Part shown: positions 1-64,000 of the stretch, in pieces
Position numbering within the stretch: position 1 is the first letter of the stretch
Layout of the letters: each line of letters begins with the position of its first letter
From: Haloarcula pelagica
GTDB lineage: Archaea > Halobacteriota > Halobacteria > Halobacteriales > Haloarculaceae
Direction of reading: 5' to 3'
Assembly: GCF_030127105.1 (NCBI RefSeq)
Contig: NZ_CP126161.1
Coordinates: forward strand, 2,480,001-2,544,000
Length of the DNA stretch: 64,000 bases
Program-made: the position numbers and the translations under genes
Notes under the pieces: model-generated
Databases searched by the model: none
Told to the model about the DNA's origin: nothing
What the model saw: the letters and a program-made list of their open reading frames with translations, nothing else

Positions 1-652
1 CGCCGGCGGTCCCCTCCTCGGCGACCACGCGCAGGGCGCTGGCGACATCCTCGACGTAGACGTGTTGCCAGAGGCTCAGCCCGTCCTGCGGGAGGAGGAC
101 CCGGTCGTCGGTGTCGACCCGGTCGACCCAGTAGGCGAACCGCTCGGTGTAGTCGTGGGGGCCGTAGACCACCGTCGGCCGGACGCTCATCGCACGGACG
201 CCGTCGTCGGCCGCCGCGAACACCTCGCGGTCGCCCTCGGCCTTGCGCGGGCCGTACGTCTCGGCGCTGTCGGTCGTCGCCTGCTCGGCCGAACAGTCAG
301 CGAGCGGCGTCTCGTCCTCCCGCTTTGGCGTCCGATCGACGCCGTAGGCCGCGCCGCTGGAGACGTAGACGTACGTGCTGTCGGCGAACACGTCCGTCGC
401 CGTCCGCACGTCCGCGGGGAAGTACGCGACACAGTCGACGACGATGTCGGGATCGACGGCCTCGCGAGCGCGTTCCAGCGCGTCACGCTCCCGACGGTCG
501 CCGGTCACCTGCGTGACGCTGTCGTCGTCCGCGAAGGGGTCGTCGTGGCGACCCCGGTTGAACGTCGCGACATCGTAGCCGGCCGCCCGGAACTCCTCGA
601 CAGTGGAGCGCCCGATGAACCGTGTCCCACCGATGATCAGTACGGTAGCCAT
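1..652 (-). CDS. NAD-dependent epimerase/dehydratase family protein (3' end outside window)
   Basis: This is an extended short-chain dehydrogenase of the sugar-nucleotide epimerase type. The N-terminus reads MATVLIIGGTRFIGRSTVEE, a Rossmann NAD(P) motif of the form GGTxFIG. An S-x-A-x-Y stretch followed by GPRK (about residues 115-135) matches the active-site Tyr-x3-Lys region in position, though the pattern is less canonical. The ATG at 652 sits directly before the nucleotide-binding strand, so the start is convincing. About 217 residues are present and the C-terminal substrate-binding part lies beyond base 1. It is read away from the window, 75 bases from the end of gltB on the same strand. 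The substrate cannot be deduced. Confidence 0.85.
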   Translation of the reverse strand, partial: MATVLIIGGTRFIGRSTVEEFRAAGYDVATFNRGRHDDPFADDDSVTQVTGDRRERDALERAREAVDPDIVVDCVAYFPADVRTATDVFADSTYVYVSSGAAYGVDRTPKREDETPLADCSAEQATTDSAETYGPRKAEGDREVFAAADDGVRAMSVRPTVVYGPHDYTERFAYWVDRVDTDDRVLLPQDGLSLWQHVYVEDVASALRVVAEEGTAG

Positions 653-727
653 ACCCGGTTCTCGGACGGCGGCGGGAAAACGAGTGGGGTCGTGCGGCCC
701 TCGACGCGCTCGTCCGGCGAGCCGCGA

Positions 728-5287
<4,560 letters not shown>

Positions 5288-5334
5288 ATGTGCATAGGTC
5301 TCTGGAAAACGGGCACAAGAGGGTGTCCCTCAAG

Positions 5335-5378
5335 GTATAAGTGTTCTTAAACCCCAAATTAGGGCATATATATTATGC
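5335..5378 (-). promoter_or_regulatory. gltB promoter with upstream inverted repeat
   Basis: Read on the minus strand, a TATA-type element (CTTATAC, 5335-5341) lies about 50 bases before the gltB ATG, which predicts a leader of roughly 24 bases. Some 25 bases further upstream, 5364-5378 is a 15-base AT-rich inverted repeat with arms GCATA/TATGC around TATAT. Its position just upstream of the TATA box suits an operator or activator site. The repeat is seen directly; its regulatory role is inferred. Confidence 0.5.
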
Positions 5379-5445
5379 ACGATAATTGCCTATTGTTGTC
5401 GGTTCCTCACGGCCCCCGAGGCCCGCTGTCGCGATCAGGATGGGT

Positions 5446-5862
5446 TCAGGTCGTGACCCGAGTGGGCGACGGCTCCTCGATACCCGAGAGGTAGGCGGTG
5501 AGATCGGTCGTCGTGATGATCCCCACGACGCCTTCCGTCTCGTCGACGACGGGGACGTGATGGATCGCGTGGTCGATCATCAGGTCCGCGACGTGCTGGA
5601 TGGGGTCGTTCGCGGTGGCCGTCACGACCTCGGTACTCATGTGGTCCGCGACCGTCACCGCGCTGGTCCGACCGCCCTGTGCCGCGATCCGGACGAAATC
5701 GGTCGAGGTGAGGATCCCCTCGATGTGGTTCTCGTCGTCGACGGCGACGACAGAGCTAATCCCTTCGTCCAGCATCCGCTCTGCGACCGACTCGGCGGAC
5801 GCGTCCGCGGCGACGGTCGTTACAGGTGAGGACATCAGTCGGCCGACAAAGATATCGTCCAT
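5446..5862 (-). CDS. CBS-domain pair protein
   Basis: This 138-residue protein is two tandem CBS motifs forming one Bateman module (about residues 5-60 and 72-130), each with the typical V(V/A)VD...GI(L/I)T..D ending. Such modules bind adenosine nucleotides or other small ligands and act as sensors. There is no attached catalytic domain, so it probably works by contacting a partner. The ATG at 5862 is preferred over the TTG five codons upstream because a TATA box lies 28 bases before it, giving a leaderless transcript. It sits between gltB and glutamate dehydrogenase, which suggests, but does not prove, a link to energy- or nitrogen-state sensing. Confidence 0.9.
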   Translation of the reverse strand: MDDIFVGRLMSSPVTTVAADASAESVAERMLDEGISSVVAVDDENHIEGILTSTDFVRIAAQGGRTSAVTVADHMSTEVVTATANDPIQHVADLMIDHAIHHVPVVDETEGVVGIITTTDLTAYLSGIEEPSPTRVTT

Positions 5863-5886
5863 GCGTGTTGATACCAACGCCCGTGG

Positions 5887-5893
5887 TATAAAT
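5887..5893 (-). promoter_or_regulatory. TATA box of the CBS-domain gene
   Basis: On the minus strand this reads ATTTATA, about 28 bases before the ATG at 5862. That spacing places transcription start at or within a couple of bases of the start codon, the usual leaderless arrangement in haloarchaea. Confidence 0.6.
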
Positions 5894-5991
5894 TTGTCGG
5901 GCTGTTAAATTATTTTATGTAAATACGACGTACGTTCAGTTCGAGAGCGAACCGAAGGGTTCCGTGCCCACGGTCGTGTCGTCGCGGTCGG

Positions 5992-7248
5992 TCAGGGCCA
6001 GATATCGGACTGTTCGGCCGCTTCGACGACGCGCTGGATCGCGACGACGTACGCCGCGACGCGCATGCTTGGGAGGTTGTGTTCCTCGTAGGCCTCGACG
6101 AGGGTCTCGAACTGGTCGACGATGATGGCTTCCAGTTCCTCGTTGACGCGCTCCTCGTCCCAGTAGAACCGCTGTCGGTTCTGGACCCACTCGAAGTACG
6201 ACACGGTGACCCCGCCGGCGTTCGCGAGGATGTCCGGGACGATCAGGGTGTCTTTCTCGGCGAGAACGTCGTCGCCGTCGGGCGTCACCGGACCGTTGGC
6301 TGCCTCCGAGATCACGTCCGCCTCGACGCCTTCGGCGATCTCCTCGGTGATCGCGTTTTCGAGGGCGGCCGGGATCAGCAGGTCGACATCGAGCTGGAGG
6401 AGTTCGTCGTTCGTGATCTCGGTGGCGGCACCGGGGTAGCCGACGACGCTTCCCGTCTCGCGTTTGTGGCTCTTGGCGTCGACGGCGCTCAGCCCGTCTT
6501 CGTCGTAGATTCCGCCGCTGGAGTCCGAGACGGCGACGACCGTCGCGCCGAGTTCCTCGGCGAGTTTGGCGGAGATCCAGCCCGCGTTGCCGTAGCCCTG
6601 GACGGCGACGGTCGCGTCCGCGATGTCCTTCCCGAGGTAGTCGAACGCCTCGCGGGCGGCGATGACCGTCGAGCGGCCGGTCGCCTCGACGCGCCCCTCG
6701 CTCCCGCCGCTGGAGATGTCCTTCCCGGTGATGACACCGGGTTCGGTCGTGTTTTCGAGGGTCTCGTAGGTGTCTTTGATCCAGTTCATCTCGCGCTGAC
6801 CGGTGTTCACGTCCGGTGCCGGGATGTCCTGGTCGACACCGATGATCGGGGTCAGTTCCTCGGCGAAGGCCCGCGTGATCCGTTCGAGTTCGTCCTCGGA
6901 GTACTCGGTGGGGTCGATGATGATTCCGCCTTTCCCACCGCCAAGCGGGATGCCGACTGTCGCTGTCTTGTACGCCATCCAGCCCGACAGCGCCTTCACT
7001 TCGTCGCGGGAGACGCCCGGGTGATACCGGATGCCACCCTTGTAGGGGCCGCGGTCACCGTTGAACTGTGAGCGGTACGCACGAAAGACCTCGATGGAGC
7101 CGTCGTCCATCTCCACGGAGAGGTTCGTTTCGAGGATTCGCTCCGGGTTTTTCAGCCGGTTGAGCATGCCCTCGTCGACATCGAGGTACCTCGCGGCCTC
7201 GTCTACCTGTTCCTGGAAACTCTCGAACGGGTTGACTGCCTTGCCCAT
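5992..7248 (-). CDS. gdhB: Glutamate dehydrogenase (NAD(P)-dependent)
   Basis: It interconverts 2-oxoglutarate plus ammonium and glutamate. The length of 418 residues is typical of hexameric archaeal enzymes. The N-terminal domain has [11 protein letters not shown] and PLGGGKGGI, where Lys106 is the expected catalytic lysine and Lys70 and Lys94 line the substrate site. The Rossmann domain follows, with [10 protein letters not shown] near residue 210. The second half contains [19 protein letters not shown] box 28 bases before the ATG supports this start. It is transcribed in the same direction as the CBS gene and gltB, but each has its own promoter. Haloarchaea often carry several paralogues, so the letter in the symbol and the cofactor preference are uncertain. 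Confidence 0.95.
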
Positions 7249-7272
7249 ATTTGGACGACTGTCCAGTACAGT

Positions 7273-7280
7273 ACATAAAG
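7273..7280 (-). promoter_or_regulatory. TATA box of glutamate dehydrogenase
   Basis: The minus strand reads CTTTATGT here, 28 bases before the ATG at 7248, predicting a leaderless transcript. The sequence further upstream is unusually AT-rich for this genome, and TTATAC occurs twice in close succession (about 7368-7382). Confidence 0.55.
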
Positions 7281-7549
7281 TATTCGAAGCTATTCCAACT
7301 TTAATAGAAAACTGGCAATAAATGTGGTATAGGAATAGGGTGACGTATGGTCAAAATTATGTACCTTATACACATTATACTCGGCGTCAACCGCGTCGCT
7401 CGTCGTTCCGTCGTGATAGCCGCCCAATCTGTCCGCCGTCTTCCGTTTGTATGACTCTGGTCTGACGCCACTTTATATACTATCGGTGGTGACTCTTGCC
7501 TGGGGGCATGGAGAAGGTCACACGCTCCCTACCCCACAGTTCTTCCCGA
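7281..7549. other. Intergenic region with an apparently orphan promoter
   Basis: No convincing gene is visible. The part near glutamate dehydrogenase is AT-rich and probably regulatory. At 7472-7479 there is a good plus-strand TATA box (TTTATATA). The only reading frame at the right distance starts at 7508 and encodes about 30 arginine- and proline-rich residues, which does not look like a haloarchaeal protein. A transcript from this box would run antisense into the 3' end of the membrane protein gene at 7550-8221. Confidence 0.4.
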
Positions 7550-8221
7550 CTACGTCGACTCGGCCGGCCCGAACCGCTGTGTGTACGTCCGGCCAAGGTA
7601 GACCAGTAGCGGCGTCCCGAGGACCGTCGGCCAGAGCCATCTGGCGACGGCTGGCAGGAAGAGGAAGTTCACGGCCGAGAACGCGGAGACCGCGGCGATG
7701 TAGCCGGCGCCCATCCGCGTGACGTGTTGTCCGATCCACTCGCCGGATTCGGGCGGTGTTCCGAACGATCGGAGATCGCCCGCTGCAAACGCCGTCCCCA
7801 CCGTCCCGAACACCAGGATCACCGGCGCGAACCCGTTTCCGTCGAGATACCACAGGGCACCGACGACGACCAGCCCGACGCTCGCCACGCCGAACAGTCC
7901 CAGCGCGACCCAGTCGCGTCGGCCGGGCGCGTCCGTCGGTCGCTTACGCGAGAGGACCCGATAGCCGGAGTACGCGAAGTAGAAACTGAAGATCGCGACC
8001 AGCGCGAGAAACAGGCGAAACGAGACCGGCTCGATGACGTACAGGAGCAGCGACGTTCCGGAGACGACCGCCATCGCGTAGACGTAGGCGATCCCGAATC
8101 GACGGTGCCGACGCCCGCCCTTGGCGGTGACGAACGCACCGAGTCCCCCGCCCAGTGCGACGAACCCGGCAAAGATGTGCACGCCGAGGGTCAGTTCTTC
8201 GATCAGTGAGACCGTGATCAT
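7550..8221 (-). CDS. Multi-pass membrane protein, DUF2306-like
   Basis: The 223-residue product has about seven hydrophobic segments spaced across its length. GxHRxxG-type residues follow the second short segment (GGRRHRRFGIAYVYAM). This layout resembles DUF2306-type membrane proteins, whose biochemical role is not established. A histidine-containing loop could suggest heme or metal binding, but that is speculation. A TATA box about 27 bases before the ATG and an overlapping upstream palindrome indicate control by the adjacent TetR-type regulator, encoded directly upstream on the same strand. Confidence 0.7.
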   Translation of the reverse strand: MITVSLIEELTLGVHIFAGFVALGGGLGAFVTAKGGRRHRRFGIAYVYAMAVVSGTSLLLYVIEPVSFRLFLALVAIFSFYFAYSGYRVLSRKRPTDAPGRRDWVALGLFGVASVGLVVVGALWYLDGNGFAPVILVFGTVGTAFAAGDLRSFGTPPESGEWIGQHVTRMGAGYIAAVSAFSAVNFLFLPAVARWLWPTVLGTPLLVYLGRTYTQRFGPAEST

Positions 8222-8245
8222 CGTCTCCTCGGTTCCGTGAGCGGG

Positions 8246-8272
8246 ATAATAAAGCTACTGAGTAAGCACTCA
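8246..8272 (-). promoter_or_regulatory. Promoter and TetR-type operator of the membrane protein gene
   Basis: The minus strand has TTTATTAT at 8246-8253, about 28 bases before the ATG at 8221. Five bases upstream lies a perfect 14-base palindrome at 8259-8272, TGAGT-AAGC-ACTCA. Its position next to the TATA box is that of a repressor site blocking transcription factor B or TATA-binding protein. The neighbouring TetR-type gene is the obvious candidate to bind it. Confidence 0.6.
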
Positions 8273-8310
8273 CTTTTCACCTATGGACGGTACTCACTCC
8301 CCGCGCCGGG

Positions 8311-8898
8311 TCACGCGTCGGCAAGGAGACAGTCGACGTATCCCGACCAGCCGGTCGTGATCGCTTCCCCTACGTCCATCTCCAGTGCGGTGTGGAAGCC
8401 GGTCGAACCGTCCGCCGCGGCCAGCAGGAACGCCGCCGTCGCCTCGGGGTCGACTGAGCGAAACACCCCCTGTTCGACGCCGTCGCGGACGATCGCCGTG
8501 AGCGTCTCCAGCGTCGCCGACTCCAGGGTCAGCAACGGCTCCCGCAGGGTCTCGTTGTGGGGCGCGTGCGAGAGCAGTTCCATGACGGCGACGTGGACCC
8601 CGGCTCCCTCCTCGCCCGGCGACAGGAAGAGGTACTCACAGGCCGCTCGGAGGCGCGTCTCGGGGTCGTCGGTACCGATATCGGCCAGTTCGTCGGCCAA
8701 CTCTCCCGCGGCGTATTCGAGGAAGGCCGCGATCATCTCGTCTTTCGAGTCGAAGTGGTAGTACAGACCCGCCTCGCTTTTGGGGTACTCGGCGGCGATC
8801 TTCGCGGTCGTCAGCCGCGCGTAGCCGTGTTCCGCGAGCGCGGCCCGTACTGCCTGGGCGACTTCCGCCTTGGCGTCGGCCGGCACTGAGTCGGTCAT
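8311..8898 (-). CDS. TetR/AcrR family transcriptional regulator
   Basis: The 195-residue product has an N-terminal TetR helix-turn-helix (about residues 10-55), with the hallmark YARLTTAKIAAEY...SEAGLYYHF followed by KDEM. The all-helical C-terminal ligand domain has ARRTE-like dimerisation segments. The ATG at 8898 puts the DNA-binding domain at the usual distance, whereas an in-frame ATG at 8937 would add 13 unrelated residues. A degenerate copy of the palindrome found before the downstream membrane gene overlaps its own promoter (8904-8917), which suggests autorepression. The inducing ligand is unknown. Confidence 0.88.
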   Translation of the reverse strand: MTDSVPADAKAEVAQAVRAALAEHGYARLTTAKIAAEYPKSEAGLYYHFDSKDEMIAAFLEYAAGELADELADIGTDDPETRLRAACEYLFLSPGEEGAGVHVAVMELLSHAPHNETLREPLLTLESATLETLTAIVRDGVEQGVFRSVDPEATAAFLLAAADGSTGFHTALEMDVGEAITTGWSGYVDCLLADA

Positions 8899-8903
8899 AC
8901 GAC

Positions 8904-8917
8904 TAAGTGGACGCTCA
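8904..8917 (-). promoter_or_regulatory. Candidate operator of the TetR-type gene
   Basis: On the minus strand this reads TGAGCGTCCACTTA and shares nine of 14 positions (TGAG-N4-CACT-N-A) with the perfect palindrome at 8259-8272. It lies only 6-19 bases before the ATG at 8898, and a weak TATA-like GTATGT is just upstream at about 8920-8926. Binding here would cover the transcription start and cause autorepression. This is an inference from sequence similarity. Confidence 0.45.
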
Positions 8918-9044
8918 CCACATACCACCTTTTTCATCGTCGGGTTCGCGTCGCCGCTCCGCGACGAGCGAACCGCCCACGTCTTTGATCAGGGGTCGAA
9001 CGCTCGACTTCGGCACACTCGAACCCACAGTCGAAGACGGTAGG

Positions 9045-10499
9045 CTAGTAGGACTTCGCGAAGTACGCCGTCTCCTCGCTGTCCTCGCCACAGATGGCAC
9101 ACTCGTCGTGGATGGGTTCCTCGTCCCGGTCCAGGGGCACCATCACGATCTCGGCGGCGATGGCGTCCTTGATCGGCTCCTCACACTCCTCGTCACCGCA
9201 CCAGCCGGCCTTGACGTAGCCGCCGTGCTGGCCGATCGTCCCCAAAATCTCCTCGCGGGACTCGGCCTCGCGGATCTCGCCGTCCAGCGTCTCCTCGGCG
9301 CTTGCGTACAGTTTCGCGTGGACGGTGTCCAGGTGATCCCGTGCTGTCCCGGCGATGCCCTCGCGGTCGACGCTCTCGCTCTCGCCGTCGGGGCGGTGGA
9401 CGAGCGTCGCCTCCTCGTCTTCGACCTCGTGGGGGCCGACCTCCACGCGGAGGGGGACGCCGTTGAGCTCGTGTTCGTTGTACTTGAAGCCGGGATTGCG
9501 GTGTTCGCGGTCGTCGAGGTCGACGCGGACGCCGGCTTCCTCCAGTTCGGCGGCCAGGTCGGCGGCGTACTCGATCACGTCGTCTTTGGTGTCTTCCTGC
9601 CAGATGGGGACGACGACGACCTGGGTCGGCGCGACGGCGGGCGGGAGCACGAGCCCCTGGTCGTCGGAGTGGGTCATGATGAGCGCGCCCATCGCGCGCC
9701 AGGACAGCCCCCAGGAGGTCGTGTGGGCGGTCGTGTCCTCCTCGTCCTCGTCGGCGTAGGTGATGTCGAACGCCTCGGCGAAGGAGGTCCCCAGGTAGTG
9801 AGAGGTCGCGGCCTGGACGCTCTTCCCGTCGGGCATCAGCGTCTCGACGGTCGTGGTGGTGTCGGCACCCGGGAACTTGTCGTGGTCTGGTTTGCGCCCC
9901 TTCAGCGGCGGCATCGCCATCACGTCCTCGTAGAGGCGAGCGTACTGGTCCAGCCGGGTCATCGTCTCGTCCCACGCGCCGTCTTCGTCGGTGTGGGCGG
10001 TGTGGCCCTCCTGCCAGAGGAACTCCTTGGTCCGGAAGAACGGCTTGGTCTCGGTGGCCTCCCACCGCACCACGGAACACCACTGGTTGAGCCGCATCGG
10101 GAGGTCTCGGTGGGAGCGGGTCCACTGCGCCATGAAGGGCGCGATGATGGACTCGCTGGTCGGGCGCACGGCCAGGCGCTCTTCGAGTTCGTCGTGGCCG
10201 CCGTGGGTCACCCACGCCACCTCGGGGTCGAACCCTTCGACCACGTCTTTCTCCCGTTCGAGGTACGATTCGGGGATAAAGAGTGGGAAGTAGGCGTTGT
10301 CGACGCCGGTGTCCTTGAACCAGCCGTCGAGGTGGTCCTGGATGTGCTCCCAGATGGCGTACCCGCGGGGGCGTGTGACGATGAACCCGCCCATGGGCGC
10401 GTAGTCCGCCAGGCCGGCCTTCTGTACCACTTCGGCGTACCACTCGCCGGTCGCGTACTCTTTGGACTCGGTGATACCGAGTTCCTGCTCGCCGCTCAT
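9045..10499 (-). CDS. proS: Prolyl-tRNA synthetase
   Basis: It attaches proline to tRNA-Pro. The 484 residues match the archaeal/eukaryotic-type enzyme, which has a C-terminal extension instead of an inserted editing domain. Class II signatures are visible: PTSESIIAPFMAQW and RDLPMRLNQWCSVVRWE (motif 2), then GLSWRAMGALIMTHSDDQGL leading to motif 3. An anticodon-binding domain follows, then a C-terminal zinc-binding extension with CGDEECEE and CAICGEDSEE, ending in Lys-Ser-Tyr as in this class. The ATG at 10499 begins directly before the conserved N-terminal segment; the longer open frame upstream to 10670 is arginine-rich and not conserved in style. Confidence 0.96.
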   Translation of the reverse strand: MSGEQELGITESKEYATGEWYAEVVQKAGLADYAPMGGFIVTRPRGYAIWEHIQDHLDGWFKDTGVDNAYFPLFIPESYLEREKDVVEGFDPEVAWVTHGGHDELEERLAVRPTSESIIAPFMAQWTRSHRDLPMRLNQWCSVVRWEATETKPFFRTKEFLWQEGHTAHTDEDGAWDETMTRLDQYARLYEDVMAMPPLKGRKPDHDKFPGADTTTTVETLMPDGKSVQAATSHYLGTSFAEAFDITYADEDEEDTTAHTTSWGLSWRAMGALIMTHSDDQGLVLPPAVAPTQVVVVPIWQEDTKDDVIEYAADLAAELEEAGVRVDLDDREHRNPGFKYNEHELNGVPLRVEVGPHEVEDEEATLVHRPDGESESVDREGIAGTARDHLDTVHAKLYASAEETLDGEIREAESREEILGTIGQHGGYVKAGWCGDEECEEPIKDAIAAEIVMVPLDRDEEPIHDECAICGEDSEETAYFAKSY

Positions 10500-10585
10500 A
10501 CCCGTACTCTGACACGGGGGGTACAAACCCACTACGCTTCGGCCCGGCACCCACACTGAAGGCCCACGCCCCCGGATTTCCTCGT

Positions 10586-11125
10586 ATGACAGAACGTCAC
10601 ACGAACGGCTCCTCGGACGACGGGACCCGACCGTCACCACTCGACGCCAGTTCCTCGGGGCTGGCCTCACGAGACTACCGACCCCGGACCGGGGGGCCGG
10701 AACTGGTCACCTCGTGGCCGCTCGGCCCCGCACCCGGTGCCGACGGACCGGGAGACGCCGACTGGTCCGTCGAGACGGGCAAGTACGTCACGCTCCAGCG
10801 CAGTCGGTTCACACTGCCGTACCTGGGCGGCCACGACGACGTACCGCTGTACCTCAACGTCGTCGGGCACGTCTCCGTCGAGACCGGCGCGACGCTGTCG
10901 CTGTGGCTCACACAGCGCCACCTCGACGGCGACCACTACGAGACCGAGGTCGACCTGACACGCACCGGCGACCTCCAGACGCCGATGGTCGAGGTCGCGC
11001 CCGACGATCCCGACGCGATCAGGGACGGCCGGGAGGTCTACGGTGGGTTCACGCTCAGAGCACGCGTCGAGGACGGGACCGCGACGGTCGATCGGGGGAC
11101 CGCCGTCCAGCTGTTCTCGGAGTGA
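10586..11125 (+). CDS. Hypothetical protein
   Basis: I do not recognise this 179-residue acidic protein. It has a hydrophilic serine/glycine-rich N-terminus of about 40 residues followed by an apparently beta-rich domain (PLYLNVVGHVSVETGATLSLWL, GFTLRARVEDGTATV). There is no signal peptide or membrane segment. Its stop is three bases before the ATG of the metallophosphoesterase gene, so the two are probably co-transcribed and translationally coupled. Confidence 0.75.
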   Translation: MTERHTNGSSDDGTRPSPLDASSSGLASRDYRPRTGGPELVTSWPLGPAPGADGPGDADWSVETGKYVTLQRSRFTLPYLGGHDDVPLYLNVVGHVSVETGATLSLWLTQRHLDGDHYETEVDLTRTGDLQTPMVEVAPDDPDAIRDGREVYGGFTLRARVEDGTATVDRGTAVQLFSE

Positions 11126-11127
11126 CG

Positions 11128-11979
11128 ATGCGGGTCGGACTGCTGTTCGACGTTCACGTCACGCGCGGGCAGCGACGGGCCTACGACGGCGCCGAGCGCG
11201 CCCGCCGTGGCTGTGCGATCCTCAACGAGAACGGCGTCGACTGGACGCTCCTGGGCGGCGATCTGCGGTCGCTGGCCTCGAAGACGACCGAGCGTGTCGG
11301 CTGGGGCACCTGGCACGGCGACGCCGAGGATCAGTACTACCGCAAGGACTTCCGGCGAGTGAAGCGGCTGTTCGACGAGGCGCTCGACGCGCCCTACCGG
11401 GTGATCCGGGGCAACCACGACCGTCCGCTGTCGGCGTTTCAGGCGGTGTTCGACGCCGAGGACCACCCGCGGTTCTGGGCCACCCGCGAGGGCGGGGTCC
11501 GACACGTCTTCCTCGATTCGAGCCCGAGCGCCGGCTACCACGCGCTGTATCAGACACAGAACTTCGTCACCGCGCCACAGCTCTCCCTGCTGGATCGCCT
11601 GTTCGACGCCGACAGCGAGGTACCGACGTTCGTCTACTGTCACACGCCGCTGACACAGTTCCCGGGGCTGGACAACTGGAACCAGGGGCGGACGGGCGCC
11701 TATCGGTACACGCTGAACTACCCCGCCGTCCAGCGCCGGCTGGAACGGGGCGAGACAGTGCTCGTCAACAGCGGCCACTACTCCCCGGATCGGGGTCGTG
11801 CGACCCACGAAACCGGCGGAGTCACTCACGTTCTGGCCCGTCACTTCGGCAAGAGCGACCCCGAGTACGACGGGGACCTCCGCTGGCTCGACATCGACGC
11901 CGACGCGGGCGTGGTAACCGTCCACTACCACGACCTTCGTGACGGCAGCGAGGGCGTGCTCTGTCGGGTCGAGTGGTAG
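11128..11979 (+). CDS. Calcineurin-like metallophosphoesterase
   Basis: The 283-residue enzyme shows the binuclear metal motifs in order: D-V-H at residues 8-10 (the D-x-H motif), GGD near residue 49, GNHD near residue 97, a histidine in CHTP, and SGHYSP toward the C-terminus. These ligands point to hydrolysis of a phosphoester; the substrate is not evident. The ATG at 11128 is right for the family because MRVGLLFDVHV is the first beta strand. It ends two bases from the convergent ATP-grasp gene. Confidence 0.85.
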   Translation: MRVGLLFDVHVTRGQRRAYDGAERARRGCAILNENGVDWTLLGGDLRSLASKTTERVGWGTWHGDAEDQYYRKDFRRVKRLFDEALDAPYRVIRGNHDRPLSAFQAVFDAEDHPRFWATREGGVRHVFLDSSPSAGYHALYQTQNFVTAPQLSLLDRLFDADSEVPTFVYCHTPLTQFPGLDNWNQGRTGAYRYTLNYPAVQRRLERGETVLVNSGHYSPDRGRATHETGGVTHVLARHFGKSDPEYDGDLRWLDIDADAGVVTVHYHDLRDGSEGVLCRVEW

Positions 11980-11980
11980 C

Positions 11981-12703
11981 TCAGGCGCCGATGGTCGTCA
12001 GCGAGGCGATCGAGTCGGCGATGCGCCGCTCCATTCCGGTCCCGGTGAAACTCGGCGCGGGGTTGACATCGACGGCGTAGAACTCCTCCTCGCCGCGGAC
12101 GAAGTCCACGCCCAGTGCGCGTGCGCCGAACTCGTCCAGGAGTTCGCGGACCTGGGCCGCGAGCGTGATATCCACGTCGCCCTCGCCGACGAGTTCCTTC
12201 TGCTCGGTCAGTTTCGACCGGGCGGTGAGCACGCGAACGTGGGTCTCGCGGCCGTCGTCGACCGCGTAGTACTTGTAGTCGATCGGCGCTGCTCGGACGC
12301 GCTCCTGGTAGAAATCCCCCTCTCCGCCGAGCGTCGGCGACCCGGTCCAGCTGTACCGTCCCTTCGCGACGTACTCGCTCGGCGGTTTCTCGAAGTGGAC
12401 CGCGGGGACCCGACAGCCGACCGCCTCTAAGGCGTTGAGCGCGACGAGCCGACACGAGAGCGCGGTCGTCGCGAAGAAGCCGTTCCACGTCGGGACGCCG
12501 ATCCGGTCGGCGTAGTGGAGGGCGGCGAACGACTCCGGCCTGATCTTCTTGTTGACCAGCGCCGCCAGCTCCCCGATCTCGGCGCGTGTGATCCGCTCGC
12601 CCGGCTCGAAAAACCGCACGTCGAACCCCCGCGCTGCGAGGCGCTCGGCCACCGGCCAGAACACCGGATGGGTACGCTCGCAGATGAACCCGATCGTATC
12701 CAT
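11981..12703 (-). CDS. ATP-grasp (RimK-like) domain protein
   Basis: The 240-residue product resembles ATP-grasp ligases of the RimK/glutathione synthetase type. It has a substrate-binding N-terminal part, a central lysine-containing region (PIDYKYYAVDDG), and a C-terminal metal/ATP motif GVDFVRGEEEFYAVDVNPAPS, where Asp, Glu and Asn would hold magnesium. Such enzymes join a carboxylate to an amine through an acyl phosphate. It is shorter than typical RimK (about 300 residues), and the substrate is unknown. The gene at 12752-13234 lies upstream on the same strand. Confidence 0.75.
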   Translation of the reverse strand: MDTIGFICERTHPVFWPVAERLAARGFDVRFFEPGERITRAEIGELAALVNKKIRPESFAALHYADRIGVPTWNGFFATTALSCRLVALNALEAVGCRVPAVHFEKPPSEYVAKGRYSWTGSPTLGGEGDFYQERVRAAPIDYKYYAVDDGRETHVRVLTARSKLTEQKELVGEGDVDITLAAQVRELLDEFGARALGVDFVRGEEEFYAVDVNPAPSFTGTGMERRIADSIASLTTIGA

Positions 12704-12751
12704 ATCGGGCGGTCGAAGGGGGGCGATAAAAAGGTTGGACGGGTTCGCCAG

Positions 12752-13234
12752 CTACTCGACGGCAAAGGGGCTCGCCCCCTCGCGCCAGGGCCACCCCGGA
12801 ATCCTGGTCTGGGTGCCCGCCGCGAGGGCCGCATCGAGGTCGTCGGCCCCGGCGGCGTCGCCCTCGCGTCCGTGCGTGTGGACATCCGCGACGTGAAACG
12901 TCGCCTCGGCCAGCAGTCTGAGCGGCTGGTCGCCGGCGATCATCGCCGCCAGTTCCCGACCCAGGAGTTCGTCAACCACGAACCCCGGGTAGTCGTCGTC
13001 GACATCCAGCGTTCGCAACAGTCGGGTCAGTGCCGCGACGTTGACCGCGCGGTCGCCGTCGGCGAAGACGGCCTCGATGCAGTCGTCGTACTCCTCGACC
13101 GAGACCGACGACACGTCGACGCCGAACTGCTCGCCCAACCGACTCCGTGTCTCGTTGACGAGAGGGACCACGACCGGCGCGCGCTCGCGGACCCAGTCGT
13201 ACTCCGTCCGGACGACCGTCTGTGTGATCTGCAT
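12752..13234 (-). CDS. Conserved haloarchaeal hypothetical protein
   Basis: The 160-residue acidic protein is of unrecognised family. It begins MQITQTVVRTEYDWVRERAP and is largely helical, with no membrane segment. The ATG at 13234 was chosen because the longer frame upstream is rich in arginine and overlaps the divergent dsbB-like promoter region. It is probably co-transcribed with the ATP-grasp gene, 48 bases downstream. Confidence 0.65.
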   Translation of the reverse strand: MQITQTVVRTEYDWVRERAPVVVPLVNETRSRLGEQFGVDVSSVSVEEYDDCIEAVFADGDRAVNVAALTRLLRTLDVDDDYPGFVVDELLGRELAAMIAGDQPLRLLAEATFHVADVHTHGREGDAAGADDLDAALAAGTQTRIPGWPWREGASPFAVE

Positions 13235-13316
13235 ACACGGATATCGGCGGCCGCCGCCTTCGCTGTGGCGCCGCCAGACCGGGAACGCTTTTGACCCGTC
13301 CGCCGACAGCACCGGT

Positions 13317-13739
13317 ATGTCCCGCGCCGACGCTGCCCGGTCCCCGCGGCTGTTGCTGACCGTCGCGACCGTCGTGGCTACCGTCGCCACGGCTGGCAGC
13401 CTCTTCTTTTCGCTCGGCCTCGGACTGACGCCGTGTCGGCTCTGCTGGTACCAGCGGATCCTCATGTACCCGCTCGTGGTCGTCCTCGGTGTCGCCGCCG
13501 TCGAGGAACGACCCGCGGTCGCCCGGACGGTCCTGCCCCTGTCCGTCTTCGGACTCGGCCTGGCGGCGTATCACTCCTGGCTCCAGGTGACACAGACGAC
13601 GTGTTCGGTCGGCGTCGTCAGCTGTGCCACCGTCCAGTACCGACTGTTCGGACTGTTGACGATCCCGAACCTCTCCCTGCTGGCGTTTTCGCTCGTCACT
13701 GGCGGAGTCGCCGCCTGCTGGTGGCAGGCCAGGGAGTGA
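13317..13739 (+). CDS. DsbB-family disulfide oxidoreductase
   Basis: This 140-residue membrane protein has four hydrophobic helices. A C-x2-C pair (Cys40, Cys43 in TPCRLCWYQR) sits at the start of the second helix, and a second pair (Cys96, Cys103) lies in the external loop before the fourth. That is the DsbB arrangement, in which thiols are re-oxidised by passing electrons to quinone. Archaeal versions work with DsbA-like thioredoxins, and none is adjacent here. The ATG at 13317 was chosen over an upstream in-frame start because it begins directly before the first helix. It diverges from the gene at 12752-13234. Confidence 0.88.
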   Translation: MSRADAARSPRLLLTVATVVATVATAGSLFFSLGLGLTPCRLCWYQRILMYPLVVVLGVAAVEERPAVARTVLPLSVFGLGLAAYHSWLQVTQTTCSVGVVSCATVQYRLFGLLTIPNLSLLAFSLVTGGVAACWWQARE

Positions 13740-13781
13740 CCGGGGGCAACGGTTTTGCGTCGACCGGCCGTCGGCTCGCAC

Positions 13782-14816
13782 ATGGAGTACACACGCCTCG
13801 GATCGACGGGGACGACCGTCTCGAAGCTCTGTTTTGGCACCTGGCGCTTCGGCCGCGAGACCGGCGGCGTCGTCGAGACGGACCGTGAGGAGGCCCACGA
13901 ACTGCTGGACGCGGCCTGGGAACGGGGAATCAACTTCATCGACACCGCGAACGTCTACGGCACGCCAAACGGACTCAGCGAGGAGTACATCGGGGAGTGG
14001 CTCGACGACCACGACCGCGAGGACTTCGTCGTCGCCTCGAAGGTGTACTTCCCGTTCGACGGCTGGGGCGAGCCGGGTCCGAACGACTCCGGACTGGGCC
14101 GGAAACACATCCGCGCGCAGGTCGAGGGGACCCTGGACCGCCTCGGGACCGACTATCTGGATCTCTACTACATCCACCGCTGGGACGAGCACAGCGACAT
14201 CGAGGAGACGTTGCGGACGCTGAACGACCTCGTGCGCGAGGGGAAAGTCAACTACCTCGGTGCCTCGACGATGGCCGCCTGGCAGCTCACGAAGGCCCTC
14301 TGGAAGTCAGATGTCGAAGGACTCGAACGGTTCGAGGTCACCCAGCCGCTCTTTCACGCCGGCTACCGGGACGACGTGAAAGAGTACCTCGACGTGTGTT
14401 CCGATCAGGACATCGCGGTCTGCCCGTACTCGCCGCTTGCGGGTGGGTTCCTCACCGGGAAGTACGAGCGGGCCGACCCCGACGACCCCACGCAGTTCGA
14501 GGGGCCCGAGGGCGCCCGCGGCGACATCTACGACTCCTTCGAGGACTACTACCTCTCCGAGCGTGGCTGGCACGTGCTGGACGAACTCCGTGCGGTCGCT
14601 GCCGACCTCGACGCCACGCCGGCACAGGTCGCGCTCCGCTGGCTGATCGAACAGCACGACTTCACCTGTGTCCCGATCGTCGGCGCCCGCACGGTCGGGC
14701 AACTCGACGAGAACGTCGGCGCGGTCGAGCTCTCGCTCTCGGACGACCAGTTCAACCGGATCGTCTCGGCCCGCTACGCCGACGACGGGCGCCGCTGGGG
14801 CCACCGAACGTCCTGA
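13782..14816 (+). CDS. Aldo/keto reductase
   Basis: The 344-residue NADPH-dependent oxidoreductase is of the Tas/YajO or potassium-channel-beta-like type. The catalytic tetrad is visible as Asp and Tyr in FIDTANVYG, Lys in VASKVYF, and His in YYIHRWD. The C-terminal cofactor region includes GARTVGQLDENV. The ATG at 13782 is directly before EYTRLGSTG, the family's conserved start. The carbonyl substrate is not predictable. A second, less similar aldo/keto reductase is at 55978-57063. Confidence 0.9.
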   Translation: MEYTRLGSTGTTVSKLCFGTWRFGRETGGVVETDREEAHELLDAAWERGINFIDTANVYGTPNGLSEEYIGEWLDDHDREDFVVASKVYFPFDGWGEPGPNDSGLGRKHIRAQVEGTLDRLGTDYLDLYYIHRWDEHSDIEETLRTLNDLVREGKVNYLGASTMAAWQLTKALWKSDVEGLERFEVTQPLFHAGYRDDVKEYLDVCSDQDIAVCPYSPLAGGFLTGKYERADPDDPTQFEGPEGARGDIYDSFEDYYLSERGWHVLDELRAVAADLDATPAQVALRWLIEQHDFTCVPIVGARTVGQLDENVGAVELSLSDDQFNRIVSARYADDGRRWGHRTS

Positions 14817-14832
14817 CAGGTCTGCGGGGGGT

Positions 14833-15636
14833 TCAGTCGCTCGCCTCGGCCGGATCGACGACCTCGCCGCTGGCCGGATAGACACCGACCTGGTCGCAGT
14901 ACTCCGCCAGCGGACAGGCGTCGGGGTCGTCCAGGCAGGCGGGCTTGCGCGCGCGGCAGTACTCCCTCCCGAACTGGATCATCGCGGTGTGGCCGAACCC
15001 GCATTTCTCGGCCGGCACGGCCGCTTCGAGGTGTTCCCGGACCGTCTCGTGGTCGGCGTCGGCCGGGGCCAGTCCCATCCGGCGGGCGATCCGGTGGACG
15101 TGGGTGTCGACGGGGAAGACGCCGCCCCGGCCGCCCGCGAACAGCAACACGCAGTCGGCAGTCTTCGGGCCGACGCCGTTGAAATCGAGCAGTCGCTCCC
15201 TGACCTCGTCGGGGTCGCCGTCCTTGACGAACGTGTCGAACGCCCCCTCGCCGCCGTACTCCTCGCGGATCAGCTCGGCGATGGCGACGATCCGTTCCGA
15301 TTTCTGGTTGTACAGTCCCGCTGCGGAGATGGTCTCGGCCAGTTCCTGCTGGTCGGCGTCCGCGAGGGCAGCCACGAGGTCGCCGCCGCCGTACCGATCG
15401 ACGAGCGCGTCGTGGGCCGGTTGGCTCGCCTTGTCGCTGGTGTTCTGGCTGAGGATCGTCCGGACGAGACACTCGAACCCGTCCCGGCCGCCGTAGCGTT
15501 TCTGCCAGTACAGCTCGCCGAGCGCGTCGACGACCGCCTCGGCACGGGTCCCGGCGGTGGCGGGGTCGAACCCCTGTTCGGTGCCACCGCCCGCAGCGCC
15601 CCCGCTGATGTTGCGTTCCGGTTCGGGATCGTCCAT
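14833..15636 (-). CDS. nth: Endonuclease III / HhH-GPD DNA glycosylase
   Basis: It removes oxidised pyrimidines and nicks the strand (glycosylase plus AP lyase). In the 267 residues, the helix-hairpin-helix FNGVGPKTADCVL carries Lys158, the expected Schiff-base lysine. PVDTHVHRI carries Asp177, the catalytic aspartate. Four C-terminal cysteines (227, 234, 241, 247) would bind a 4Fe-4S cluster, but the spacing is C-x6-C-x6-C-x5-C instead of C-x6-C-x2-C-x5-C. The ATG at 15636 was chosen over one 16 codons upstream because the extra residues are arginine-rich. About 30 glycine-rich N-terminal residues precede the domain. The exact substrate class is uncertain. Confidence 0.88.
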   Translation of the reverse strand: MDDPEPERNISGGAAGGGTEQGFDPATAGTRAEAVVDALGELYWQKRYGGRDGFECLVRTILSQNTSDKASQPAHDALVDRYGGGDLVAALADADQQELAETISAAGLYNQKSERIVAIAELIREEYGGEGAFDTFVKDGDPDEVRERLLDFNGVGPKTADCVLLFAGGRGGVFPVDTHVHRIARRMGLAPADADHETVREHLEAAVPAEKCGFGHTAMIQFGREYCRARKPACLDDPDACPLAEYCDQVGVYPASGEVVDPAEASD

Positions 15637-15717
15637 ACCCGTTTGTCGGACTCGAAGGGCAAAAGCGACCGGCCGAACCGCCACTCCCGCCGCGGTCCTG
15701 AAACCGCGTTCTGACGA

Positions 15718-16134
15718 TCAGGCGTCGACGCTGAGGGTCATCGTGAGGTCGGCACCGGCCGCGAGCGCGTCGACGAGAGCGCGGTCGAGATCGCCGGCGG
15801 CGGCGTCCGCCTCGACCATCACGGTCCGATCGTCGACGTAGTCGCTGGTTCGGAGGACGTGGCTGCGGTCGTCCTCGAAGGTCAGGTCCGGGTGGCCGCT
15901 CCCTTCGACGACGACGCTGTGGCCGCCGGCCTCGAAGGTCGCGGTGATCGTCGCCGCCCCGTCCTGGCACGCCGCGACGAACTCGCCGTCGAACGCCCCC
16001 GGGACGCGGTCGGCCTCGATACCGAGGATGCAGTCCCCGGCGGGGGTGAGGAAGTCGTCGCTGGTGACCTCGAGCGTGCTTCCGTGTTCGGCGCTGACGT
16101 TTTCGTGACCGCTCGCGTGGACGACTTCGTTCAT
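15718..16134 (-). CDS. DUF371 domain protein
   Basis: This 138-residue protein begins MNEVVHASGHENVSAEHGST and has DCILGIEAD, the recognisable pattern of the archaeal DUF371 family. The family has no established function. It is predicted to be soluble and beta-rich, and it ends in a helix plus strand. The ATG at 16134 is preferred because the eight extra residues upstream are arginine-rich and the family begins with this short strand. Confidence 0.82.
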   Translation of the reverse strand: MNEVVHASGHENVSAEHGSTLEVTSDDFLTPAGDCILGIEADRVPGAFDGEFVAACQDGAATITATFEAGGHSVVVEGSGHPDLTFEDDRSHVLRTSDYVDDRTVMVEADAAAGDLDRALVDALAAGADLTMTLSVDA

Positions 16135-16159
16135 ACGCGTGCTGGGCCGGCGACGCACT

Positions 16160-16333
16160 TTAGCGCGCGGACTCGGGGCCGATGACGGTCACTGTCACCG
16201 CACCACACGGGCATTCGTAGGCCGCCCGACACCCGCTTTCGGTTCGGAAGACGAGTGCTGGCTCACCCAGCGAACGGTCACACGCCTCGTGCTCACAGGT
16301 CGGGGTCCGGAGGTCGTCGAGTTCGTCCAGCAT
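16160..16333 (-). CDS. Cysteine-rich microprotein, probable zinc-binding
   Basis: A 57-residue frame starts at ATG 16333 and ends at TAA 16160. It has five cysteines: C13-x4-C18, C35, and C41-P-C43 within YECPCGAV. The pattern resembles haloarchaeal small zinc-finger proteins with CPxCG-like motifs, although here the knuckle is CPCG. The sequence is acidic and codon use is GC-rich at third positions, supporting a real gene. No clear TATA box was found. The function is unknown. Confidence 0.65.
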   Translation of the reverse strand: MLDELDDLRTPTCEHEACDRSLGEPALVFRTESGCRAAYECPCGAVTVTVIGPESAR

Positions 16334-16666
16334 ATTCTTCCGGAGGGCCGACAGCTATGTCAATGCGAGCCATCCCCGGAGTGAAAGTGAAAGTGGCGTC
16401 TGACACGACCGAGTTTATATATTGTTCCATATCTGTGTCAATACTTCACGCGCCCGTTGCCAGGTGTGTGAGCCGAAACCACGGTATCTGTTGCACCGGA
16501 ATATTTAAACAACTCCCCCCGGTATGTTGAACTACCAGAACGCTTCCGCGTTCAGGCAGTATCGCCTTCCGCCCAACATGAGAGGGAACCCTTGTTATTG
16601 GCGTCAGCCCCTCACTAGCGGATCGACTGTCTATCCGGAAGCGGTGATGGCATAGAGGTTTCAACA
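16334..16666 (+). other. Intergenic region with two TATA boxes and a hairpin-bearing leader
   Basis: This 333-base stretch holds plus-strand TATA boxes at 16414-16421 (TTTATATA) and 16501-16508 (ATATTTAA). From the second, transcription would start near 16530, giving a leader of about 137 bases before the coiled-coil gene, long for haloarchaea. A perfect hairpin occurs at 16538-16553 (GAACGC-TTCC-GCGTTC). A Shine-Dalgarno sequence GAGGT at 16655-16659 precedes the ATG. An open frame at 16524-16655 (43 codons) ends inside this site but has poor codon use. The leader may be structured RNA or contain an upstream peptide; neither is proven. Confidence 0.4.
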
Positions 16667-17557
16667 ATGGCAGACTCGATAGACGAATCGAAAAACGTCA
16701 CAGTAACCGAAGAGGATCTCGAAAACAAATCGAAGGGCGAGCTCATCAAACTCGCCGGTCAGCTCCGCGACCGACGCAACGAGCTGAACCAGATGGCCTC
16801 CGAGCGGGCCTCCAGCCGCGACGACCTGAACGCGAAGACGCGCGAGAAGGTCGACGAGGCACAGGAACACCGCGAGGAGCGCGACGAGCTCAACGAGCAG
16901 GTCCAAGAGCACAAGGACAAGCGCAACGAGCTCAACGCGAAGGCCAACGAGCTGTTCGACAAGGTCGACAGCCTCAAGAACGATCTCGAACTCGACGAGG
17001 GCAAGTCCGTCGACGAGCTCAAAGACGAGATCGAGGACCTCGAGTTCAAGCAACAGACCGAGGTGCTCTCCTCGGAGGACGAGAAAGAGCTCATCGAGAA
17101 GATCGAGGAGAAACGCGAGAAACTCCAGGAGAAGACGGAGAAGCTCGATCAGACCGACGACCTCGAAGAGCTCAAGGCCGAGGCCGAAGAGGTCCGCTCG
17201 GAAGCCTCGAAGCACCACCAGAAAGTCACGGAACTGGCCGACGAGGCCCAGAAGCACCACAACCAGATGATCGAGGCCTACCGCGAGGCCGACGAGATCC
17301 GTGACGAGGCCGACGAGAAGCACGAGGAGTTCGTCGAGGCCCAGGAAGCCGCCGACCAGCACCACGAGGACTTCGTCCGCGTCCAGAAGCGCCTGCGCGA
17401 ACTGGACAAGAAAGAGGAGAAACAGGAACGCTCCGCCCGCGAGGAAAAGCAGGAGGCCGCCAAGGAGGAGGCCGAAGAGATCTACCAGAAGTTCAAGGAA
17501 GGCGAGACCCTCGACACCGAGGACCTGATGAAGCTGCAGAAGGCCGGCAAGCTGTAA
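16667..17557 (+). CDS. Archaeal coiled-coil protein (COG1340-like)
   Basis: The 296-residue, highly charged protein is almost entirely coiled coil from about residue 15 to 275, with long runs of Glu, Lys, Arg and Asp heptads. It ends with a short segment, FKEGETLDTEDLMKLQKAGK, that looks like a conserved C-terminal tail. It matches the uncharacterised archaeal coiled-coil family COG1340; homologues are sometimes misannotated as phosphoserine phosphatase. There are no enzymatic motifs. The ATG at 16667 has a good Shine-Dalgarno sequence eight bases upstream, unlike most genes here. A structural or chromosome-related role is possible but unsupported. Confidence 0.85.
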   Translation: MADSIDESKNVTVTEEDLENKSKGELIKLAGQLRDRRNELNQMASERASSRDDLNAKTREKVDEAQEHREERDELNEQVQEHKDKRNELNAKANELFDKVDSLKNDLELDEGKSVDELKDEIEDLEFKQQTEVLSSEDEKELIEKIEEKREKLQEKTEKLDQTDDLEELKAEAEEVRSEASKHHQKVTELADEAQKHHNQMIEAYREADEIRDEADEKHEEFVEAQEAADQHHEDFVRVQKRLRELDKKEEKQERSAREEKQEAAKEEAEEIYQKFKEGETLDTEDLMKLQKAGKL

Positions 17558-17594
17558 TCTGCGACCACTGTTCTCTCGATTTTCCCGACTGTAG

Positions 17595-18293
17595 ATGTAT
17601 CTCTGGACTGTTCCGGTGCTCGGCGTTCTGACACTCGTTCCGACAGCCGCCGGCGGCGTGTTGTTCGGCCTCGCGCTGGCGGCCCCGCCCGGACCGATGA
17701 ACGCGGTCATCGCCGAAGAGAGCGCGGTACGTGGGTGGCGCGCCGGGTTCACCGCCGGCCTCGGTGCGATGACCGCCGACGCGTGTTTCTTCGTGTTGGC
17801 CCTCCTGGGCGCCGCGACGATCGTGACGGACACGCCCGGACTCAGGCGGGTGATGATCGCCGGCGGCGGCCTCCTGATGCTCTGGTTCGCCTACGGCGCC
17901 GTCCGGGAGGCAAACACCCTCTCGACCGCCGAGGCCGACGTGGCCGAACAGAGCCAGGGGTTCCGGAAGGCGTTCGTGCTCGCGCTGACCAACCCCTATC
18001 AGGTCGCGTTCTGGCTCACCGTCGGTATCGGCCTGCTAGAGGACGGGAGCGTGGATGTCCTCGCGTCGCTCCCGGTCGTCGGGACGGACCTGGCGGGCCT
18101 GTTGGTGGTCCAGACGGGCCATCCCGTGTTGCTCGCGGGACTGTTCGGCGGCATCGCCGTCTGGATAACGGGGTTTCCGGCGGCGATCACCGCTGCTCGG
18201 CGGCGTGTCGAACGGCTCGCACCGGTCGTCGCGTGGGCGAGCGCGCTCGTGCTCGCGGGATCGGGTGTGTTGTTCCTGTTCGAGGCGCTATGA
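17595..18293 (+). CDS. LysE-family translocator
   Basis: The 232-residue membrane protein has about six hydrophobic segments. It shows the family signature near the N-terminus, where PPGPMNAVIAEES follows the first helix, and a second conserved element LALTNPYQVAFW near residue 130. LysE/RhtB proteins export amino acids or other small cationic solutes by proton antiport. The ATG at 17595 begins 38 bases after the coiled-coil gene. The last six bases overlap the end of the convergent HD-domain gene. Confidence 0.88.
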   Translation: MYLWTVPVLGVLTLVPTAAGGVLFGLALAAPPGPMNAVIAEESAVRGWRAGFTAGLGAMTADACFFVLALLGAATIVTDTPGLRRVMIAGGGLLMLWFAYGAVREANTLSTAEADVAEQSQGFRKAFVLALTNPYQVAFWLTVGIGLLEDGSVDVLASLPVVGTDLAGLLVVQTGHPVLLAGLFGGIAVWITGFPAAITAARRRVERLAPVVAWASALVLAGSGVLFLFEAL

Positions 18294-19004
18294 GTCGCCC
18301 ATCCCGGTCGCCACGTCGTCCAGAGCGTCGTCGGCGTCCATCTCGGCGACCTCCAGTTCGAGCCACTCCTGGAACCAGCGGGTGCGTTTGAGCCGTTTGT
18401 GGACGATCGACTCGGCGGTGTCGCTCTCGACACGTTCGCGTGCGTCGTAGCCGCGTTCGATCACCCGGTCGACCATCTCGGCGGCGTCCATGTGCGTGCG
18501 GGCCTCGTAGCCCATGCGCAACAACATGAGCGCCGTCCCGTTCGCGCCGACCTTGTCGAGGATGTCCGCCTCGATGAGACACTGAGTCTCCAGTGGGAGG
18601 TCGGTCAGGTCACCCTGATAGGAGTGATCGGCGACGGCTGCACACACCTGTTCGACGAACGATTCGGGGTAGTCGCCGTGTGAGTGCAGATACTCGCGGG
18701 CGATACGCGCGCCGGCTTCGGCGTGTACGTCCTGCTCGGCCTCCAGTTTCGCGATGTCGTGAAACAGTGCGGCGACTCGCGTCACGTCGACGTTTGCACC
18801 CTCCTGACGGGCGATCTTCGTCGCCAGGTCGACGACGTTGAGGATGTGGTTGAACCGATACTCCGCCGAGTGCCAGGGGTACCATCGCATCCGGCCGCCC
18901 TCGTCCTCGTTCTCGACACTGGCAGTCAGATAGTCGTGGACGAACACCTGCATGGCTTCGAACTCCTCGTCCGAAACTGGTGACTCCCTAATTTCGACGC
19001 CCAC
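18288..19004 (-). CDS. HD-domain phosphohydrolase-like protein
   Basis: The 238-residue protein has the HD metal-binding pattern: His in RFNHILNVVD, the His-Asp pair in AALFHDIAKLE, a further His in VADHSYQG, and a distal Asp in IEADILDKVG. This predicts a metal-dependent phosphohydrolase (nucleotide or phosphate ester). The substrate is unknown. The start is GTG at 19004, supported by a strong Shine-Dalgarno sequence GGAGGTGG (19009-19016) and by a TATA box about 22 bases further upstream. Confidence 0.86.
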   Translation of the reverse strand: MGVEIRESPVSDEEFEAMQVFVHDYLTASVENEDEGGRMRWYPWHSAEYRFNHILNVVDLATKIARQEGANVDVTRVAALFHDIAKLEAEQDVHAEAGARIAREYLHSHGDYPESFVEQVCAAVADHSYQGDLTDLPLETQCLIEADILDKVGANGTALMLLRMGYEARTHMDAAEMVDRVIERGYDARERVESDTAESIVHKRLKRTRWFQEWLELEVAEMDADDALDDVATGMGDS

Positions 19005-19439
19005 AGAACCACCTCCGCCGACAGATTCCGATATTCATCTTATAGCTAGGAAGGCACGTTCGACTCTTTAGCGTTACGACAGGCTCATGTCTTCGGCGGG
19101 ACGGCAGGCGCTGTCGACTGATCGGTGACAGCGACACGTAAAACCGCGCGGGTACCGAAACGCACGATGGTTGAGCGAGCGTGGTACCCTGACGACAAGT
19201 CGGACGGACAGGCGGTACAGCACAACCTCTGCCTCGATGGTGTGTCGCGGGCAGCTGTGTTCCTATCTGTTCACCTCCACGTCTATTCGAAGCAACTCTG
19301 TCCAGATATATAAGGCTTTCTCGGACGAAAACAGCACAATATAATGAAATAGTGGACGTACTAGTTTTCCGACGCTGTCGCTCTCCGGACGGGGGTGGCG
19401 GGCTGTACGTTTATACCGATCCATACCGACGATTGACAC
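19005..19439. other. Divergent intergenic region with promoters
   Basis: The left end holds the HD gene's Shine-Dalgarno sequence and a minus-strand TATA box (CTATAAG, about 19039-19045). The right end holds the acetyltransferase promoter. An additional TATA-like ATATATAA at 19306-19313 has no gene at the expected distance. A 62-codon frame in the middle (19125-19313) lacks the acidic composition of haloarchaeal proteins and is not called. Nothing else was recognised. Confidence 0.4.
19410..19417 (+). promoter_or_regulatory. TATA box of the GNAT/zinc-ribbon gene
   Basis: TTTATACC lies about 28 bases before the ATG at 19440, predicting a leaderless transcript and confirming the start codon. 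Confidence 0.6.
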
Positions 19440-20168
19440 ATGGATATCCGACCAGCAGAACCCGCAGACAGACCAGCGATCAGGGACGTGGCACGGCGAT
19501 CGCTCCAGGCGTCGTACTCCCTGGGGCCACAGGCTATCACCAGCGCCATCGAGGAGTGGTACGACGAGGGGCGACTCGCCGAGACGCTGGCCGACGGCGA
19601 TCGACTCCTGCTCGTCGTCGAACGGGACGAGCAGGTCGTCGGCTTCTCCGAGAGCGTCGTCGCGGCCGACGACACCGGCACGCTCCTGTGGATCCACGTC
19701 GACCCGGCACACCGGGGCGAAGGACTCGCCTCAGAACTGTTCGACGCCACGCGGACTCATCTGGAGCAGCGGGGCGCATCTAATCTCCACGGTCGCGTCC
19801 TCGAAGACAACGTCGAGGGCAACACGTTCTACACGGAGCGTGGGTTCGAACACGTCGGCACGGAACAGGTCGAGATCGACGGCCGCACCTACGTCGAGAA
19901 CATCTACTCCGAGGCCGAACAGTGGGGCCGCGAACCACTCGACGACGGGAACGGTCGGACCGTCTACGTAGACCACGACAACCACGAACGAGGGTCTATC
20001 GCGCCGTTTCAGGTGGTCTTCGCCGACGAGACGGGCGAGGATAGATACGGCTACTTCTGTAGCAACTGCAACACGCTGGCCAACGCGATGGACTCGATGG
20101 GGCGCATCGAGTGTGACAACTGCGGTAACGTCCGGAAGCCGCTCCGGTGGGACGCGGCGTACCTCTAG
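19440..20168 (+). CDS. GNAT acetyltransferase with C-terminal zinc ribbon
   Basis: Residues 1-150 form a GNAT N-acetyltransferase, with the acetyl-CoA motif LLWIHVDPAHRGEGLASELF and the later NVEGNTFYTERGFEHVG. Residues about 170-242 form a second domain with two C-x2-C knuckles (CSNCNTLA and CDNCGNVRK), a zinc ribbon I associate from memory with haloarchaeal DUF5816. This fusion suggests the acetylated substrate is a protein or nucleic-acid-bound molecule. The zinc ribbon could also be structural. The stop overlaps the end of the convergent small gene by four bases. Confidence 0.87.
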   Translation: MDIRPAEPADRPAIRDVARRSLQASYSLGPQAITSAIEEWYDEGRLAETLADGDRLLLVVERDEQVVGFSESVVAADDTGTLLWIHVDPAHRGEGLASELFDATRTHLEQRGASNLHGRVLEDNVEGNTFYTERGFEHVGTEQVEIDGRTYVENIYSEAEQWGREPLDDGNGRTVYVDHDNHERGSIAPFQVVFADETGEDRYGYFCSNCNTLANAMDSMGRIECDNCGNVRKPLRWDAAYL

Positions 20169-20362
20169 TCGCCGGTGTCGTCGAACGCCGACGGCGGCTG
20201 TGCGGTGGCCTCCCGACGTGCCGGTTCGAGGACCAGCCGGTAGTACAGGCCAAACAGCACCAGGGCCACACCGACACCGACGAGGATATCGCCGGCCGGG
20301 AAGCCGGTCGTCAGGTGAGCCGGCACGAACCCGCCGTCGATCGGGATGTGCAGGTGCTCCAT
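20165..20362 (-). CDS. Small single-span membrane protein
   Basis: The 65-residue product has a short polar N-terminus, one hydrophobic helix (about residues 22-42, DILVGVGVALVLFGLYYRLV) and a charged C-terminal tail. It has no recognised family. An in-frame start nine codons upstream (20389) is possible. A weak T-rich element lies about 30 bases before the ATG. Confidence 0.55.
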   Translation of the reverse strand: MEHLHIPIDGGFVPAHLTTGFPAGDILVGVGVALVLFGLYYRLVLEPARREATAQPPSAFDDTGD

Positions 20363-20452
20363 AGTCGCGTGTTCGATCTGTCCGGACAAAAACCCGGCTC
20401 TCCGTTCCCGGAGGATGAAAACCGCGGTCGGTACCGACGCCGCCGTGTGGTG

Positions 20453-20707
20453 CTACAACGCCGTGTCCGGTTCCTGGATCGGATCGCTGACGCGGATACT
20501 TTCCGGCCCGCCGACTGTGATCCGGTACCCCTGGTAGGTGAACTGGACGACTGTCTCGCCGTCGGTCTCCTGGCTTCCGAACAGCGTCGAGAGCGCGTCC
20601 GTATCGATTGCTGCGTGTAGGGGTGGGTCGAGTGATACCGGGTCGACACCCTCGCGCGCTGCCACCCGGTCGACGACCGCTCGCACTACCATCTCTCCGG
20701 AATCCAT
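20453..20707 (-). CDS. HalOD1-type output domain protein
   Basis: This 84-residue protein matches the haloarchaeal HalOD1 output domain. It starts MDSGEMVVRAVVDRVAAREG, has VDPVSLDPPLHAAIDTDALS, and ends in beta hairpins (VQFTYQGYRITVGGPESIRV). HalOD1 occurs alone or after response-regulator receivers and is thought to be a signalling output module; its molecular action is not defined. A TATA box 27 bases before ATG 20707 fixes the start and excludes the longer frame from 20764. Confidence 0.8.
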   Translation of the reverse strand: MDSGEMVVRAVVDRVAAREGVDPVSLDPPLHAAIDTDALSTLFGSQETDGETVVQFTYQGYRITVGGPESIRVSDPIQEPDTAL

Positions 20708-20729
20708 GAGCGACAAGTCGGTACCCTGA

Positions 20730-20737
20730 TATATAAA
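20730..20737 (-). promoter_or_regulatory. TATA box of the HalOD1 gene
   Basis: TTTATATA on the minus strand lies 27 bases before the ATG at 20707, a leaderless arrangement. Confidence 0.6.
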
Positions 20738-20755
20738 CTCTCGTCGATCCCAACT

Positions 20756-20778
20756 GTTCACCACCGACAGTGGTGAAC
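20756..20778. repeat. Perfect 9-bp inverted repeat upstream of the HalOD1 promoter
   Basis: GTTCACCAC and GTGGTGAAC are separated by CGACA. The centre is about 33 bases upstream of the HalOD1 TATA box, where archaeal activators commonly bind. The divergent TrmB-like gene starts 257 bases away. It could equally be a transcription hairpin. The repeat is seen directly; its role is inferred. Confidence 0.5.
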
Positions 20779-21034
20779 GATTCTGCCGCGTAGTCCGGTC
20801 GTGTTTAGTTAAGTGAGACTCGGCACTCCAACGGTCGGCGACTGTCCGAGGCCACGGCCCGCTTCAGCCCGCCGGACAGTCCCGGTCCCGGTTTCTGACC
20901 CGCTGCACGTGCTTCTGTGAAGAGATATATCGCCCGTGATCCGACCGAAACTATTTGCATACGCGGAATCGGTCACCACTATGGACTCGCTGTGGCGTGC
21001 TGTTTCCCACCAAGGTCAGTCGGGGGTGTCGTAG

Positions 21035-22087
21035 ATGGACGACAACCTCGTCGAGTCGCTCCGCGAGATCGGACTGACCGAGTACCAGTCCCGGAGCTAT
21101 ATCGCAGTCGTGACGCTGGGAACAGCCGAACTCACGCACCTCGCGGAGGAAGCCGAGGTCCCCGTACAGCGTATCTACGATGTCGTCGACGACCTCCAGC
21201 AGGTCGGCCTCGTGGAAGTCCACGAGGGGAGCGACGCGAAGCAGGCCGTGGCGGTCCCACCGAAATCGGGCCTGACGGCGCTGAAACGCCAGCGGGTCGC
21301 CCAGTTCGAATCGACGTTCGAGACGGCCACCGACACGCTCTCCGAGCGGTTCGCCGAGGTCACGACTTCTGCCGGGTTCGTCACGTCTCTCACACACGAG
21401 GCGTCGGTCCGGCGCCACGTGGCCAGCGCGATCGAGAGCGCGGACTGGTGGCTGTTTCTCTCGCTGCCGCGTCCGTGGTATCAGGCTGTCGAGGCGGAAC
21501 TCGACGCGGCCCTCGACCGCGGCGTTACCGTCCGTCTGGTGGTCCAATCGCCGGACCGGGCGGCGATCGAGAACCTCGCGTATCCCGACGATCTTCAGGT
21601 CCGCTATCGGACCCGCGCAGACACGATCGTCGCTGCCGACCGTTCGTACGGTGTGTTTCGCGGGGTCGGGGTTCCGTCGATGGACCGCCAGGCGCTCGCG
21701 ACCGACGACGACAATATCGTCGATATGCTTCGCCGGTACGGCGAGCAGTTCTGGCTGGGATCGCCCCCGATCCAGACCGACTACACGCTCCCGATGCGGT
21801 TCCTGACGCCCTGGCAGGCACTGACGGCACTTTCTGCGTCGTTCGAGGACGAGACGACCCTGACCGCGACGGTCGAGGGCCACGAGGTCGATACCGGCCA
21901 GCGCGACACCTGGACGGGGACCATCGGTGACTACACCGTCGATCCACCGGGACTCGAAGGGACGGCGATCCTCCCGGACATCGTGCAGTTCGAGATCGAA
22001 ACCGACGACGGCACGCTCACCGTCGGCGGCTGGGACGCGACGATCGAAGACATCGCTGCCCACGGGTTCGAGATCGACTTCGCGTGA
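21035..22087 (+). CDS. TrmB-family transcriptional regulator
   Basis: The 350-residue protein has an N-terminal winged helix (residues 5-75) of the TrmB type: LREIGLTEYQSRSYIAVVTLG, then VPVQRIYDVVDDLQQVGLVEV. A coiled-coil linker follows, then a phospholipase-D-like effector domain (about residues 115-250) and a C-terminal beta domain, the usual architecture of sugar-responsive TrmB proteins. In haloarchaea such proteins control sugar catabolism and gluconeogenesis genes. The ligand here is unknown. The upstream 270 bases contain weak TATA-like elements near 20930-20955, so the transcript may have a leader. Confidence 0.88.
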   Translation: MDDNLVESLREIGLTEYQSRSYIAVVTLGTAELTHLAEEAEVPVQRIYDVVDDLQQVGLVEVHEGSDAKQAVAVPPKSGLTALKRQRVAQFESTFETATDTLSERFAEVTTSAGFVTSLTHEASVRRHVASAIESADWWLFLSLPRPWYQAVEAELDAALDRGVTVRLVVQSPDRAAIENLAYPDDLQVRYRTRADTIVAADRSYGVFRGVGVPSMDRQALATDDDNIVDMLRRYGEQFWLGSPPIQTDYTLPMRFLTPWQALTALSASFEDETTLTATVEGHEVDTGQRDTWTGTIGDYTVDPPGLEGTAILPDIVQFEIETDDGTLTVGGWDATIEDIAAHGFEIDFA

Positions 22088-22096
22088 GGGGCGAGT

Positions 22097-22399
22097 TCAC
22101 CGTCGTTCGAAGCTCGTACCGTCGCTTAGCATCCCGTTTTCGTCCATAAACTGTAGCGCGTCGTCGCCTCGGTCGGTGATGGAATACAGTCGTCCGCGTT
22201 TCGTGTCGTCATCGACGACGAGGTCGATAAGGCCGCGCTCGCGGAGCGTACCAGCGGCCTCGCTGATGCGGCTATACTCCTGCCCGGTATCCTCCCGTAT
22301 CTGTGCAGGGATCGCCGCCCCCTCGGCGAGTCGTCGAAGCACCATCGTACGGTGCGGTGACCGTACAACGAACGACGCATCGTCCTCAACCTGACCCAT
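22097..22399 (-). CDS. Small winged-helix DNA-binding protein
   Basis: The 100-residue product is a single winged helix, with HRTMVLRRLAEGAAIPAQI, a recognition helix around YSRISEAAGTLRERGLIDL, and a wing ending in GRLYSITDRG. This resembles ArsR/PadR-like haloarchaeal regulators. It is divergent from the methyltransferase gene with 101 bases between them, and 16-base tandem repeats lie in that gap. It could serve as the island's controller, similar in role to C proteins of restriction systems but of a different family. It could also be an unrelated host gene, since its GC content is closer to the host's. Confidence 0.75.
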   Translation of the reverse strand: MGQVEDDASFVVRSPHRTMVLRRLAEGAAIPAQIREDTGQEYSRISEAAGTLRERGLIDLVVDDDTKRGRLYSITDRGDDALQFMDENGMLSDGTSFERR

Positions 22400-22432
22400 C
22401 TTACTGACGAGATAGCTCCTCTAACACATGAG

Positions 22433-22469
22433 AATACTTATGTTTTAGCTCAAAATACTTACACTTTTG
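22433..22469. repeat. Tandem 16-base direct repeat between winged-helix and methyltransferase genes
   Basis: Two copies, 22433-22448 (AATACTTATGTTTTAG) and 22454-22469 (AATACTTACACTTTTG), match at 12 of 16 positions and are offset by exactly 21 bases, two helical turns. They lie in the 101-base gap between divergent genes and include the AT-rich stretch where TATA boxes for both directions must be. The layout suits an operator for a dimeric regulator. This is inference. Confidence 0.5.
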
Positions 22470-22500
22470 TGACAAACAGAAGGATAGAGCCTAAGACGCT

Positions 22501-23484
22501 ATGAGCGAGATGACTCAAACGATGGGATATGAGCTCTACCAGGGCAACTCTTTCGGAGTCTTACCCGAGGAGTTCGAGGACAACTCGGTCCATGCTATTG
22601 TGACCGATCCGCCGTATGGTGTCGTAGAGTTCGAAACAGCGAATGTCGAGAAAATGCGTGAGGGAACCGGTGGTGTCTGGCGGATTCCTCCCGAACTGGA
22701 CGGAAACAAGCGCAAGCCACTCCCTCGGTTCACGACACTCACGGCGGACGACAAAGACAAGCTTCGAAACTTCTTCGAGACGTTTGGAGAAGCCGTCGAA
22801 CGTGTTCTTCGTCCGGGTGGGCATGTCTTTCTCGCGACGACGCAGTTACTGATGCACGAGGTCTCAAAGCAACTGGACGCAGCAGGGCTGGAGCGGCGTG
22901 ATGTTCTTGTCCGTGAGACGAAGACCCTCCGAGGCGGCGACCGCCCGAAAGGCGCGCACGACCATCCCGAGTATCAGAACGTGTCGTCGATGCCACGCGT
23001 TTACTGGGAGCCGTGGCTCCTCTACCGCAAACCGTTCGACGGGCGTTTAGACGACAATCTGTCGGAGTGGCAAACGGGCGGTCTCCGGCGTGAATCTGAT
23101 GATCGGCCCTTTACAGATCTACTCGGAAACGGAAAGACTCCGAAAGAAGAGACAGAAATCGTCAAGGACGCCCATCCGGGCGACGAGGAAGAGCGGGTCG
23201 CCCATCCGAATCTGAAGCCCCAGAAGCTGATGCGGGAGCTCTGTCACGCCGCGCTTCCCCTTCGTGAAGGGACAATTCTCGATCCGTTCATGGGAAGTGG
23301 ATCGACTGTCGCGGCAGCCCACGCACTCGGCTACGATGCGGTCGGAATCGAACTGGACGAAACTTTCTATCAGATGGCAGAGGAGGCTATCCCTGAACTC
23401 ACAAAAGTGCCGACAGAGATCGAACAGCGAGACGACGTGACGGCACACCGTACCGAGTCGCAATCACTCTCCGATTTCAGTTAG
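22501..23484 (+). CDS. Site-specific DNA methyltransferase (beta class)
   Basis: The 327-residue enzyme has the catalytic motif IV first (VTDPPYGVV, about residues 35-43) and the AdoMet-binding motif I last (LDPFMGSGSTVAAAHALGYDAVGIELD, about residues 260-285). That order defines beta-class amino-methyltransferases, and DPPY favours N6-adenine, although N4-cytosine is possible. The region between (about 100-240) would carry target recognition. Base composition is less GC-rich than in neighbours, which suggests transfer. The stop overlaps by four bases the end of the convergent gene at 23481. ATG 22501 is used; Met8 is an alternative. Confidence 0.9.
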   Translation: MSEMTQTMGYELYQGNSFGVLPEEFEDNSVHAIVTDPPYGVVEFETANVEKMREGTGGVWRIPPELDGNKRKPLPRFTTLTADDKDKLRNFFETFGEAVERVLRPGGHVFLATTQLLMHEVSKQLDAAGLERRDVLVRETKTLRGGDRPKGAHDHPEYQNVSSMPRVYWEPWLLYRKPFDGRLDDNLSEWQTGGLRRESDDRPFTDLLGNGKTPKEETEIVKDAHPGDEEERVAHPNLKPQKLMRELCHAALPLREGTILDPFMGSGSTVAAAHALGYDAVGIELDETFYQMAEEAIPELTKVPTEIEQRDDVTAHRTESQSLSDFS

Positions 23485-24056
23485 GGTTCGAACTCGGCGA
23501 CGACTATCTCTCGCTCACGCAGGTCCTCGTAGTCATACATCCAGGCTGTCACGCCACTGTCCCAGTCGTCCCACTCCATATCTGGTTCCAATCCGTCGTT
23601 CTCGATGGCGTCGACGAACGCGGCCAAATCGACGATCCGGAACCACTCCACGTCGTCATCGGGTATCTTCATCCGAGTGGCGTACTTCGGCACGATGTCC
23701 CACGGGTCAGCTTTTCGCAGCTTGTCCAACTCTGACGGAGCTGTCGAACCCGTCTCCACCCGAATGTCGAATCTCGACGCCCGCTCGTTGAAATGGTTCC
23801 GGTGATTCACCCCAAAAGCAGGAGAGTCGAACGTGTCCACGAGATAATCTATGCCGGAGTAGTCCATGATCTGGCGTATCGCCTTGTTCTCGGCGAAGTT
23901 GTCGAACGCTTCCTCGCCTTCGACAGCCGTGACGTTTCTCGCCTTGAATGCGTCTTTCAGCACCGACCGAACGATCTCGTCTGCCGCTTGACCCTGTTTG
24001 AAACGCGCCTCGTCGAACTGATCGCCAAACATTCGTCCGTCATCATTCCCGTTCAT
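23481..24056 (-). CDS. Unknown protein of restriction-modification island, possible nuclease fold
   Basis: I do not recognise this 191-residue acidic protein with confidence. A segment GIDYLVDTFDSPAFGVNHRNHF followed by RFDIRVETG resembles, in layout, degenerate PD-(D/E)xK cores (an acidic residue after a strand, a short gap, then a polar-x-basic triad), and SELDKL follows. Catalytic residues are not canonical. The gene starts 31 bases after the restriction-endonuclease-like gene on the same strand, so the two are likely co-expressed. It may be a second subunit, a specificity or accessory protein, or an unrelated effector. Confidence 0.6.
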   Translation of the reverse strand: MNGNDDGRMFGDQFDEARFKQGQAADEIVRSVLKDAFKARNVTAVEGEEAFDNFAENKAIRQIMDYSGIDYLVDTFDSPAFGVNHRNHFNERASRFDIRVETGSTAPSELDKLRKADPWDIVPKYATRMKIPDDDVEWFRIVDLAAFVDAIENDGLEPDMEWDDWDSGVTAWMYDYEDLREREIVVAEFEP

Positions 24057-24087
24057 TGCTACCGTTCATGGAACTGCGGTCCTTCCA

Positions 24088-24828
24088 TCAGTTCTCACCC
24101 TGTGTCGTCTGCTCCGTCACGTACTCCGGGTGTTCGTCTGCGAAGGTCGGATCGAACTGCGCGTGCCGTTGCTTGTATTCGACTAATTCCTCACCGCGGC
24201 CCGTGATAGCCGCGGGATCTTCGTACACCGGATTCGACCGGAGCTTGTACATCCCCGACGAGATGATAGACGACGTGATCGTCCGGCGCGAGTCATCGTT
24301 CCGGCCCGAATGAGACCAGTCGTCCTCGTTCAAACTCCCGGCGAGAACCTGCACCAACCGGATCGGATCCATTTCGTCAACGTCGTCTTCAGGGTCGCCG
24401 CGCTCGTAGCGGAACACGATGAACCACGCCTCCTCGTTGTTGTGGGCCTGCCAGCCGCCGTTCGACTTCGAACACTTCGTTTCGATACCCTCCTCACCGT
24501 GGTGCACCTCGTAGTCCTGTTCAGCGTACTGTTCGTTGTCTACCGGGAGGATGTCGGGGAACCCATCCTGTTTCTGATTGATTATGAGTGTATCGCTGGC
24601 CTGTGCCAGTTCCTCGGTCGCTACGTTACCGATGAAGTCCGAGAGTGCGTTGTTCGCCCGCAGAACAGTTTCGATGCGTCCGTGTCCTTCCCGCAGCAGG
24701 AACTGATTCAGGTCGCCGTAGAAGTCGTAGAACTCCTTGATAGCTGCTCGGACCTCGCCCGGTTCAACAGCGTACGGGAGGTCCGCGTTCGGATTGAACC
24801 AATCCTCGTTGAACTTAGGATGCTGCAC
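24088..24828 (-). CDS. Probable type II restriction endonuclease
   Basis: The 246-residue protein has a plausible PD-(D/E)xK core: FPDILPV at about residue 90, then GIETKCSKSNGGWQ about 25 residues later, giving P-D...E-x-K. This is followed by NNEEAWFIVFRYE, a typical next strand. Proximity to a convergent DNA methyltransferase supports a restriction role. The recognition site is unknown. Upstream, only about 190 bases of repeat-rich, non-coding DNA separate it from tRNA-Gln. It has lower GC than flanking genes, consistent with acquisition. Confidence 0.75.
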   Translation of the reverse strand: MQHPKFNEDWFNPNADLPYAVEPGEVRAAIKEFYDFYGDLNQFLLREGHGRIETVLRANNALSDFIGNVATEELAQASDTLIINQKQDGFPDILPVDNEQYAEQDYEVHHGEEGIETKCSKSNGGWQAHNNEEAWFIVFRYERGDPEDDVDEMDPIRLVQVLAGSLNEDDWSHSGRNDDSRRTITSSIISSGMYKLRSNPVYEDPAAITGRGEELVEYKQRHAQFDPTFADEHPEYVTEQTTQGEN

Positions 24829-24917
24829 AAATCTCTCTGATTGATCGTTGAAACATGTACCGTAATACGGAATAATTCGATTTATTTACACTCTCTTGCG
24901 GAGTGCAACGGGGAACT

Positions 24918-24991
24918 CGTCCCTCCGAGCGGATTCGAACCGATGCGAGACTCGCTTCGCTCCTCTCGTAGGGTTCGAATCCGCAGGGACG
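24918..24991. repeat. Inverted tRNA-T-arm-like repeats beside tRNA-Gln
   Basis: GCGGATTCGAACC (24929-24941) and its exact complement GGTTCGAATCCGC (24972-24984) are flanked by CGTCCCT (24918-24924) and AGGGACG (24985-24991). The whole can fold as a long hairpin. The left copy, extended by one G, is a 14-base direct repeat of the tRNA-Gln T-arm at 25029-25042, offset by exactly 100 bases. Such partial tRNA 3' ends are typical scars of site-specific integration. Another small hairpin (CTCCCG...CGGGAG, about 24993-25016) follows. No integrase is seen. Confidence 0.6.
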
Positions 24992-25019
24992 ACTCCCGCT
25001 CACTTTCGTTCGGGAGAAG

Positions 25020-25123
25020 TAGTCCCGGGCGGATTCGAACCGCCGTCAAGGGCTGTCTTCGACGCTCGGGTGATCCCGACCGTCTCCAAAGGCCCTTATG
25101 ATTGGCCACTACACCACGGGACT
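25020..25123 (-). tRNA. tRNA-Gln(UUG) with 31-base intron
   Basis: The acceptor stem AGTCCCG pairs with CGGGACT, with A as discriminator at 25020. The T-arm is GGCGG-TTCGAAT-CCGCC. The anticodon stem AGGGC/GCCCT encloses anticodon TTG at 25089-25087. An intron of 31 bases (25085-25055) follows the base after the anticodon, the canonical archaeal 37/38 position. Removing it leaves 73 bases. A 31-base intron in tRNA-Gln(UUG) is known in Haloferax, which supports the assignment. CCA is not encoded. The 3' side faces the restriction-modification island. Confidence 0.93.
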
Positions 25124-25176
25124 CCGTCGTTCGACAGAAACACAAATCCCCGGAACGCACTTGAACGCTTCGAGTA

Positions 25177-25611
25177 TCAGTCGCTGATTACTTCGGCTTC
25201 CGTCTCCAGCAGGCCACAGACATCGTCTTCCGCGTCGAAACAGTCCGGACACTGCGGCTCCCGGTCGATGATCGTATCGAGGCGTTCGGCGACGGTCTCG
25301 TCGATGACGCCTTCCAGCTGTTTGGCTTCGGTGCGGAACTCCTCGACTTCGAGCACTTCGACGAGGAACCGCTCGATGATACAGTAGTTCTGAAGCGCGT
25401 CTCTGGCCTGTTTGATGCCGTCGTCGGTCAGATCGACGCCCTTGTACTTCTCGTGCTCCAGGAGGCCCCGGTCTTCGAGCTTCCCGATCATTTCGTTGGC
25501 ACTGGCGGGGCTCACGTCGAGTAGGTCGGCCACGTCGCCGGTCGACGCCGGGCCGTCGGACTGGTCCTGGACGAGGTAGATCGCTTTCAGATACTGGGCT
25601 TGTGTGTTCAT
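25177..25611 (-). CDS. DtxR/SirR-family metal-dependent regulator
   Basis: The 144-residue protein has an N-terminal winged helix (NTQAQYLKAIYLVQDQSDGPAST, then VSPASANEMIGKLEDRGLLEHEKYKGVDLTD). The dimerisation and metal-binding domain follows (FLVEVLEVEEF, VAERLDTIIDREPQCPDC). The family represses iron or manganese uptake genes when loaded with Fe(II) or Mn(II). No SH3-like third domain is present, which is normal for short archaeal members. C-terminal cysteines in CPDCFDAEDDVC may bind metal. The start codon overlaps the stop of the upstream ferritin-like gene (ATGA), so the two are co-translated. Confidence 0.92.
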   Translation of the reverse strand: MNTQAQYLKAIYLVQDQSDGPASTGDVADLLDVSPASANEMIGKLEDRGLLEHEKYKGVDLTDDGIKQARDALQNYCIIERFLVEVLEVEEFRTEAKQLEGVIDETVAERLDTIIDREPQCPDCFDAEDDVCGLLETEAEVISD

Positions 25612-26090
25612 CCGTGGTCCTCCATCAGTTCGGTGACCTCCTCGACGCCGTCGGCTTCTTCTTCGCGGATCTCTCTGAGTACCGTCAGCAACCGCTCACG
25701 GTCGATACTGAACTCGGCGTCGGAGGTCTCGATCGCCTCGATGAGATCGTCGTAGAACTTGTAGGCGGTCTCCTCGTTGCACAACTGGTCGTAGAGGATC
25801 CCGTCGAAGTCCTCGTCGGTCTCGTACTGGGCTTCGACGAGCATTTCGATCTCGTCGAACGGAACGGTATCGGCGTCCAGCTCGTCGACGAGTGCTTCGA
25901 GGCGTTCGCGGTGGTCGGCCGACTCGGCGGCGGCGTGGTCCAGCAACTCGGCCACTGCCGGCTCCAGTGGCTCGTCGCTGGCCCGCGCGTGCTTCTGCGA
26001 GCGGGCCTCGACGACCTCTTCGAGGACGACGCCGATCTGGAGGAGTCGGGTGAGCTGGTGGTCCGAGGCGATCGGCGCCTGCAGACTCAC
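25608..26090 (-). CDS. Ferritin-like / rubrerythrin-like protein
   Basis: The 160-residue, mainly helical protein has two pairs of helices with glutamates and histidines in ferritin-like positions (EEVVEARSQKHA near residue 25; ESADHRERLE near 55; CNEETAYKFYDDL near 105). This supports a four-helix diiron bundle, although not every ligand can be assigned. A role in iron storage or oxidant protection is inferred. The start is GTG 26090 with a Shine-Dalgarno sequence GGAGG about ten bases upstream and a TATA-like element about 40 bases upstream. It forms an operon with the DtxR-type regulator. Confidence 0.75.
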   Translation of the reverse strand: MSLQAPIASDHQLTRLLQIGVVLEEVVEARSQKHARASDEPLEPAVAELLDHAAAESADHRERLEALVDELDADTVPFDEIEMLVEAQYETDEDFDGILYDQLCNEETAYKFYDDLIEAIETSDAEFSIDRERLLTVLREIREEEADGVEEVTELMEDHG

Positions 26091-26346
26091 ACTGATCCCT
26101 CCGGCCGGTGGTCACGTGCCGAAACGGTCATAATCGCCCTTCGGGGAGGCGTCGACTTAAGCGGTTCCCTGTTCCGGCCCGAGACGTGGACGGTTCCACG
26201 GACGCTGGGGACGATCGCACCTCGCCGTGAGTGAACGCTATGGCCCGAAACCGGCGGGATCCCGGCTCGTACCGTCTATCGGGGGAGGGGCCGCCCTCCC
26301 GAGTCGAAACGCTCACTACCCGGGACACGGTGATGTAGGCCAAGAG

Positions 26347-27981
26347 ATGACTGACCCAGGCTGGCACGAGGATGCCGTTATCTACACGCTCGACGTGAAG
26401 ACGTTCAACGACAGCGACGGCGACGGCTGGGGGGACTTCCAGGGCCTCATCGAGAGACTAGACTACATCGACGAGTTGGGTGTCGACTGTCTGTGGTTAC
26501 GTCCGTTCTACCCGAGTCCGCTCCGTGACAACGGCTACGACGTGGCCGGCTACCGCGATGTCGACGACCGACTCGGCTCGCTGGCGGACTTCCGGGAGTT
26601 CACCGACCGGGCCCACGACCGGGGTATCAAGGTCCTGACCGACCTCGTGTTCAACCACACCTCGATCGAGCACGACTGGTTCCAGCAGGCCCGCGAGGAC
26701 CCCGACTCGAAGTACCACGACTACTATCTCTGGACCAGTCACGTCGAGGACGCCTACAACACGATCAACATCTTCCCCGAGTACGAGGACGGCGTCTGGA
26801 GCTACGACGAGGCCGCCGGCAAACACTACTTCCACCAGTTCTACCACCACCAGCCCGACCTCAACGTCGCGAACCCCGAGGTCCGCGACGAGATGCACGA
26901 TGTCCTGCGGTTCTGGCTCGATCAGGGCGCGGACGGCTTCCGTATCGACGCCGCCCACCCGATGCTCCAGGCGAAAGGGCACAACGCCACGACCGAGGGC
27001 GTCTGGATGTTCGAGGAGATGAAAGATGTCGTCCGCGCCGAGAAAGACCACGCCATCCTGCTGGCGGAGGCCGACGACCAGCCCGACGAACTGGACTACT
27101 ACTTCGCGGACGGCAACGCCTTCGACCTGATGTTCAACTTCGTCCTGAACGCCCACATGGTGTACGGGCTCGGCGTCAGGGACACCTGGCCGCTCCACCA
27201 CGCCGACGAGCTCCTCCCGAATATTTCCCACGTGGGTCAGTGGGCGAACTTCCTGCGCAACCACGACGAGTGGAACCTGCTGAAACTGCCAAACGAGGCG
27301 CTGGAACACGCCCGGGAGTATTTCGGCCCCGAGGACGACTCCTCGTGGATCTTCGGTCGGGGCCACCGGCTCCGGCTTGCGGACCTGCTCGACGGCGACC
27401 ACGACCGCATCGCGATGGCTCACAGTCTCCTGCTCTCGTATCCGGGGACGCCGGTGATCCTCTCGGGCGACGAGATCGGGATGGGCTCGGACCTCTGGCT
27501 GGAGGAACGCGAGTCCGTCCGGACGCCGATGCAGTGGGACGACAGCGAGAACGGCGGCTTCTCGACCGCCGACCGCGAGGACTGTTACAACCCCTCGATG
27601 GTCGGCAACGAGTTCAGCTACGAACAGATCAACGTCGCCGACCAGCGCGAGGACCCGGACTCGCTGCTCTCACAGGTCCAGCGCATCGTCGAGACGCGCC
27701 AGGACAACCCCGCCATCAGTGACGGCGACTTCCACATCACCGACACCGGTCACAAGGACGTGCTGGTCCACCGGGTCGACACCGACGACCACGCCTACAT
27801 CTTCGCGCACAACTTCGCCGACGACTACCGCGAGTCCGTCCTCCAGTGGGAGGTCCCCGACGCCGACACCACGACGGAGGTCGGCCCGGGCGGCTACCAC
27901 GTCGAGGACGGTGGCGTCACGTTCCTGCTTGACCCGTACGACTACGTCTGGCTCCACGGCGACAAGTCCCACTGGGACTGA
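26347..27981 (+). CDS. GH13 alpha-amylase family enzyme, trehalose-synthase-like
   Basis: The 544-residue protein closely follows the GH13 subfamily that includes trehalose synthase: DAVIYTLDVKTFNDSDGDGW, GVDCLWLRPFYPSPLRDNGY and VLTDLVFNHTS. The nucleophile is Asp201 (GFRIDAAHP), the acid/base is Glu241 (LAEADDQP) and the stabiliser is Asp307 (FLRNHDEW). Trehalose synthase isomerises maltose to trehalose, a compatible solute, so an osmolyte role is plausible; oligo-1,6-glucosidase activity is an alternative. The ATG at 26347 starts just before the conserved N-terminus. The 255-base upstream gap includes an alternative frame from 26227 lacking family similarity. No kinase domain is fused. Confidence 0.88.
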   Translation: MTDPGWHEDAVIYTLDVKTFNDSDGDGWGDFQGLIERLDYIDELGVDCLWLRPFYPSPLRDNGYDVAGYRDVDDRLGSLADFREFTDRAHDRGIKVLTDLVFNHTSIEHDWFQQAREDPDSKYHDYYLWTSHVEDAYNTINIFPEYEDGVWSYDEAAGKHYFHQFYHHQPDLNVANPEVRDEMHDVLRFWLDQGADGFRIDAAHPMLQAKGHNATTEGVWMFEEMKDVVRAEKDHAILLAEADDQPDELDYYFADGNAFDLMFNFVLNAHMVYGLGVRDTWPLHHADELLPNISHVGQWANFLRNHDEWNLLKLPNEALEHAREYFGPEDDSSWIFGRGHRLRLADLLDGDHDRIAMAHSLLLSYPGTPVILSGDEIGMGSDLWLEERESVRTPMQWDDSENGGFSTADREDCYNPSMVGNEFSYEQINVADQREDPDSLLSQVQRIVETRQDNPAISDGDFHITDTGHKDVLVHRVDTDDHAYIFAHNFADDYRESVLQWEVPDADTTTEVGPGGYHVEDGGVTFLLDPYDYVWLHGDKSHWD

Positions 27982-27995
27982 GCGACGGCCCTGTC

Positions 27996-28502
27996 TCAGT
28001 CCTCCGCGGTCCCTGCTGGCGGCCATTCTCTCCAGGATACGTCCCGGCCGGGGTAGGCGACCCGCTCGAAGGGCCACTCGGTCCTGATCCAGTCTCGACA
28101 GGCCGTCCCGATCGCTTCGGCCAGGCCACGCTCGATCGCGTGGTCGGACACCCAGTAGTACACCGCGGCGTCGTACCCCTCGACCCGCGTCGGCTGGACA
28201 TACAGACAGCCCAGTTCGACCGTCTCGCCGGGGTCGAACACCCCGTAGGTGAACGCGTCCCGCCGCTGGTGTTCCTTGTAGTGCCAGCACACGTCGACCC
28301 GGTTTTGCGCCTCCGAGAGGCCCGTCGGCCACTCGTCGTCGGGGCCGAAGATCCCGTGTAGTCGGTCACCGCTCCCGGTCACGGCTTCGTAGTCGATGTC
28401 GGCGTCCTCGGGCACCAGCGGCCGGAGCAGGAACTCGTCGGTCGACAGTCGCTCCGGAACGGCCGCGGATGGGTCGAGCAGGTCCGGCGTCTCGAACGGC
28501 AT
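27996..28502 (-). CDS. GNAT-like acetyltransferase
   Basis: The 168-residue protein resembles GNAT N-acetyltransferases. It has an N-terminal strand LRPLVPEDADIDYEAV, central strands FTYGVFDPGETVELGCLYV, then VYYWVSDHAIERGLAEAIG, corresponding to the acetyl-CoA-binding region. The usual R/Q-x2-G-x-G/A loop is not clear, so this is a divergent member. The substrate is unknown. The start at 28502 is preferred; an in-frame ATG seven codons upstream is possible. Confidence 0.7.
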   Translation of the reverse strand: MPFETPDLLDPSAAVPERLSTDEFLLRPLVPEDADIDYEAVTGSGDRLHGIFGPDDEWPTGLSEAQNRVDVCWHYKEHQRRDAFTYGVFDPGETVELGCLYVQPTRVEGYDAAVYYWVSDHAIERGLAEAIGTACRDWIRTEWPFERVAYPGRDVSWREWPPAGTAED

Positions 28503-28575
28503 GACTGGACCGACACGCGGCACGGGTATCGCCGTTGCGGTCGGTGTGTCGTCCTTCCCCTGGAAGAACCGTCGA

Positions 28576-28881
28576 TCAGGCGTGTTTCGCCGCGAGGACT
28601 TCGATCTCGTCGATCTGTGGCCCCTCGACGAACAGTTCGTCGGCCCGGTCCATCAGTTCGGCCGCGATCTCGCCGTCGAGGTGGGCCTGTCGGCCGTCCT
28701 CGTCGGGGAACGTATCGAAGATGCCGAACGTCGTCTCGTCGAGGCGGAGCGCGAACCACGTCGTCGTCCCCTCCTCGGCTTCGGCCTGCGGGAGCGCGGA
28801 TTCGAGGAACTCGGCGACTTCCTCGGTCTTGTCGGGCTTGGCTTCGAACCGTGCCTGGAGCGCGTAGTTGGATTCGGTCAT
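28576..28881 (-). CDS. Antibiotic biosynthesis monooxygenase (ABM) domain protein
   Basis: The 101-residue protein has the ferredoxin-like ABM fold pattern: NYALQARFEAKPDKTEEVAEF, then EEGTTTWFALRLDETTFGIFDTFPDE and DGRQAHLDGEIAAELM. Family members are cofactor-free quinol monooxygenases or heme-degrading enzymes, although many have no assigned reaction. The ATG at 28881 was chosen because the upstream frame is arginine-rich. It stands alone between a GNAT gene and the suf operon. Confidence 0.85.
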   Translation of the reverse strand: MTESNYALQARFEAKPDKTEEVAEFLESALPQAEAEEGTTTWFALRLDETTFGIFDTFPDEDGRQAHLDGEIAAELMDRADELFVEGPQIDEIEVLAAKHA

Positions 28882-29012
28882 CGCATCAGGTAACTGGGGC
28901 CGGAGGTGAATAAGGGGGCACCCTAACGGGCTGTGCCGGTGGTTCGATCGGGCCACGGATCGCCGGCGAAGCCGTCGAGACAAGAAGGTACTGCGAACGC
29001 GAAACCCGGCGG

Positions 29013-30227
29013 TTACTGCGTGAGGCGCTGGACGATCAGGTCGTCCAGATCCTCGCGGAGTTCGTCGACCTCGACCTCGTCGAGGACGGGGACGAAGAAG
29101 CCCTCGACGAGCATGTTCTTCGCCGCCTCCGGATTGACGCCGCGGGAGGTCATGTAGAACATGTCCTCCTCGTCGACCTGCCCGACGGTCGCGGAGTGGG
29201 AGGCCTCGGTGTCGTGGTTGTTGATGATGAGCTTCGGCGACGCGTCGGCCTCGGATTCGTCCGAGAGCATCAGCGTGTTCTCACGCTGGTAGGAGGAGGT
29301 GTCCCAGGCTTCTGTCCCGACATCCTGGACCCCCTCGTAGACCGAGCGGGCTTCGTCGTCGAGGACGCCCCGGGTCACCAGGTCGGCGACGGTGTGTTCG
29401 GCCTCGTGCCAGACCCGGGAACCGATGTCGAAGTGCTGGTCGTTGTGGCCGAAGAAGGCGCCGACGATCTGGGACTCGCTGGAATCGCCAAGCAGTCGCG
29501 TCTCGACGCTGGTCTTCGTGAGCCGCGAGCCGATGTTGCCCTCGATCCAGTTGACCGTACTGTAGGTGTTCGCGTGGCCGCGCTTGACCTGGTAGTTGTA
29601 GCTCTCTTCGGAGAGGTTCTGGAGCGTGCCGTACTGGACGTAGGCGTTCTCCCCGGTCACGGCCTCGACGACGCCGGAGTAGTACCGCTCGCCGTCGACA
29701 TCGCTGTCGCCGGTCTGCTGGCGTTCGAGGATCGTCACCGACGACGAGTCCTCGGCGACGACCAGCGTGTAGTTGAACAGCGATCGGCTGTTCATCGTCG
29801 TCCGGATCTTCACGTCCTCGGCGTCGACGCCCTCGGGGACGTAGACGACGGTCCCGGCCGAGAACAGCGCGGTCGACAGCGCCGTGAGGTAGTCCCGCTG
29901 GGGGTCGACGACGCTGCCGAAGTGCTCCTCGATCAGGTCGCCGTGTTCGTCGAGCGCCTCGGTCCACGAGAGCACGTCGACGCCCTCGGCGTCGATGCGG
30001 TCCTTGTCCTGGGCGTACTCCAGGGGGTCGACCAGCGTCTCGTAGTCGAGCGCGTCGAGGTTCGTCCACCTGCGGCCGGGCGTCCGGATGACATCCGGCA
30101 TCGCCAGGGAGTCGAGCGCCTCGAACGCCTCTAAGCGTGTCTCTAGCAGCCACTCCGGCTCGTCCAGATCGGCCGAGATCTGCTCGACCTGCTCTGCTGT
30201 CAGTGTTGCGTGTACCTGCGTACTCAT
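29013..30227 (-). CDS. sufD: Fe-S cluster assembly protein SufD
   Basis: The 404-residue subunit of the SufBCD scaffold complex assembles iron-sulfur clusters. It shows the SufB/SufD beta-helix core, including VYVPEGVDAEDVKI, RLLGDSSESQIVGAFFGHNDQHFDIGS, and the conserved C-terminal NNHDTEASHSATVGQVDEEDMFYMTSRG, followed by helices that bind SufC. It is the last gene of a sufC-sufB-sufD operon, two bases after sufB. SufD normally lacks the catalytic pair of SufB and supports iron entry. Confidence 0.95.
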   Translation of the reverse strand: MSTQVHATLTAEQVEQISADLDEPEWLLETRLEAFEALDSLAMPDVIRTPGRRWTNLDALDYETLVDPLEYAQDKDRIDAEGVDVLSWTEALDEHGDLIEEHFGSVVDPQRDYLTALSTALFSAGTVVYVPEGVDAEDVKIRTTMNSRSLFNYTLVVAEDSSSVTILERQQTGDSDVDGERYYSGVVEAVTGENAYVQYGTLQNLSEESYNYQVKRGHANTYSTVNWIEGNIGSRLTKTSVETRLLGDSSESQIVGAFFGHNDQHFDIGSRVWHEAEHTVADLVTRGVLDDEARSVYEGVQDVGTEAWDTSSYQRENTLMLSDESEADASPKLIINNHDTEASHSATVGQVDEEDMFYMTSRGVNPEAAKNMLVEGFFVPVLDEVEVDELREDLDDLIVQRLTQ

Positions 30228-30229
30228 TG

Positions 30230-31660
30230 TTATCCGAGCGAACCCTCCATCTCCAGTTCGATGAGGCGGTTCAGTTCGACCGCGTACTCGATCGGCAGCT
30301 CCTCCGTGATCGGCTCGATGAAGCCGGCGACGATCATCTGTTTCGCGTCGTCGTCGTCCAGGCCACGAGATTGGAGGTAGAACACGTCCTCGTCGCCGAT
30401 CTTGCCGACGGTCGCCTCGTGGGCCACGTCGACTTTCGACTCCTGTATCTCCATGTACGGCATGGTGTCGGACGTGGAGTCGTTGTCGAACATCAGCGCG
30501 TCACACTCGACGGAGGTCGAGGAGTCCTCGGCGCCGTCGGCGATGTGGACCAGACCGCGGTAGTTCGTGCGGCCGCCGTCCTTGCTGATGGATTTGGACT
30601 CGATGGTGGACTTCGTCTCCGGCGCGTTGTGGTAGACCTTCGCGCCGGTGTCGATGTCCTGGCCCTCGCCAGCGAAGGCGATGGTGATGTGGTTGTCCGT
30701 CGCGCCCGGCCCCTTGAGGACCGTCGACGGGTAGAGCATGGTGGCCTTCGAGCCCATGGAGCCCGAGACCCACTCCATCGTTCCGTCGGCCTCGCAGATG
30801 GCGCGCTTGGTGTTGAGGTTGTAGGTGTTTTTCGACCAGTTCTGCACGGTCGAGTACTGGACGTGGGCGTTCTCCTTGACGAACACTTCGACGCCGCCGC
30901 TGTGGAGGTTGAACTCGGAGTACTTCGGGGCGGAACAGCCCTCGATGTAGTGGACCTCGGAGTTCTCCTCGGCGATGATGAGCGTGTGCTCGAACTGGCC
31001 CATCCCGTCGGAGTTCATCCGGAAGTACGCCTGGACGGGCATGTCGACGGTGGTGTCCTCGGGGACGTAGACGAAACTCCCACCGGACCAGATGGCGCCG
31101 TGCAGCGCCGCGAACTTGTTGTCGCTGGGCGGCACGGCCTTGGTCATGAAGTACTCCTTGACGATCTCTTCGTGTTCCTGGACCGCCTTGTCCATGTCAC
31201 AGAAGATGACGCCTTTCTCCTCCCAGCGCTCCTGCATGTTCTGGTAGACGATCTCGGACTCGTACTGGGCGCCGACGCCCGAGAGGGCGTTCTTCTCGGC
31301 TTCGGGGATGCCCAGTTTGTCGAAGGTGTCCCGGATCTCTTCGGGGAGGTCGTTCCAGTCGTCGACGCCGCCGCGCGTCTCGATGTCCGGGCGGATGTAC
31401 GGGACGATCTCGTCGACATCCACCGCCGAGAGGTCGGGCGCACCCGGCCAGTCGTCGGGCATCGGCATCTCGTGGTACTGTTCGAGCGCGCGGAGTCGCC
31501 GGTCGAGCATCCACTGTGGCTCGTCCTTGTCCTCCGAGATGACCCGGATGGTCTCCTCGGTGAGGCCCTTCTCGGCTTCGAAGGCGGACTTCTCCTCCTT
31601 CTTGAACTCGAAGCGCTTCTCGGTGTCGGTCTCTTTGAGGTGGTCTTGATCTGAGCTCAT
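30230..31660 (-). CDS. sufB: Fe-S cluster assembly protein SufB
   Basis: The 476 residues match full-length SufB. The conserved core has SFVYVPEDTTVDMPVQAYFR, GCSAPKYSEFNLHSGGVEVF, and AFAGEGQDIDTGAKVYHNAPET, ending in the shared C-terminal motif AHEATVGKIGDEDVFYLQSRGLD. The cysteine in EGCSAPKY is the likely cluster-related Cys. SufB with SufC and SufD forms the scaffold on which nascent clusters are built. It lies 36 bases downstream of sufC and two bases upstream of sufD. No sufS or sufE is present in this window. Confidence 0.97.
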   Translation of the reverse strand: MSSDQDHLKETDTEKRFEFKKEEKSAFEAEKGLTEETIRVISEDKDEPQWMLDRRLRALEQYHEMPMPDDWPGAPDLSAVDVDEIVPYIRPDIETRGGVDDWNDLPEEIRDTFDKLGIPEAEKNALSGVGAQYESEIVYQNMQERWEEKGVIFCDMDKAVQEHEEIVKEYFMTKAVPPSDNKFAALHGAIWSGGSFVYVPEDTTVDMPVQAYFRMNSDGMGQFEHTLIIAEENSEVHYIEGCSAPKYSEFNLHSGGVEVFVKENAHVQYSTVQNWSKNTYNLNTKRAICEADGTMEWVSGSMGSKATMLYPSTVLKGPGATDNHITIAFAGEGQDIDTGAKVYHNAPETKSTIESKSISKDGGRTNYRGLVHIADGAEDSSTSVECDALMFDNDSTSDTMPYMEIQESKVDVAHEATVGKIGDEDVFYLQSRGLDDDDAKQMIVAGFIEPITEELPIEYAVELNRLIELEMEGSLG

Positions 31661-31696
31661 GGTTTGGTGTAGGTTAGTGGTGTAGGGTGATGGGCG

Positions 31697-32626
31697 TTAC
31701 GCGGCCTCGTAGACCTCGTCGCGGACCCAGTCGTACCCCTCGTCTTCGAGCTTCTCGGCCAGCTCCGCGCCGCCGCTCTTGGCGATCTCGCCGTCGAGCA
31801 TCACGTGAACGTGGTCGGGCTCGACGTAGTCGAGGATGCGCTGGTAGTGCGTGATCTGGAGGATGCCCGCGCCCTGTTCGTCACGGAGCGCGTTGATCCC
31901 GTTGGACACGTCCTGCAGTCGGTCGATGTCCAGCCCGGAGTCGATCTCGTCGAGCACGGCGATCGACGGTTCGAGGATCGCGGCCTGGAGGACCTCGTTT
32001 TGCTTTTTCTCCCCGCCGGAGAAGCCGGCGTTCAGATAGCGGGAGGCGAACTTCTCGTCCATGTCCAGTTGCTCCATCTTCTCCTGGAGGATCTCCTGGA
32101 ACTCGGCGACGCCGATCTCGCCCTCTTCGACGTTGCCCTCCATCGGCGAGGTGTCGTAGCCGGCGGCGTCCTCGTTGGTCGCCTCCTCGGCTTCGGGCTC
32201 GTCTTCCTCGTCCTCCTCGAACAGCTCTTCGCGCTCTTCGAGCTTGGCGTTCAGCGCCGTCCGGAGGAAGTTCACCATCGTGACCCCCTCGATCTCGGCG
32301 GGGTACTGGAAGCCCAGGAAGATACCCAGCGCCGCGCGCTCGTTGGGTTCCAGGTCGAGCAGGTCCCAGGTCCGCAGGTCCTCGGGGATGTCGATTTCGT
32401 CACCGAACTCGTCGTCTTCGAGGTGGATGAGCACCTCGCCGTCGGTGACTTCGTAGGCCGGGTGTCCGGCGATGATCTTCGCTGTCGTCGACTTCCCGGA
32501 GCCGTTGGGGCCCATCAGCGCGTGGATCTCGCCCGACTCGACTTCGAGATCGACACCGCGAAGGATCGTCTCACCGTCCTCTTCGGCGACTTCGGCGTGG
32601 AGATTGTTGATTTCGAGTACTGCCAT
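31697..32626 (-). CDS. sufC: Fe-S cluster assembly ATPase SufC, with acidic insertion
   Basis: This ABC-type ATPase drives conformational change of SufBD. Walker A is [12 protein letters not shown] at residues 39-50, the signature is [19 protein letters not shown] near residue 207, and Walker B is [12 protein letters not shown]. At 309 residues it is about 55 longer than bacterial SufC. The excess is an acidic insert at about residues 127-170, between the Q-loop region and the signature. A TATA-like ACTATTATC lies about 40 bases before the ATG, with a short leader. It is the first gene of the suf operon. Confidence 0.95.
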
Positions 32627-32887
32627 GGTAGTCTCTTAGGTCACCCGAAACATGGGCCGTGGCGCTGATAATAGTTTCGAGTTTCGACGCTTCGGTTTTC
32701 GAATCGGAAAGCGATATTCGCATCTGTGAAACACCGACTCTCCACCCGACCCCCTCGTGGCTCGCGCGCCGCGTCTCGACGGGACCGCGAGCACGTGGCG
32801 CGGTCGCGCTCGGATTCGGTGGGCCCCAGTTATCGGTTCCTGATCTCACACCAAAGTTTAGGGTGATTGATACAAAGATGGGTACGC

Positions 32888-34564
32888 ATGGCCTACCGTC
32901 TGTGGGGTCTCTATCCGGTCGTCTTCCTCCTGACGGCGGTCTTCTCGGTGACGGTCGCGGCCGTCGCGATTCGCCACCGGCCCAAGCGGGAGGCAGTGTC
33001 GCTCGCCGTTCTCATGCTCGGCGTCGGCATCTGGTCGGCCGCCGACGCGCTCCGTCTCGGTGCCCCGACCGCATCGGAGATACTCTTCTGGAACCGGGTG
33101 GCGTACGTCGGTATCGTGATGATCCCGCCGGCGTTCGTCACGTTCGTCCTGGCGGCGACGAACCGGGAGCGGTGGCTCCGACGGCGGACGGTCGTTCTCC
33201 TGGCGGGCATCTCCGTGCTGGCGTTGGCCGTCGTGCTGACCAACCAGTGGCACGGGCTGTGGCGGGCCGGCGAGACGGTCACACCACAGAGTTCCCCGCC
33301 GGTACTCGACGAACACCGGGGGACGCTGTGGTACGTCTGGGCGATACACGTCTACGCGCTCGCCCTGGCGATGCTGTATCTGCTGTTCAGGGAGTTCCTC
33401 CAGCGGAACCAGTCCCGGATCTACCGGAACCAGCTCGGACTGCTCCTCGTTGGCTCGCTCGTTCCGAGCGCGACGACGTTCCTGTTCATCGTCGGACTGC
33501 TCGAGTTCGACCCGTCACCCATCGGGTTCGCCGTGATGGGACTGACGTTCGCGGCCGCGATCTTCCGATACCGGCTGCTCGATGTCACGCCGATCGCCCG
33601 CGACATCGTCCTCGACAACGTCGACAGCGGCGTCCTCGTGCTGGACCGCGACGACACGATCGTCGATCTGAACCGCAGTGCACGTGAGATAATCCAGATG
33701 CCGGACATCCGGGGAACCGCTCTGGAGTCCGTCTTCGACAGTGCAGGCGTCGACATCGAACTGTCCGGCGCACACGAGACGAGTCAGACTGTCTCCGTCG
33801 ACACGAACGACGGCGTCAGGCACTTCGACGTGGATGTCTCACCGATCTACGACTCGCTGGACGCGTATCTCGGCCGTGTAGTCATCTTCACCGACGACAC
33901 GGACCGTATCGACCGCCAGCGCCGACTCCGCGAGCGGACCGCACAGCTCAAACGACAGAACGAGCGCCTCGACCAGTTCGCGTCGCTCGTGAGCCACGAC
34001 CTCCGGAACCCGCTTCAGATTGCCAGTGGTTCGCTGGAGCTGGCCCGTGCGTCCGATGACGACGACCTCCAGCGGGCCGAGGAAGCGCTCGAACGAATGG
34101 AGGATATCATCGACGAACTGCTCTTGCTCGCACGGGTCGGGCAGGAGGTCACCGACCCCGCCCCGGTCGACCTCCAGGCGGTCGCTACCGACGCGTCACA
34201 ACACGTCTCGACTGCCGACTCGGAGGTCGTCGTCGCCGACCGACTCCCGACGGTCGAAGCCGACCGGGACAGGCTGCTCCACGTCTTCGAGAACCTCTTC
34301 CGGAACGCCATCGACCACAACGACGACCCGGTGACGATTACCGTCGGCTCGGTCGACGACGTGACGGGGTTCTACGTCGAGGACACGGGCAGTGGCATCC
34401 CCTCCGACAGAGGGGACGAGATCTTCGAGGAAGGGTATACGACGAACTCGGACGGCACTGGGTTCGGCCTGTCTATCGTCCGTGACATCGTCCAGGCCCA
34501 CGGCTGGACGGTCGTCGCCACCGACGGCGAGGCCGGCGGCGCCCGCTTCGAGGTGACTACATGA
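32888..34564 (+). CDS. Membrane sensor histidine kinase
   Basis: In the 558-residue protein, about seven hydrophobic helices (residues 1-235) match the 7TM sensor region found in archaeal kinases. A PAS-like domain (about 240-340) is followed by a HisKA helix with SLVSHDLRNPLQIAS (phospho-acceptor His) and a HATPase domain: LFRNAIDHND (N box), EDTGSGIP (G1) and GTGFGLSIVRD (G2). It probably senses a membrane-associated signal and phosphorylates a separate response regulator, none being adjacent. The ATG at 32888 directly precedes the first helix. The last eight bases overlap the end of convergent polB. Confidence 0.9.
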   Translation: MAYRLWGLYPVVFLLTAVFSVTVAAVAIRHRPKREAVSLAVLMLGVGIWSAADALRLGAPTASEILFWNRVAYVGIVMIPPAFVTFVLAATNRERWLRRRTVVLLAGISVLALAVVLTNQWHGLWRAGETVTPQSSPPVLDEHRGTLWYVWAIHVYALALAMLYLLFREFLQRNQSRIYRNQLGLLLVGSLVPSATTFLFIVGLLEFDPSPIGFAVMGLTFAAAIFRYRLLDVTPIARDIVLDNVDSGVLVLDRDDTIVDLNRSAREIIQMPDIRGTALESVFDSAGVDIELSGAHETSQTVSVDTNDGVRHFDVDVSPIYDSLDAYLGRVVIFTDDTDRIDRQRRLRERTAQLKRQNERLDQFASLVSHDLRNPLQIASGSLELARASDDDDLQRAEEALERMEDIIDELLLLARVGQEVTDPAPVDLQAVATDASQHVSTADSEVVVADRLPTVEADRDRLLHVFENLFRNAIDHNDDPVTITVGSVDDVTGFYVEDTGSGIPSDRGDEIFEEGYTTNSDGTGFGLSIVRDIVQAHGWTVVATDGEAGGARFEVTT

Positions 34565-37500
34565 ACTGGCCGAGACCGGTCTGCTCTTGGCCGCTCTTGA
34601 CCTCGTCCCAGGAGATGTCTAGCGCTTCGAGGATCCGGGCGATCGGCCCTTTCAGCGTCTTGTCGAGCATCTTGTCCCAGTCGACCTCGAACTCCTCGGG
34701 GACCTGATCGGCGTACTCGAAACAGATCACGTCGGGGTCCCGGCGGAACTCCCCGTACAGCGGGTCCTGTGCCGGATCGAGTCCCCGCTCGGCCTCCACT
34801 CGTTCGAAGAAGTCCGAGTGGACCCGGTCCAGGTAGAGTCGCTTGGGTTTCGACCCGCTCTGGAAGTTCGTCCCCAGCAGCAGGTTCGCATACTTCGCGC
34901 CCCGGACCTGTGCGGTGTCGGTGTCGTAGTTGTCCAGTTTCTTCCCGATGCCGCCGGGGATGCCCACGTCGTCCAGGTCGACGTTACCGGCCTGGTAGTC
35001 CTCGATGACCTCACCGACGTAGTCTTTGATCGACTCGGCGTCCTCGCCGTGGACGATCCGGTCGATTACCTCCTTCTGGACCCGTTTGGTGATCGGTGCG
35101 ATATCCGACCGCTGGTACTCGAAGCCGGTGATGTCGATGTCGTCGACATCCTTGCCCTCCTTCCAGACGATGTGGCCGGCGTAGCGTTTCTTCTTGCCCG
35201 CCTGGAAGAACCGTCGGTACAGTTTCTCGAACTCGATTTCGAACCGGTGGAACTGCGCGTTGAGCCGCTCCATCGCGAACTCGTCGTACGACGCGTTGAT
35301 CGTCTCCTCCAGTTCGAACCCCTTCTGGACGGTCGCCGCGATGAGTTCGAGTTCCGCGTCACTCATCTCGGGATGTTTCTCCCGCATCGCGTCGGAGACC
35401 TCGACGTCGCCGTCGACATCCTCGGGACCGATGTCGCCGAGTTGGAGCATGACGGAGTCGGTATCACCGTATACGACCTCGTACCCCTCGTTCGCGACGA
35501 CCTCGTCGGTGTAGTCGATGACCTCCCGACCGGTGGCGGTGACGGCCGCGCCCATCTCCTTGTCGTACAGGCGGAACCGATCCCATCCCAGAACGCCGTA
35601 GAGCGACTGGCCGACGAACTGGAATTTGCCGTTGCGGCCGGCCATGAGCGTGTGGTTGTCCTCGACAGTGACGCAGTAGACGCCGTCGTCGGCGGCGCTG
35701 GTACCGCCCGAGCGGTGCATCCGGAGTGTGTTCTTGCTCTCCTCGGTGACGTAGATGCGGTACGTGCCACTGTCTTCGTTGTAGCTGGCGGTGAGTCCGA
35801 GATGGGCACAGAGCCGCAAGACGTCGTCGCGGAGTCGCTCGCTCGCGGTGCTGTAGCGCCAACTGTTGGTCTGCCAGTCCCCGTCGCCAGCGATGAGCGT
35901 ATCGAGGAAGGCCCGTTTCTGTGCTTGGGTCGTTTCGAACACGAACTCGGGAATCCGCTTCTCGAAGCTGTCGCTGCCACAGAGCCGTTCGAGGAGATCA
36001 CCCAGCAGTTTCGAGGTGAACTGATACCCTTTCTCGTCGACGGACGCGCCGAACCCCATGCTGTCGAGGAGCGTACCGATCCGCGTGTGGTCGTCACCGG
36101 ACCCGCCGTCCGGGACCGCGTCCTGTGCGATGTTCACCGTCGTCGAACTTCCCCGGAACTGGTCACCGAACTGCTTGTCCTCGGACGTGTAGGTGCTCCC
36201 TTCGGTGATGTACCACGCCAGTAGTTCGAGGAAGTCGTCGCCGTCGTAAAACCGTGGCACCCACTTGCGACCGCGCTCGGCGTGTACGTAGAACTCCGAA
36301 CAGTTCCCGTCGAGATACGCACGATGCTCCCGGAACGACTCGGCGTCGAACACGTAGCCGGTCCCGTCTTCGCCCTGCTTTTGCATCTTGTCCGGACGAT
36401 ACCCCACCTCCGCGGCGAGAGTGTGTCCGTGGTCGTCGTTGTCACACCACACCTCGAACGCACCGTCGAGCATGTCGACGAGGTCCACCTCGTCTAGCCG
36501 TTCGCCGTCAGGGCCGTCCCAGTCGTGCGGGAGCTCGTAGTTGGTCGCGTCGTCGAGATCGCCAGCCTCCACGAAGCGGTATCCGTCTTCGGTAATCCCG
36601 TTCGTCTCGTTCTTCCGGACGAGCATCCGGTGGTTCGGCGTCACCCGGAAGTCGATCTTGCTCGTCTCGATGTCGACGAGGTCGCCCCGGTACTCGGGGT
36701 AGGCCTGCGTCTCGACGACCGGTTTGACCTCCATCTTCATCGTCTCGGGGTCCAGCGAGTACACCGAGTCGCCGACAGCGAGGTCCCGGATGTTCCGCAC
36801 GCCGTCGGGCGTCAACACATCGGTGTCCGGTGTGAAGCAGTTCATGATCACCTTCACCGCCGCTTGCTGGCGGTCCAGGCGCTCGTACTCGGGATTGTCG
36901 GGATCGAACGAGTTCCGGCGTTCCTTCTTCTCCTCGCGCTCTGTCAGGAGTTCGTCGACCATCTCCCGGATGACGCCGTCGGGTTCCTTCCGGAAGTGGG
37001 TCCCGTTGGGCGCACGGTAGGTCTCCCCGTCGTAGCGCTCGGGGTCGACCTTCGTCTCGGGTGAAGCGTTGGTCGTCACCATGCACATCGGGTACAGCGA
37101 CTTCAGGTCGAGCACCGTGACGTTCTCCCGGACGCCGGTGATCGGATCGAAGACGGCGCCCCCTTCGTAATCCTCGCTGTCCTGTTGGCCCTTCGAGGGG
37201 AGCGCGAACTCCCCGTGGAGCTTGTGCAGGACGTACATGTCGACGGCGTCGCCGGGCGTGGTGGCGTCTTCGAGCTTGCAGCCGACGAACGTGCGGACCT
37301 CGTCCCAGAAGTCGACGATGTCCTGCTCGCGGTCGAGTTCGACACACAGCTCCACGTCCCGGAGGTTGTACTCCAGCAGGCGCTCGGGGTCGTCCTCCCA
37401 GAGGTCGCCGATGTCGCCGGCGTAGCGCTCCTTCCCGACACCGAGTTCCTGCTCGCCGACGGCGTCCAGCCGGTAGGATTCGAGTTCGGTGAACTGCGTG

Positions 37501-38591
37501 CGCTTGTAGGCGTATAGCAGATCGAAGACGACACGACCCTTGATGTCCGGGCCCTGCCAGTCGCTGCGCCAGACCTCGTCGACCCGCGAGAGGCGGTCGA
37601 TGTCCAGGTCGTAGTCGTGGTCGAAGCTCTGGAGTTCCTCCAGGCGGTCGAGCAGGTACGGCGCGTCGAAGTCGTCGAAGTTCCAGCCGGTCAGCACGTC
37701 GGGATCGGTGTCGACGATGTAGTCGACGAACGCCTCCAGCATCGCCTCCTCTTTCTGGAAGATCCGCACGTCCACGTCGAGGTCGCCGTCGCCGATCGGG
37801 TCGTAGCCGGCCAGCGCATCGGGCCCGTCGACGCCCGCGGGCGACTGGTAGAGCCAGAGGATGTACTCGTCGTCGTAGGAGTCGTGCGAGGTGAGACAGA
37901 CGATCGGCTCCTCGCCGTCCTCGGGGAAGCCCGAGCGGTCGTCAACCTCGATGTCGAAGGTGTTGACCCGCGGATCGGCGCTTGCCTCGACGGCCTCGAT
38001 CTCGCTGTGGTGGACGGTCAGGGAGCCGTCCTCGCTCTCGCGGGCCGGCACGCGGACGCCGCTGGTGATGTCCTTGTCGATCAGCAGCCGGTTGGGAAAG
38101 AGGATGTCGGCCTCGTAGTGGTCGAAGTCGTCACGCATCTGGCCCACGTCCCGCGGGGTCTGGCCGAAGATCTTGACCAGGCGCTCGCCCCGGATCGACT
38201 CGTAGGGCTCCCCGTCGGCGTCGGTCTCCTCCCAGCCGGTGATGCGGTCGTACCCCCGGAGCCGATCGGGCGAGACCGACGACGCCGGCGCGTAGAAGTA
38301 CGGCTTGAACTCGTATATCTCGGCGTGGACGGGCTCGTTGTCGTCGGTGCGGCCGAAGACGTGGACGACCGGGAACTCGTCGTCACCTCGCCCCTCGACG
38401 GTGTAGTCGACCTGGGTCACGACGAACTCGACAGTGTCCTCGACAGGCGGGAACTGCCGCTCGTCGATGTCGACGACCGCCGCGTGGCTATCGTCGCCGC
38501 CGGCGACCGCTGCCGCCTCGTCTGCCGGCCGGCCGTCGCTGGCGCTCCCTCCCGTGAAATCCCCGAGGGCTCGCTGGCTCTCGTCACTCAT
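34557..38591 (-). CDS. polB: Family B DNA polymerase, intein-containing
   Basis: This is a replicative or repair DNA polymerase with 3'-5' exonuclease. The precursor is 1344 residues: N-extein 584, intein 411, C-extein 349. The exonuclease has FDIEVDDRSG (ExoI) and TGWNFDDFDAPYL (ExoII). Polymerase motif A is VLDLKSLYPMCM, motif B ends KVIMN | SLYGVLG with the intein inserted between the Asn and Ser, and motif C is VYGDTDSVML. The start at 38591 (MSDESQRALGDF) is chosen because the longer frame upstream runs through the divergent small gene. About 50 acidic and low-complexity residues precede the uracil-recognition-like N-terminal domain. It overlaps the convergent kinase gene by eight bases. 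Confidence 0.95.
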   Translation of the reverse strand: MSDESQRALGDFTGGSASDGRPADEAAAVAGGDDSHAAVVDIDERQFPPVEDTVEFVVTQVDYTVEGRGDDEFPVVHVFGRTDDNEPVHAEIYEFKPYFYAPASSVSPDRLRGYDRITGWEETDADGEPYESIRGERLVKIFGQTPRDVGQMRDDFDHYEADILFPNRLLIDKDITSGVRVPARESEDGSLTVHHSEIEAVEASADPRVNTFDIEVDDRSGFPEDGEEPIVCLTSHDSYDDEYILWLYQSPAGVDGPDALAGYDPIGDGDLDVDVRIFQKEEAMLEAFVDYIVDTDPDVLTGWNFDDFDAPYLLDRLEELQSFDHDYDLDIDRLSRVDEVWRSDWQGPDIKGRVVFDLLYAYKRTQFTELESYRLDAVGEQELGVGKERYAGDIGDLWEDDPERLLEYNLRDVELCVELDREQDIVDFWDEVRTFVGCKLEDATTPGDAVDMYVLHKLHGEFALPSKGQQDSEDYEGGAVFDPITGVRENVTVLDLKSLYPMCMVTTNASPETKVDPERYDGETYRAPNGTHFRKEPDGVIREMVDELLTEREEKKERRNSFDPDNPEYERLDRQQAAVKVIMNCFTPDTDVLTPDGVRNIRDLAVGDSVYSLDPETMKMEVKPVVETQAYPEYRGDLVDIETSKIDFRVTPNHRMLVRKNETNGITEDGYRFVEAGDLDDATNYELPHDWDGPDGERLDEVDLVDMLDGAFEVWCDNDDHGHTLAAEVGYRPDKMQKQGEDGTGYVFDAESFREHRAYLDGNCSEFYVHAERGRKWVPRFYDGDDFLELLAWYITEGSTYTSEDKQFGDQFRGSSTTVNIAQDAVPDGGSGDDHTRIGTLLDSMGFGASVDEKGYQFTSKLLGDLLERLCGSDSFEKRIPEFVFETTQAQKRAFLDTLIAGDGDWQTNSWRYSTASERLRDDVLRLCAHLGLTASYNEDSGTYRIYVTEESKNTLRMHRSGGTSAADDGVYCVTVEDNHTLMAGRNGKFQFVGQSLYGVLGWDRFRLYDKEMGAAVTATGREVIDYTDEVVANEGYEVVYGDTDSVMLQLGDIGPEDVDGDVEVSDAMREKHPEMSDAELELIAATVQKGFELEETINASYDEFAMERLNAQFHRFEIEFEKLYRRFFQAGKKKRYAGHIVWKEGKDVDDIDITGFEYQRSDIAPITKRVQKEVIDRIVHGEDAESIKDYVGEVIEDYQAGNVDLDDVGIPGGIGKKLDNYDTDTAQVRGAKYANLLLGTNFQSGSKPKRLYLDRVHSDFFERVEAERGLDPAQDPLYGEFRRDPDVICFEYADQVPEEFEVDWDKMLDKTLKGPIARILEALDISWDEVKSGQEQTGLGQFM
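35607..36839 (-). other. Intein within polB (pol-b insertion site), with homing endonuclease
   Basis: This 411-residue in-frame protein intron begins with Cys1 (CFTPDTDVLTPDGVRN, block A), continues through VTPNHRMLV (block B, with His), and carries two LAGLIDADG-type helices: LLAWYITEGS and FLDTLIAGDGD. C-terminal blocks include VYCVTVEDNHTLMAGRNGKF. It ends VGQ before Ser+1, so the last residue is Gln, not the usual Asn. It interrupts the highly conserved polymerase motif B. Splicing would restore N-S-L-Y-G. Confidence 0.92.
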
Positions 38592-38651
38592 TGGCCCCCC
38601 TTCGAGGTGCCCGATGAAAACACCGGCGGTCGAATTTGTCGTGGGCAGAAA

Positions 38652-38659
38652 GTATATGT
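38652..38659. promoter_or_regulatory. Shared TATA element between polB and a small divergent gene
   Basis: GTATATGT on the plus strand, ACATATAC on the minus strand. For the plus-strand gene at 38691 it lies about 35 bases upstream. For polB (ATG 38591) it lies about 64 bases upstream, implying a leader near 38 bases. A single element may serve both directions. Only one direction may be used in vivo. Confidence 0.4.
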
Positions 38660-38690
38660 CATGCTGTGTCATACCGAACGACGAAGTCCC

Positions 38691-38882
38691 ATGTCGCACC
38701 ACGCATCCCCTGACGGCGAGGCGGACCGGTCGGAGCAACTGCGTTCGGAGCCGGCCCTTCCGGACGCGGTCCAGACGACGGAGACCTACGAGGTGGACAA
38801 CGGGACAGTGTTCTACGACGCCCAGAACCCGCTCGCGTGGCTCCAGTCGGACGTGACGATGCCACTCGACGAGATCAACTGA
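38691..38882 (+). CDS. Small conserved haloarchaeal protein
   Basis: The 63-residue acidic protein starts MSHHASPDGEADRSEQLRSE and ends NPLAWLQSDVTMPLDEIN. The C-terminal half (ETYEVDNGTVFYDAQNPLAW) looks conserved in style with haloarchaeal small proteins that may belong to a DUF73xx family, but I cannot name one safely. It diverges from polB with a 99-base gap. No membrane segment or cysteine is present. The function is unknown. Confidence 0.7.
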   Translation: MSHHASPDGEADRSEQLRSEPALPDAVQTTETYEVDNGTVFYDAQNPLAWLQSDVTMPLDEIN

Positions 38883-38969
38883 GCGGGCCGACTCGGCGTC
38901 GCCCGCCGGCCGATCCGGCCGCCGCGATGGACCGGGAACGCTTTTTCGCTCGGCTCCCGTAGCCCAGTC

Positions 38970-39413
38970 GTGGTCTTTCCCCCCGACGAGAACGACGACC
39001 CGGACGCCGGCCCGAGCGTCGTCAACGAGAAGAGCGTCCACGAACCCGACGAGTTCGACCCCGACAGCCTCGGGCCGTCGATCCCCGAGGCGCCGTCGGC
39101 ACCGGAGCCGCCGCGGGACGGCTCCGCCAGCGAGGCCACCGGACTGTTCTGGAAGCTCGTCATCGTGTTCAACGTCGCGCTCTTGGGACTGTCGGTCGGG
39201 CCGATGCTCGTCTACTTCGAGGGACAGGTCGAGCGCGGCGTCCAGGTGTTTCTGGTCGGCGCCATCGCGTTCGCGTACGGCTACTTCCGCTATCACCGGT
39301 TCGTGAACGCCCGTGAGGACGAGGACGGGGAGACGACCGACGACGGCGAGAGCGAGGGGACCACCTCCGCGGACACGCCACCCCCTTCCGACTCGGCGGA
39401 ACACAACGGCTAA
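38970..39413 (+). CDS. Membrane protein with acidic tails
   Basis: The 147-residue protein starts at GTG 38970. It has a long acidic, proline-rich N-terminal arm (about 60 residues), two hydrophobic helices (about 67-88 and 97-112: LFWKLVIVFNVALLGLSVGP and VQVFLVGAIAFAYGYF), then an acidic disordered tail. It resembles haloarchaeal membrane proteins of unknown function. The downstream winged-helix-like gene begins 25 bases later. Confidence 0.7.
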   Translation: MVFPPDENDDPDAGPSVVNEKSVHEPDEFDPDSLGPSIPEAPSAPEPPRDGSASEATGLFWKLVIVFNVALLGLSVGPMLVYFEGQVERGVQVFLVGAIAFAYGYFRYHRFVNAREDEDGETTDDGESEGTTSADTPPPSDSAEHNG

Positions 39414-39438
39414 TTGTCGAGCCCGGCTACGAAGGCGT

Positions 39439-39864
39439 ATGCGAACCGTCCGCGACGAGTCGGGCACACGATACCTCCTGCTCAAACGGTCCAGCGAGTC
39501 GAGCCTGGTCCGGGACCCCGAGACCGGTGAGCGAACGCACGTCGCGAACGACCGACTCGAACCGGTCGAGGGCGAGTCGCCGTTAGAGACCGCGGCGGCG
39601 GCAGTCTCCGAACCGGTCCGTCGGCTACTGACGGCGGTCCACGACGACCGATCGCTGGGCCTGCTCGTCGAACTCGACGACCGTGGCCCCCTGGCGGTGA
39701 CGGACCTGCTGGCCGCCTACGACCTCTGTGAGAGCGACCTCCACGGCTTACTCGGTGAGTTCCGCGCCGCCGGGCTCGTCACGGAGGCGACCGTGGCCGG
39801 CCAGCCCGGGTACGACGCCACCGAGACGACGGCCGACGCGCTGGCGGCGCTCGACGGCCGCTAA
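39439..39864 (+). CDS. Probable winged-helix protein next to rad50
   Basis: The 141-residue protein has a beta-rich N-terminal part (MRTVRDESGTRYLLLKRSSE, then a LVRDPETGERTHV-type segment). A helical C-terminal part looks like a winged helix: GLLVELDDRGPLAVTDLLA, then LCESDLHGLLGEFRAAGLVTEAT. It could regulate transcription. Its stop overlaps the end of convergent rad50 by four bases. I believe this neighbour is conserved beside mre11-rad50 in other haloarchaea, but that is from memory. Confidence 0.72.
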   Translation: MRTVRDESGTRYLLLKRSSESSLVRDPETGERTHVANDRLEPVEGESPLETAAAAVSEPVRRLLTAVHDDRSLGLLVELDDRGPLAVTDLLAAYDLCESDLHGLLGEFRAAGLVTEATVAGQPGYDATETTADALAALDGR

Positions 39865-42530
39865 ACTAACTCCGCCACGGTCGCCTCGACCCGTTCGACG
39901 CGCGAACGGTTCGACGTGGCGTCTTTCTCGACCCGGACCAGGTCGTCGGCCGCGCCCACGAGTTCGTCGTCGTGGCTGACCACGAGGATCTGCTCGACGC
40001 CGACCTCGTCGCGCATGTACTCGATCAGATCGAGCAGCTGCGTGACGTGACCCGAGTCGAGGAAGACGGTGGGCTCGTCGAGGATCAGCGGCGGCATCGG
40101 CGCCGATCCCTCGATCCCCTCCGCGAGCAGGCGGTAGATGGCACACCGCAGACTCAGGTTGAACAGTGCGCGCTCCCCGCCCGAGAGCTGTTCGGGTTCG
40201 AGGGCGTCGCCGTCTTTCTGGTAGACGGTGAGTTCGTACTCCCCGTCCAGTTCGATGTGTGAGTACGAGTCGTTCTGGTAGATCAACTCGAAGGTCTCGT
40301 TGAGCATCCGTTCGAGCGTCTCGACGTTGCGCTGGCGGAGCTCGGCTCGCAACGTCCCGTACATCTCCTGGAGCTGCTCGGCCTCGTCGTACAGCCGGTC
40401 CAGTCGGTCGAGCGTCTCGGCCAGTTCTGCCCGCCGGTCGCGCAGCGATTCCAGTTCGTCCAGTTCCGTTCTGACGCCGCCGATCGCGCTCTGGAGTTCG
40501 TCGCGGCGCTCACGCAGTTCCGTCAGCTTCGCCTCGGCTTGCTCTAGGTACGCCGCCGCGCGCTCTCTCTCCGAGCGGGCGTCTTCGATCCGGGACTCGT
40601 CGACCGCCGCCGCGAGCTCCTGTTTCCGTTCGCGCTTCTCGGCCAGCCGCTGGCGGCGCTCGTCGTTGACTTCGGCGAGCTGCGATCGCTGACTGCGGAG
40701 CTGCTCGATGTCGCTCTCGCAGTCCTCGACCTCGTCGAGCAGGTCTTCGATCTCCTCCAGCCGCCCGATCGACCGTTTGACCGACTGCCGCTCCTGGTTG
40801 CATTCCCCGATGATCGACCGACACTCCGCGGCCCGCTCCTCGGCCGCCGTGGCGGCCTCGCGCTTCGATTCGGCCTCCGCGTCCAGTTCGGCGGCGTCAG
40901 AACGGAGTTCCTCGATACGTTCCTCGTCGGCGTTCAGCCCGGACTCTTTCTCCTCGATCAGCTGGACGACGGTCGACCGGGTGTCCCGGAGCTGTGCCAG
41001 CCGATCGGCGGCCTCGGCCAGTTCCTCGGCGGTTTCGAGGTCAGCTTCCAGTGTCTCGACCCGCTCTCTGGCCTCGGACAGGTCGGTTTCCAGGTCTGCG
41101 ATCCGCTCGCGGTCCGACTCGATGGAGTCGACGTGGGGGGACCCGGTCACGTCCTGGCCGCATTCCGGACACTTGCCCTCTTCCAGCAGTGCCTCGGCCT
41201 CGGCGAGCGACGCCCGTTCGTTCTCCAGGCGGGTCTCCAGTTCGGTCACCCGCTGGCGGGCGTCGGCCAGTGCGGTTGCGACCGACTCCCGGTGGGATTC
41301 GACCTCGTCCCGGTCGATCTCGGCCGCCTCGAAGGTCGCTTCGAGGGACTCGATCTCGGCGTCGATCTCAGAGAGCTTCTCGCGCCGGTCGGCGATCGTC
41401 TCGCGCGCGGCTTCGAGGTCCGCTTCCAACTGTGTCGCGGTCTCGCGGTGGTCCGCCGCGCGCGCTTCCAGTTCCTCTGCCTGCTCGCTCAGACTCTCGG
41501 CCTCGCCGCCGTGTTTCTGTGCCTCGACCTTCTGGGTCTCGATGCGCGATCGCAGTTCCTCGACGCGCTCGTCGAGGGCGTCGAGGCGGGCGGTGACGGC
41601 CTCCCGGTCCGGACTGTCCAGATCGGTCGCCGCGACCGTCTCCTCCAGTGTCGCCTGCAGCGACTCGCGCTCGTCCTTCCGCTCGGAGAGTCGGTCTTTC
41701 AGCCGCTCTCGTTCGGTTTCGGCCTCGGTGATCGTCGACTCCAGGGACTCGATGTCGTCGGTCAGCTCCGCCAGTTCGGCCTGTTTCTCCTCGTACTCGT
41801 CGAGGACGGACTCGGCCTGGTCGCGGGTCCGCTCGGCGGCGGCCCGTTGCTCCTCGACGTGTTCGATGTCGGACTGGACCTCGGTGAGTTCCGTCTCCAG
41901 CCCGTTGAGCCGCTCGTGGAGGTCCTGTGACTCCTTCTCGGCGATCTGGTCTTCCAGCTGGGAGCGCGCCCCCTGCTTGTCGTCCCGCACCCGGCCGACC
42001 CCGACGCGGGCGTCGCTGGCCCGCTCACGGTACGTCTCCAGCTTCCCGAGTTGCAGGAGGTCGTCGAGCATGTCCTGGCGGTCGCTCGGCGTGGCGTTGA
42101 TGAGCTTGTTCACCTCGCCCTGGCGGACGTACGCGCAGTTGACGAACGCCTCGCTGTCCATCCGCAGCAGTTCGGTGACCCGGGCGCGAACGTCACGGGC
42201 GCCCTCGAAGGTCCCCGTCGGCGTCTCCAGGACGCACTTGGCGGTGGTCGGGCGCTCGCCCGTCGCCCGCACTCGCCGGGTCAGGTGGTACTCCTCGCCG
42301 GCGTGACTGAACCAGAGTTCGACGGTACAGTCGTCGGCACCGAGCGTGACCACGTCCCCGAGGGTCTCGTCGATGGCCGTCGCGCCGTAGAGGGCGAAGA
42401 AACACCCCTCAAGCAGCGAGGACTTCCCGCTCCCGTTGAGGCCGTGGATGACGGTCACGCCGGGGTCCAGTCGCAGGTCGGCGTCGTCGTAGCACTTAAA
42501 ATTCTCCAGGCGGACGCGCTGGAACCTCAT
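39861..42530 (-). CDS. rad50: DNA double-strand break repair ATPase Rad50
   Basis: This SMC-like ATPase tethers DNA ends with Mre11. The 889 residues contain Walker A GLNGSGKSSLLEG at the N-terminus, a long coiled coil with the zinc hook CPECGQDV at about residue 450, then a second coiled coil. The C-terminal half has the signature QLSGGERALFNLSLRCAIY and Walker B LILDEPTVFLD. The start is ATG 42530 rather than GTG 42536, because a Shine-Dalgarno GGAGG ends about seven bases before the ATG and would be too close to the GTG. It directly follows mre11 with 13 bases between. Confidence 0.96.
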   Translation of the reverse strand: MRFQRVRLENFKCYDDADLRLDPGVTVIHGLNGSGKSSLLEGCFFALYGATAIDETLGDVVTLGADDCTVELWFSHAGEEYHLTRRVRATGERPTTAKCVLETPTGTFEGARDVRARVTELLRMDSEAFVNCAYVRQGEVNKLINATPSDRQDMLDDLLQLGKLETYRERASDARVGVGRVRDDKQGARSQLEDQIAEKESQDLHERLNGLETELTEVQSDIEHVEEQRAAAERTRDQAESVLDEYEEKQAELAELTDDIESLESTITEAETERERLKDRLSERKDERESLQATLEETVAATDLDSPDREAVTARLDALDERVEELRSRIETQKVEAQKHGGEAESLSEQAEELEARAADHRETATQLEADLEAARETIADRREKLSEIDAEIESLEATFEAAEIDRDEVESHRESVATALADARQRVTELETRLENERASLAEAEALLEEGKCPECGQDVTGSPHVDSIESDRERIADLETDLSEARERVETLEADLETAEELAEAADRLAQLRDTRSTVVQLIEEKESGLNADEERIEELRSDAAELDAEAESKREAATAAEERAAECRSIIGECNQERQSVKRSIGRLEEIEDLLDEVEDCESDIEQLRSQRSQLAEVNDERRQRLAEKRERKQELAAAVDESRIEDARSERERAAAYLEQAEAKLTELRERRDELQSAIGGVRTELDELESLRDRRAELAETLDRLDRLYDEAEQLQEMYGTLRAELRQRNVETLERMLNETFELIYQNDSYSHIELDGEYELTVYQKDGDALEPEQLSGGERALFNLSLRCAIYRLLAEGIEGSAPMPPLILDEPTVFLDSGHVTQLLDLIEYMRDEVGVEQILVVSHDDELVGAADDLVRVEKDATSNRSRVERVEATVAELV

Positions 42531-42543
42531 CGCCACCCCTCCA

Positions 42544-43803
42544 TCAGATGAACTCCTCCATGCTGGACTGATCCTCGCCGTCTCGGGCCTCGGCGTCCGC
42601 CGGCGAACTGTCGGTCGGCGGTTCGTCTGTGGCCGTCTCCGTCGATTCGCTCCCCTCGGCCGTCCCGGACGCTGGCTGGTCGGCCCCGTCGCCCGCGGAG
42701 AGCGATTCGGGCTCTGTTTCGATCAGGTCGCGGACCCGCTGCTCGACCGCGGACGTGACGTTCGCGTCGGCGACTTTCGAGGCGCGGATCGTCTCGTCGA
42801 TGTCGCGGGCGGCCTCGCTCAGGCCCAGTTCCCGCACCCGCTCGGTGACCGCGTCGTCCGGGTCCGCGAAGCTCACGTCGGTCTCTCCCGTCTCGGCCGC
42901 GAACTCCCGGTGGTCGGTGACGCGGGCGACCAGTGCGCCCGCGTCGAGCGCGTACTCCTCGACGCTGGCCGGGGCGATCGGGTCGCCGTCGCCGTCGATG
43001 CCGACGACGACGACCGCGCCTTCCACGTCGTACTGGCCGACCTGGCTCCGTACGCGGTCGAGGCCTTCCTCCGGGCCGAGGTCGATGTCGACGTAGACGA
43101 ACTCGCGGGTATCGAGCCCGCGGCGGGTGATCCGGACCTCGCCGTCGAAGGTGACGATGTTGTAGCCGCGGTCTCCGCGCTCGCTCGCGCTCGCGCGCTC
43201 GGTGGACCCACAGTAGGTGACCCACGCGTCGGCGACTTCCTGTCTGCCGGGCGCGTGGTTGTCGCCCAGCAGGAGGGCGTCGAACGCGACCGACGACGCT
43301 GTCAGTACCTCCTCGGCGTCCCAGTCGCCGTAGTCGAACGGCTGGAACAGGCCGTGGGTGACCAGCGCGGCGTGGTCGGCGTCGTGGGGGGCGAACTCGT
43401 ATTCGAGGTCGTCCCGCTGTGACCGCGGGACGAAATCGAGCCCGTAGAACGCTGTGTCGTCGATCACCGTCGGCTCGTCGTCCAGCCGGACTGCGAGCCC
43501 GAGCGACTCGTAGAGGTCGAGCCACTGCGCGTCCCGCTTTGCCTCGTGATTGCCCACGACGGCGAGAAAGGGAATGCCGGCGTCGTCGAGCTGTTCCAGC
43601 ACGGAGAGTGTTCCCATGATGTCCGTCAGCGACGGCCGACGGTCGTGGAACAGGTCCCCGGCGTGGACGACCGCGTCCACGTCGTCGTCGATGGCGTCCT
43701 CGACGACCTGTCGGAACGCGTCGAGGAAGTCCCGGCGACGCTCGGGGACGTGGTACTGCTGGTACCCCAGGTGGGTGTCGCCCGTATGTATCACCCGTGT
43801 CAT
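42544..43803 (-). CDS. mre11: DNA double-strand break repair nuclease Mre11
   Basis: This metal-dependent nuclease partners with Rad50. The 419 residues carry the phosphoesterase motifs GDTHLGY (Asp9, His11), HAGDLFHDRRP, VGNHEAKRD, VTHGLF and GDNHAPG. The capping domain follows. The final 80 residues are acidic, rich in Ser/Glu/Thr, and end in SSMEEFI, likely a flexible tail that includes the Rad50-binding part. ATG 43803 begins exactly at the conserved first strand MTRVIHTGDTH. The upstream open frame to 45219 is an artefact of high GC. Confidence 0.96.
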   Translation of the reverse strand: MTRVIHTGDTHLGYQQYHVPERRRDFLDAFRQVVEDAIDDDVDAVVHAGDLFHDRRPSLTDIMGTLSVLEQLDDAGIPFLAVVGNHEAKRDAQWLDLYESLGLAVRLDDEPTVIDDTAFYGLDFVPRSQRDDLEYEFAPHDADHAALVTHGLFQPFDYGDWDAEEVLTASSVAFDALLLGDNHAPGRQEVADAWVTYCGSTERASASERGDRGYNIVTFDGEVRITRRGLDTREFVYVDIDLGPEEGLDRVRSQVGQYDVEGAVVVVGIDGDGDPIAPASVEEYALDAGALVARVTDHREFAAETGETDVSFADPDDAVTERVRELGLSEAARDIDETIRASKVADANVTSAVEQRVRDLIETEPESLSAGDGADQPASGTAEGSESTETATDEPPTDSSPADAEARDGEDQSSMEEFI

Positions 43804-43921
43804 TCGTGCTGGCGTATGCCGTCCCCGCCTAAAGAGGTGTTGCGACCGCGGTGAAAGTGGTCGCCGGCGCCGGACGGTCCCGGACGAGGGTTCAAGTATC
43901 ACCACGGGACCAACGGCCGAC

Positions 43922-44539
43922 ATGGCGGACAGCGAAACACTGTCGGAACGAGTCAGCGCCGTCGAGCGAGCGATGACCGACGGCGAACAGACGCTTCCCG
44001 AGGCCGGCGCGGTCGCGGAGGTAGAGCCCAGGGTCGCCGACATCGAGACCCGACTCGCGGACCTCGACGAGCGGGTCACCGAACTGGAGGCAGCGACACA
44101 GGCGCTCCGCGGGTACGTCGGCTCGATCAAATCGGTCAACGAGGATGTCGAACAGCGCGCGGACGCCGCGCTGGCGGCCGTCGATCGGATCGAAGACCGG
44201 CTCGACTCCCGGCAGTCACGCGCGGACGACGGCACAGCCGACCGGGAAGCGACACGAGAGCGGCCACGGCACGAGGACGGTCGCCAGTCGGCACGACCCG
44301 CCCAGTCGACCGGTCTGGAGCCAGAACCGTTCGGTACCCGGCCCGATGGACGGTCCGACGCGGGCCGGGAGGTGGCAGACCGCGAGAACGCGGACGGGAC
44401 CACCGACCGCCAGACCGCCGACGGGATCAGACCGCCACGGACCGTCGGTGACGACGCCCAGCAGTCGGGTGATGCCCGCGAAACCGGGGACGGCGAGCGA
44501 CGGGCCGGCGTGTTAGCCCGCATCCGCTCGCTCCTGTGA
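43922..44539 (+). CDS. Coiled-coil protein opening the pilus-like locus
   Basis: The 205-residue protein has a helical N-terminal half with heptads (about residues 35-90: RVADIETRLADLDERVTELE and following) and a disordered, Asp/Arg/Thr-rich C-terminal half ending RRAGVLARIRSLL, an amphipathic tail that could contact membrane or partner. From memory it corresponds to a haloarchaeal DUF in the pilus locus (DUF7310). Its TGA overlaps the GTG start of the next gene, so translation is coupled. It is probably a cytoplasmic accessory factor of the secretion system. Confidence 0.72.
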   Translation: MADSETLSERVSAVERAMTDGEQTLPEAGAVAEVEPRVADIETRLADLDERVTELEAATQALRGYVGSIKSVNEDVEQRADAALAAVDRIEDRLDSRQSRADDGTADREATRERPRHEDGRQSARPAQSTGLEPEPFGTRPDGRSDAGREVADRENADGTTDRQTADGIRPPRTVGDDAQQSGDARETGDGERRAGVLARIRSLL

Positions 44540-45012
44540 TCGTCCGTCTCGTCCTCGCGGTCGTCGTCACCGCGGCGCTGATCGGGGCGAGCATGCCCGG
44601 CGTACGGACCGTCCGCGCGGACCACGCCGACGCGACCGTCGCCCGCCAACTGGAGACCCTGTCGACACGGCTCCAGGCCATGGTCGAGCGCGACGACCCC
44701 ACCGTTGGCCCCGGTGCCCAACTGCGGGCCGACGTACGGCTCCCGCGCCGCTCGTTCACCCGGAGTCGGATCACCGCGCTGTCGTTTCTCAGCGACGGCG
44801 ACACGACCGTGGCGACCTGGCGCGTCAGCGACGGCGGGCGAACACGTCGTCTGCTGGTCGACTTCCCGCTTCGGACGGCCGGGACCGAGTTCACGCTCCG
44901 GGCGGCCGGAACACACCGGCTCGTGTTCGGGTACCGTCACCACAACGGGAGTCGAGTGGTGACCGTCCGGCGGTTTAAGTCGGATGCCGCGGCCACGACG
45001 GGCTATGTGTGA
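44536..45012 (+). CDS. Secreted or membrane-anchored pilus-locus protein
   Basis: The 158-residue protein begins at GTG 44536 with a hydrophobic N-terminus (MIVRLVLAVVVTAALIGASM) that acts as a signal peptide or anchor. The remainder is beta-rich with many arginines (RADVRLPRRSFTRSRITALS, then LLVDFPLRTAGTEFTL). The end overlaps the next gene's start by eight bases. It resembles haloarchaeal DUF7311 from memory. It could be a minor pseudopilin or an assembly accessory; no pilin peptidase motif is clear. Confidence 0.7.
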   Translation: MIVRLVLAVVVTAALIGASMPGVRTVRADHADATVARQLETLSTRLQAMVERDDPTVGPGAQLRADVRLPRRSFTRSRITALSFLSDGDTTVATWRVSDGGRTRRLLVDFPLRTAGTEFTLRAAGTHRLVFGYRHHNGSRVVTVRRFKSDAAATTGYV

Positions 45013-46849
45013 ACTGCTACCGGGCTCGACCGACGAGCCCGACTGTCGCTGTCGGGTGGCAGTCGACGACGCGCTGCTTCGGGTCGACGCCAGCGACTGC
45101 CCGGGCGGTGGTGACCTCGCCGCCCAGGCACCCTGTCGACGGACCGTCGTCGAGTCGCTGGGCGGGGGATCGATCGAGCGGATCGTCACGAGCCAGCGCG
45201 GACTGGAACGGGTGTACATCGACGGAGCGGCCGCACTACTGTGTGCAGCGGGTCGGTTCGCGGCCCGCGTGTCGACGGTCGACCAGCGATTGGCCGACCG
45301 CGCACGGACCGATCCACTGGCCGCCGCCGAGGAGGCTGTCGGGCGAGCCGGCCCGGTCGCGACGATGGCGGCGGAGACGGGGCTCGCCCTCGCGAGCGAG
45401 CAGACCGACGACTACGAGACCGTGCTGCGTGCGTACGTCGGCCCGGCGGTCAGCGACGCGCGGATCGCGACGACGCTGCCAGCGGCCGCCACGCTCGTCG
45501 ATCGGTGGACCACCGACACGGAGGCGGTCGTCCGCCAGTACGAGCACAGCGAGGGGACGGACAGCTACCACCTGGAACCGCGCGAGGCGCGGTTCGACCA
45601 CGAGACGACCGCACGGCTGGCAGGCGCGTACGACCGTCTGGCGAGTGCCGGCGCCGCGTCGACGCCGTATCAGGCCGCCGGCACGGTCACCGACGACGGG
45701 GCGACTGCCGCGGCCGTCGGGGCCGTCCTGGCGAAACACACGGAGGGGCTGGGCGTCCTGAAAGACCTCTTTTCGGACCCGCGGGTCTCGGACGTGTTCG
45801 CGACGGCACCGGTCGCCGAGACGCCCCTCCGGGTCCGCGTCGACGGCGAGACCATGGCGACGAACGTCAGGCTCTCCGCCGACGGAGCCCGGGCGCTCGC
45901 CTCGCAGTTCCGCCGATCGAGCGGTCGCGCGTTCTCCCGGGCGAAGCCGACGCTCGATGCCACGGCCACCGTCGATGGACGACGGGTTCGTGTCGCCGGT
46001 GTCGCGGACCCGGTCAGCGACGGCCTCGCGTTCGCCTTCCGCGCACACGACAGCGATCGCTGGCGACTGGGCGACTTCGTCGCCAACGGGACCATGCCCG
46101 CCGCCGTGGCCGGACTGCTGTCTGTCGCCGTCGAGCGTGGCGGAGCGTGCCTCGTGGCCGGCCCGCGTGGTGCCGGCAAGACCACGACGCTCGGTGCGTT
46201 GCTGTGGGAACTCCCACAGTCCGTGCGGACCGTCCTCATCGAGGACACGCCGGAGCTTCCGGTCGAACAGCTCCAGGCCGACGGCCGCGATGTCCAGGCG
46301 CTCCGGACGACCACTTCCGATGGTCCGGCGGTCGAGCCGGCCGAAGCGCTCCGGACGGCGCTCCGTCTCGGGGACGGATCGCTGGTCGTCGGCGAGATCC
46401 GCGGCGAGGAGGCAGCGGTGCTGTACGAAGCGATGCGGGTCGGCGACGGCGACGACGCGGTCCTGGGGACGATCCACGGCGGCGGCCCGGAGGCCGTCAG
46501 CGAACGACTGGTGACCGACCTCGGCGTACCCGAGTCGTCGTTCGCCGTCACCGATCTCGTCGTGACGCTCGGCCAGTCGGACGCGACCGGCGACCGGTTC
46601 GTCCGCCGCGTCGACGAAGTTCGGGACTGCGAGGCCGGTGTCACGTTCGAACCACTGTTCAGGCGGACCGGCGACACGACCGAGCCGACCGGAACGATCG
46701 ACCGTGGGAACAGCCGACTGCTCGAAACGCTCGCACGGCCGTCGGAGTCGTATGCGGCGATCAGGTCCCGTATCGAGGACCGGTCGGCGGCGATCCCGAA
46801 CGAGACGACCAGCCGGGAGCCGGGACACCGCACGCGGGAGCAGGCGTGA
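45005..46849 (+). CDS. Type II/IV secretion system ATPase (PilB/VirB11-like)
   Basis: This hexameric ATPase powers pilus or secretion assembly. In 614 residues, the N-terminal domain of about 250 residues has a cysteine-rich start (CELLPGSTDEPDCRCRV, then CPGG and APC), perhaps metal-binding. The ATPase domain carries Walker A GPRGAGKTTTLG at about residues 386-397, the Asp box VLIEDTPELPV, Walker B LVVGEIRGEE and the His box GTIHGGG. This matches archaeal GspE-type proteins, which pair with a TadC/PilC platform protein, encoded next with an overlapping GTG. Confidence 0.92.
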   Translation: MCELLPGSTDEPDCRCRVAVDDALLRVDASDCPGGGDLAAQAPCRRTVVESLGGGSIERIVTSQRGLERVYIDGAAALLCAAGRFAARVSTVDQRLADRARTDPLAAAEEAVGRAGPVATMAAETGLALASEQTDDYETVLRAYVGPAVSDARIATTLPAAATLVDRWTTDTEAVVRQYEHSEGTDSYHLEPREARFDHETTARLAGAYDRLASAGAASTPYQAAGTVTDDGATAAAVGAVLAKHTEGLGVLKDLFSDPRVSDVFATAPVAETPLRVRVDGETMATNVRLSADGARALASQFRRSSGRAFSRAKPTLDATATVDGRRVRVAGVADPVSDGLAFAFRAHDSDRWRLGDFVANGTMPAAVAGLLSVAVERGGACLVAGPRGAGKTTTLGALLWELPQSVRTVLIEDTPELPVEQLQADGRDVQALRTTTSDGPAVEPAEALRTALRLGDGSLVVGEIRGEEAAVLYEAMRVGDGDDAVLGTIHGGGPEAVSERLVTDLGVPESSFAVTDLVVTLGQSDATGDRFVRRVDEVRDCEAGVTFEPLFRRTGDTTEPTGTIDRGNSRLLETLARPSESYAAIRSRIEDRSAAIPNETTSREPGHRTREQA

Positions 46850-48528
46850 GCGGGGCGGTTGTCGCGCTCGCATCGGCGTGGCCCCTCATTGTGTCGGTTC
46901 CCGAGTCCTATCGGCGTGCCTGTCGACTGCTGGACCTGGACGTGACCGCCGAGTCGTTGCTGGCGGCGAGTTACGTGCTCACGGCGCTGCTCTTCGGGAC
47001 CGGTGTCACAGCGAGTGTCCTCGGGGGCAGCCAGGTCGGGGCGATCACCGCGTTCTCCCTGGCGGGGCTGAGCCTGGCCGGCGGCCGGTACGGCGTCGAG
47101 TTGGCGGCACAGGCCCGCCGTGTTCGGGCGCTGGGGACCGCGCCGTCGCTCGTCACCAGGCTCGTCCTCGCCGTCGAACTGTGGCCGACGACCGAACGGG
47201 CGGCCGCGTTCGCGAGCGAGACGGGATCGGGGCTGCTCGCCGAACGTCTAGCCGCCCACCACCGGCGGGCGCGTGACACTCCACAGAGCGGATTGCGCGC
47301 GTTCGCCGAGGAGTGGGGCGCCACGTTTCCGGCACTGGAACGTGCACTCACCGGCATCGAGCGCGCCGCCGTGGCGCCGGCCGACGAACGGAACGAGATC
47401 CTCGCGACGACCCGGAGACTGCTGCTCGAAGGGACACGCGAGGAGATGGCCGCCTTCGCCGCATCGCTCCGGATTCCGACGACAGGGCTGTACGCCTTCG
47501 GCGTCTTGCTCCCGCTCGCGCTCGTCTCGCTCGTCCCGGCCGCCGGGATGGCGGGGATTCCGGTCACCCGTTCGCTGCTGGTGGCCGCCTACGTCGTCGT
47601 CCTCCCGATCGGAGTGCTCGTCGCTGCCGCCTGGATTCTCGCCAGGCGTCCGGTCGCGTTCCCGCCAGTCGTGGTCTCCCGGAGTCATCCCGATGTCCCC
47701 GACAGTCCGTGGATGGGCATTCTGGCCGGTCTCGTCGCCGGCGTGGGCTGCCTAGGCATCGGAGCGCCAGTCCTCCCTCCCTGGGGTGTCCCGGTGGCCG
47801 CAGTCGGCGTCGGGGCCGGGACGACACTCGTCGGGGTTTTCCGCCCGGTCGTCGGAGTGCGGGAGCGCGTCGTCGCGGTCGAGTCCGGCCTCCCCGCCGC
47901 GCTCCAGGGACTCGGTCGACGGCTCGACCGCGGCGAGGCCGTCGAATCGGCGCTGCCGGCCGTCGCCGACGAGAGCCAGGCCCCGCTCGCGGGTGTGCTA
48001 GAGTCGGCAGCGAACCGCCAGCGACGCCTCGGTGTCACCGTCGAGGAAGCGTTCTGCGGCGAGTGCGGCCCGCTCACGACGCTCCCGAGTCGTCGCGTCC
48101 GCGACACGGCCTCGCTGCTGTCGGTCGCAGCCACCGTCGGCCCACCCGCGGGCTCGGTCCTGACGGAGATGGGCGATCACCTCTCGGATCTCCGTGAGGT
48201 CGAACAGGAGACCCGACGCGACCTCGCACAGATCACCGGAACGCTCACCAACACCGCTGCCCTGTTCGGACCCCTCGTCGGCGGGACGACGGTCGCACTC
48301 GCCGGCTCGATTGGCCCGACCGGACCGGTGTCGAGCGTCCCCGTCTCGGTCCTCGGCCCGATCGTCGGCTGGTACGTCCTCGTGCTCGGGGCCGTCCTGA
48401 CTGCCCTGTCTGTCGGTCTGCACCGTGGGCTCGACCGCGCGCTGGTCGGCTACCGCGTCGGACTGGCACTGCTCGCGGCCACGGCGGCGTACTTCGCCGC
48501 CGTCGCTGGCACCGGGCTCCTGGTGTAG
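46846..48528 (+). CDS. Type II secretion/pilus membrane platform protein (PilC/TadC-like)
   Basis: The 560-residue multi-pass membrane protein starts at GTG 46846, overlapping the ATPase stop (GTGA). Two T2SF-like segments are visible, one before residue 220 and one in the second half (RRLDRGEAVESALPAVADES, then REVEQETRRDLAQITGTLTNT), each followed by hydrophobic helices, for about seven to nine helices total. It is the inner platform that turns ATPase motion into filament extrusion. Archaeal versions are duplicated, unlike single-domain bacterial PilC. Confidence 0.9.
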   Translation: MSGAVVALASAWPLIVSVPESYRRACRLLDLDVTAESLLAASYVLTALLFGTGVTASVLGGSQVGAITAFSLAGLSLAGGRYGVELAAQARRVRALGTAPSLVTRLVLAVELWPTTERAAAFASETGSGLLAERLAAHHRRARDTPQSGLRAFAEEWGATFPALERALTGIERAAVAPADERNEILATTRRLLLEGTREEMAAFAASLRIPTTGLYAFGVLLPLALVSLVPAAGMAGIPVTRSLLVAAYVVVLPIGVLVAAAWILARRPVAFPPVVVSRSHPDVPDSPWMGILAGLVAGVGCLGIGAPVLPPWGVPVAAVGVGAGTTLVGVFRPVVGVRERVVAVESGLPAALQGLGRRLDRGEAVESALPAVADESQAPLAGVLESAANRQRRLGVTVEEAFCGECGPLTTLPSRRVRDTASLLSVAATVGPPAGSVLTEMGDHLSDLREVEQETRRDLAQITGTLTNTAALFGPLVGGTTVALAGSIGPTGPVSSVPVSVLGPIVGWYVLVLGAVLTALSVGLHRGLDRALVGYRVGLALLAATAAYFAAVAGTGLLV

Positions 48529-48559
48529 GTTTAAGACCGATACCGGGACCAGACCGCCC

Positions 48560-49027
48560 ATGTTCGACGTACCGATCGATACAGTCACGCTCTGGGCCGG
48601 CGTGGGGGCGGTGAGCCTCGCCGTGTTGACCGTCGTCGCCCAGGCACCGACGACCGCAGCGCCGGACGCGACCGCCGTCGCGGCGACCGTCGACGAGGTG
48701 GCGACGAGTCCGGCGGGGTCGGTCGAACGGCGACCGCTCCGTGCGCAGTACTGGCTGCTCGACGACCGGCAAGTCGGGCTGAAAAACGCGGGCGGAGCGA
48801 GCCACGCATCGCTCCATCGGACGGCCGTCCCGGTAAGAGATGGGCCGCTCGCTCCGGTCCTCGACGAGGGTCGTCCGGAATCGGTGTTCTCGTCGCCGAC
48901 GGCGTTCCGACGGGCGGTCGACAGGCGCCGGGACCGCTCGGGGAACCGGACCTGGCGGCCCGCGCCGGATCGACTGACCGTGCGCCACGTCTCCTGGGAG
49001 GGTGTCGATGTCACGCTCGTCGGCTAG
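48560..49027 (+). CDS. Pilus-locus protein with N-terminal hydrophobic helix
   Basis: The 155-residue protein has a membrane helix at residues 8-28 (DTVTLWAGVGAVSLAVLTVV) and an external domain. A TATA-like TTTAAGA (48531-48537) is about 27 bases before its ATG, suggesting an extra leaderless promoter inside the locus. The short polar N-terminus followed by a hydrophobic helix resembles archaeal pilins, but a canonical class III signal site is not evident. I associate it from memory with DUF7283. Confidence 0.68.
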   Translation: MFDVPIDTVTLWAGVGAVSLAVLTVVAQAPTTAAPDATAVAATVDEVATSPAGSVERRPLRAQYWLLDDRQVGLKNAGGASHASLHRTAVPVRDGPLAPVLDEGRPESVFSSPTAFRRAVDRRRDRSGNRTWRPAPDRLTVRHVSWEGVDVTLVG

Positions 49028-49397
49028 GGCGACGGCTGAGCCCCTGGCCGCGCTCGTCGCGGTCTTCGCGGTCACGGCCGGCGTCGCGCTGTACGCCGGC
49101 GTGCTCGACGAGGCACTCGCCGGTGTCGAGACCGATCGGAACCGGGCAGCACCGACGGCGGACCTGATCGAACGCAACCGCTCGACGGCCGGGATCTTCG
49201 ATCCTTCGGGGCTCGCGAACTCGCTGACGGCGCTCCCAGACGGCTACTCGGGAAACGTGACGGTCAGGGCCGGGGGGAGATGGGCCGCCGGACCGACGCC
49301 GCCAGCGGACAGTGATCGCGTCCGACGGACGGTGAGCGTCCGAACCGAGCCCGGTATCGTCCGGCGCGGGACACTCCGTGTCTCGGTGTGGCGATGA
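49008..49397 (+). CDS. Pilin-like small membrane protein
   Basis: The 129-residue protein begins with about 12 polar residues ending in a small/Arg-containing stretch, then a hydrophobic helix (PLAALVAVFAVTAGVALYAG) typical of pilins and pseudopilins. It then has an extracellular beta domain. ATG 49008 is chosen over GTG 49002 because GGGAGG ends about six bases before it. It overlaps the previous gene by 20 bases and the next by four (ATGA). It likely assembles with the platform protein. Family from memory: DUF7285. Confidence 0.68.
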   Translation: MSRSSARATAEPLAALVAVFAVTAGVALYAGVLDEALAGVETDRNRAAPTADLIERNRSTAGIFDPSGLANSLTALPDGYSGNVTVRAGGRWAAGPTPPADSDRVRRTVSVRTEPGIVRRGTLRVSVWR

Positions 49398-50278
49398 CCC
49401 GCGCCGCGAGTACCGTCGTCGACGCGACGGTGTTTCTCCTGTTCGTCGGTGCTGCGGTCGCAGTGGTGCTGAGCGGGACGGCTGCCGAGTCCCCGCGTGT
49501 CGGCAACCCGGCCGCCGCCGACGCCGAACTCCTCGCGACCAGCACCGCGACCGTCGAGTACAGCCTCTCGACGCGCGGGCTGGGACCCAACCACACGGCT
49601 CCGGACTGGGTCGCCAACGGGACCGCCAGACGACAGCGATCGGCCCACGGCACCGTCGCGGAACTGCTCGGCGATGCGGCCATGCGCTCCGTCGCTATCG
49701 GGGGTCGCCCCCTCTCGCGTTCGGGTGCAGAGTTCGAGCGCGCCCTGTCGGCGACGACCCGACGGCGACTTCGGGAGCGCAAACGACTGACGGCCGTCCG
49801 GGTCCGCTGGCGACCGTATCCCGGTGCACCGATCGGCGGGGGGTATCGCGTCGGTGACCGACCACCGCGTGACGCGGGCGTCAGAGCCGCCTCTGTGACG
49901 GTCTCCAGCGGCGTGGATAACGTGACTGCTCGTGCACTCGTGGCTGCACGGTCGTCCGGCTACGACGGCGTCGCGACGGTGGTCGCACGGGCCGTCGTCG
50001 CTGGGATCTTCCCGCCCGAGCGAACCGAACTCGCGCTCCGAGGGGACTACCCCGCCGACGTGCTGACTGCGGCCCGGTACGGCCGGGCGGGCAACGCCAC
50101 GGGCACTTCTTTGCCGATCCAGCGGGGGAACGTGACGGAACTGAACCGGCGACTGACCGTCGCGCTCGCGGACACACTCGAAGCGGACATGCGAACACGG
50201 TTCCGGTCGCCGACCGCAGCAGCGCGGGCGACCGAGACCCACCGTGTCCGTGTGACCGTCAGGACGTGGTCGCCGTGA
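49394..50278 (+). CDS. Pilus-locus secreted/anchored protein
   Basis: The 294-residue protein starts MTRAASTVVDATVFLLFVGA, a pilin-like N-terminus with a helix (about residues 9-29), and a large extracellular domain rich in Arg, Thr and Asn. Potential N-glycosylation sequons include NHT, NGT and NVT. Its start ATG 49394 overlaps the previous stop. Family from memory: DUF7284. It may be a minor subunit capping or anchoring the filament. Confidence 0.7.
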   Translation: MTRAASTVVDATVFLLFVGAAVAVVLSGTAAESPRVGNPAAADAELLATSTATVEYSLSTRGLGPNHTAPDWVANGTARRQRSAHGTVAELLGDAAMRSVAIGGRPLSRSGAEFERALSATTRRRLRERKRLTAVRVRWRPYPGAPIGGGYRVGDRPPRDAGVRAASVTVSSGVDNVTARALVAARSSGYDGVATVVARAVVAGIFPPERTELALRGDYPADVLTAARYGRAGNATGTSLPIQRGNVTELNRRLTVALADTLEADMRTRFRSPTAAARATETHRVRVTVRTWSP

Positions 50279-53200
50279 TGGACGACCGCGGGCGGGTCCC
50301 GTTCGCGCTGTTGGGTGTCCTCTTGCTCGTCAGCAGTCTCACCCTGGCCCCGTCGTTGACGGTGCAGCCCCCGGTCAGCGAGACGACGATCGAACGGGCG
50401 GTCGACCGGACGACCGCCGAGACACAGACGGCGATCAGAGACGGCGTCTCCACGGCCAGCCAACGGGCGGCCGCCGATCCCGTCGTGACGCCGGCAAACA
50501 CCACCGCCGGACGTGCGCTGAACGACTCGTCCCCGTTCAGGGATTCGCTCCGTCTCCGGGTGTACCTCCAGGTCCGGGGCCGCCTCGAACGGGTGGGGTA
50601 CGAACGCGAGGGCGTCACCACGACCGCGTCGCTCCCGCGCGTCGACAACACAAATTCGCTCCGGACAGCGAAACGCCGGGTCGAGATCCGGCGGGCCGGC
50701 CCGAACGGAACGGCGGTCCGGGCCACCGTCGAGAACGTCACGCTGCGGGTCCGACGCGGTGGCCGCGTGATCGATCGCCGGACCGTCTCGCCGACCGTCG
50801 TGGTCGCGACGCCCGTGTTGGCCCTCCACGAACAGGTGTCGACCTACCAGACGCGGCTGAACAACGGGCTCGGGAAACCGGGCTTCAGTCAGCGGCTCAC
50901 CGCGCGGCTCTACCCGATTGCGTGGGGCCGGGGGTACGCGCAGTACGGCGGTGTCCCGATCGCGAACGTCGTCGGCAACCGCCACGTCTCGCTGGCCGCC
51001 AACGGTGCTCTGCTTGGCGTCCAGCGGTCGACATTCGGCCGGAGCGATCCGGCCGGGAGGCGGGCGCTCACCGAAGCGACGGCGATCACCGGGATCAAAG
51101 ACATCATCGGCGGGAGCGAACCGTCGCTCGTCACGAAGCAAGTGCTCAACCGGGCGAACTACCGGCCGGCGGCCAGCGACATCGGCCGTGGCGCGAAGAA
51201 CTGGAGCGCTCCACGACCGAACGACACGATGCGCGTCGGGATCAACGGGACGGCAGACAGGGCCTTCCGTCGGGTCGCCGGCCCGTCGAAACTGGGTGCC
51301 ACGACGGCCGCGGCCTACCGTGTGCAGGCACGCCTCGTGACCGACACTCGTCGGCTCGGCGGCGGGAGACCGCCGGCGCCACCGTCCCCGGGGGCGAACT
51401 GGACGCTCGTCGACGCCCGGACGACCGACACGACGACGGTCCGAAACGCCAGCGGAACGGTGTCGGTCCCGTCGGGCTGGCACCGGTTCGACGGTGTCGT
51501 CCGCCAGGTCCGGGTCCAGTACCGGCGGACGGCCGAGTGGTCCAACGGCTCGGCGACTCGCACGACGGTCAGCCGCCGGACCGCCACCTACCGCGTCGGT
51601 GTCGCACTGATCGGGCGACACGCCAGTCGGTCGGCCGCTCCGGAAAAGGGGGTCTCGACGGCTCACGACACGAGCGGGAGTCCGCTGAACGGGCCGAATC
51701 TCGCGGATGTCGAGTGGAAAGCCACACAGCGGCTGGTGACGGACGCGGGCGGGTTCAGCACGATCGCGGCCACTGCCGTGACCGGTCGGCTCTCGACAGC
51801 GCCGATCACGATTCAGGGGGCCCGGCCGGCGGGTCTCCGGTCGTGGGTGTATCGCGACCTCATGGAACTCCGAGAGCGCGTCCGGAACGTCAGCGTGGCG
51901 GTCGAACGGGGGAAGGTGGGAACGTTCGAGGCGAATCCACCGGGTCTGTTGCTGCAGCGTCTGGACGCCCGTCGCGCGTCCCTGGCCGACGTGCCCGCGA
52001 CGTACAACAGCACGGCACAGCGTGCGCGGGTCGCGGCCCGCATCCGGTATCTGGACGCGGTCGAGAACCGGCTCGCGAGCCAGATGCGAACGCGGACGGA
52101 CAAACGGAGTGCGTTCGCGTCGCAGCTACAGAAACGCGCGGGTGGCTCGATCCGGGACCTTCGGCGGGGGCTGACGGCCCGACAGACGACGGTCCCGCGC
52201 TCTCGGCCGGTCCCTGAGGGGATCGCCGGCCCCGTCCGGACGCGCGTCGACGCTCGCCCGCCGTATCTGACGCGGGCGAAACTGAGCGAGCAGCGGTATC
52301 CGGCGCTGAACGGCACCGAACACCCGCTGGTCACGGAGAACGTCAACGTGTTCTCGCTCCCCTACGGTAACGCCGCGTCGACGCTCACCGACGCGATCCT
52401 CGCGACGAGAGATCGGACCCGACTCTCGACGGCTGCGACGGCGCTCCGGGCCACGAACGCGACGATCGACACCCAGCGGAACACGACAGTCGCGGTGAAC
52501 GCCACGAACGGGGCAAACACGACGACTGTCACGTTCCAGCCGGTCAACGCGACGCTGGTCTCGCGGCGTGACCGGCTCCAGAACGATATCGGATGGACGA
52601 ACGACCACCTCACAACGGAGTTGGCGGATGTGGTCGCGATCGAGACGGGGGCGAGCACGCGGGAGAGCAGGGCCATCGTCGCGGACGGGCTCGATCGGTG
52701 GAACACGACACACGAACGGGCGGCGGCGTTGACGGATGGCCGTGCGGTCAACCGCGTCGGCGCCGTCGCCGCGCGTCGACTGAACCTCTCGCGGCCCGAA
52801 CGCGACTGGCTCCGGCTCAGACTGTCGGCTCGACTTCACACGCGACTCAACAGATCGTATATCGGGCCGCGGTCGAAACTCGTCAACGCGTCGGCGGCGG
52901 CCACCCGGTCGGTCTCCGAAACGGCCATCAATACGGCACTCACCGAGGCAGGGAAATACGGGGCCGAACAGATCGCGAAGAAGCGACTCGGGACGGATAT
53001 GCTCCCGGCGGGACTGCCGCTCGCCCCGCCGGTCGCGCCGTGGTACGCGACGACGAACGTCTGGTGGGTCTCTGTCCGCGGTGAGTACGGCCGGTTCGCG
53101 ATCACGGCGAACCACGGGCCGCCGTCGGCCCCGGCCGGGATGACGACCTACGCACGGGACGGCGACGCCGTCACAGTCGATGTCGACGAGGACGGGACCG

Positions 53201-53346
53201 CCGAACGGCTCGGCACCGCCGACCGGATCTCGTTCGCGGCCGAGACCGGTGTCGTCGTGGTCGTCCCGCCCAAGCCGCGGGGTGTCGGTGACAAAGACGG
53301 CAACACCGTCGAACGGTCGCCCGGGTGGCCGGACGCGGGCGATTGA
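50278..53346 (+). CDS. Giant pilus-locus surface protein
   Basis: The 1022-residue protein begins with MDDRGRVPFALLGVLLLVSS, a hydrophobic N-terminal helix, followed by an immense extracellular region. It has many sequons (NTT, NDS, NST, NGT), repeated Arg/Thr-rich segments, and a central helical part. No enzymatic motif is evident. Codon use and composition match the neighbours, so it belongs to the locus, and it starts one base before the previous stop ends (TGATG). It may be a tip adhesin, a structural stalk protein, or the system's secreted cargo. Family from memory: DUF7286. It has no recognised homologue outside haloarchaea. Confidence 0.75.
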   Translation: MDDRGRVPFALLGVLLLVSSLTLAPSLTVQPPVSETTIERAVDRTTAETQTAIRDGVSTASQRAAADPVVTPANTTAGRALNDSSPFRDSLRLRVYLQVRGRLERVGYEREGVTTTASLPRVDNTNSLRTAKRRVEIRRAGPNGTAVRATVENVTLRVRRGGRVIDRRTVSPTVVVATPVLALHEQVSTYQTRLNNGLGKPGFSQRLTARLYPIAWGRGYAQYGGVPIANVVGNRHVSLAANGALLGVQRSTFGRSDPAGRRALTEATAITGIKDIIGGSEPSLVTKQVLNRANYRPAASDIGRGAKNWSAPRPNDTMRVGINGTADRAFRRVAGPSKLGATTAAAYRVQARLVTDTRRLGGGRPPAPPSPGANWTLVDARTTDTTTVRNASGTVSVPSGWHRFDGVVRQVRVQYRRTAEWSNGSATRTTVSRRTATYRVGVALIGRHASRSAAPEKGVSTAHDTSGSPLNGPNLADVEWKATQRLVTDAGGFSTIAATAVTGRLSTAPITIQGARPAGLRSWVYRDLMELRERVRNVSVAVERGKVGTFEANPPGLLLQRLDARRASLADVPATYNSTAQRARVAARIRYLDAVENRLASQMRTRTDKRSAFASQLQKRAGGSIRDLRRGLTARQTTVPRSRPVPEGIAGPVRTRVDARPPYLTRAKLSEQRYPALNGTEHPLVTENVNVFSLPYGNAASTLTDAILATRDRTRLSTAATALRATNATIDTQRNTTVAVNATNGANTTTVTFQPVNATLVSRRDRLQNDIGWTNDHLTTELADVVAIETGASTRESRAIVADGLDRWNTTHERAAALTDGRAVNRVGAVAARRLNLSRPERDWLRLRLSARLHTRLNRSYIGPRSKLVNASAAATRSVSETAINTALTEAGKYGAEQIAKKRLGTDMLPAGLPLAPPVAPWYATTNVWWVSVRGEYGRFAITANHGPPSAPAGMTTYARDGDAVTVDVDEDGTAERLGTADRISFAAETGVVVVVPPKPRGVGDKDGNTVERSPGWPDAGD

Positions 53347-53386
53347 GAGTGACAGCCACTAATACCCCCCGGCCGTACCACGGGCC

Positions 53387-53815
53387 ATGCTCAGAGCGGA
53401 GTTTCCCGACGCAGCCGAGCAGTCTTCGGCGGCCCTGCTCGCGGCCTACGAGTCGCTCCTGACGGCGACGATCGAGACGGCCGGTGTCGACGCCGTCGCC
53501 GCACAGACGGGACTGGACCGGGACGTGATCGAGGCGATCGCCGACGGTGAGGCAGCCGACGTGACACTCGCGGACGCGGCGGCCGTCCTCGCGATCGACC
53601 CGGACCGCCCCGACGCCGGAGCGATCGAGGCCGAGGCCCGGGACATCCTCCTGATGGGGATGACCACGGCGGTGATGGACGTAGAGTCGCTGGCCTCGGG
53701 GATCGACAGCGAACTCGACCCCAAGGAGATCCAGCAGAAGATCGAAGGCCGCTACCCGGTGACGCTGGCCGAGTACGCCCGCCTCCACCAGTACATCGAG
53801 AGCCAGCAACAGTGA
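53387..53815 (+). CDS. Conserved haloarchaeal protein (DUF5791-like)
   Basis: The 142-residue acidic, mainly helical protein has no membrane segment. An internal Cro-like helix-turn-helix arrangement may be present (about residues 33-65: GVDAVAAQTGLDRDVIEAIA). The C-terminal helix region reads LDPKEIQQKIEGRYPVTLAE. I recall it as DUF5791, with an unproven function. Its last codons overlap the GTG start of the downstream epimerase-like gene. Confidence 0.72.
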   Translation: MLRAEFPDAAEQSSAALLAAYESLLTATIETAGVDAVAAQTGLDRDVIEAIADGEAADVTLADAAAVLAIDPDRPDAGAIEAEARDILLMGMTTAVMDVESLASGIDSELDPKEIQQKIEGRYPVTLAEYARLHQYIESQQQ

Positions 53816-54699
53816 CCGAACGCGTCGTCATCCTGGGTTGTGGCTACGTCGGGCTCGAACTCGGTCGGCAGTTGCTCCCGGCACACGATGTCGTCGGCGT
53901 CCGCCGCTCCGAGGCGGGGTTGGAAGCGGTGGCCGACGCCGGTCTGGAACCGGTCGAAGCCGACGTAACCGACGCCGCGTCGCTCGATGCGGTCCCGGAC
54001 GCGGACTGGCTCGTCTTCGCAGCCAGTTCCGGTGGACGCGGTGCCGAGGCCGCCCGAGCGGTGTACGTCGACGGACTGGAGACGGCTATCGACCACTTCT
54101 GGAGTCGCGCGGACCCGCCGGATCGCTTCGTCTACACGTCCAGCACCGGGGTCTACGGTGACCACGACGGGGAGTGGGTCGACGAGTCGACGCCGCTGTC
54201 CCCACAGACAGAGAAGACACGGGTCCTCGCGGAGGCCGAGCGAATCGCTCGCAAGCGCCCCGCACAGCAGGGCGGCCACGGGACCGTCGCCCGTTTCGCC
54301 GGGCTGTACGGTCCGGACCGCTACCGGCTCGACCGCTACCTGGAGGGGCCGGTGACGGCGGGCTATCTCAACATGGTCCATCGGGACGACGCTGCCGGGG
54401 CCGTCCGGTTCCTGCTGGAGGGAGAGCACAGGGAGGAGACGGTGCTGGTCGTCGACGACGAACCCGTCGAGAAGTGGGCTTTCGCCGACTGGCTGGCCGA
54501 GCAGTGTGGGGTCCCGTTCCCGCCGAAACAGACGAAAGCGGAGCGGCTGGCCGACGACGACCTCTCCGCGACGGCGCGTCGGCGTATCCAGACGAGCAAA
54601 CGGTGTTCGAACGCGCTGTTGCGGGGCCTGGGCTACGAGTTCGCGTACCCGACGTTCCGCGAGGGGTATCGCGCGGCGATCGATGCCCACGGCCAGTAG
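53812..54699 (+). CDS. NAD-dependent epimerase/dehydratase-like protein
   Basis: The 295-residue extended SDR starts at GTG 53812, overlapping the previous stop. It has the dinucleotide motif VVILGCGYVGLELG and the segment FVYTSSTGVYGDHDGEW with Ser and Tyr of the active site. The Lys of the Y-x3-K motif is not in its usual position, so it belongs to the atypical YeeZ-like group. The substrate is unknown. It differs from the N-terminally truncated epimerase at 1-652. Confidence 0.84.
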   Translation: MTERVVILGCGYVGLELGRQLLPAHDVVGVRRSEAGLEAVADAGLEPVEADVTDAASLDAVPDADWLVFAASSGGRGAEAARAVYVDGLETAIDHFWSRADPPDRFVYTSSTGVYGDHDGEWVDESTPLSPQTEKTRVLAEAERIARKRPAQQGGHGTVARFAGLYGPDRYRLDRYLEGPVTAGYLNMVHRDDAAGAVRFLLEGEHREETVLVVDDEPVEKWAFADWLAEQCGVPFPPKQTKAERLADDDLSATARRRIQTSKRCSNALLRGLGYEFAYPTFREGYRAAIDAHGQ

Positions 54700-54744
54700 C
54701 GACTGGGGGAACATTCTTACCCGGTCCCGAGGGATGTACGTGGT

Positions 54745-55941
54745 ATGGTATCGGTCGTGGCACAGCTCGATGGTCGGGCTGATGCCGCTGTGGCGGCCGT
54801 CAGGGACCAGCCCGTCCTCGCCGGGGCAGTCGTCTGCCTCGTCGTCCTGCTGGCGCTTGCGGGCTGGCTGATCTGGCGCTACCTCCGTCGGTCGCCCGCG
54901 GCCCGACTGCGGGCTGTCATCGCCGACTACGAGGAGATAGCGGTCCTGATGCACCCGAACCCGGACCCGGACGCGATGTCGTGTTCGCTGGCGGTGGCCG
55001 AACTCGCTGACGCCGTCGATACGACCGCGACGATGGTGTATCCGGGCGAGATCCGCCGCCCGGAGAACCGCGCGTTCGAGACGGTGCTCGACCTGGAGTT
55101 CGAACGGATCGAGTCCGCGGAGGGGATCGACGTGGACTCCGTGGTTCTCGTCGACCACAACGAGCCCCGGGGGTTCCCGGGTGCCGAGACGATCGACCCA
55201 GTCGCCGTCGTCGACCACCACCCGGGCGACGGGACCGGGTCGCGCTTTACGGACGTGCGGACCGAGGACGGCGCCTGTGCCACCATCTTCGCGGAGTACT
55301 TTGACGAACTGGACTGGGAGTTCTACGAGGTCGAGACGGGGGTCGGTAACGGAACCTTCGACGGGACGGATGTCCCCGACGGCGCGCTCCCGACCCACGT
55401 CGCGACCGGGATGCTTTACGGCATCCAGTCCGACACGCGGTCGCTGACAAACGGCTGTTCACCGGCTGACTTCGAGGCGGCTTCGTTCCTCTATCAGGGG
55501 GTCGACGGGGACCTGCTCAACCGCATCGCGAACCCGCAGGTCGACGCCGAAGTCCTCGACGTGAAGGCGCGCGCGGTCACCAACCGGGTGGTCCGGGCGC
55601 CCTACGCCTACAGCGATGTCGGCGAGGTGTCGAACACCGACGCCATCCCGCAGGCGGCCGACGAACTGGAGACGTTAGAGGGGGTCTCGGCGGTCGTCGT
55701 GGTCGGTGAGAGCGACGGGACGCTCCGGCTCGCCGGGCGGTCCCGCGATGACCGGGTCCACATCGGTCGGGCCATCGAGTCCGTTCTGGACGACATCCCG
55801 ATGGCGGAGGGCGGCGGCCACGCGCGGATGGGCGGCGGGCAGCTATCCGTCGACCACCTCAACGGCATCGGGCCGAGCAACGGCGTCTCGCGAGAGGAAC
55901 TCCGGGAGCGGCTGTTCGACGTGATGAGCGGCGAGCGGTGA
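54745..55941 (+). CDS. DHH-family phosphoesterase with membrane anchor
   Basis: The 398-residue protein has one N-terminal transmembrane helix (about residues 26-47), then a RecJ/DHH domain with motifs HPNPDPDAMSCS, VLVDHNEP, and VVDHHPGDGTG (DHH), and a C-terminal DHHA1 domain with GGGHARMGGGQ. It is expected to hydrolyse phosphodiesters, such as cyclic di-nucleotides or nano-RNA. The membrane anchor plus DHH/DHHA1 recalls GdpP-like enzymes, although no PAS or GGDEF domain is visible. This is a homologue of haloarchaeal RecJ-like proteins. Confidence 0.86.
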   Translation: MVSVVAQLDGRADAAVAAVRDQPVLAGAVVCLVVLLALAGWLIWRYLRRSPAARLRAVIADYEEIAVLMHPNPDPDAMSCSLAVAELADAVDTTATMVYPGEIRRPENRAFETVLDLEFERIESAEGIDVDSVVLVDHNEPRGFPGAETIDPVAVVDHHPGDGTGSRFTDVRTEDGACATIFAEYFDELDWEFYEVETGVGNGTFDGTDVPDGALPTHVATGMLYGIQSDTRSLTNGCSPADFEAASFLYQGVDGDLLNRIANPQVDAEVLDVKARAVTNRVVRAPYAYSDVGEVSNTDAIPQAADELETLEGVSAVVVVGESDGTLRLAGRSRDDRVHIGRAIESVLDDIPMAEGGGHARMGGGQLSVDHLNGIGPSNGVSREELRERLFDVMSGER

Positions 55942-55977
55942 CGCGACCCTTTTGCCCCGGAGGCGACAAACGCCGGT

Positions 55978-57063
55978 ATGGCAACACGGGAGGCGACCTG
56001 GGCGTACCGGGACGACCACGACGACTTCGCACGCACGTTCTACCGACGATTCGGTGAGGGCGTCGTCTCCAGTATCGGCGTTGGCACCTACCTCGGGGAC
56101 CCGACCGACGAGCGCGACGAGGCGTACCACGACGCCATCGTCACGGCCCTGGAGGGTGGGATCAACCTCGTCGACACGGCGATCAACTACCGCCACCAGC
56201 GCTCGGAACGGGTCGTCGGGCGCGCCCTCGCCGACGCCGATGTCGATCGGGAAGCCGTCGTCGTCGCGACGAAGGGCGGCTTCGTCCCGTTCGACGGCGA
56301 GCGGCCCGCCGACCCGGGCGCGTTCGTCCGTTCGGAGTATCTCGACACGGGCGTCGTCGACCGCGAAGCGCTCGTCCGCGGCCAGCACTGTCTCGCGCCG
56401 GCCTTCCTCGACGACCAGCTCGACCGCTCGCTGTCGAACCTGGGGCTGGAGACCATCGACCTCTACTACGTCCACAACCCCGAGACGCAACTGGCAGACA
56501 ACTCCCGGGCGGCGGTGTACGACCAGCTCGAAGCGGCCTTCGAACGCCTGGAGGAACGGGCGGCCGCCGGCGACATCGAGCACTACGGGGTCGCGACCTG
56601 GGAGGCGTTTCGGGTCCCCCAGGGCCACGACAGCTACCTCTCACTGCCGGAAGTCGTCGAGCGAGCCCGGGCCGCGGCCGACAGCGCCGGCAACGCGGCG
56701 ACACATCTCCGGGCGATCCAGCTCCCCTTCAACGTCCGGATGGCCGACGCGTTCACCGTCGCGGCACACGAGGGGGCCGACGGCGCCCAGTCGGCGCTGT
56801 GGTTCGCTCACGAGGCGGGCCTGGACGTGTTCACGAGCGCCTCGATCATGCAGGGACAGCTCGCCGACGCGATCCCCGAGGAGGTGGCCGCGCGCCTGTC
56901 CGGTGCGACCGACGCCCAGCGGGCCATCAACTTCGCGCGCAGCGGCCCCGGCGTGACCGCGTCGCTCGTCGGGACTGGCTCGGTCGAACACGCGAACGAG
57001 AACGTCGAGGCCGGTCGGTACGAACCGCTGGGCGCGGACGCGTTCGATGCCGTCTTCGAGTGA
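55978..57063 (+). CDS. Aldo/keto reductase
   Basis: The 361-residue oxidoreductase has LVDTAINYRHQRSERVVGRA (catalytic Asp and Tyr), VATKGGF (Lys), DLYYVHNPE (His), and a cofactor region near residue 320 (SLVGTGSVEHANENV). It has an insert of charged residues at the start compared with the family's minimal form. The substrate is unknown; similar proteins are annotated as L-fucose- or galactose-dehydrogenase-like. Its stop is directly followed by the convergent zinc-finger gene. Confidence 0.86.
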   Translation: MATREATWAYRDDHDDFARTFYRRFGEGVVSSIGVGTYLGDPTDERDEAYHDAIVTALEGGINLVDTAINYRHQRSERVVGRALADADVDREAVVVATKGGFVPFDGERPADPGAFVRSEYLDTGVVDREALVRGQHCLAPAFLDDQLDRSLSNLGLETIDLYYVHNPETQLADNSRAAVYDQLEAAFERLEERAAAGDIEHYGVATWEAFRVPQGHDSYLSLPEVVERARAAADSAGNAATHLRAIQLPFNVRMADAFTVAAHEGADGAQSALWFAHEAGLDVFTSASIMQGQLADAIPEEVAARLSGATDAQRAINFARSGPGVTASLVGTGSVEHANENVEAGRYEPLGADAFDAVFE

Positions 57064-57234
57064 CTACCCCAGTTCCTTCCACTCGCTGCCACACTCGGGA
57101 CAGCGACGGATCTTCCCGATGTCGTCGGGGTTGTTGTCGGTCGTCAGCGTCTCCTCGCAGGCGGTACAGGAGAGTCGTCCGTAGTTGTCCTTCTCGACAT
57201 CGCCGGCCCGCAGCCCTTTCCTGACCGAGTCCAT
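57064..57234 (-). CDS. HVO_0758-type zinc-finger microprotein
   Basis: The 56-residue protein starts at ATG 57234 (MDSVRKGLRAGDVEKDNYGR) and has two cysteine knuckles, C23-x2-C26 and C45-P-E-C48-G, a complete treble-clef-like zinc ribbon. It matches the haloarchaeal HVO_0758 family of CPxCG proteins. Its role is unknown, but homologues are widely conserved. It is divergent from the MFS gene and its stop immediately adjoins that of the aldo/keto reductase. It is shorter than 60 codons, so automatic calling often misses it. Confidence 0.88.
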   Translation of the reverse strand: MDSVRKGLRAGDVEKDNYGRLSCTACEETLTTDNNPDDIGKIRRCPECGSEWKELG

Positions 57235-57315
57235 GTGTGGGCGGTCGTCACCGGGGAGTAAAAAGCCCGCGGCGGATTCGGAAGGCTTGTCTCTCCCCGT
57301 AGCCCAGGCCGGGAC

Positions 57316-58488
57316 GTGTCACGCCGTTCGGTGTTCGGATCGCTGCTCGGGTTGGTCTTCCTCATCAACCTCGCGAGAGTCGTCTTCGCGCCGCTGATCG
57401 AACCGATCAGGGCGACCACGGGGGCCGGTGACGCGACCCTCGGACTGCTTGCGACGATGGTCTGGGTCGGGAGCGCCCTCCCGCGGCTCCCGACGGGCTT
57501 CCTGCTCACCAGAGTGAGCCGACCACAGGCGATTTTCGGGTCCGGCGTCGTGTTGACCACCGGCACCGTCTTCACCCTGTACGCGCCGACGCCGCGACTG
57601 TTGCTCGCGGGGGCGCTGACGATGGGGCTGGCGAGCGGTGTCTACATCGTCGCCGCCAACACCCTCATCAGCGAACTCTACCCCACCAATCCCGGCCGCG
57701 CGCTGGGCCAGCACGGGGTCGCCAGCCAGCTCGCCGCGCTGGCCGCGCCGGGGCTGGTCGGACTGGCCCTCGCCGCCGGCGGCTGGCGGCTCGTCCTCGA
57801 ATGGATGGCCGTCGGCGCCGGCGCGACGACGGTCGTGTTCACCCTCCTGGCCCGCCGGACCGAGTTCCCCGAGGCCGGCAGCGAGGACCGCGACGTACTC
57901 GGTGCCATCCGGGCGCAGTGGCGGATCATCCTGACCGCGGTCGTCGCGCTGGGGCTCACGACGATGATCTGGAACGGGCTGTTCAACTTCTACGTCACCT
58001 ACGTCAAGACCACGGGGCTCTCGGAGGCGGCCGGGCGGACGCTGTTACAGGTCGTCTTCGGGGCCGGGGTCCCCGCGTTCTACGTCAGCGGCCGACTCGC
58101 CGACCGGTTGCCAAGCGTCCCGTATCTGCTCGCGATCCTCGCCGCGTTTACGGGGTGTATCATCGTCTTCCCCACCGTCTCCGGCTTCTGGCCGCTGGTC
58201 GCCGCAAGCGCCGTCACGGGCTATGTCATCCACAGCATCTTCCCGGCGGTCGACACCTACCTCCTGGGCTCGCTGCCCGACCGCCACCGGGCGAGCGCCT
58301 ACGCGGCCTACGGCGGTGGGATGATGGTCCTCCAGGCGCCCGGCAGCGTCATCGTCGGCGTCCTCCTGGACAGCGATGTCGCCTTCGATGTCATCTTCCA
58401 GTTGATGGCCGGCACGCTGCTGGTCGTCCTCACGACGCTTGTCGTCTTGCACGTCGACGGCCGACTCCCCAGCAGCGCGGAGGCCTGA
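57316..58488 (+). CDS. MFS transporter
   Basis: The 390-residue protein has about 12 hydrophobic segments. It starts at GTG 57316 just before the first helix. The family signatures include VWVGSALPRLPTGFLLTRVSRPQAI (loop 2-3) and VSGRLADRLPSVPYLLAI (the corresponding loop in the second half). A central loop (about residues 185-210) is acidic. The substrate is unknown. Divergent promoters with the HVO_0758-type gene are likely within the 81-base gap. Confidence 0.88.
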   Translation: MSRRSVFGSLLGLVFLINLARVVFAPLIEPIRATTGAGDATLGLLATMVWVGSALPRLPTGFLLTRVSRPQAIFGSGVVLTTGTVFTLYAPTPRLLLAGALTMGLASGVYIVAANTLISELYPTNPGRALGQHGVASQLAALAAPGLVGLALAAGGWRLVLEWMAVGAGATTVVFTLLARRTEFPEAGSEDRDVLGAIRAQWRIILTAVVALGLTTMIWNGLFNFYVTYVKTTGLSEAAGRTLLQVVFGAGVPAFYVSGRLADRLPSVPYLLAILAAFTGCIIVFPTVSGFWPLVAASAVTGYVIHSIFPAVDTYLLGSLPDRHRASAYAAYGGGMMVLQAPGSVIVGVLLDSDVAFDVIFQLMAGTLLVVLTTLVVLHVDGRLPSSAEA

Positions 58489-58530
58489 CCCCGCGGAAAC
58501 GCTGAAGCCGCCGGCGCCCGGACGGCCGGT

Positions 58531-58995
58531 ATGGACCTCTCCGCGGACGAACTGGCCGGCGTGGTCGACCTCTTCGGCGCGCTCTCCCGGGCGGAACTCC
58601 GGCAGGCGTGTGCGGAACTCGCGTTCAAGCGCGGCGAGGAGACCGACCCGACCGCCTACGCCGACGACATCGCCGCCGCCGTCGAGTCGTACCACCTCGT
58701 CGCCGTCGCTGCCGAGGACGGCGAGACGGACCTGCTCGCCGTCGGGCCGACCGCGTTCCCGAGTCTCCCCGAGGGCGCGGGCGACCTCCCACACATCATG
58801 GACGTTCCCGACCGGGAACTGGCCCGCGACCGAGTCGTCGAGGCCGTCGAACGGCAGTTCCGGGCCGACGCCGCAGCGGCCATCGACGCCGGGGACGAGG
58901 CCCGCATCGCCGCCCTTCTGGACGTGAGCTACGACCTCGACGCCTGGGGTGCGGTCGACCTCGGCGAGGCGCGCGACCGGCTGGACGCCGCGTAA
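58531..58995 (+). CDS. Conserved haloarchaeal hypothetical protein
   Basis: The 154-residue acidic, mostly helical protein starts MDLSADELAGVVDLFGALSR. The middle section (YHLVAVAAEDGETDLLAVGPTAF) looks beta-rich, and the end DVSYDLDAWGAVDLGEARD looks helical. I recall it as a haloarchaeal DUF (possibly DUF7109), but not securely. No membrane segment or cysteines are present. It is likely co-transcribed with the upstream MFS gene, 42 bases away. Confidence 0.72.
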   Translation: MDLSADELAGVVDLFGALSRAELRQACAELAFKRGEETDPTAYADDIAAAVESYHLVAVAAEDGETDLLAVGPTAFPSLPEGAGDLPHIMDVPDRELARDRVVEAVERQFRADAAAAIDAGDEARIAALLDVSYDLDAWGAVDLGEARDRLDAA

Positions 58996-59048
58996 CCGGC
59001 ACTGCCCGTCCGTTTCGATATTTTCGACGGTAGTGGCTGTACAAACAC

Positions 59049-59086
59049 CTATAATAGTCTAGACGAAACGGTTATCCGTCGTTTCG
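59049..59086 (+). promoter_or_regulatory. Promoter with two palindromes upstream of gene 59108-59599
   Basis: A TATA-like element CTATAATA occupies 59049-59056. Directly following are the 8-base palindrome GTCTAGAC (59057-59064) and CGAAACG...CGTTTCG (arms 59064-59070 and 59080-59086). They overlap the predicted transcription start near 59080, so a protein bound there would repress. The palindromes are visible directly; regulation is inferred. Confidence 0.45.
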
Positions 59087-59107
59087 AGACATTTGTTCAC
59101 ACGACTC

Positions 59108-59599
59108 ATGCCACGACAGTCGACGATCGATTCGGGGACCGACCGGACCGACGGGACGACCGTCAGGATGACCCTGTGGACCCGGCAGCCGGTCTGTGGC
59201 ACACGGACGAGCGTCCTCGATCGGTTGGGGCGCCTGCGTGCCGAGGGCGACATCGACGGGTTCGACGTTGAGACCTGGCCCGACGAGATACGGCTGGACG
59301 GCGAGCCGACCCACGACGAGGTCGTCGAGACGTTCGGCCGGTTCGAGGACTGGGCGAGCGAGCACGGCGTCAGCGTCGAACCGCCCTTCGAGACCCGACA
59401 GGTCTCGCCGATGCTGGGGTCGTCCTACCGGGTGTTACGGCTGCCGGTGATGGTGCTTTCTGTCTCCGACGACGGACTGGCAGGCGTCTACCCGTACACC
59501 GACGGCGACCGGACGACGACGATCACGGACTTTCTGGACGCCTACGAAGCCAGCGGTGGCCTTCCGGCGAGCGGGACGCACGCGCCAAACGGTGGCTGA
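59108..59599 (+). CDS. Haloarchaeal HTH-like small protein
   Basis: The 163-residue protein may contain a helix-turn-helix (VCGTRTSVLDRLGRLRAEGDI, about residues 30-50), followed by a beta-rich domain (GFDVETWPDEIRLDG, then RVLRLPVMVLSVSDDG). It resembles haloarchaeal HTH-domain proteins of unknown target. The ATG at 59108 lies about 28 bases after the predicted transcription start. An in-frame TTG at 59093 could also be used. Confidence 0.66.
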   Translation: MPRQSTIDSGTDRTDGTTVRMTLWTRQPVCGTRTSVLDRLGRLRAEGDIDGFDVETWPDEIRLDGEPTHDEVVETFGRFEDWASEHGVSVEPPFETRQVSPMLGSSYRVLRLPVMVLSVSDDGLAGVYPYTDGDRTTTITDFLDAYEASGGLPASGTHAPNGG

Positions 59600-59647
59600 C
59601 CGCACGGCGACCAGCCGACTTATTGCGGTCGATCACTCACAGACAGT

Positions 59648-60265
59648 ATGGACTTCGACCGGATCGGAGACCACGAACCGCTGGTCGTCGACGACGAGCC
59701 ACGCCAGGCCGCGGTCGTCGCTCCGGTCGTCAGCAGCGACGCGGAATCGATTTTGTTCACGAAGCGTGCGGACCATCTTCAGGACCACCCCGGACAGATG
59801 TCGTTCCCCGGCGGTGGCCGCGAACCGGAGGACGCGGATCTGCTCCAGACCGCCCTGCGGGAGGCACAGGAGGAGATCGGGCTCGACCCGCGGGCGGCAA
59901 ACGTCGTCGGACGGCTCGACGACATCCGGACGATCACCCACTACTCGGTGCGGCCCTTCGTCGCCCGCATCCCCGAACGGGACTACGTCCCGAACGACCA
60001 GGAGGTCGCCGAGATCGTCTGTCTCCCGGTCGCCCAGTTGACCGATCTGGACAACTACGAATCGGAGCAGCGCGACCACCCCCACTACGGGGAGATCCGA
60101 CTGCACTTCTTCTACGTCGGGGACTACACCGTCTGGGGCGCCACCGCGCGGATGCTCGTCCAGTTGCTCGAACTCGGGACCGACTGGCGGGCGCCGCCCG
60201 AACCGGACCGCTACGCGGGGCCGGACGACGCCCTCCCGCCGCGGGTCCGCGACGAAGTGGAGTGA
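59648..60265 (+). CDS. NUDIX hydrolase, CoA pyrophosphatase type
   Basis: The 205-residue enzyme has the Nudix box GGGREPEDADLLQTALREAQEEIG with the canonical G-x5-E-x7-R-E-x2-E-E spacing, and the N-terminal signature FTKRADHLQDHPGQMSFPGG typical of the NudL/CoA-diphosphatase group. It probably cleaves CoA or another nucleoside diphosphate derivative, limiting coenzyme damage products. It sits six bases upstream of the frameshifted FAD oxidoreductase on the same strand. Confidence 0.87.
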   Translation: MDFDRIGDHEPLVVDDEPRQAAVVAPVVSSDAESILFTKRADHLQDHPGQMSFPGGGREPEDADLLQTALREAQEEIGLDPRAANVVGRLDDIRTITHYSVRPFVARIPERDYVPNDQEVAEIVCLPVAQLTDLDNYESEQRDHPHYGEIRLHFFYVGDYTVWGATARMLVQLLELGTDWRAPPEPDRYAGPDDALPPRVRDEVE

Positions 60266-60271
60266 GCGCCG

Positions 60272-61368
60272 ATGGAGGTCGCCGTCGTCGGCGGCGGGGC
60301 CGTCGGGCTCGCTACCGCCGGCTCGCTCGCACAGCGGGGCGCGTCGGTCACGCTGTACGAACGCGACTGTCTCGGGAGCGGCGCGACCGGCCGGGCCGCC
60401 GGCATCTGCTACGACGCCTTCGCCGACCCGGTGGACGCCGCGGTCGCGGACCACGCCCTCGACCGCTACCGCGAGTGGGGACTGCTGGCCGACTGCCCGT
60501 ACGTCTGGCTCGCCCGGACCGAGGACGACGCCGCGGCCGTCGACGGGCAGGTCGACCGGATGGGGTCTCACGGGGTGGCCGTCTCGCGGCTCGCTCCCGG
60601 GGATCTGGCCGACCGGTATCCGGCACTGGCCACCGAGACGGTCGTCACTGCCGGGATCGCACACGACGCGGGCCTGGTCGAGCCCGACACGGTCGTCGCG
60701 CGACTGGCCGGCCGCGCCCGCGACGCCGGGGCGACGATCCGGAGCGCCACCCAGGTGTCACTCGCCGGCCCGCGGACGGTCGAGACGCCGGACGGGACCC
60801 GCGAGGTCGACGCCGTCGTCGTCGCGGCCGGCCACGCGACGGCACCGCTGGTCGCCGACATCGGCGTCTCGCTCGCGCTGAGACGTACCGGGCGCAGGCC
60901 CTCCGAACCGACCCGGTTCCGGCGACGCTGCCCGCGCTGTACGACGCGACCGCTGAGTTCTACTGGCGACCACGGGGCGACGGGCTGGTCGTCGGCGACG
61001 GCGCCCACGCGGCCACCCCGGACGACTGGAGCGCCGAGGCGGACCCCTCGTTCGTCGCGAGCGCGCTCGATCGGGTGGCGGACGCGACGACGCTGTCGCC
61101 GGCGGCGACCCGCTCGTGGGCCGGACTGTGTACGGCGACGCCGGACCGGGACCCGCTGGTCGGCGCCGTCGCCGACGGCTGTCACGTCGCGACGGGCTGG
61201 CACGGCCACGGGCTCATGCGGGCGCCGGCGGTCGGCGATCACGTCGCCAGCACCGTCCTGGGGACGGCGTCGCCACTGCCCGAACAGTTCGGTACGCAGG
61301 CCGAACCGACCCGGTTCGACGGTGACGAGGCGTTCGCTCCGCTGGGTGATCCGACGAAAAACTGGTGA
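60272..61368 (+). pseudogene. FAD-dependent oxidoreductase (DAO family), frameshifted
   Basis: Residues 1-203 in one frame begin MEVAVVGGGAVGLATAGSLA (FAD Rossmann fold) and continue to about 60880. The second half, from ETYRAQALRTDPVPATLPAL to the stop at 61368, lies in a different frame and includes the family's C-terminal CTATPDRDPLVGAV and GWHGHGLMRAPAVG. Joining the two needs one extra base near 60876-60884 (expected ...SLALETYRAQ...). So one base has been lost, by mutation or sequencing error. The intact form would be a D-amino-acid- or glycine-oxidase-like enzyme of about 365 residues. Confidence 0.85.
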
Positions 61369-61374
61369 GCCCGA

Positions 61375-61848
61375 TCAGGCGTCGCTGTCGTCGACATCGC
61401 CGTCGTCCTCGTCGTGGTCGGCGGCGTCCGCCTCGGCGTGGGTGTCCTCGTGTTCGTCCCCGTCCGCGTCCACCGTCTCGACTTTCGGGACCGTCACCTG
61501 CAACGTCCCGTCGGCTTTCAGGGTCGCCGTCGCGGCGTCGGCGTCGACGGCGGCGTCCTCCGGCAGCGTCAGCGAGCCGTCGAGCGACAGGCCGCGGCCG
61601 GGGAACAACATGTCGAACCCGTCGTGGAACTCGCGGAACCGGTCGATCCGGACCTCGACGCGGTCGTCGACGTAGCGAACCTGCACGTCCGAGGCGGTCG
61701 CCCCGGGGGCGTCGAACACGACGAGGTAGGCGTCGTCGGACTCCAGCAGGTCGGCCGGCAGCGGCTTGCGCTCTTGGACCCGCGCCGAGGCGCGGCCGAC
61801 GTTCTCGAAGACGGCGTTCTCGATCGTCTCGCCGAGTTCCCGGATCAT
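61375..61848 (-). CDS. Hsp20 / alpha-crystallin-like small heat shock protein
   Basis: The 157-residue protein has an N-terminal helix (MIRELGETIENAVFENVGRA), then an alpha-crystallin-like core: ADLLESDDAYLVVFDAPGAT, DRVEVRIDRFREF and GSLTLPEDAAVDADAATATL, ending with TLQVTVPKVE. The C-terminal 25 residues are almost all Asp, Glu, Ala and His, an acidic tail. It is a chaperone that prevents aggregation, adapted to high salt. Its ATG overlaps the stop of the upstream zinc-ribbon gene by four bases. Confidence 0.84.
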   Translation of the reverse strand: MIRELGETIENAVFENVGRASARVQERKPLPADLLESDDAYLVVFDAPGATASDVQVRYVDDRVEVRIDRFREFHDGFDMLFPGRGLSLDGSLTLPEDAAVDADAATATLKADGTLQVTVPKVETVDADGDEHEDTHAEADAADHDEDDGDVDDSDA

Positions 61849-62003
61849 AACTCGACCGCCTCCAGACAGTCGACCCCCCCGCAGTACGGGCAGGCGAAGT
61901 CCGTGACCCCGACATCGTCCGGCATATCGTACGTGTAGTGCAGCTCGAACATGTCGAGTTCGCAGCCGTCGTCCGTACAGACGACTTCCATCGTGGCGGG
62001 CAT
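61845..62003 (-). CDS. Small zinc-ribbon protein (DUF7559-like)
   Basis: The 52-residue protein starts MPATMEVVCTDDGCELDMFE, with C-x4-C in the first part and CPYCGGVDC in the second. Four to five cysteines could bind one zinc. Homologues are common small haloarchaeal proteins, which I associate with DUF7559 from memory. The ATG at 62003 fits the family start MPAT; longer frames add nonconserved residues. It is translationally coupled to the Hsp20-like gene through an ATGA overlap. Confidence 0.8.
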   Translation of the reverse strand: MPATMEVVCTDDGCELDMFELHYTYDMPDDVGVTDFACPYCGGVDCLEAVEL

Positions 62004-62121
62004 ACCGTTCCGTTGGTTCGTCGGGGACAAACCGCTTTCGGACGGGGCGCTCGGGGCCGTCGCCTCCGTTCGCGGGACTGCGGGGCAGAAGCTTCATGCC
62101 ACTGCCACCGGATATGCGCCT

Positions 62122-62925
62122 ATGAACGAGGGCGTACTGGGGGTCGACTTCAGCGGCGCGAGCGCGGCCGGCGACGCGCTCTGGGTCACCGAGGCGACGC
62201 CGACCCCGCGCGGGCTTCGCGTCGACGAGTGTTACCGCGCGAGCGACCGCTGGGGCAGCGACCGCGAGGCCGCCCACGCCGGCCTCCGCGAGCGGATCAC
62301 TGACGACGACATCGGGACTGTCGGGCTGGATTTCCCCTTCAGTCTCCCACAGACCGTCCTCGACGCCCAGTGTCGAGGTACCTGGACCGGCCTGTGCGCG
62401 TGGCTCGGCGGTTCCGACGGCCCCAACGACCCCCGGTCGTTCTCCCAGCGCTGTCGCCAGACCGCCGAGATGGCCGTCGAGAAACGCGACGTTCGGCGGG
62501 AGACGGACCTCCGCCGGGGCGCGCTCTGTCCGTACACCAACCGGACCCGCAGCATGACCTTCTACGGGGTTCGGGACGTACTCGGCCGACTGGCCGAGCG
62601 TGACGACATCGCCGTCGTCCCGATGCAAGAGGAGACGAGCGAGACGACGACGCGGGTCTGTGAGGTCTACCCCGCCGCGACGTTTAGCTGGCTGGGCTGT
62701 TACCGCGAGGGGTACAAGAACGTCGAGGGCGCCCGCGACCGACGGAGCGAGAACGTCGACGCCGTCTCGGACTGTAGCGTCCTCGTCGGCGCCCACCGGC
62801 GGCAGTACCTCGACAACCACGACGCGCTGGACTCGCTCGCCGCGGCGGTCACGACGGCTCGGGTCGCCGACGGCGCGCGTCCGACCCCCGCCGGGCCGGT
62901 CACCGAGGGCTGCATCTACGTCTAA
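62122..62925 (+). CDS. DUF429 domain protein
   Basis: The 267-residue protein has the DUF429 pattern: GVLGVDFSGASAAGDALWV at the start (an RNase H-like first strand with Asp), VGLDFPFSLPQTV (a second acidic strand), and a late CEVYPAATFSWLGCYREGYK. The arrangement of acidic residues suggests an RNase H-like fold with metal binding, but no reaction is proven. ATG 62122 begins the first strand. No operon partner is evident. Confidence 0.84.
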   Translation: MNEGVLGVDFSGASAAGDALWVTEATPTPRGLRVDECYRASDRWGSDREAAHAGLRERITDDDIGTVGLDFPFSLPQTVLDAQCRGTWTGLCAWLGGSDGPNDPRSFSQRCRQTAEMAVEKRDVRRETDLRRGALCPYTNRTRSMTFYGVRDVLGRLAERDDIAVVPMQEETSETTTRVCEVYPAATFSWLGCYREGYKNVEGARDRRSENVDAVSDCSVLVGAHRRQYLDNHDALDSLAAAVTTARVADGARPTPAGPVTEGCIYV

Positions 62926-62984
62926 GGAACCGCCGCTCCGCGTCCAAACACGGCATATTTCTGCCTGCGGCCGGAACACCGGCC

Positions 62985-64000
62985 ATGTCCGACGACCACG
63001 GCGGGTTCGAGGGCGTCCGCGAGAACGTCGACGGACACCCGATGGTCAACCTCGTCGGGTACGCGAGCCCCTACTGGCTCCGGTTGCTGGCCGGGGTGTT
63101 GTCCGCGTTCTGTACCCGTTTTGCCCGCCTCGTCCCACCGATCGTCGTCGCCGCCGCCATCGACCGGGTGATCCTCAACAGCGGCGAGCCAGGCCTGCTG
63201 ACGGCCGCCGGGCTCCTCCCGGGCGGCTCGATCACGGGTGAAGCGGCCCGGATCGCCTTCCTCCAGCGGCTCGTCGTCATCGCCGCCGTCGCGTACCTGC
63301 TCCGGTCGGTCACGCGCTTTACCTCGCGGTACCTGTTGCAGTCGACCGCCCAGAAGATCCAGCGCGACCTCCGAGACGACACGTACGACCACCTCCAGCA
63401 CCTCTCGATGGACTTCTTCGCCAACCACCAGACCGGCGGGATGATGTCGATCCTCAACAGCGACATCAACCGCCTGGAGTCGTTTCTCAACACGGAGTTC
63501 CGCCAGCTCGTCCGCGTGGTCGCCACGGTCGGCGGGATCGCCGCCGTCCTCTACTGGCACTCGCCGACGCTGGCCCTGATCGCGCTGGCCCCGGTCCCGA
63601 TCATCGGCGTCGCCAGCGGCTACTTCCTCACCTGGATCGAGCCCCGGTATCGGTCGATCCGCCGGACCGTCTCCCGGCTCAACACCCGTCTGGAGAACAA
63701 CCTCAGCGGCGCGCCCGTCATCAAAGCGTTCGACCGCTACGCCTTCGAACGCGAGCGGGTCACCGAGGAGAGCCAGACCTACCACGACGAGAAGGTCGGC
63801 GCGTTGCGTATCCGGCGGGCCTTCTTCGCGGGGCTGCGACTGCTGACCGGCGTCGTCTTCGTCGGCATCCTCTACGTCGCGGGGATGGACTTCGTCACGA
63901 GCGCGCCCGGGGAGGCGGCGCTCCAGACCGGCACGTTCGCGCTCTTTTTCCTCTATCTCCGCCGGCTCTACTCGCCGATGCGCCGGGTCGGCAAGTCCGC
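62985..64000 (+). CDS. ABC exporter transmembrane domain (3' end outside window)
   Basis: The visible 338 residues form the first transmembrane domain of a type I ABC exporter: helices at about 28-50, 95-115, 160-180, 195-215 and beyond. The typical intracellular loops include DLRDDTYDHLQHLSMDFFANHQTGGMMSILNSD and the later RRLNTRLENNLSGAPVIKAF. The nucleotide-binding domain is cut off. ATG 62985 starts before a short polar segment. It is probably an MsbA- or MdlB-like homodimeric half transporter; the substrate is unknown. Confidence 0.88.
   Translation, partial: MSDDHGGFEGVRENVDGHPMVNLVGYASPYWLRLLAGVLSAFCTRFARLVPPIVVAAAIDRVILNSGEPGLLTAAGLLPGGSITGEAARIAFLQRLVVIAAVAYLLRSVTRFTSRYLLQSTAQKIQRDLRDDTYDHLQHLSMDFFANHQTGGMMSILNSDINRLESFLNTEFRQLVRVVATVGGIAAVLYWHSPTLALIALAPVPIIGVASGYFLTWIEPRYRSIRRTVSRLNTRLENNLSGAPVIKAFDRYAFERERVTEESQTYHDEKVGALRIRRAFFAGLRLLTGVVFVGILYVAGMDFVTSAPGEAALQTGTFALFFLYLRRLYSPMRRVGKS

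Follow-up and report, generated by a model that had tools for sequence, protein, structure and literature searches.

Gene content and organization

The locus consists of eight genes at 43922-53346 of the window (the whole 64,000-nucleotide stretch of Haloarcula pelagica DNA that was analyzed), all on the plus strand. A first-pass annotation had drawn the same layout, and all eight open reading frames were present at those coordinates. It had also described the genes as mostly overlapping; the junction spacings from gene 1 to gene 8 were −4, −8, −4, +31, −20, −4 and −1 bp, an overlap at six of seven junctions. A Pfam profile search placed the six proteins other than the ATPase and the platform above cut-off in families DUF7310, DUF7311, DUF7283, DUF7285, DUF7284 and DUF7286. 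The NCBIfam search returned no specific name for the operon proteins, and we found no mention of the six DUF names in the literature searched. The features are as follows.

43922-44539, plus strand: gene 1, DUF7310 coiled-coil protein, 205 aa (PF23991, E 5.7e-30)
44536-45012, plus strand: gene 2, DUF7311, 158 aa, N-terminal membrane helix, minor pilin-like (PF23993, E 1.1e-30)
45005-46849, plus strand: gene 3, PilB/TadA-type assembly ATPase, 614 aa (T2SSE PF00437, E 4.8e-21)
45044-45136, plus strand: Cys-rich N-terminal domain of the gene 3 ATPase (C14, C16, C32, C44; CxC...C...C conserved in homologues)
46160-46186, plus strand: Walker A motif GPRGAGKTT of the gene 3 ATPase
46466-46480, plus strand: His box GTIHG of the gene 3 ATPase (GTIHGG in context)
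46846-48528, plus strand: gene 4, PilC/TadC-type platform protein, 560 aa (T2SSF PF00482, E 5.7e-5)
48560-49027, plus strand: gene 5, DUF7283, 155 aa, N-terminal hydrophobic helix (PF23954, E 1.8e-38)
49008-49397, plus strand: gene 6, DUF7285, 129 aa, minor pilin-like (PF23956, E 1.4e-32)
49394-50278, plus strand: gene 7, DUF7284, 294 aa, minor pilin-like (PF23955, E 1.7e-86)
50278-53346, plus strand: gene 8, DUF7286, 1022 aa, candidate giant minor pilin or tip protein (PF23957, 1097 bits)

The product of gene 1 has no hydrophobic segment and is predicted to be cytoplasmic; Pfam describes a coiled-coil region in DUF7310, in keeping with the initial coiled-coil protein recognized earlier. The pilin-like hydrophobic helices noticed at four N-termini were found in proteins 2, 5, 6 and 7, and protein 8 has one as well. 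Class III signal peptides were present, by sequence motif, in DUF7285 (MSRSSARA/TAEPLAAL; motif in 47/51 homologues), in DUF7284 (MTRA/ASTVVD; 41/52), in DUF7286 (MDDRG/RVPFAL; 52/63, with the class III-like pattern [RK][AG]/x[VI]PFA) and in DUF7382, a pilin encoded outside the window. By the same motif, a clear class III leader was absent from haloarchaeal DUF7311 and from DUF7283, where there is no basic-[AG] leader. A DUF7311 homologue in locus L149 has the leader DDAGA/DTLP and adjoins an A24 prepilin peptidase. As the annotation had noted, the window contains no prepilin peptidase; the single Peptidase_A24 match of the genome lies at G000:C1:1942077.

One reading of this gene content is a type II secretion-like pseudopilus, in which five helix-anchored proteins would form a short, non-exposed piston that expels cargo such as DUF7286. 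A single operon with several minor pilin-like proteins, no major pilin and a large last gene is what such a piston might look like. However, DUF7286 has a class III-like leader of its own and need not be a separate cargo, and a dedicated pilin supplied in trans tracks the system (see below), which together make the pseudopilus very unlikely. Export of the giant protein, as first proposed, is thus not needed: because of its leader, DUF7286 is better read as a component of the pilus than as cargo.

Structure models of DUF7286 (pLDDT 62, low confidence) and DUF7284 (pLDDT 83) gave best Foldseek E values of 0.07 and 0.1, respectively. The best VIA matches were to SecB for DUF7286 (Z 4.9, rmsd 3.5, 95 aligned) and to ribosomal protein uS3 for DUF7284 (Z 7.2, rmsd 4.0, 87 aligned); the DUF7284 model did not match a pilin fold. 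Because these best matches lay within the usual background, no fold was assigned to either protein.

Assembly ATPase and platform protein

The suggestion of a PilB-like ATPase with Walker A motif and His box was borne out by the T2SSE match, with the Walker A motif in conserved and the His box in invariant columns of alignment A3. A PilC/TadC-like platform was also recovered, although its T2SSF match covered the C-terminal half only and fell just below threshold (23.5 bits vs a curated cut-off of 25.2). The proposed duplication of the platform fared less well, since profile-profile comparison of its two halves (probability about 50%, E 1.8e-4) lent weak support to a two-fold repeat. The platform gene directly follows the ATPase gene in the loci examined.

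Phylogenetic analysis grouped the gene 3 ATPase with methanogen ATPases in one clade (support 100/100), and the other PilBs of this genome fell outside it. Methanogens had one such ATPase per genome, scoring 303-381 bits, whereas their other PilBs scored at most 112 bits.

Conservation of the locus

The gene order DUF7310-7311-PilB-PilC-7283-7285-7284-7286 recurred in nearly all haloarchaeal loci examined, and DUF7310 opened nearly all of them. DUF7286 was present in 92 of 146 genomes overall and in 89 of the 122 good Halobacteriales genomes; all 85 DUF7284-positive genomes were also DUF7286-positive. We concluded that the eight-gene locus is one conserved unit. Lack of co-conservation had been named at the outset as grounds for abandoning a functional locus; the co-conservation found was very strong. 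The earlier statement that the families are conserved in haloarchaea held and extends to gene order, but they are not restricted to haloarchaea. Methanogens share the ATPase clade and also carry the platform, DUF7284, DUF7285 and DUF7286, although in separate loci, and DUF7285-7284-7286 cluster in some methanogen genomes. No DUF7286 homologue was found in the plasmids searched.

The neighbours of the operon were considered as well. DUF5791 (53387-53815) was rejected as a ninth gene: it occurred in 120 of the 122 good genomes, with or without the system, and is therefore a core neighbour. Upstream Mre11/Rad50 was likewise rejected as a functional link, as it lies beside the operon in Haloarcula-like loci only. 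In loci L096 and L100, DUF7286 is followed by secreted proteins whose C-terminus is a hydrophobic tail; none was identified in the window.

Pilin and HerA-like ATPase genes outside the window

Two further genes, divergently oriented, were linked to the system:

G000:C1:2119495-2119920, minus strand: DUF7382 Ig-like pilin bearing a class III signal peptide; its gene stands alone in this genome
about G000:C1:2120008-2121034, plus strand: HerA-like ATPase, about 340 aa

In raw counts over 146 genomes, which include related genomes and ignore kinship, the DUF7382 pilin was found in 89/92 DUF7286-positive vs 0/54 DUF7286-negative genomes, and the HerA-like ATPase in 84/92 vs 0/54. The two genes were adjacent in 71/73. 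One genus (g13) was itself split for the system, and both pilin and HerA tracked that split. Genome G141 matched neither, and genomes G043, G051 and G067 had the system with no HerA match. The pilin was also physically linked to the machine. Loci of a second subtype in haloarchaea (L076, L079, L082-L084, L086) have the same pilin gene upstream of HerA and DUF7310; in L147, L149, L150 and L152 it is found near PilC; and a PilA-like pilin with the motif D[DE][RA][AG]/[VI]EGLP comes after the platform gene in Methanocella-like genomes. Decay of the system told a similar story. Of five genomes with collapsed operons, four had a defective or absent pilin or HerA gene: the pilin was not found in G095, contained a stop in G135 and was truncated in G056, where HerA survived in fragments only, and HerA contained a stop in G045. 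In G116 both were intact.

The gene for the HerA-like ATPase might do no more than adjoin the pilin gene and share with it a divergent promoter region, its product having no part in the pilus. Three g3 genomes that retain operon and pilin without HerA fit this view. We regard it as unlikely, however, because in Methanocella-like genomes HerA adjoins not the pilin but the prepilin peptidase and the DUF7311 homologue (HerA, A24 peptidase and DUF7311 homologue form one run in L149 and L150), and because in G045 and G056 the decay of the system extends to HerA. The HerA-like ATPase is probably a component of this archaeal type IV pilus; we found no report of a HerA-type ATPase in such a pilus in the literature searched.

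The same protein raises the question of DNA exchange, in which a filament would join cells or bind DNA and the ATPase would move it. The HerA-like protein most resembles HerA DNA translocases (best match in the PDB, E 2e-21), its gene is linked to and decays with the pilin, and CedB with Ups pili offers a precedent (PMC9905601, PMC11868833). Against this, the long N-terminal portion of HerA is missing from the protein, no adjacent nuclease partner was noticed, and Halobacteriales have no ComEC-type channel besides weak matches in one genus. ComEC was rejected as an uptake partner, with PF03772 absent from this genome and above cut-off in 2/146 genomes. DNA exchange by this pilus is possible, but as its explanation we consider it decidedly unlikely. 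A DNA-exchange or DNA-uptake pilus common to haloarchaea and methanogens, which would have a HerA-class ATPase of its own to pump DNA, work without ComEC and use DUF7286 as contact protein, is a long shot.

A predicted type IV pilus

From their genes, the eight proteins are predicted to supply most of a type IV pilus. In our preferred reading, to which we give a probability of roughly 0.8, the locus supplies both the assembly machinery and the minor subunits for a single archaeal type IV pilus, whose main subunit is DUF7382 and which has a HerA-like ATPase dedicated to it. Gene content, synteny, ATPase phylogeny, co-occurrence, pilin/HerA linkage and co-decay were observed directly; we infer the filament itself, its subunit order, the use of the peptidase and the role of HerA. 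The single prepilin peptidase elsewhere in the genome would trim the class III leaders, and the gene 3 ATPase, acting on the gene 4 platform, would polymerize the DUF7382 Ig-like pilin supplied in trans. DUF7284, DUF7285 and DUF7286 would serve as minor pilins or would act in initiation and at the tip, DUF7286 being a large exposed minor subunit, and DUF7283 and DUF7311 probably belong with them. DUF7310 may be a cytoplasmic coiled-coil accessory, and the HerA-like ATPase a dedicated additional component. The putative use of the pilus is most likely attachment to surfaces or between cells.

An alternative surface filament, one of two functions originally proposed, is well supported because the locus is tracked by a dedicated pilin, to which the second haloarchaeal subtype also links it physically. 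Six DUF families, DUF7382 and a HerA-like ATPase are thereby assigned to one machine, and proteins of unknown function become a testable machine with a dedicated pilin. Haloferax volcanii, which matches DUF7286, DUF7284 and DUF7310, may thus serve as a genetic model.

Comparison with known systems

The locus resembles the archaeal type IV pili with subclade 4F ATPases described by Makarova, Koonin and Albers in 2016 (PMC4858521). As in the passages of that paper on subclade 4F, the ATPase has an extra Cys-rich N-terminal extension, a cognate TadC-like platform lies beside it, the pilins are of euryarchaeal type, and the system occurs in methanogens including Methanocella. By description, DUF7310 fits the haloarchaeal intracellular coiled-coil protein arCOG07564, and DUF7382 the PilA-family, mostly stand-alone major pilin arCOG02981. 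This assignment to 4F is by described features; our ATPase tree shows monophyly with methanogen ATPases. The machine is therefore not new, and the initial view that no function had been assigned holds for the DUFs but not for the machine. The 4F passages report a frequent S-layer-like protein but do not single out the giant DUF7286, and the main text mentions HerA just as a superfamily name and in a reference.

In the Sulfolobales, Ced DNA import couples Ups pili with the VirB4/HerA-like CedB (PMC9905601, PMC11868833), and here too a type IV pilus is paired with a HerA-superfamily ATPase; unlike in Ups/Ced (PMC9905601), the HerA-like protein has only about 340 aa, and the two systems occur in different lineages. 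Unlike the PilB3 locus of H. volcanii, described as without pilins (PMC4858521), the present locus has several minor pilin-like genes. It nevertheless shares with the PilB3-C3/PilA1-6 adhesion pili of H. volcanii an ATPase-platform operon, pilins encoded in trans and [RD]A-type class III leaders (PMC6491452, PMC4371748).

The eight-gene locus

The first-pass annotation had described a plus-strand run of eight pilus- or secretion-like genes, and this run was borne out, with overlaps at six of the seven junctions:

Window 43922-53346, plus strand: eight genes matching, in order, Pfam DUF7310, DUF7311, T2SSE, a T2SSF-like platform (score slightly below the cut-off), DUF7283, DUF7285, DUF7284 and DUF7286
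Window 39861-43851, minus strand: Rad50 and Mre11 genes, directly upstream of the operon

The window (C1:2480001-2544000) lies in a haloarchaeal genome of 4.46 Mb, and its DUF7286 was 59-60% identical to that of Haloarcula and Halomicroarcula loci, the nearest named loci found. Rad50 and Mre11 were rejected as a functional link, having been found beside the operon in Haloarcula-like loci only. Positions 79000-93493 of contig C1 recurred at C1:3515434-3529922 (loci L049 and L050; 99.9% over at least 14.5 kb). The start and end of the contig probably overlap in the assembly, and one PilB locus was probably counted twice because of these repeated ends.

Conservation in haloarchaea and methanogens

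Of the 146 Halobacteriales genomes sampled, 92 had DUF7286; among the 122 with completeness ≥90% and contamination ≤5%, 89 did. All 85 DUF7284-positive genomes were also DUF7286-positive. Conserved neighbourhood, proposed as a check in the first-pass annotation, was found: nearly all fetched haloarchaeal loci had the same gene order. A second haloarchaeal subtype (loci L076, L079, L082-L084, L086, L087) had a more divergent DUF7286 with no DUF5791 behind it. DUF5791 was rejected as a component; the gene is near-universal and therefore a mere neighbour of the operon. In genomes G023 (L077 and L160) and G054 (L078 and L161) the system occupied two sites, one with DUF7310-PilB-PilC-DUF7283-DUF5791 and the other with DUF7311-7283-7285-7284-7286. 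Genome G140 (L081) carried DUF7283-7285-7284-7286 a second time, with neither ATPase nor platform in that cluster.

DUF7286 also occurred in some methanogen genomes from within the phylum. In G153, G162 and G171, which we take to be Methanocella-like genomes, a DUF7285-7284-7286 run was separate from the ATPase-platform pair. Each of 11 methanogen-side genomes had one ATPase scoring 303-381 bits to the locus profile, and their remaining PilBs scored ≤112 bits. A maximum-likelihood tree placed haloarchaeal and methanogen system ATPases on one side of a 100/100 branch, around which the program warned of long branches, and all other included PilBs outside it. At 12.6-18.9 kb of L100 (Methanosarcina-like genome G342), a full-length DUF7286 homologue was followed by a repeated gene pair. 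One gene encodes a short protein similar to the C-terminal part of DUF7286 alone, the other a secreted protein of 200 aa whose C-terminus is hydrophobic.

A stand-alone pilin and a HerA-like ATPase

In Methanocella-like genomes the platform gene adjoined a PilA-like pilin of 157-159 aa, starting D[DE][RA][AG]|VEGLPVRLIVVLVVGV. In the second haloarchaeal subtype, a member of this family directly preceded HerA and DUF7310. Outside the window, the genome encoded the probable main subunit and a prepilin peptidase:

C1:2119495-2119920, minus strand: stand-alone DUF7382 pilin, the sole match there to the pilin profile A4
C1:1942077: prepilin peptidase, the sole one found

Pfam assigned the A4-found pilin to DUF7382 and matched it more weakly to Ig-like domains. 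At ≥80 bits it was present in 89/92 genomes with DUF7286 and 0/54 without (the same 146 related genomes, uncorrected for phylogeny); A4 was drawn partly from a few counted genomes, where matches are expected, and its make-up does not predict the matches in the remaining genomes or the 54 absences. Within genus g13, both genomes with the system had the pilin and the three listed without it did not.

Divergent from the pilin gene was a HerA-like ATPase (~340 aa) matching HerA_C/DUF87; its closest solved structures were HerA-type DNA translocases (best E 2e-21). The two genes lay within 2 kb in 71 of 73 genomes with both placed (median gap 139 bp). At ≥200 bits, HerA was present in 84/92 genomes with DUF7286 and, as a subfamily, in 0/54 without (uncorrected for phylogeny), a count leaving out a 246-bit relative in system-less genome G087 that was assigned to a paralogous group. 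That group (G084:C1:1129521, G022:C1:1641806, G041:C2:138920, G087:C1:1801016) scored 230-246 bits; in G084, G022 and G041 the paralogue (230-239 bits) occurred alongside a true HerA copy. HerA was not universal: the related genomes G043, G051 and G067 had operon and pilin without a HerA match. In three Methanocella-like loci, HerA was the first gene of a run that also included a DUF7311 homologue and an A24 prepilin peptidase; the run of ATPase, platform and pilin genes was nearby.

Shared function would predict decay of pilin and HerA along with the operon. Five genomes kept operon remnants only (L088, L089, L090, L093, L095). Among remnant genomes, the pilin had an internal stop in G135, was truncated in G056 and was not found in G095; HerA had a stop in G045 and was fragmented in G056. 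Both were still open in G116. Overall the pattern fits that prediction. DUF7310, near DUF5791, was still open where most of the operon was lost or moved (L089, L093, L095, L159), which suggests that it may have its own separate use.

Proposed mechanism and known systems

We infer that the locus forms a filament and that HerA has a role in the system. The single prepilin peptidase would trim the class III leaders of the prepilins, and the gene 3 ATPase, on the gene 4 platform, would polymerise DUF7382. DUF7284, DUF7285 and DUF7286, perhaps also DUF7283 and DUF7311, would be minor pilins; the leader motif, called by sequence pattern alone, was kept in 52/63 DUF7286, 41/52 DUF7284 and 47/51 DUF7285 homologues. 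Structure models identified no fold for DUF7286 (poor model) or DUF7284 (no clear likeness), and the six DUF names had no occurrence in the literature searched.

In Sulfolobales, the HerA-class ATPase CedB acts beside Ups type IV pili (PMC9905601, PMC11868833); given this precedent, a DNA-exchange role for pilus and HerA is conceivable. ComEC was absent from nearly all of the genomes searched. The main text of Makarova et al. 2016 (PMC4858521) has HerA as a superfamily name and in a reference only. The paper describes archaeal subclade 4F pili as having a Cys-rich N-terminal domain on the ATPase, a TadC partner, euryarchaeal pilins, frequent S-layer-like proteins and, in the haloarchaeal version, a coiled-coil protein; the major pilin is PilA-family, mostly stand-alone, and was linked via Methanocella. 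Compared by this published description rather than by arCOG number, the testable features of subclade 4F and of the window locus agree.
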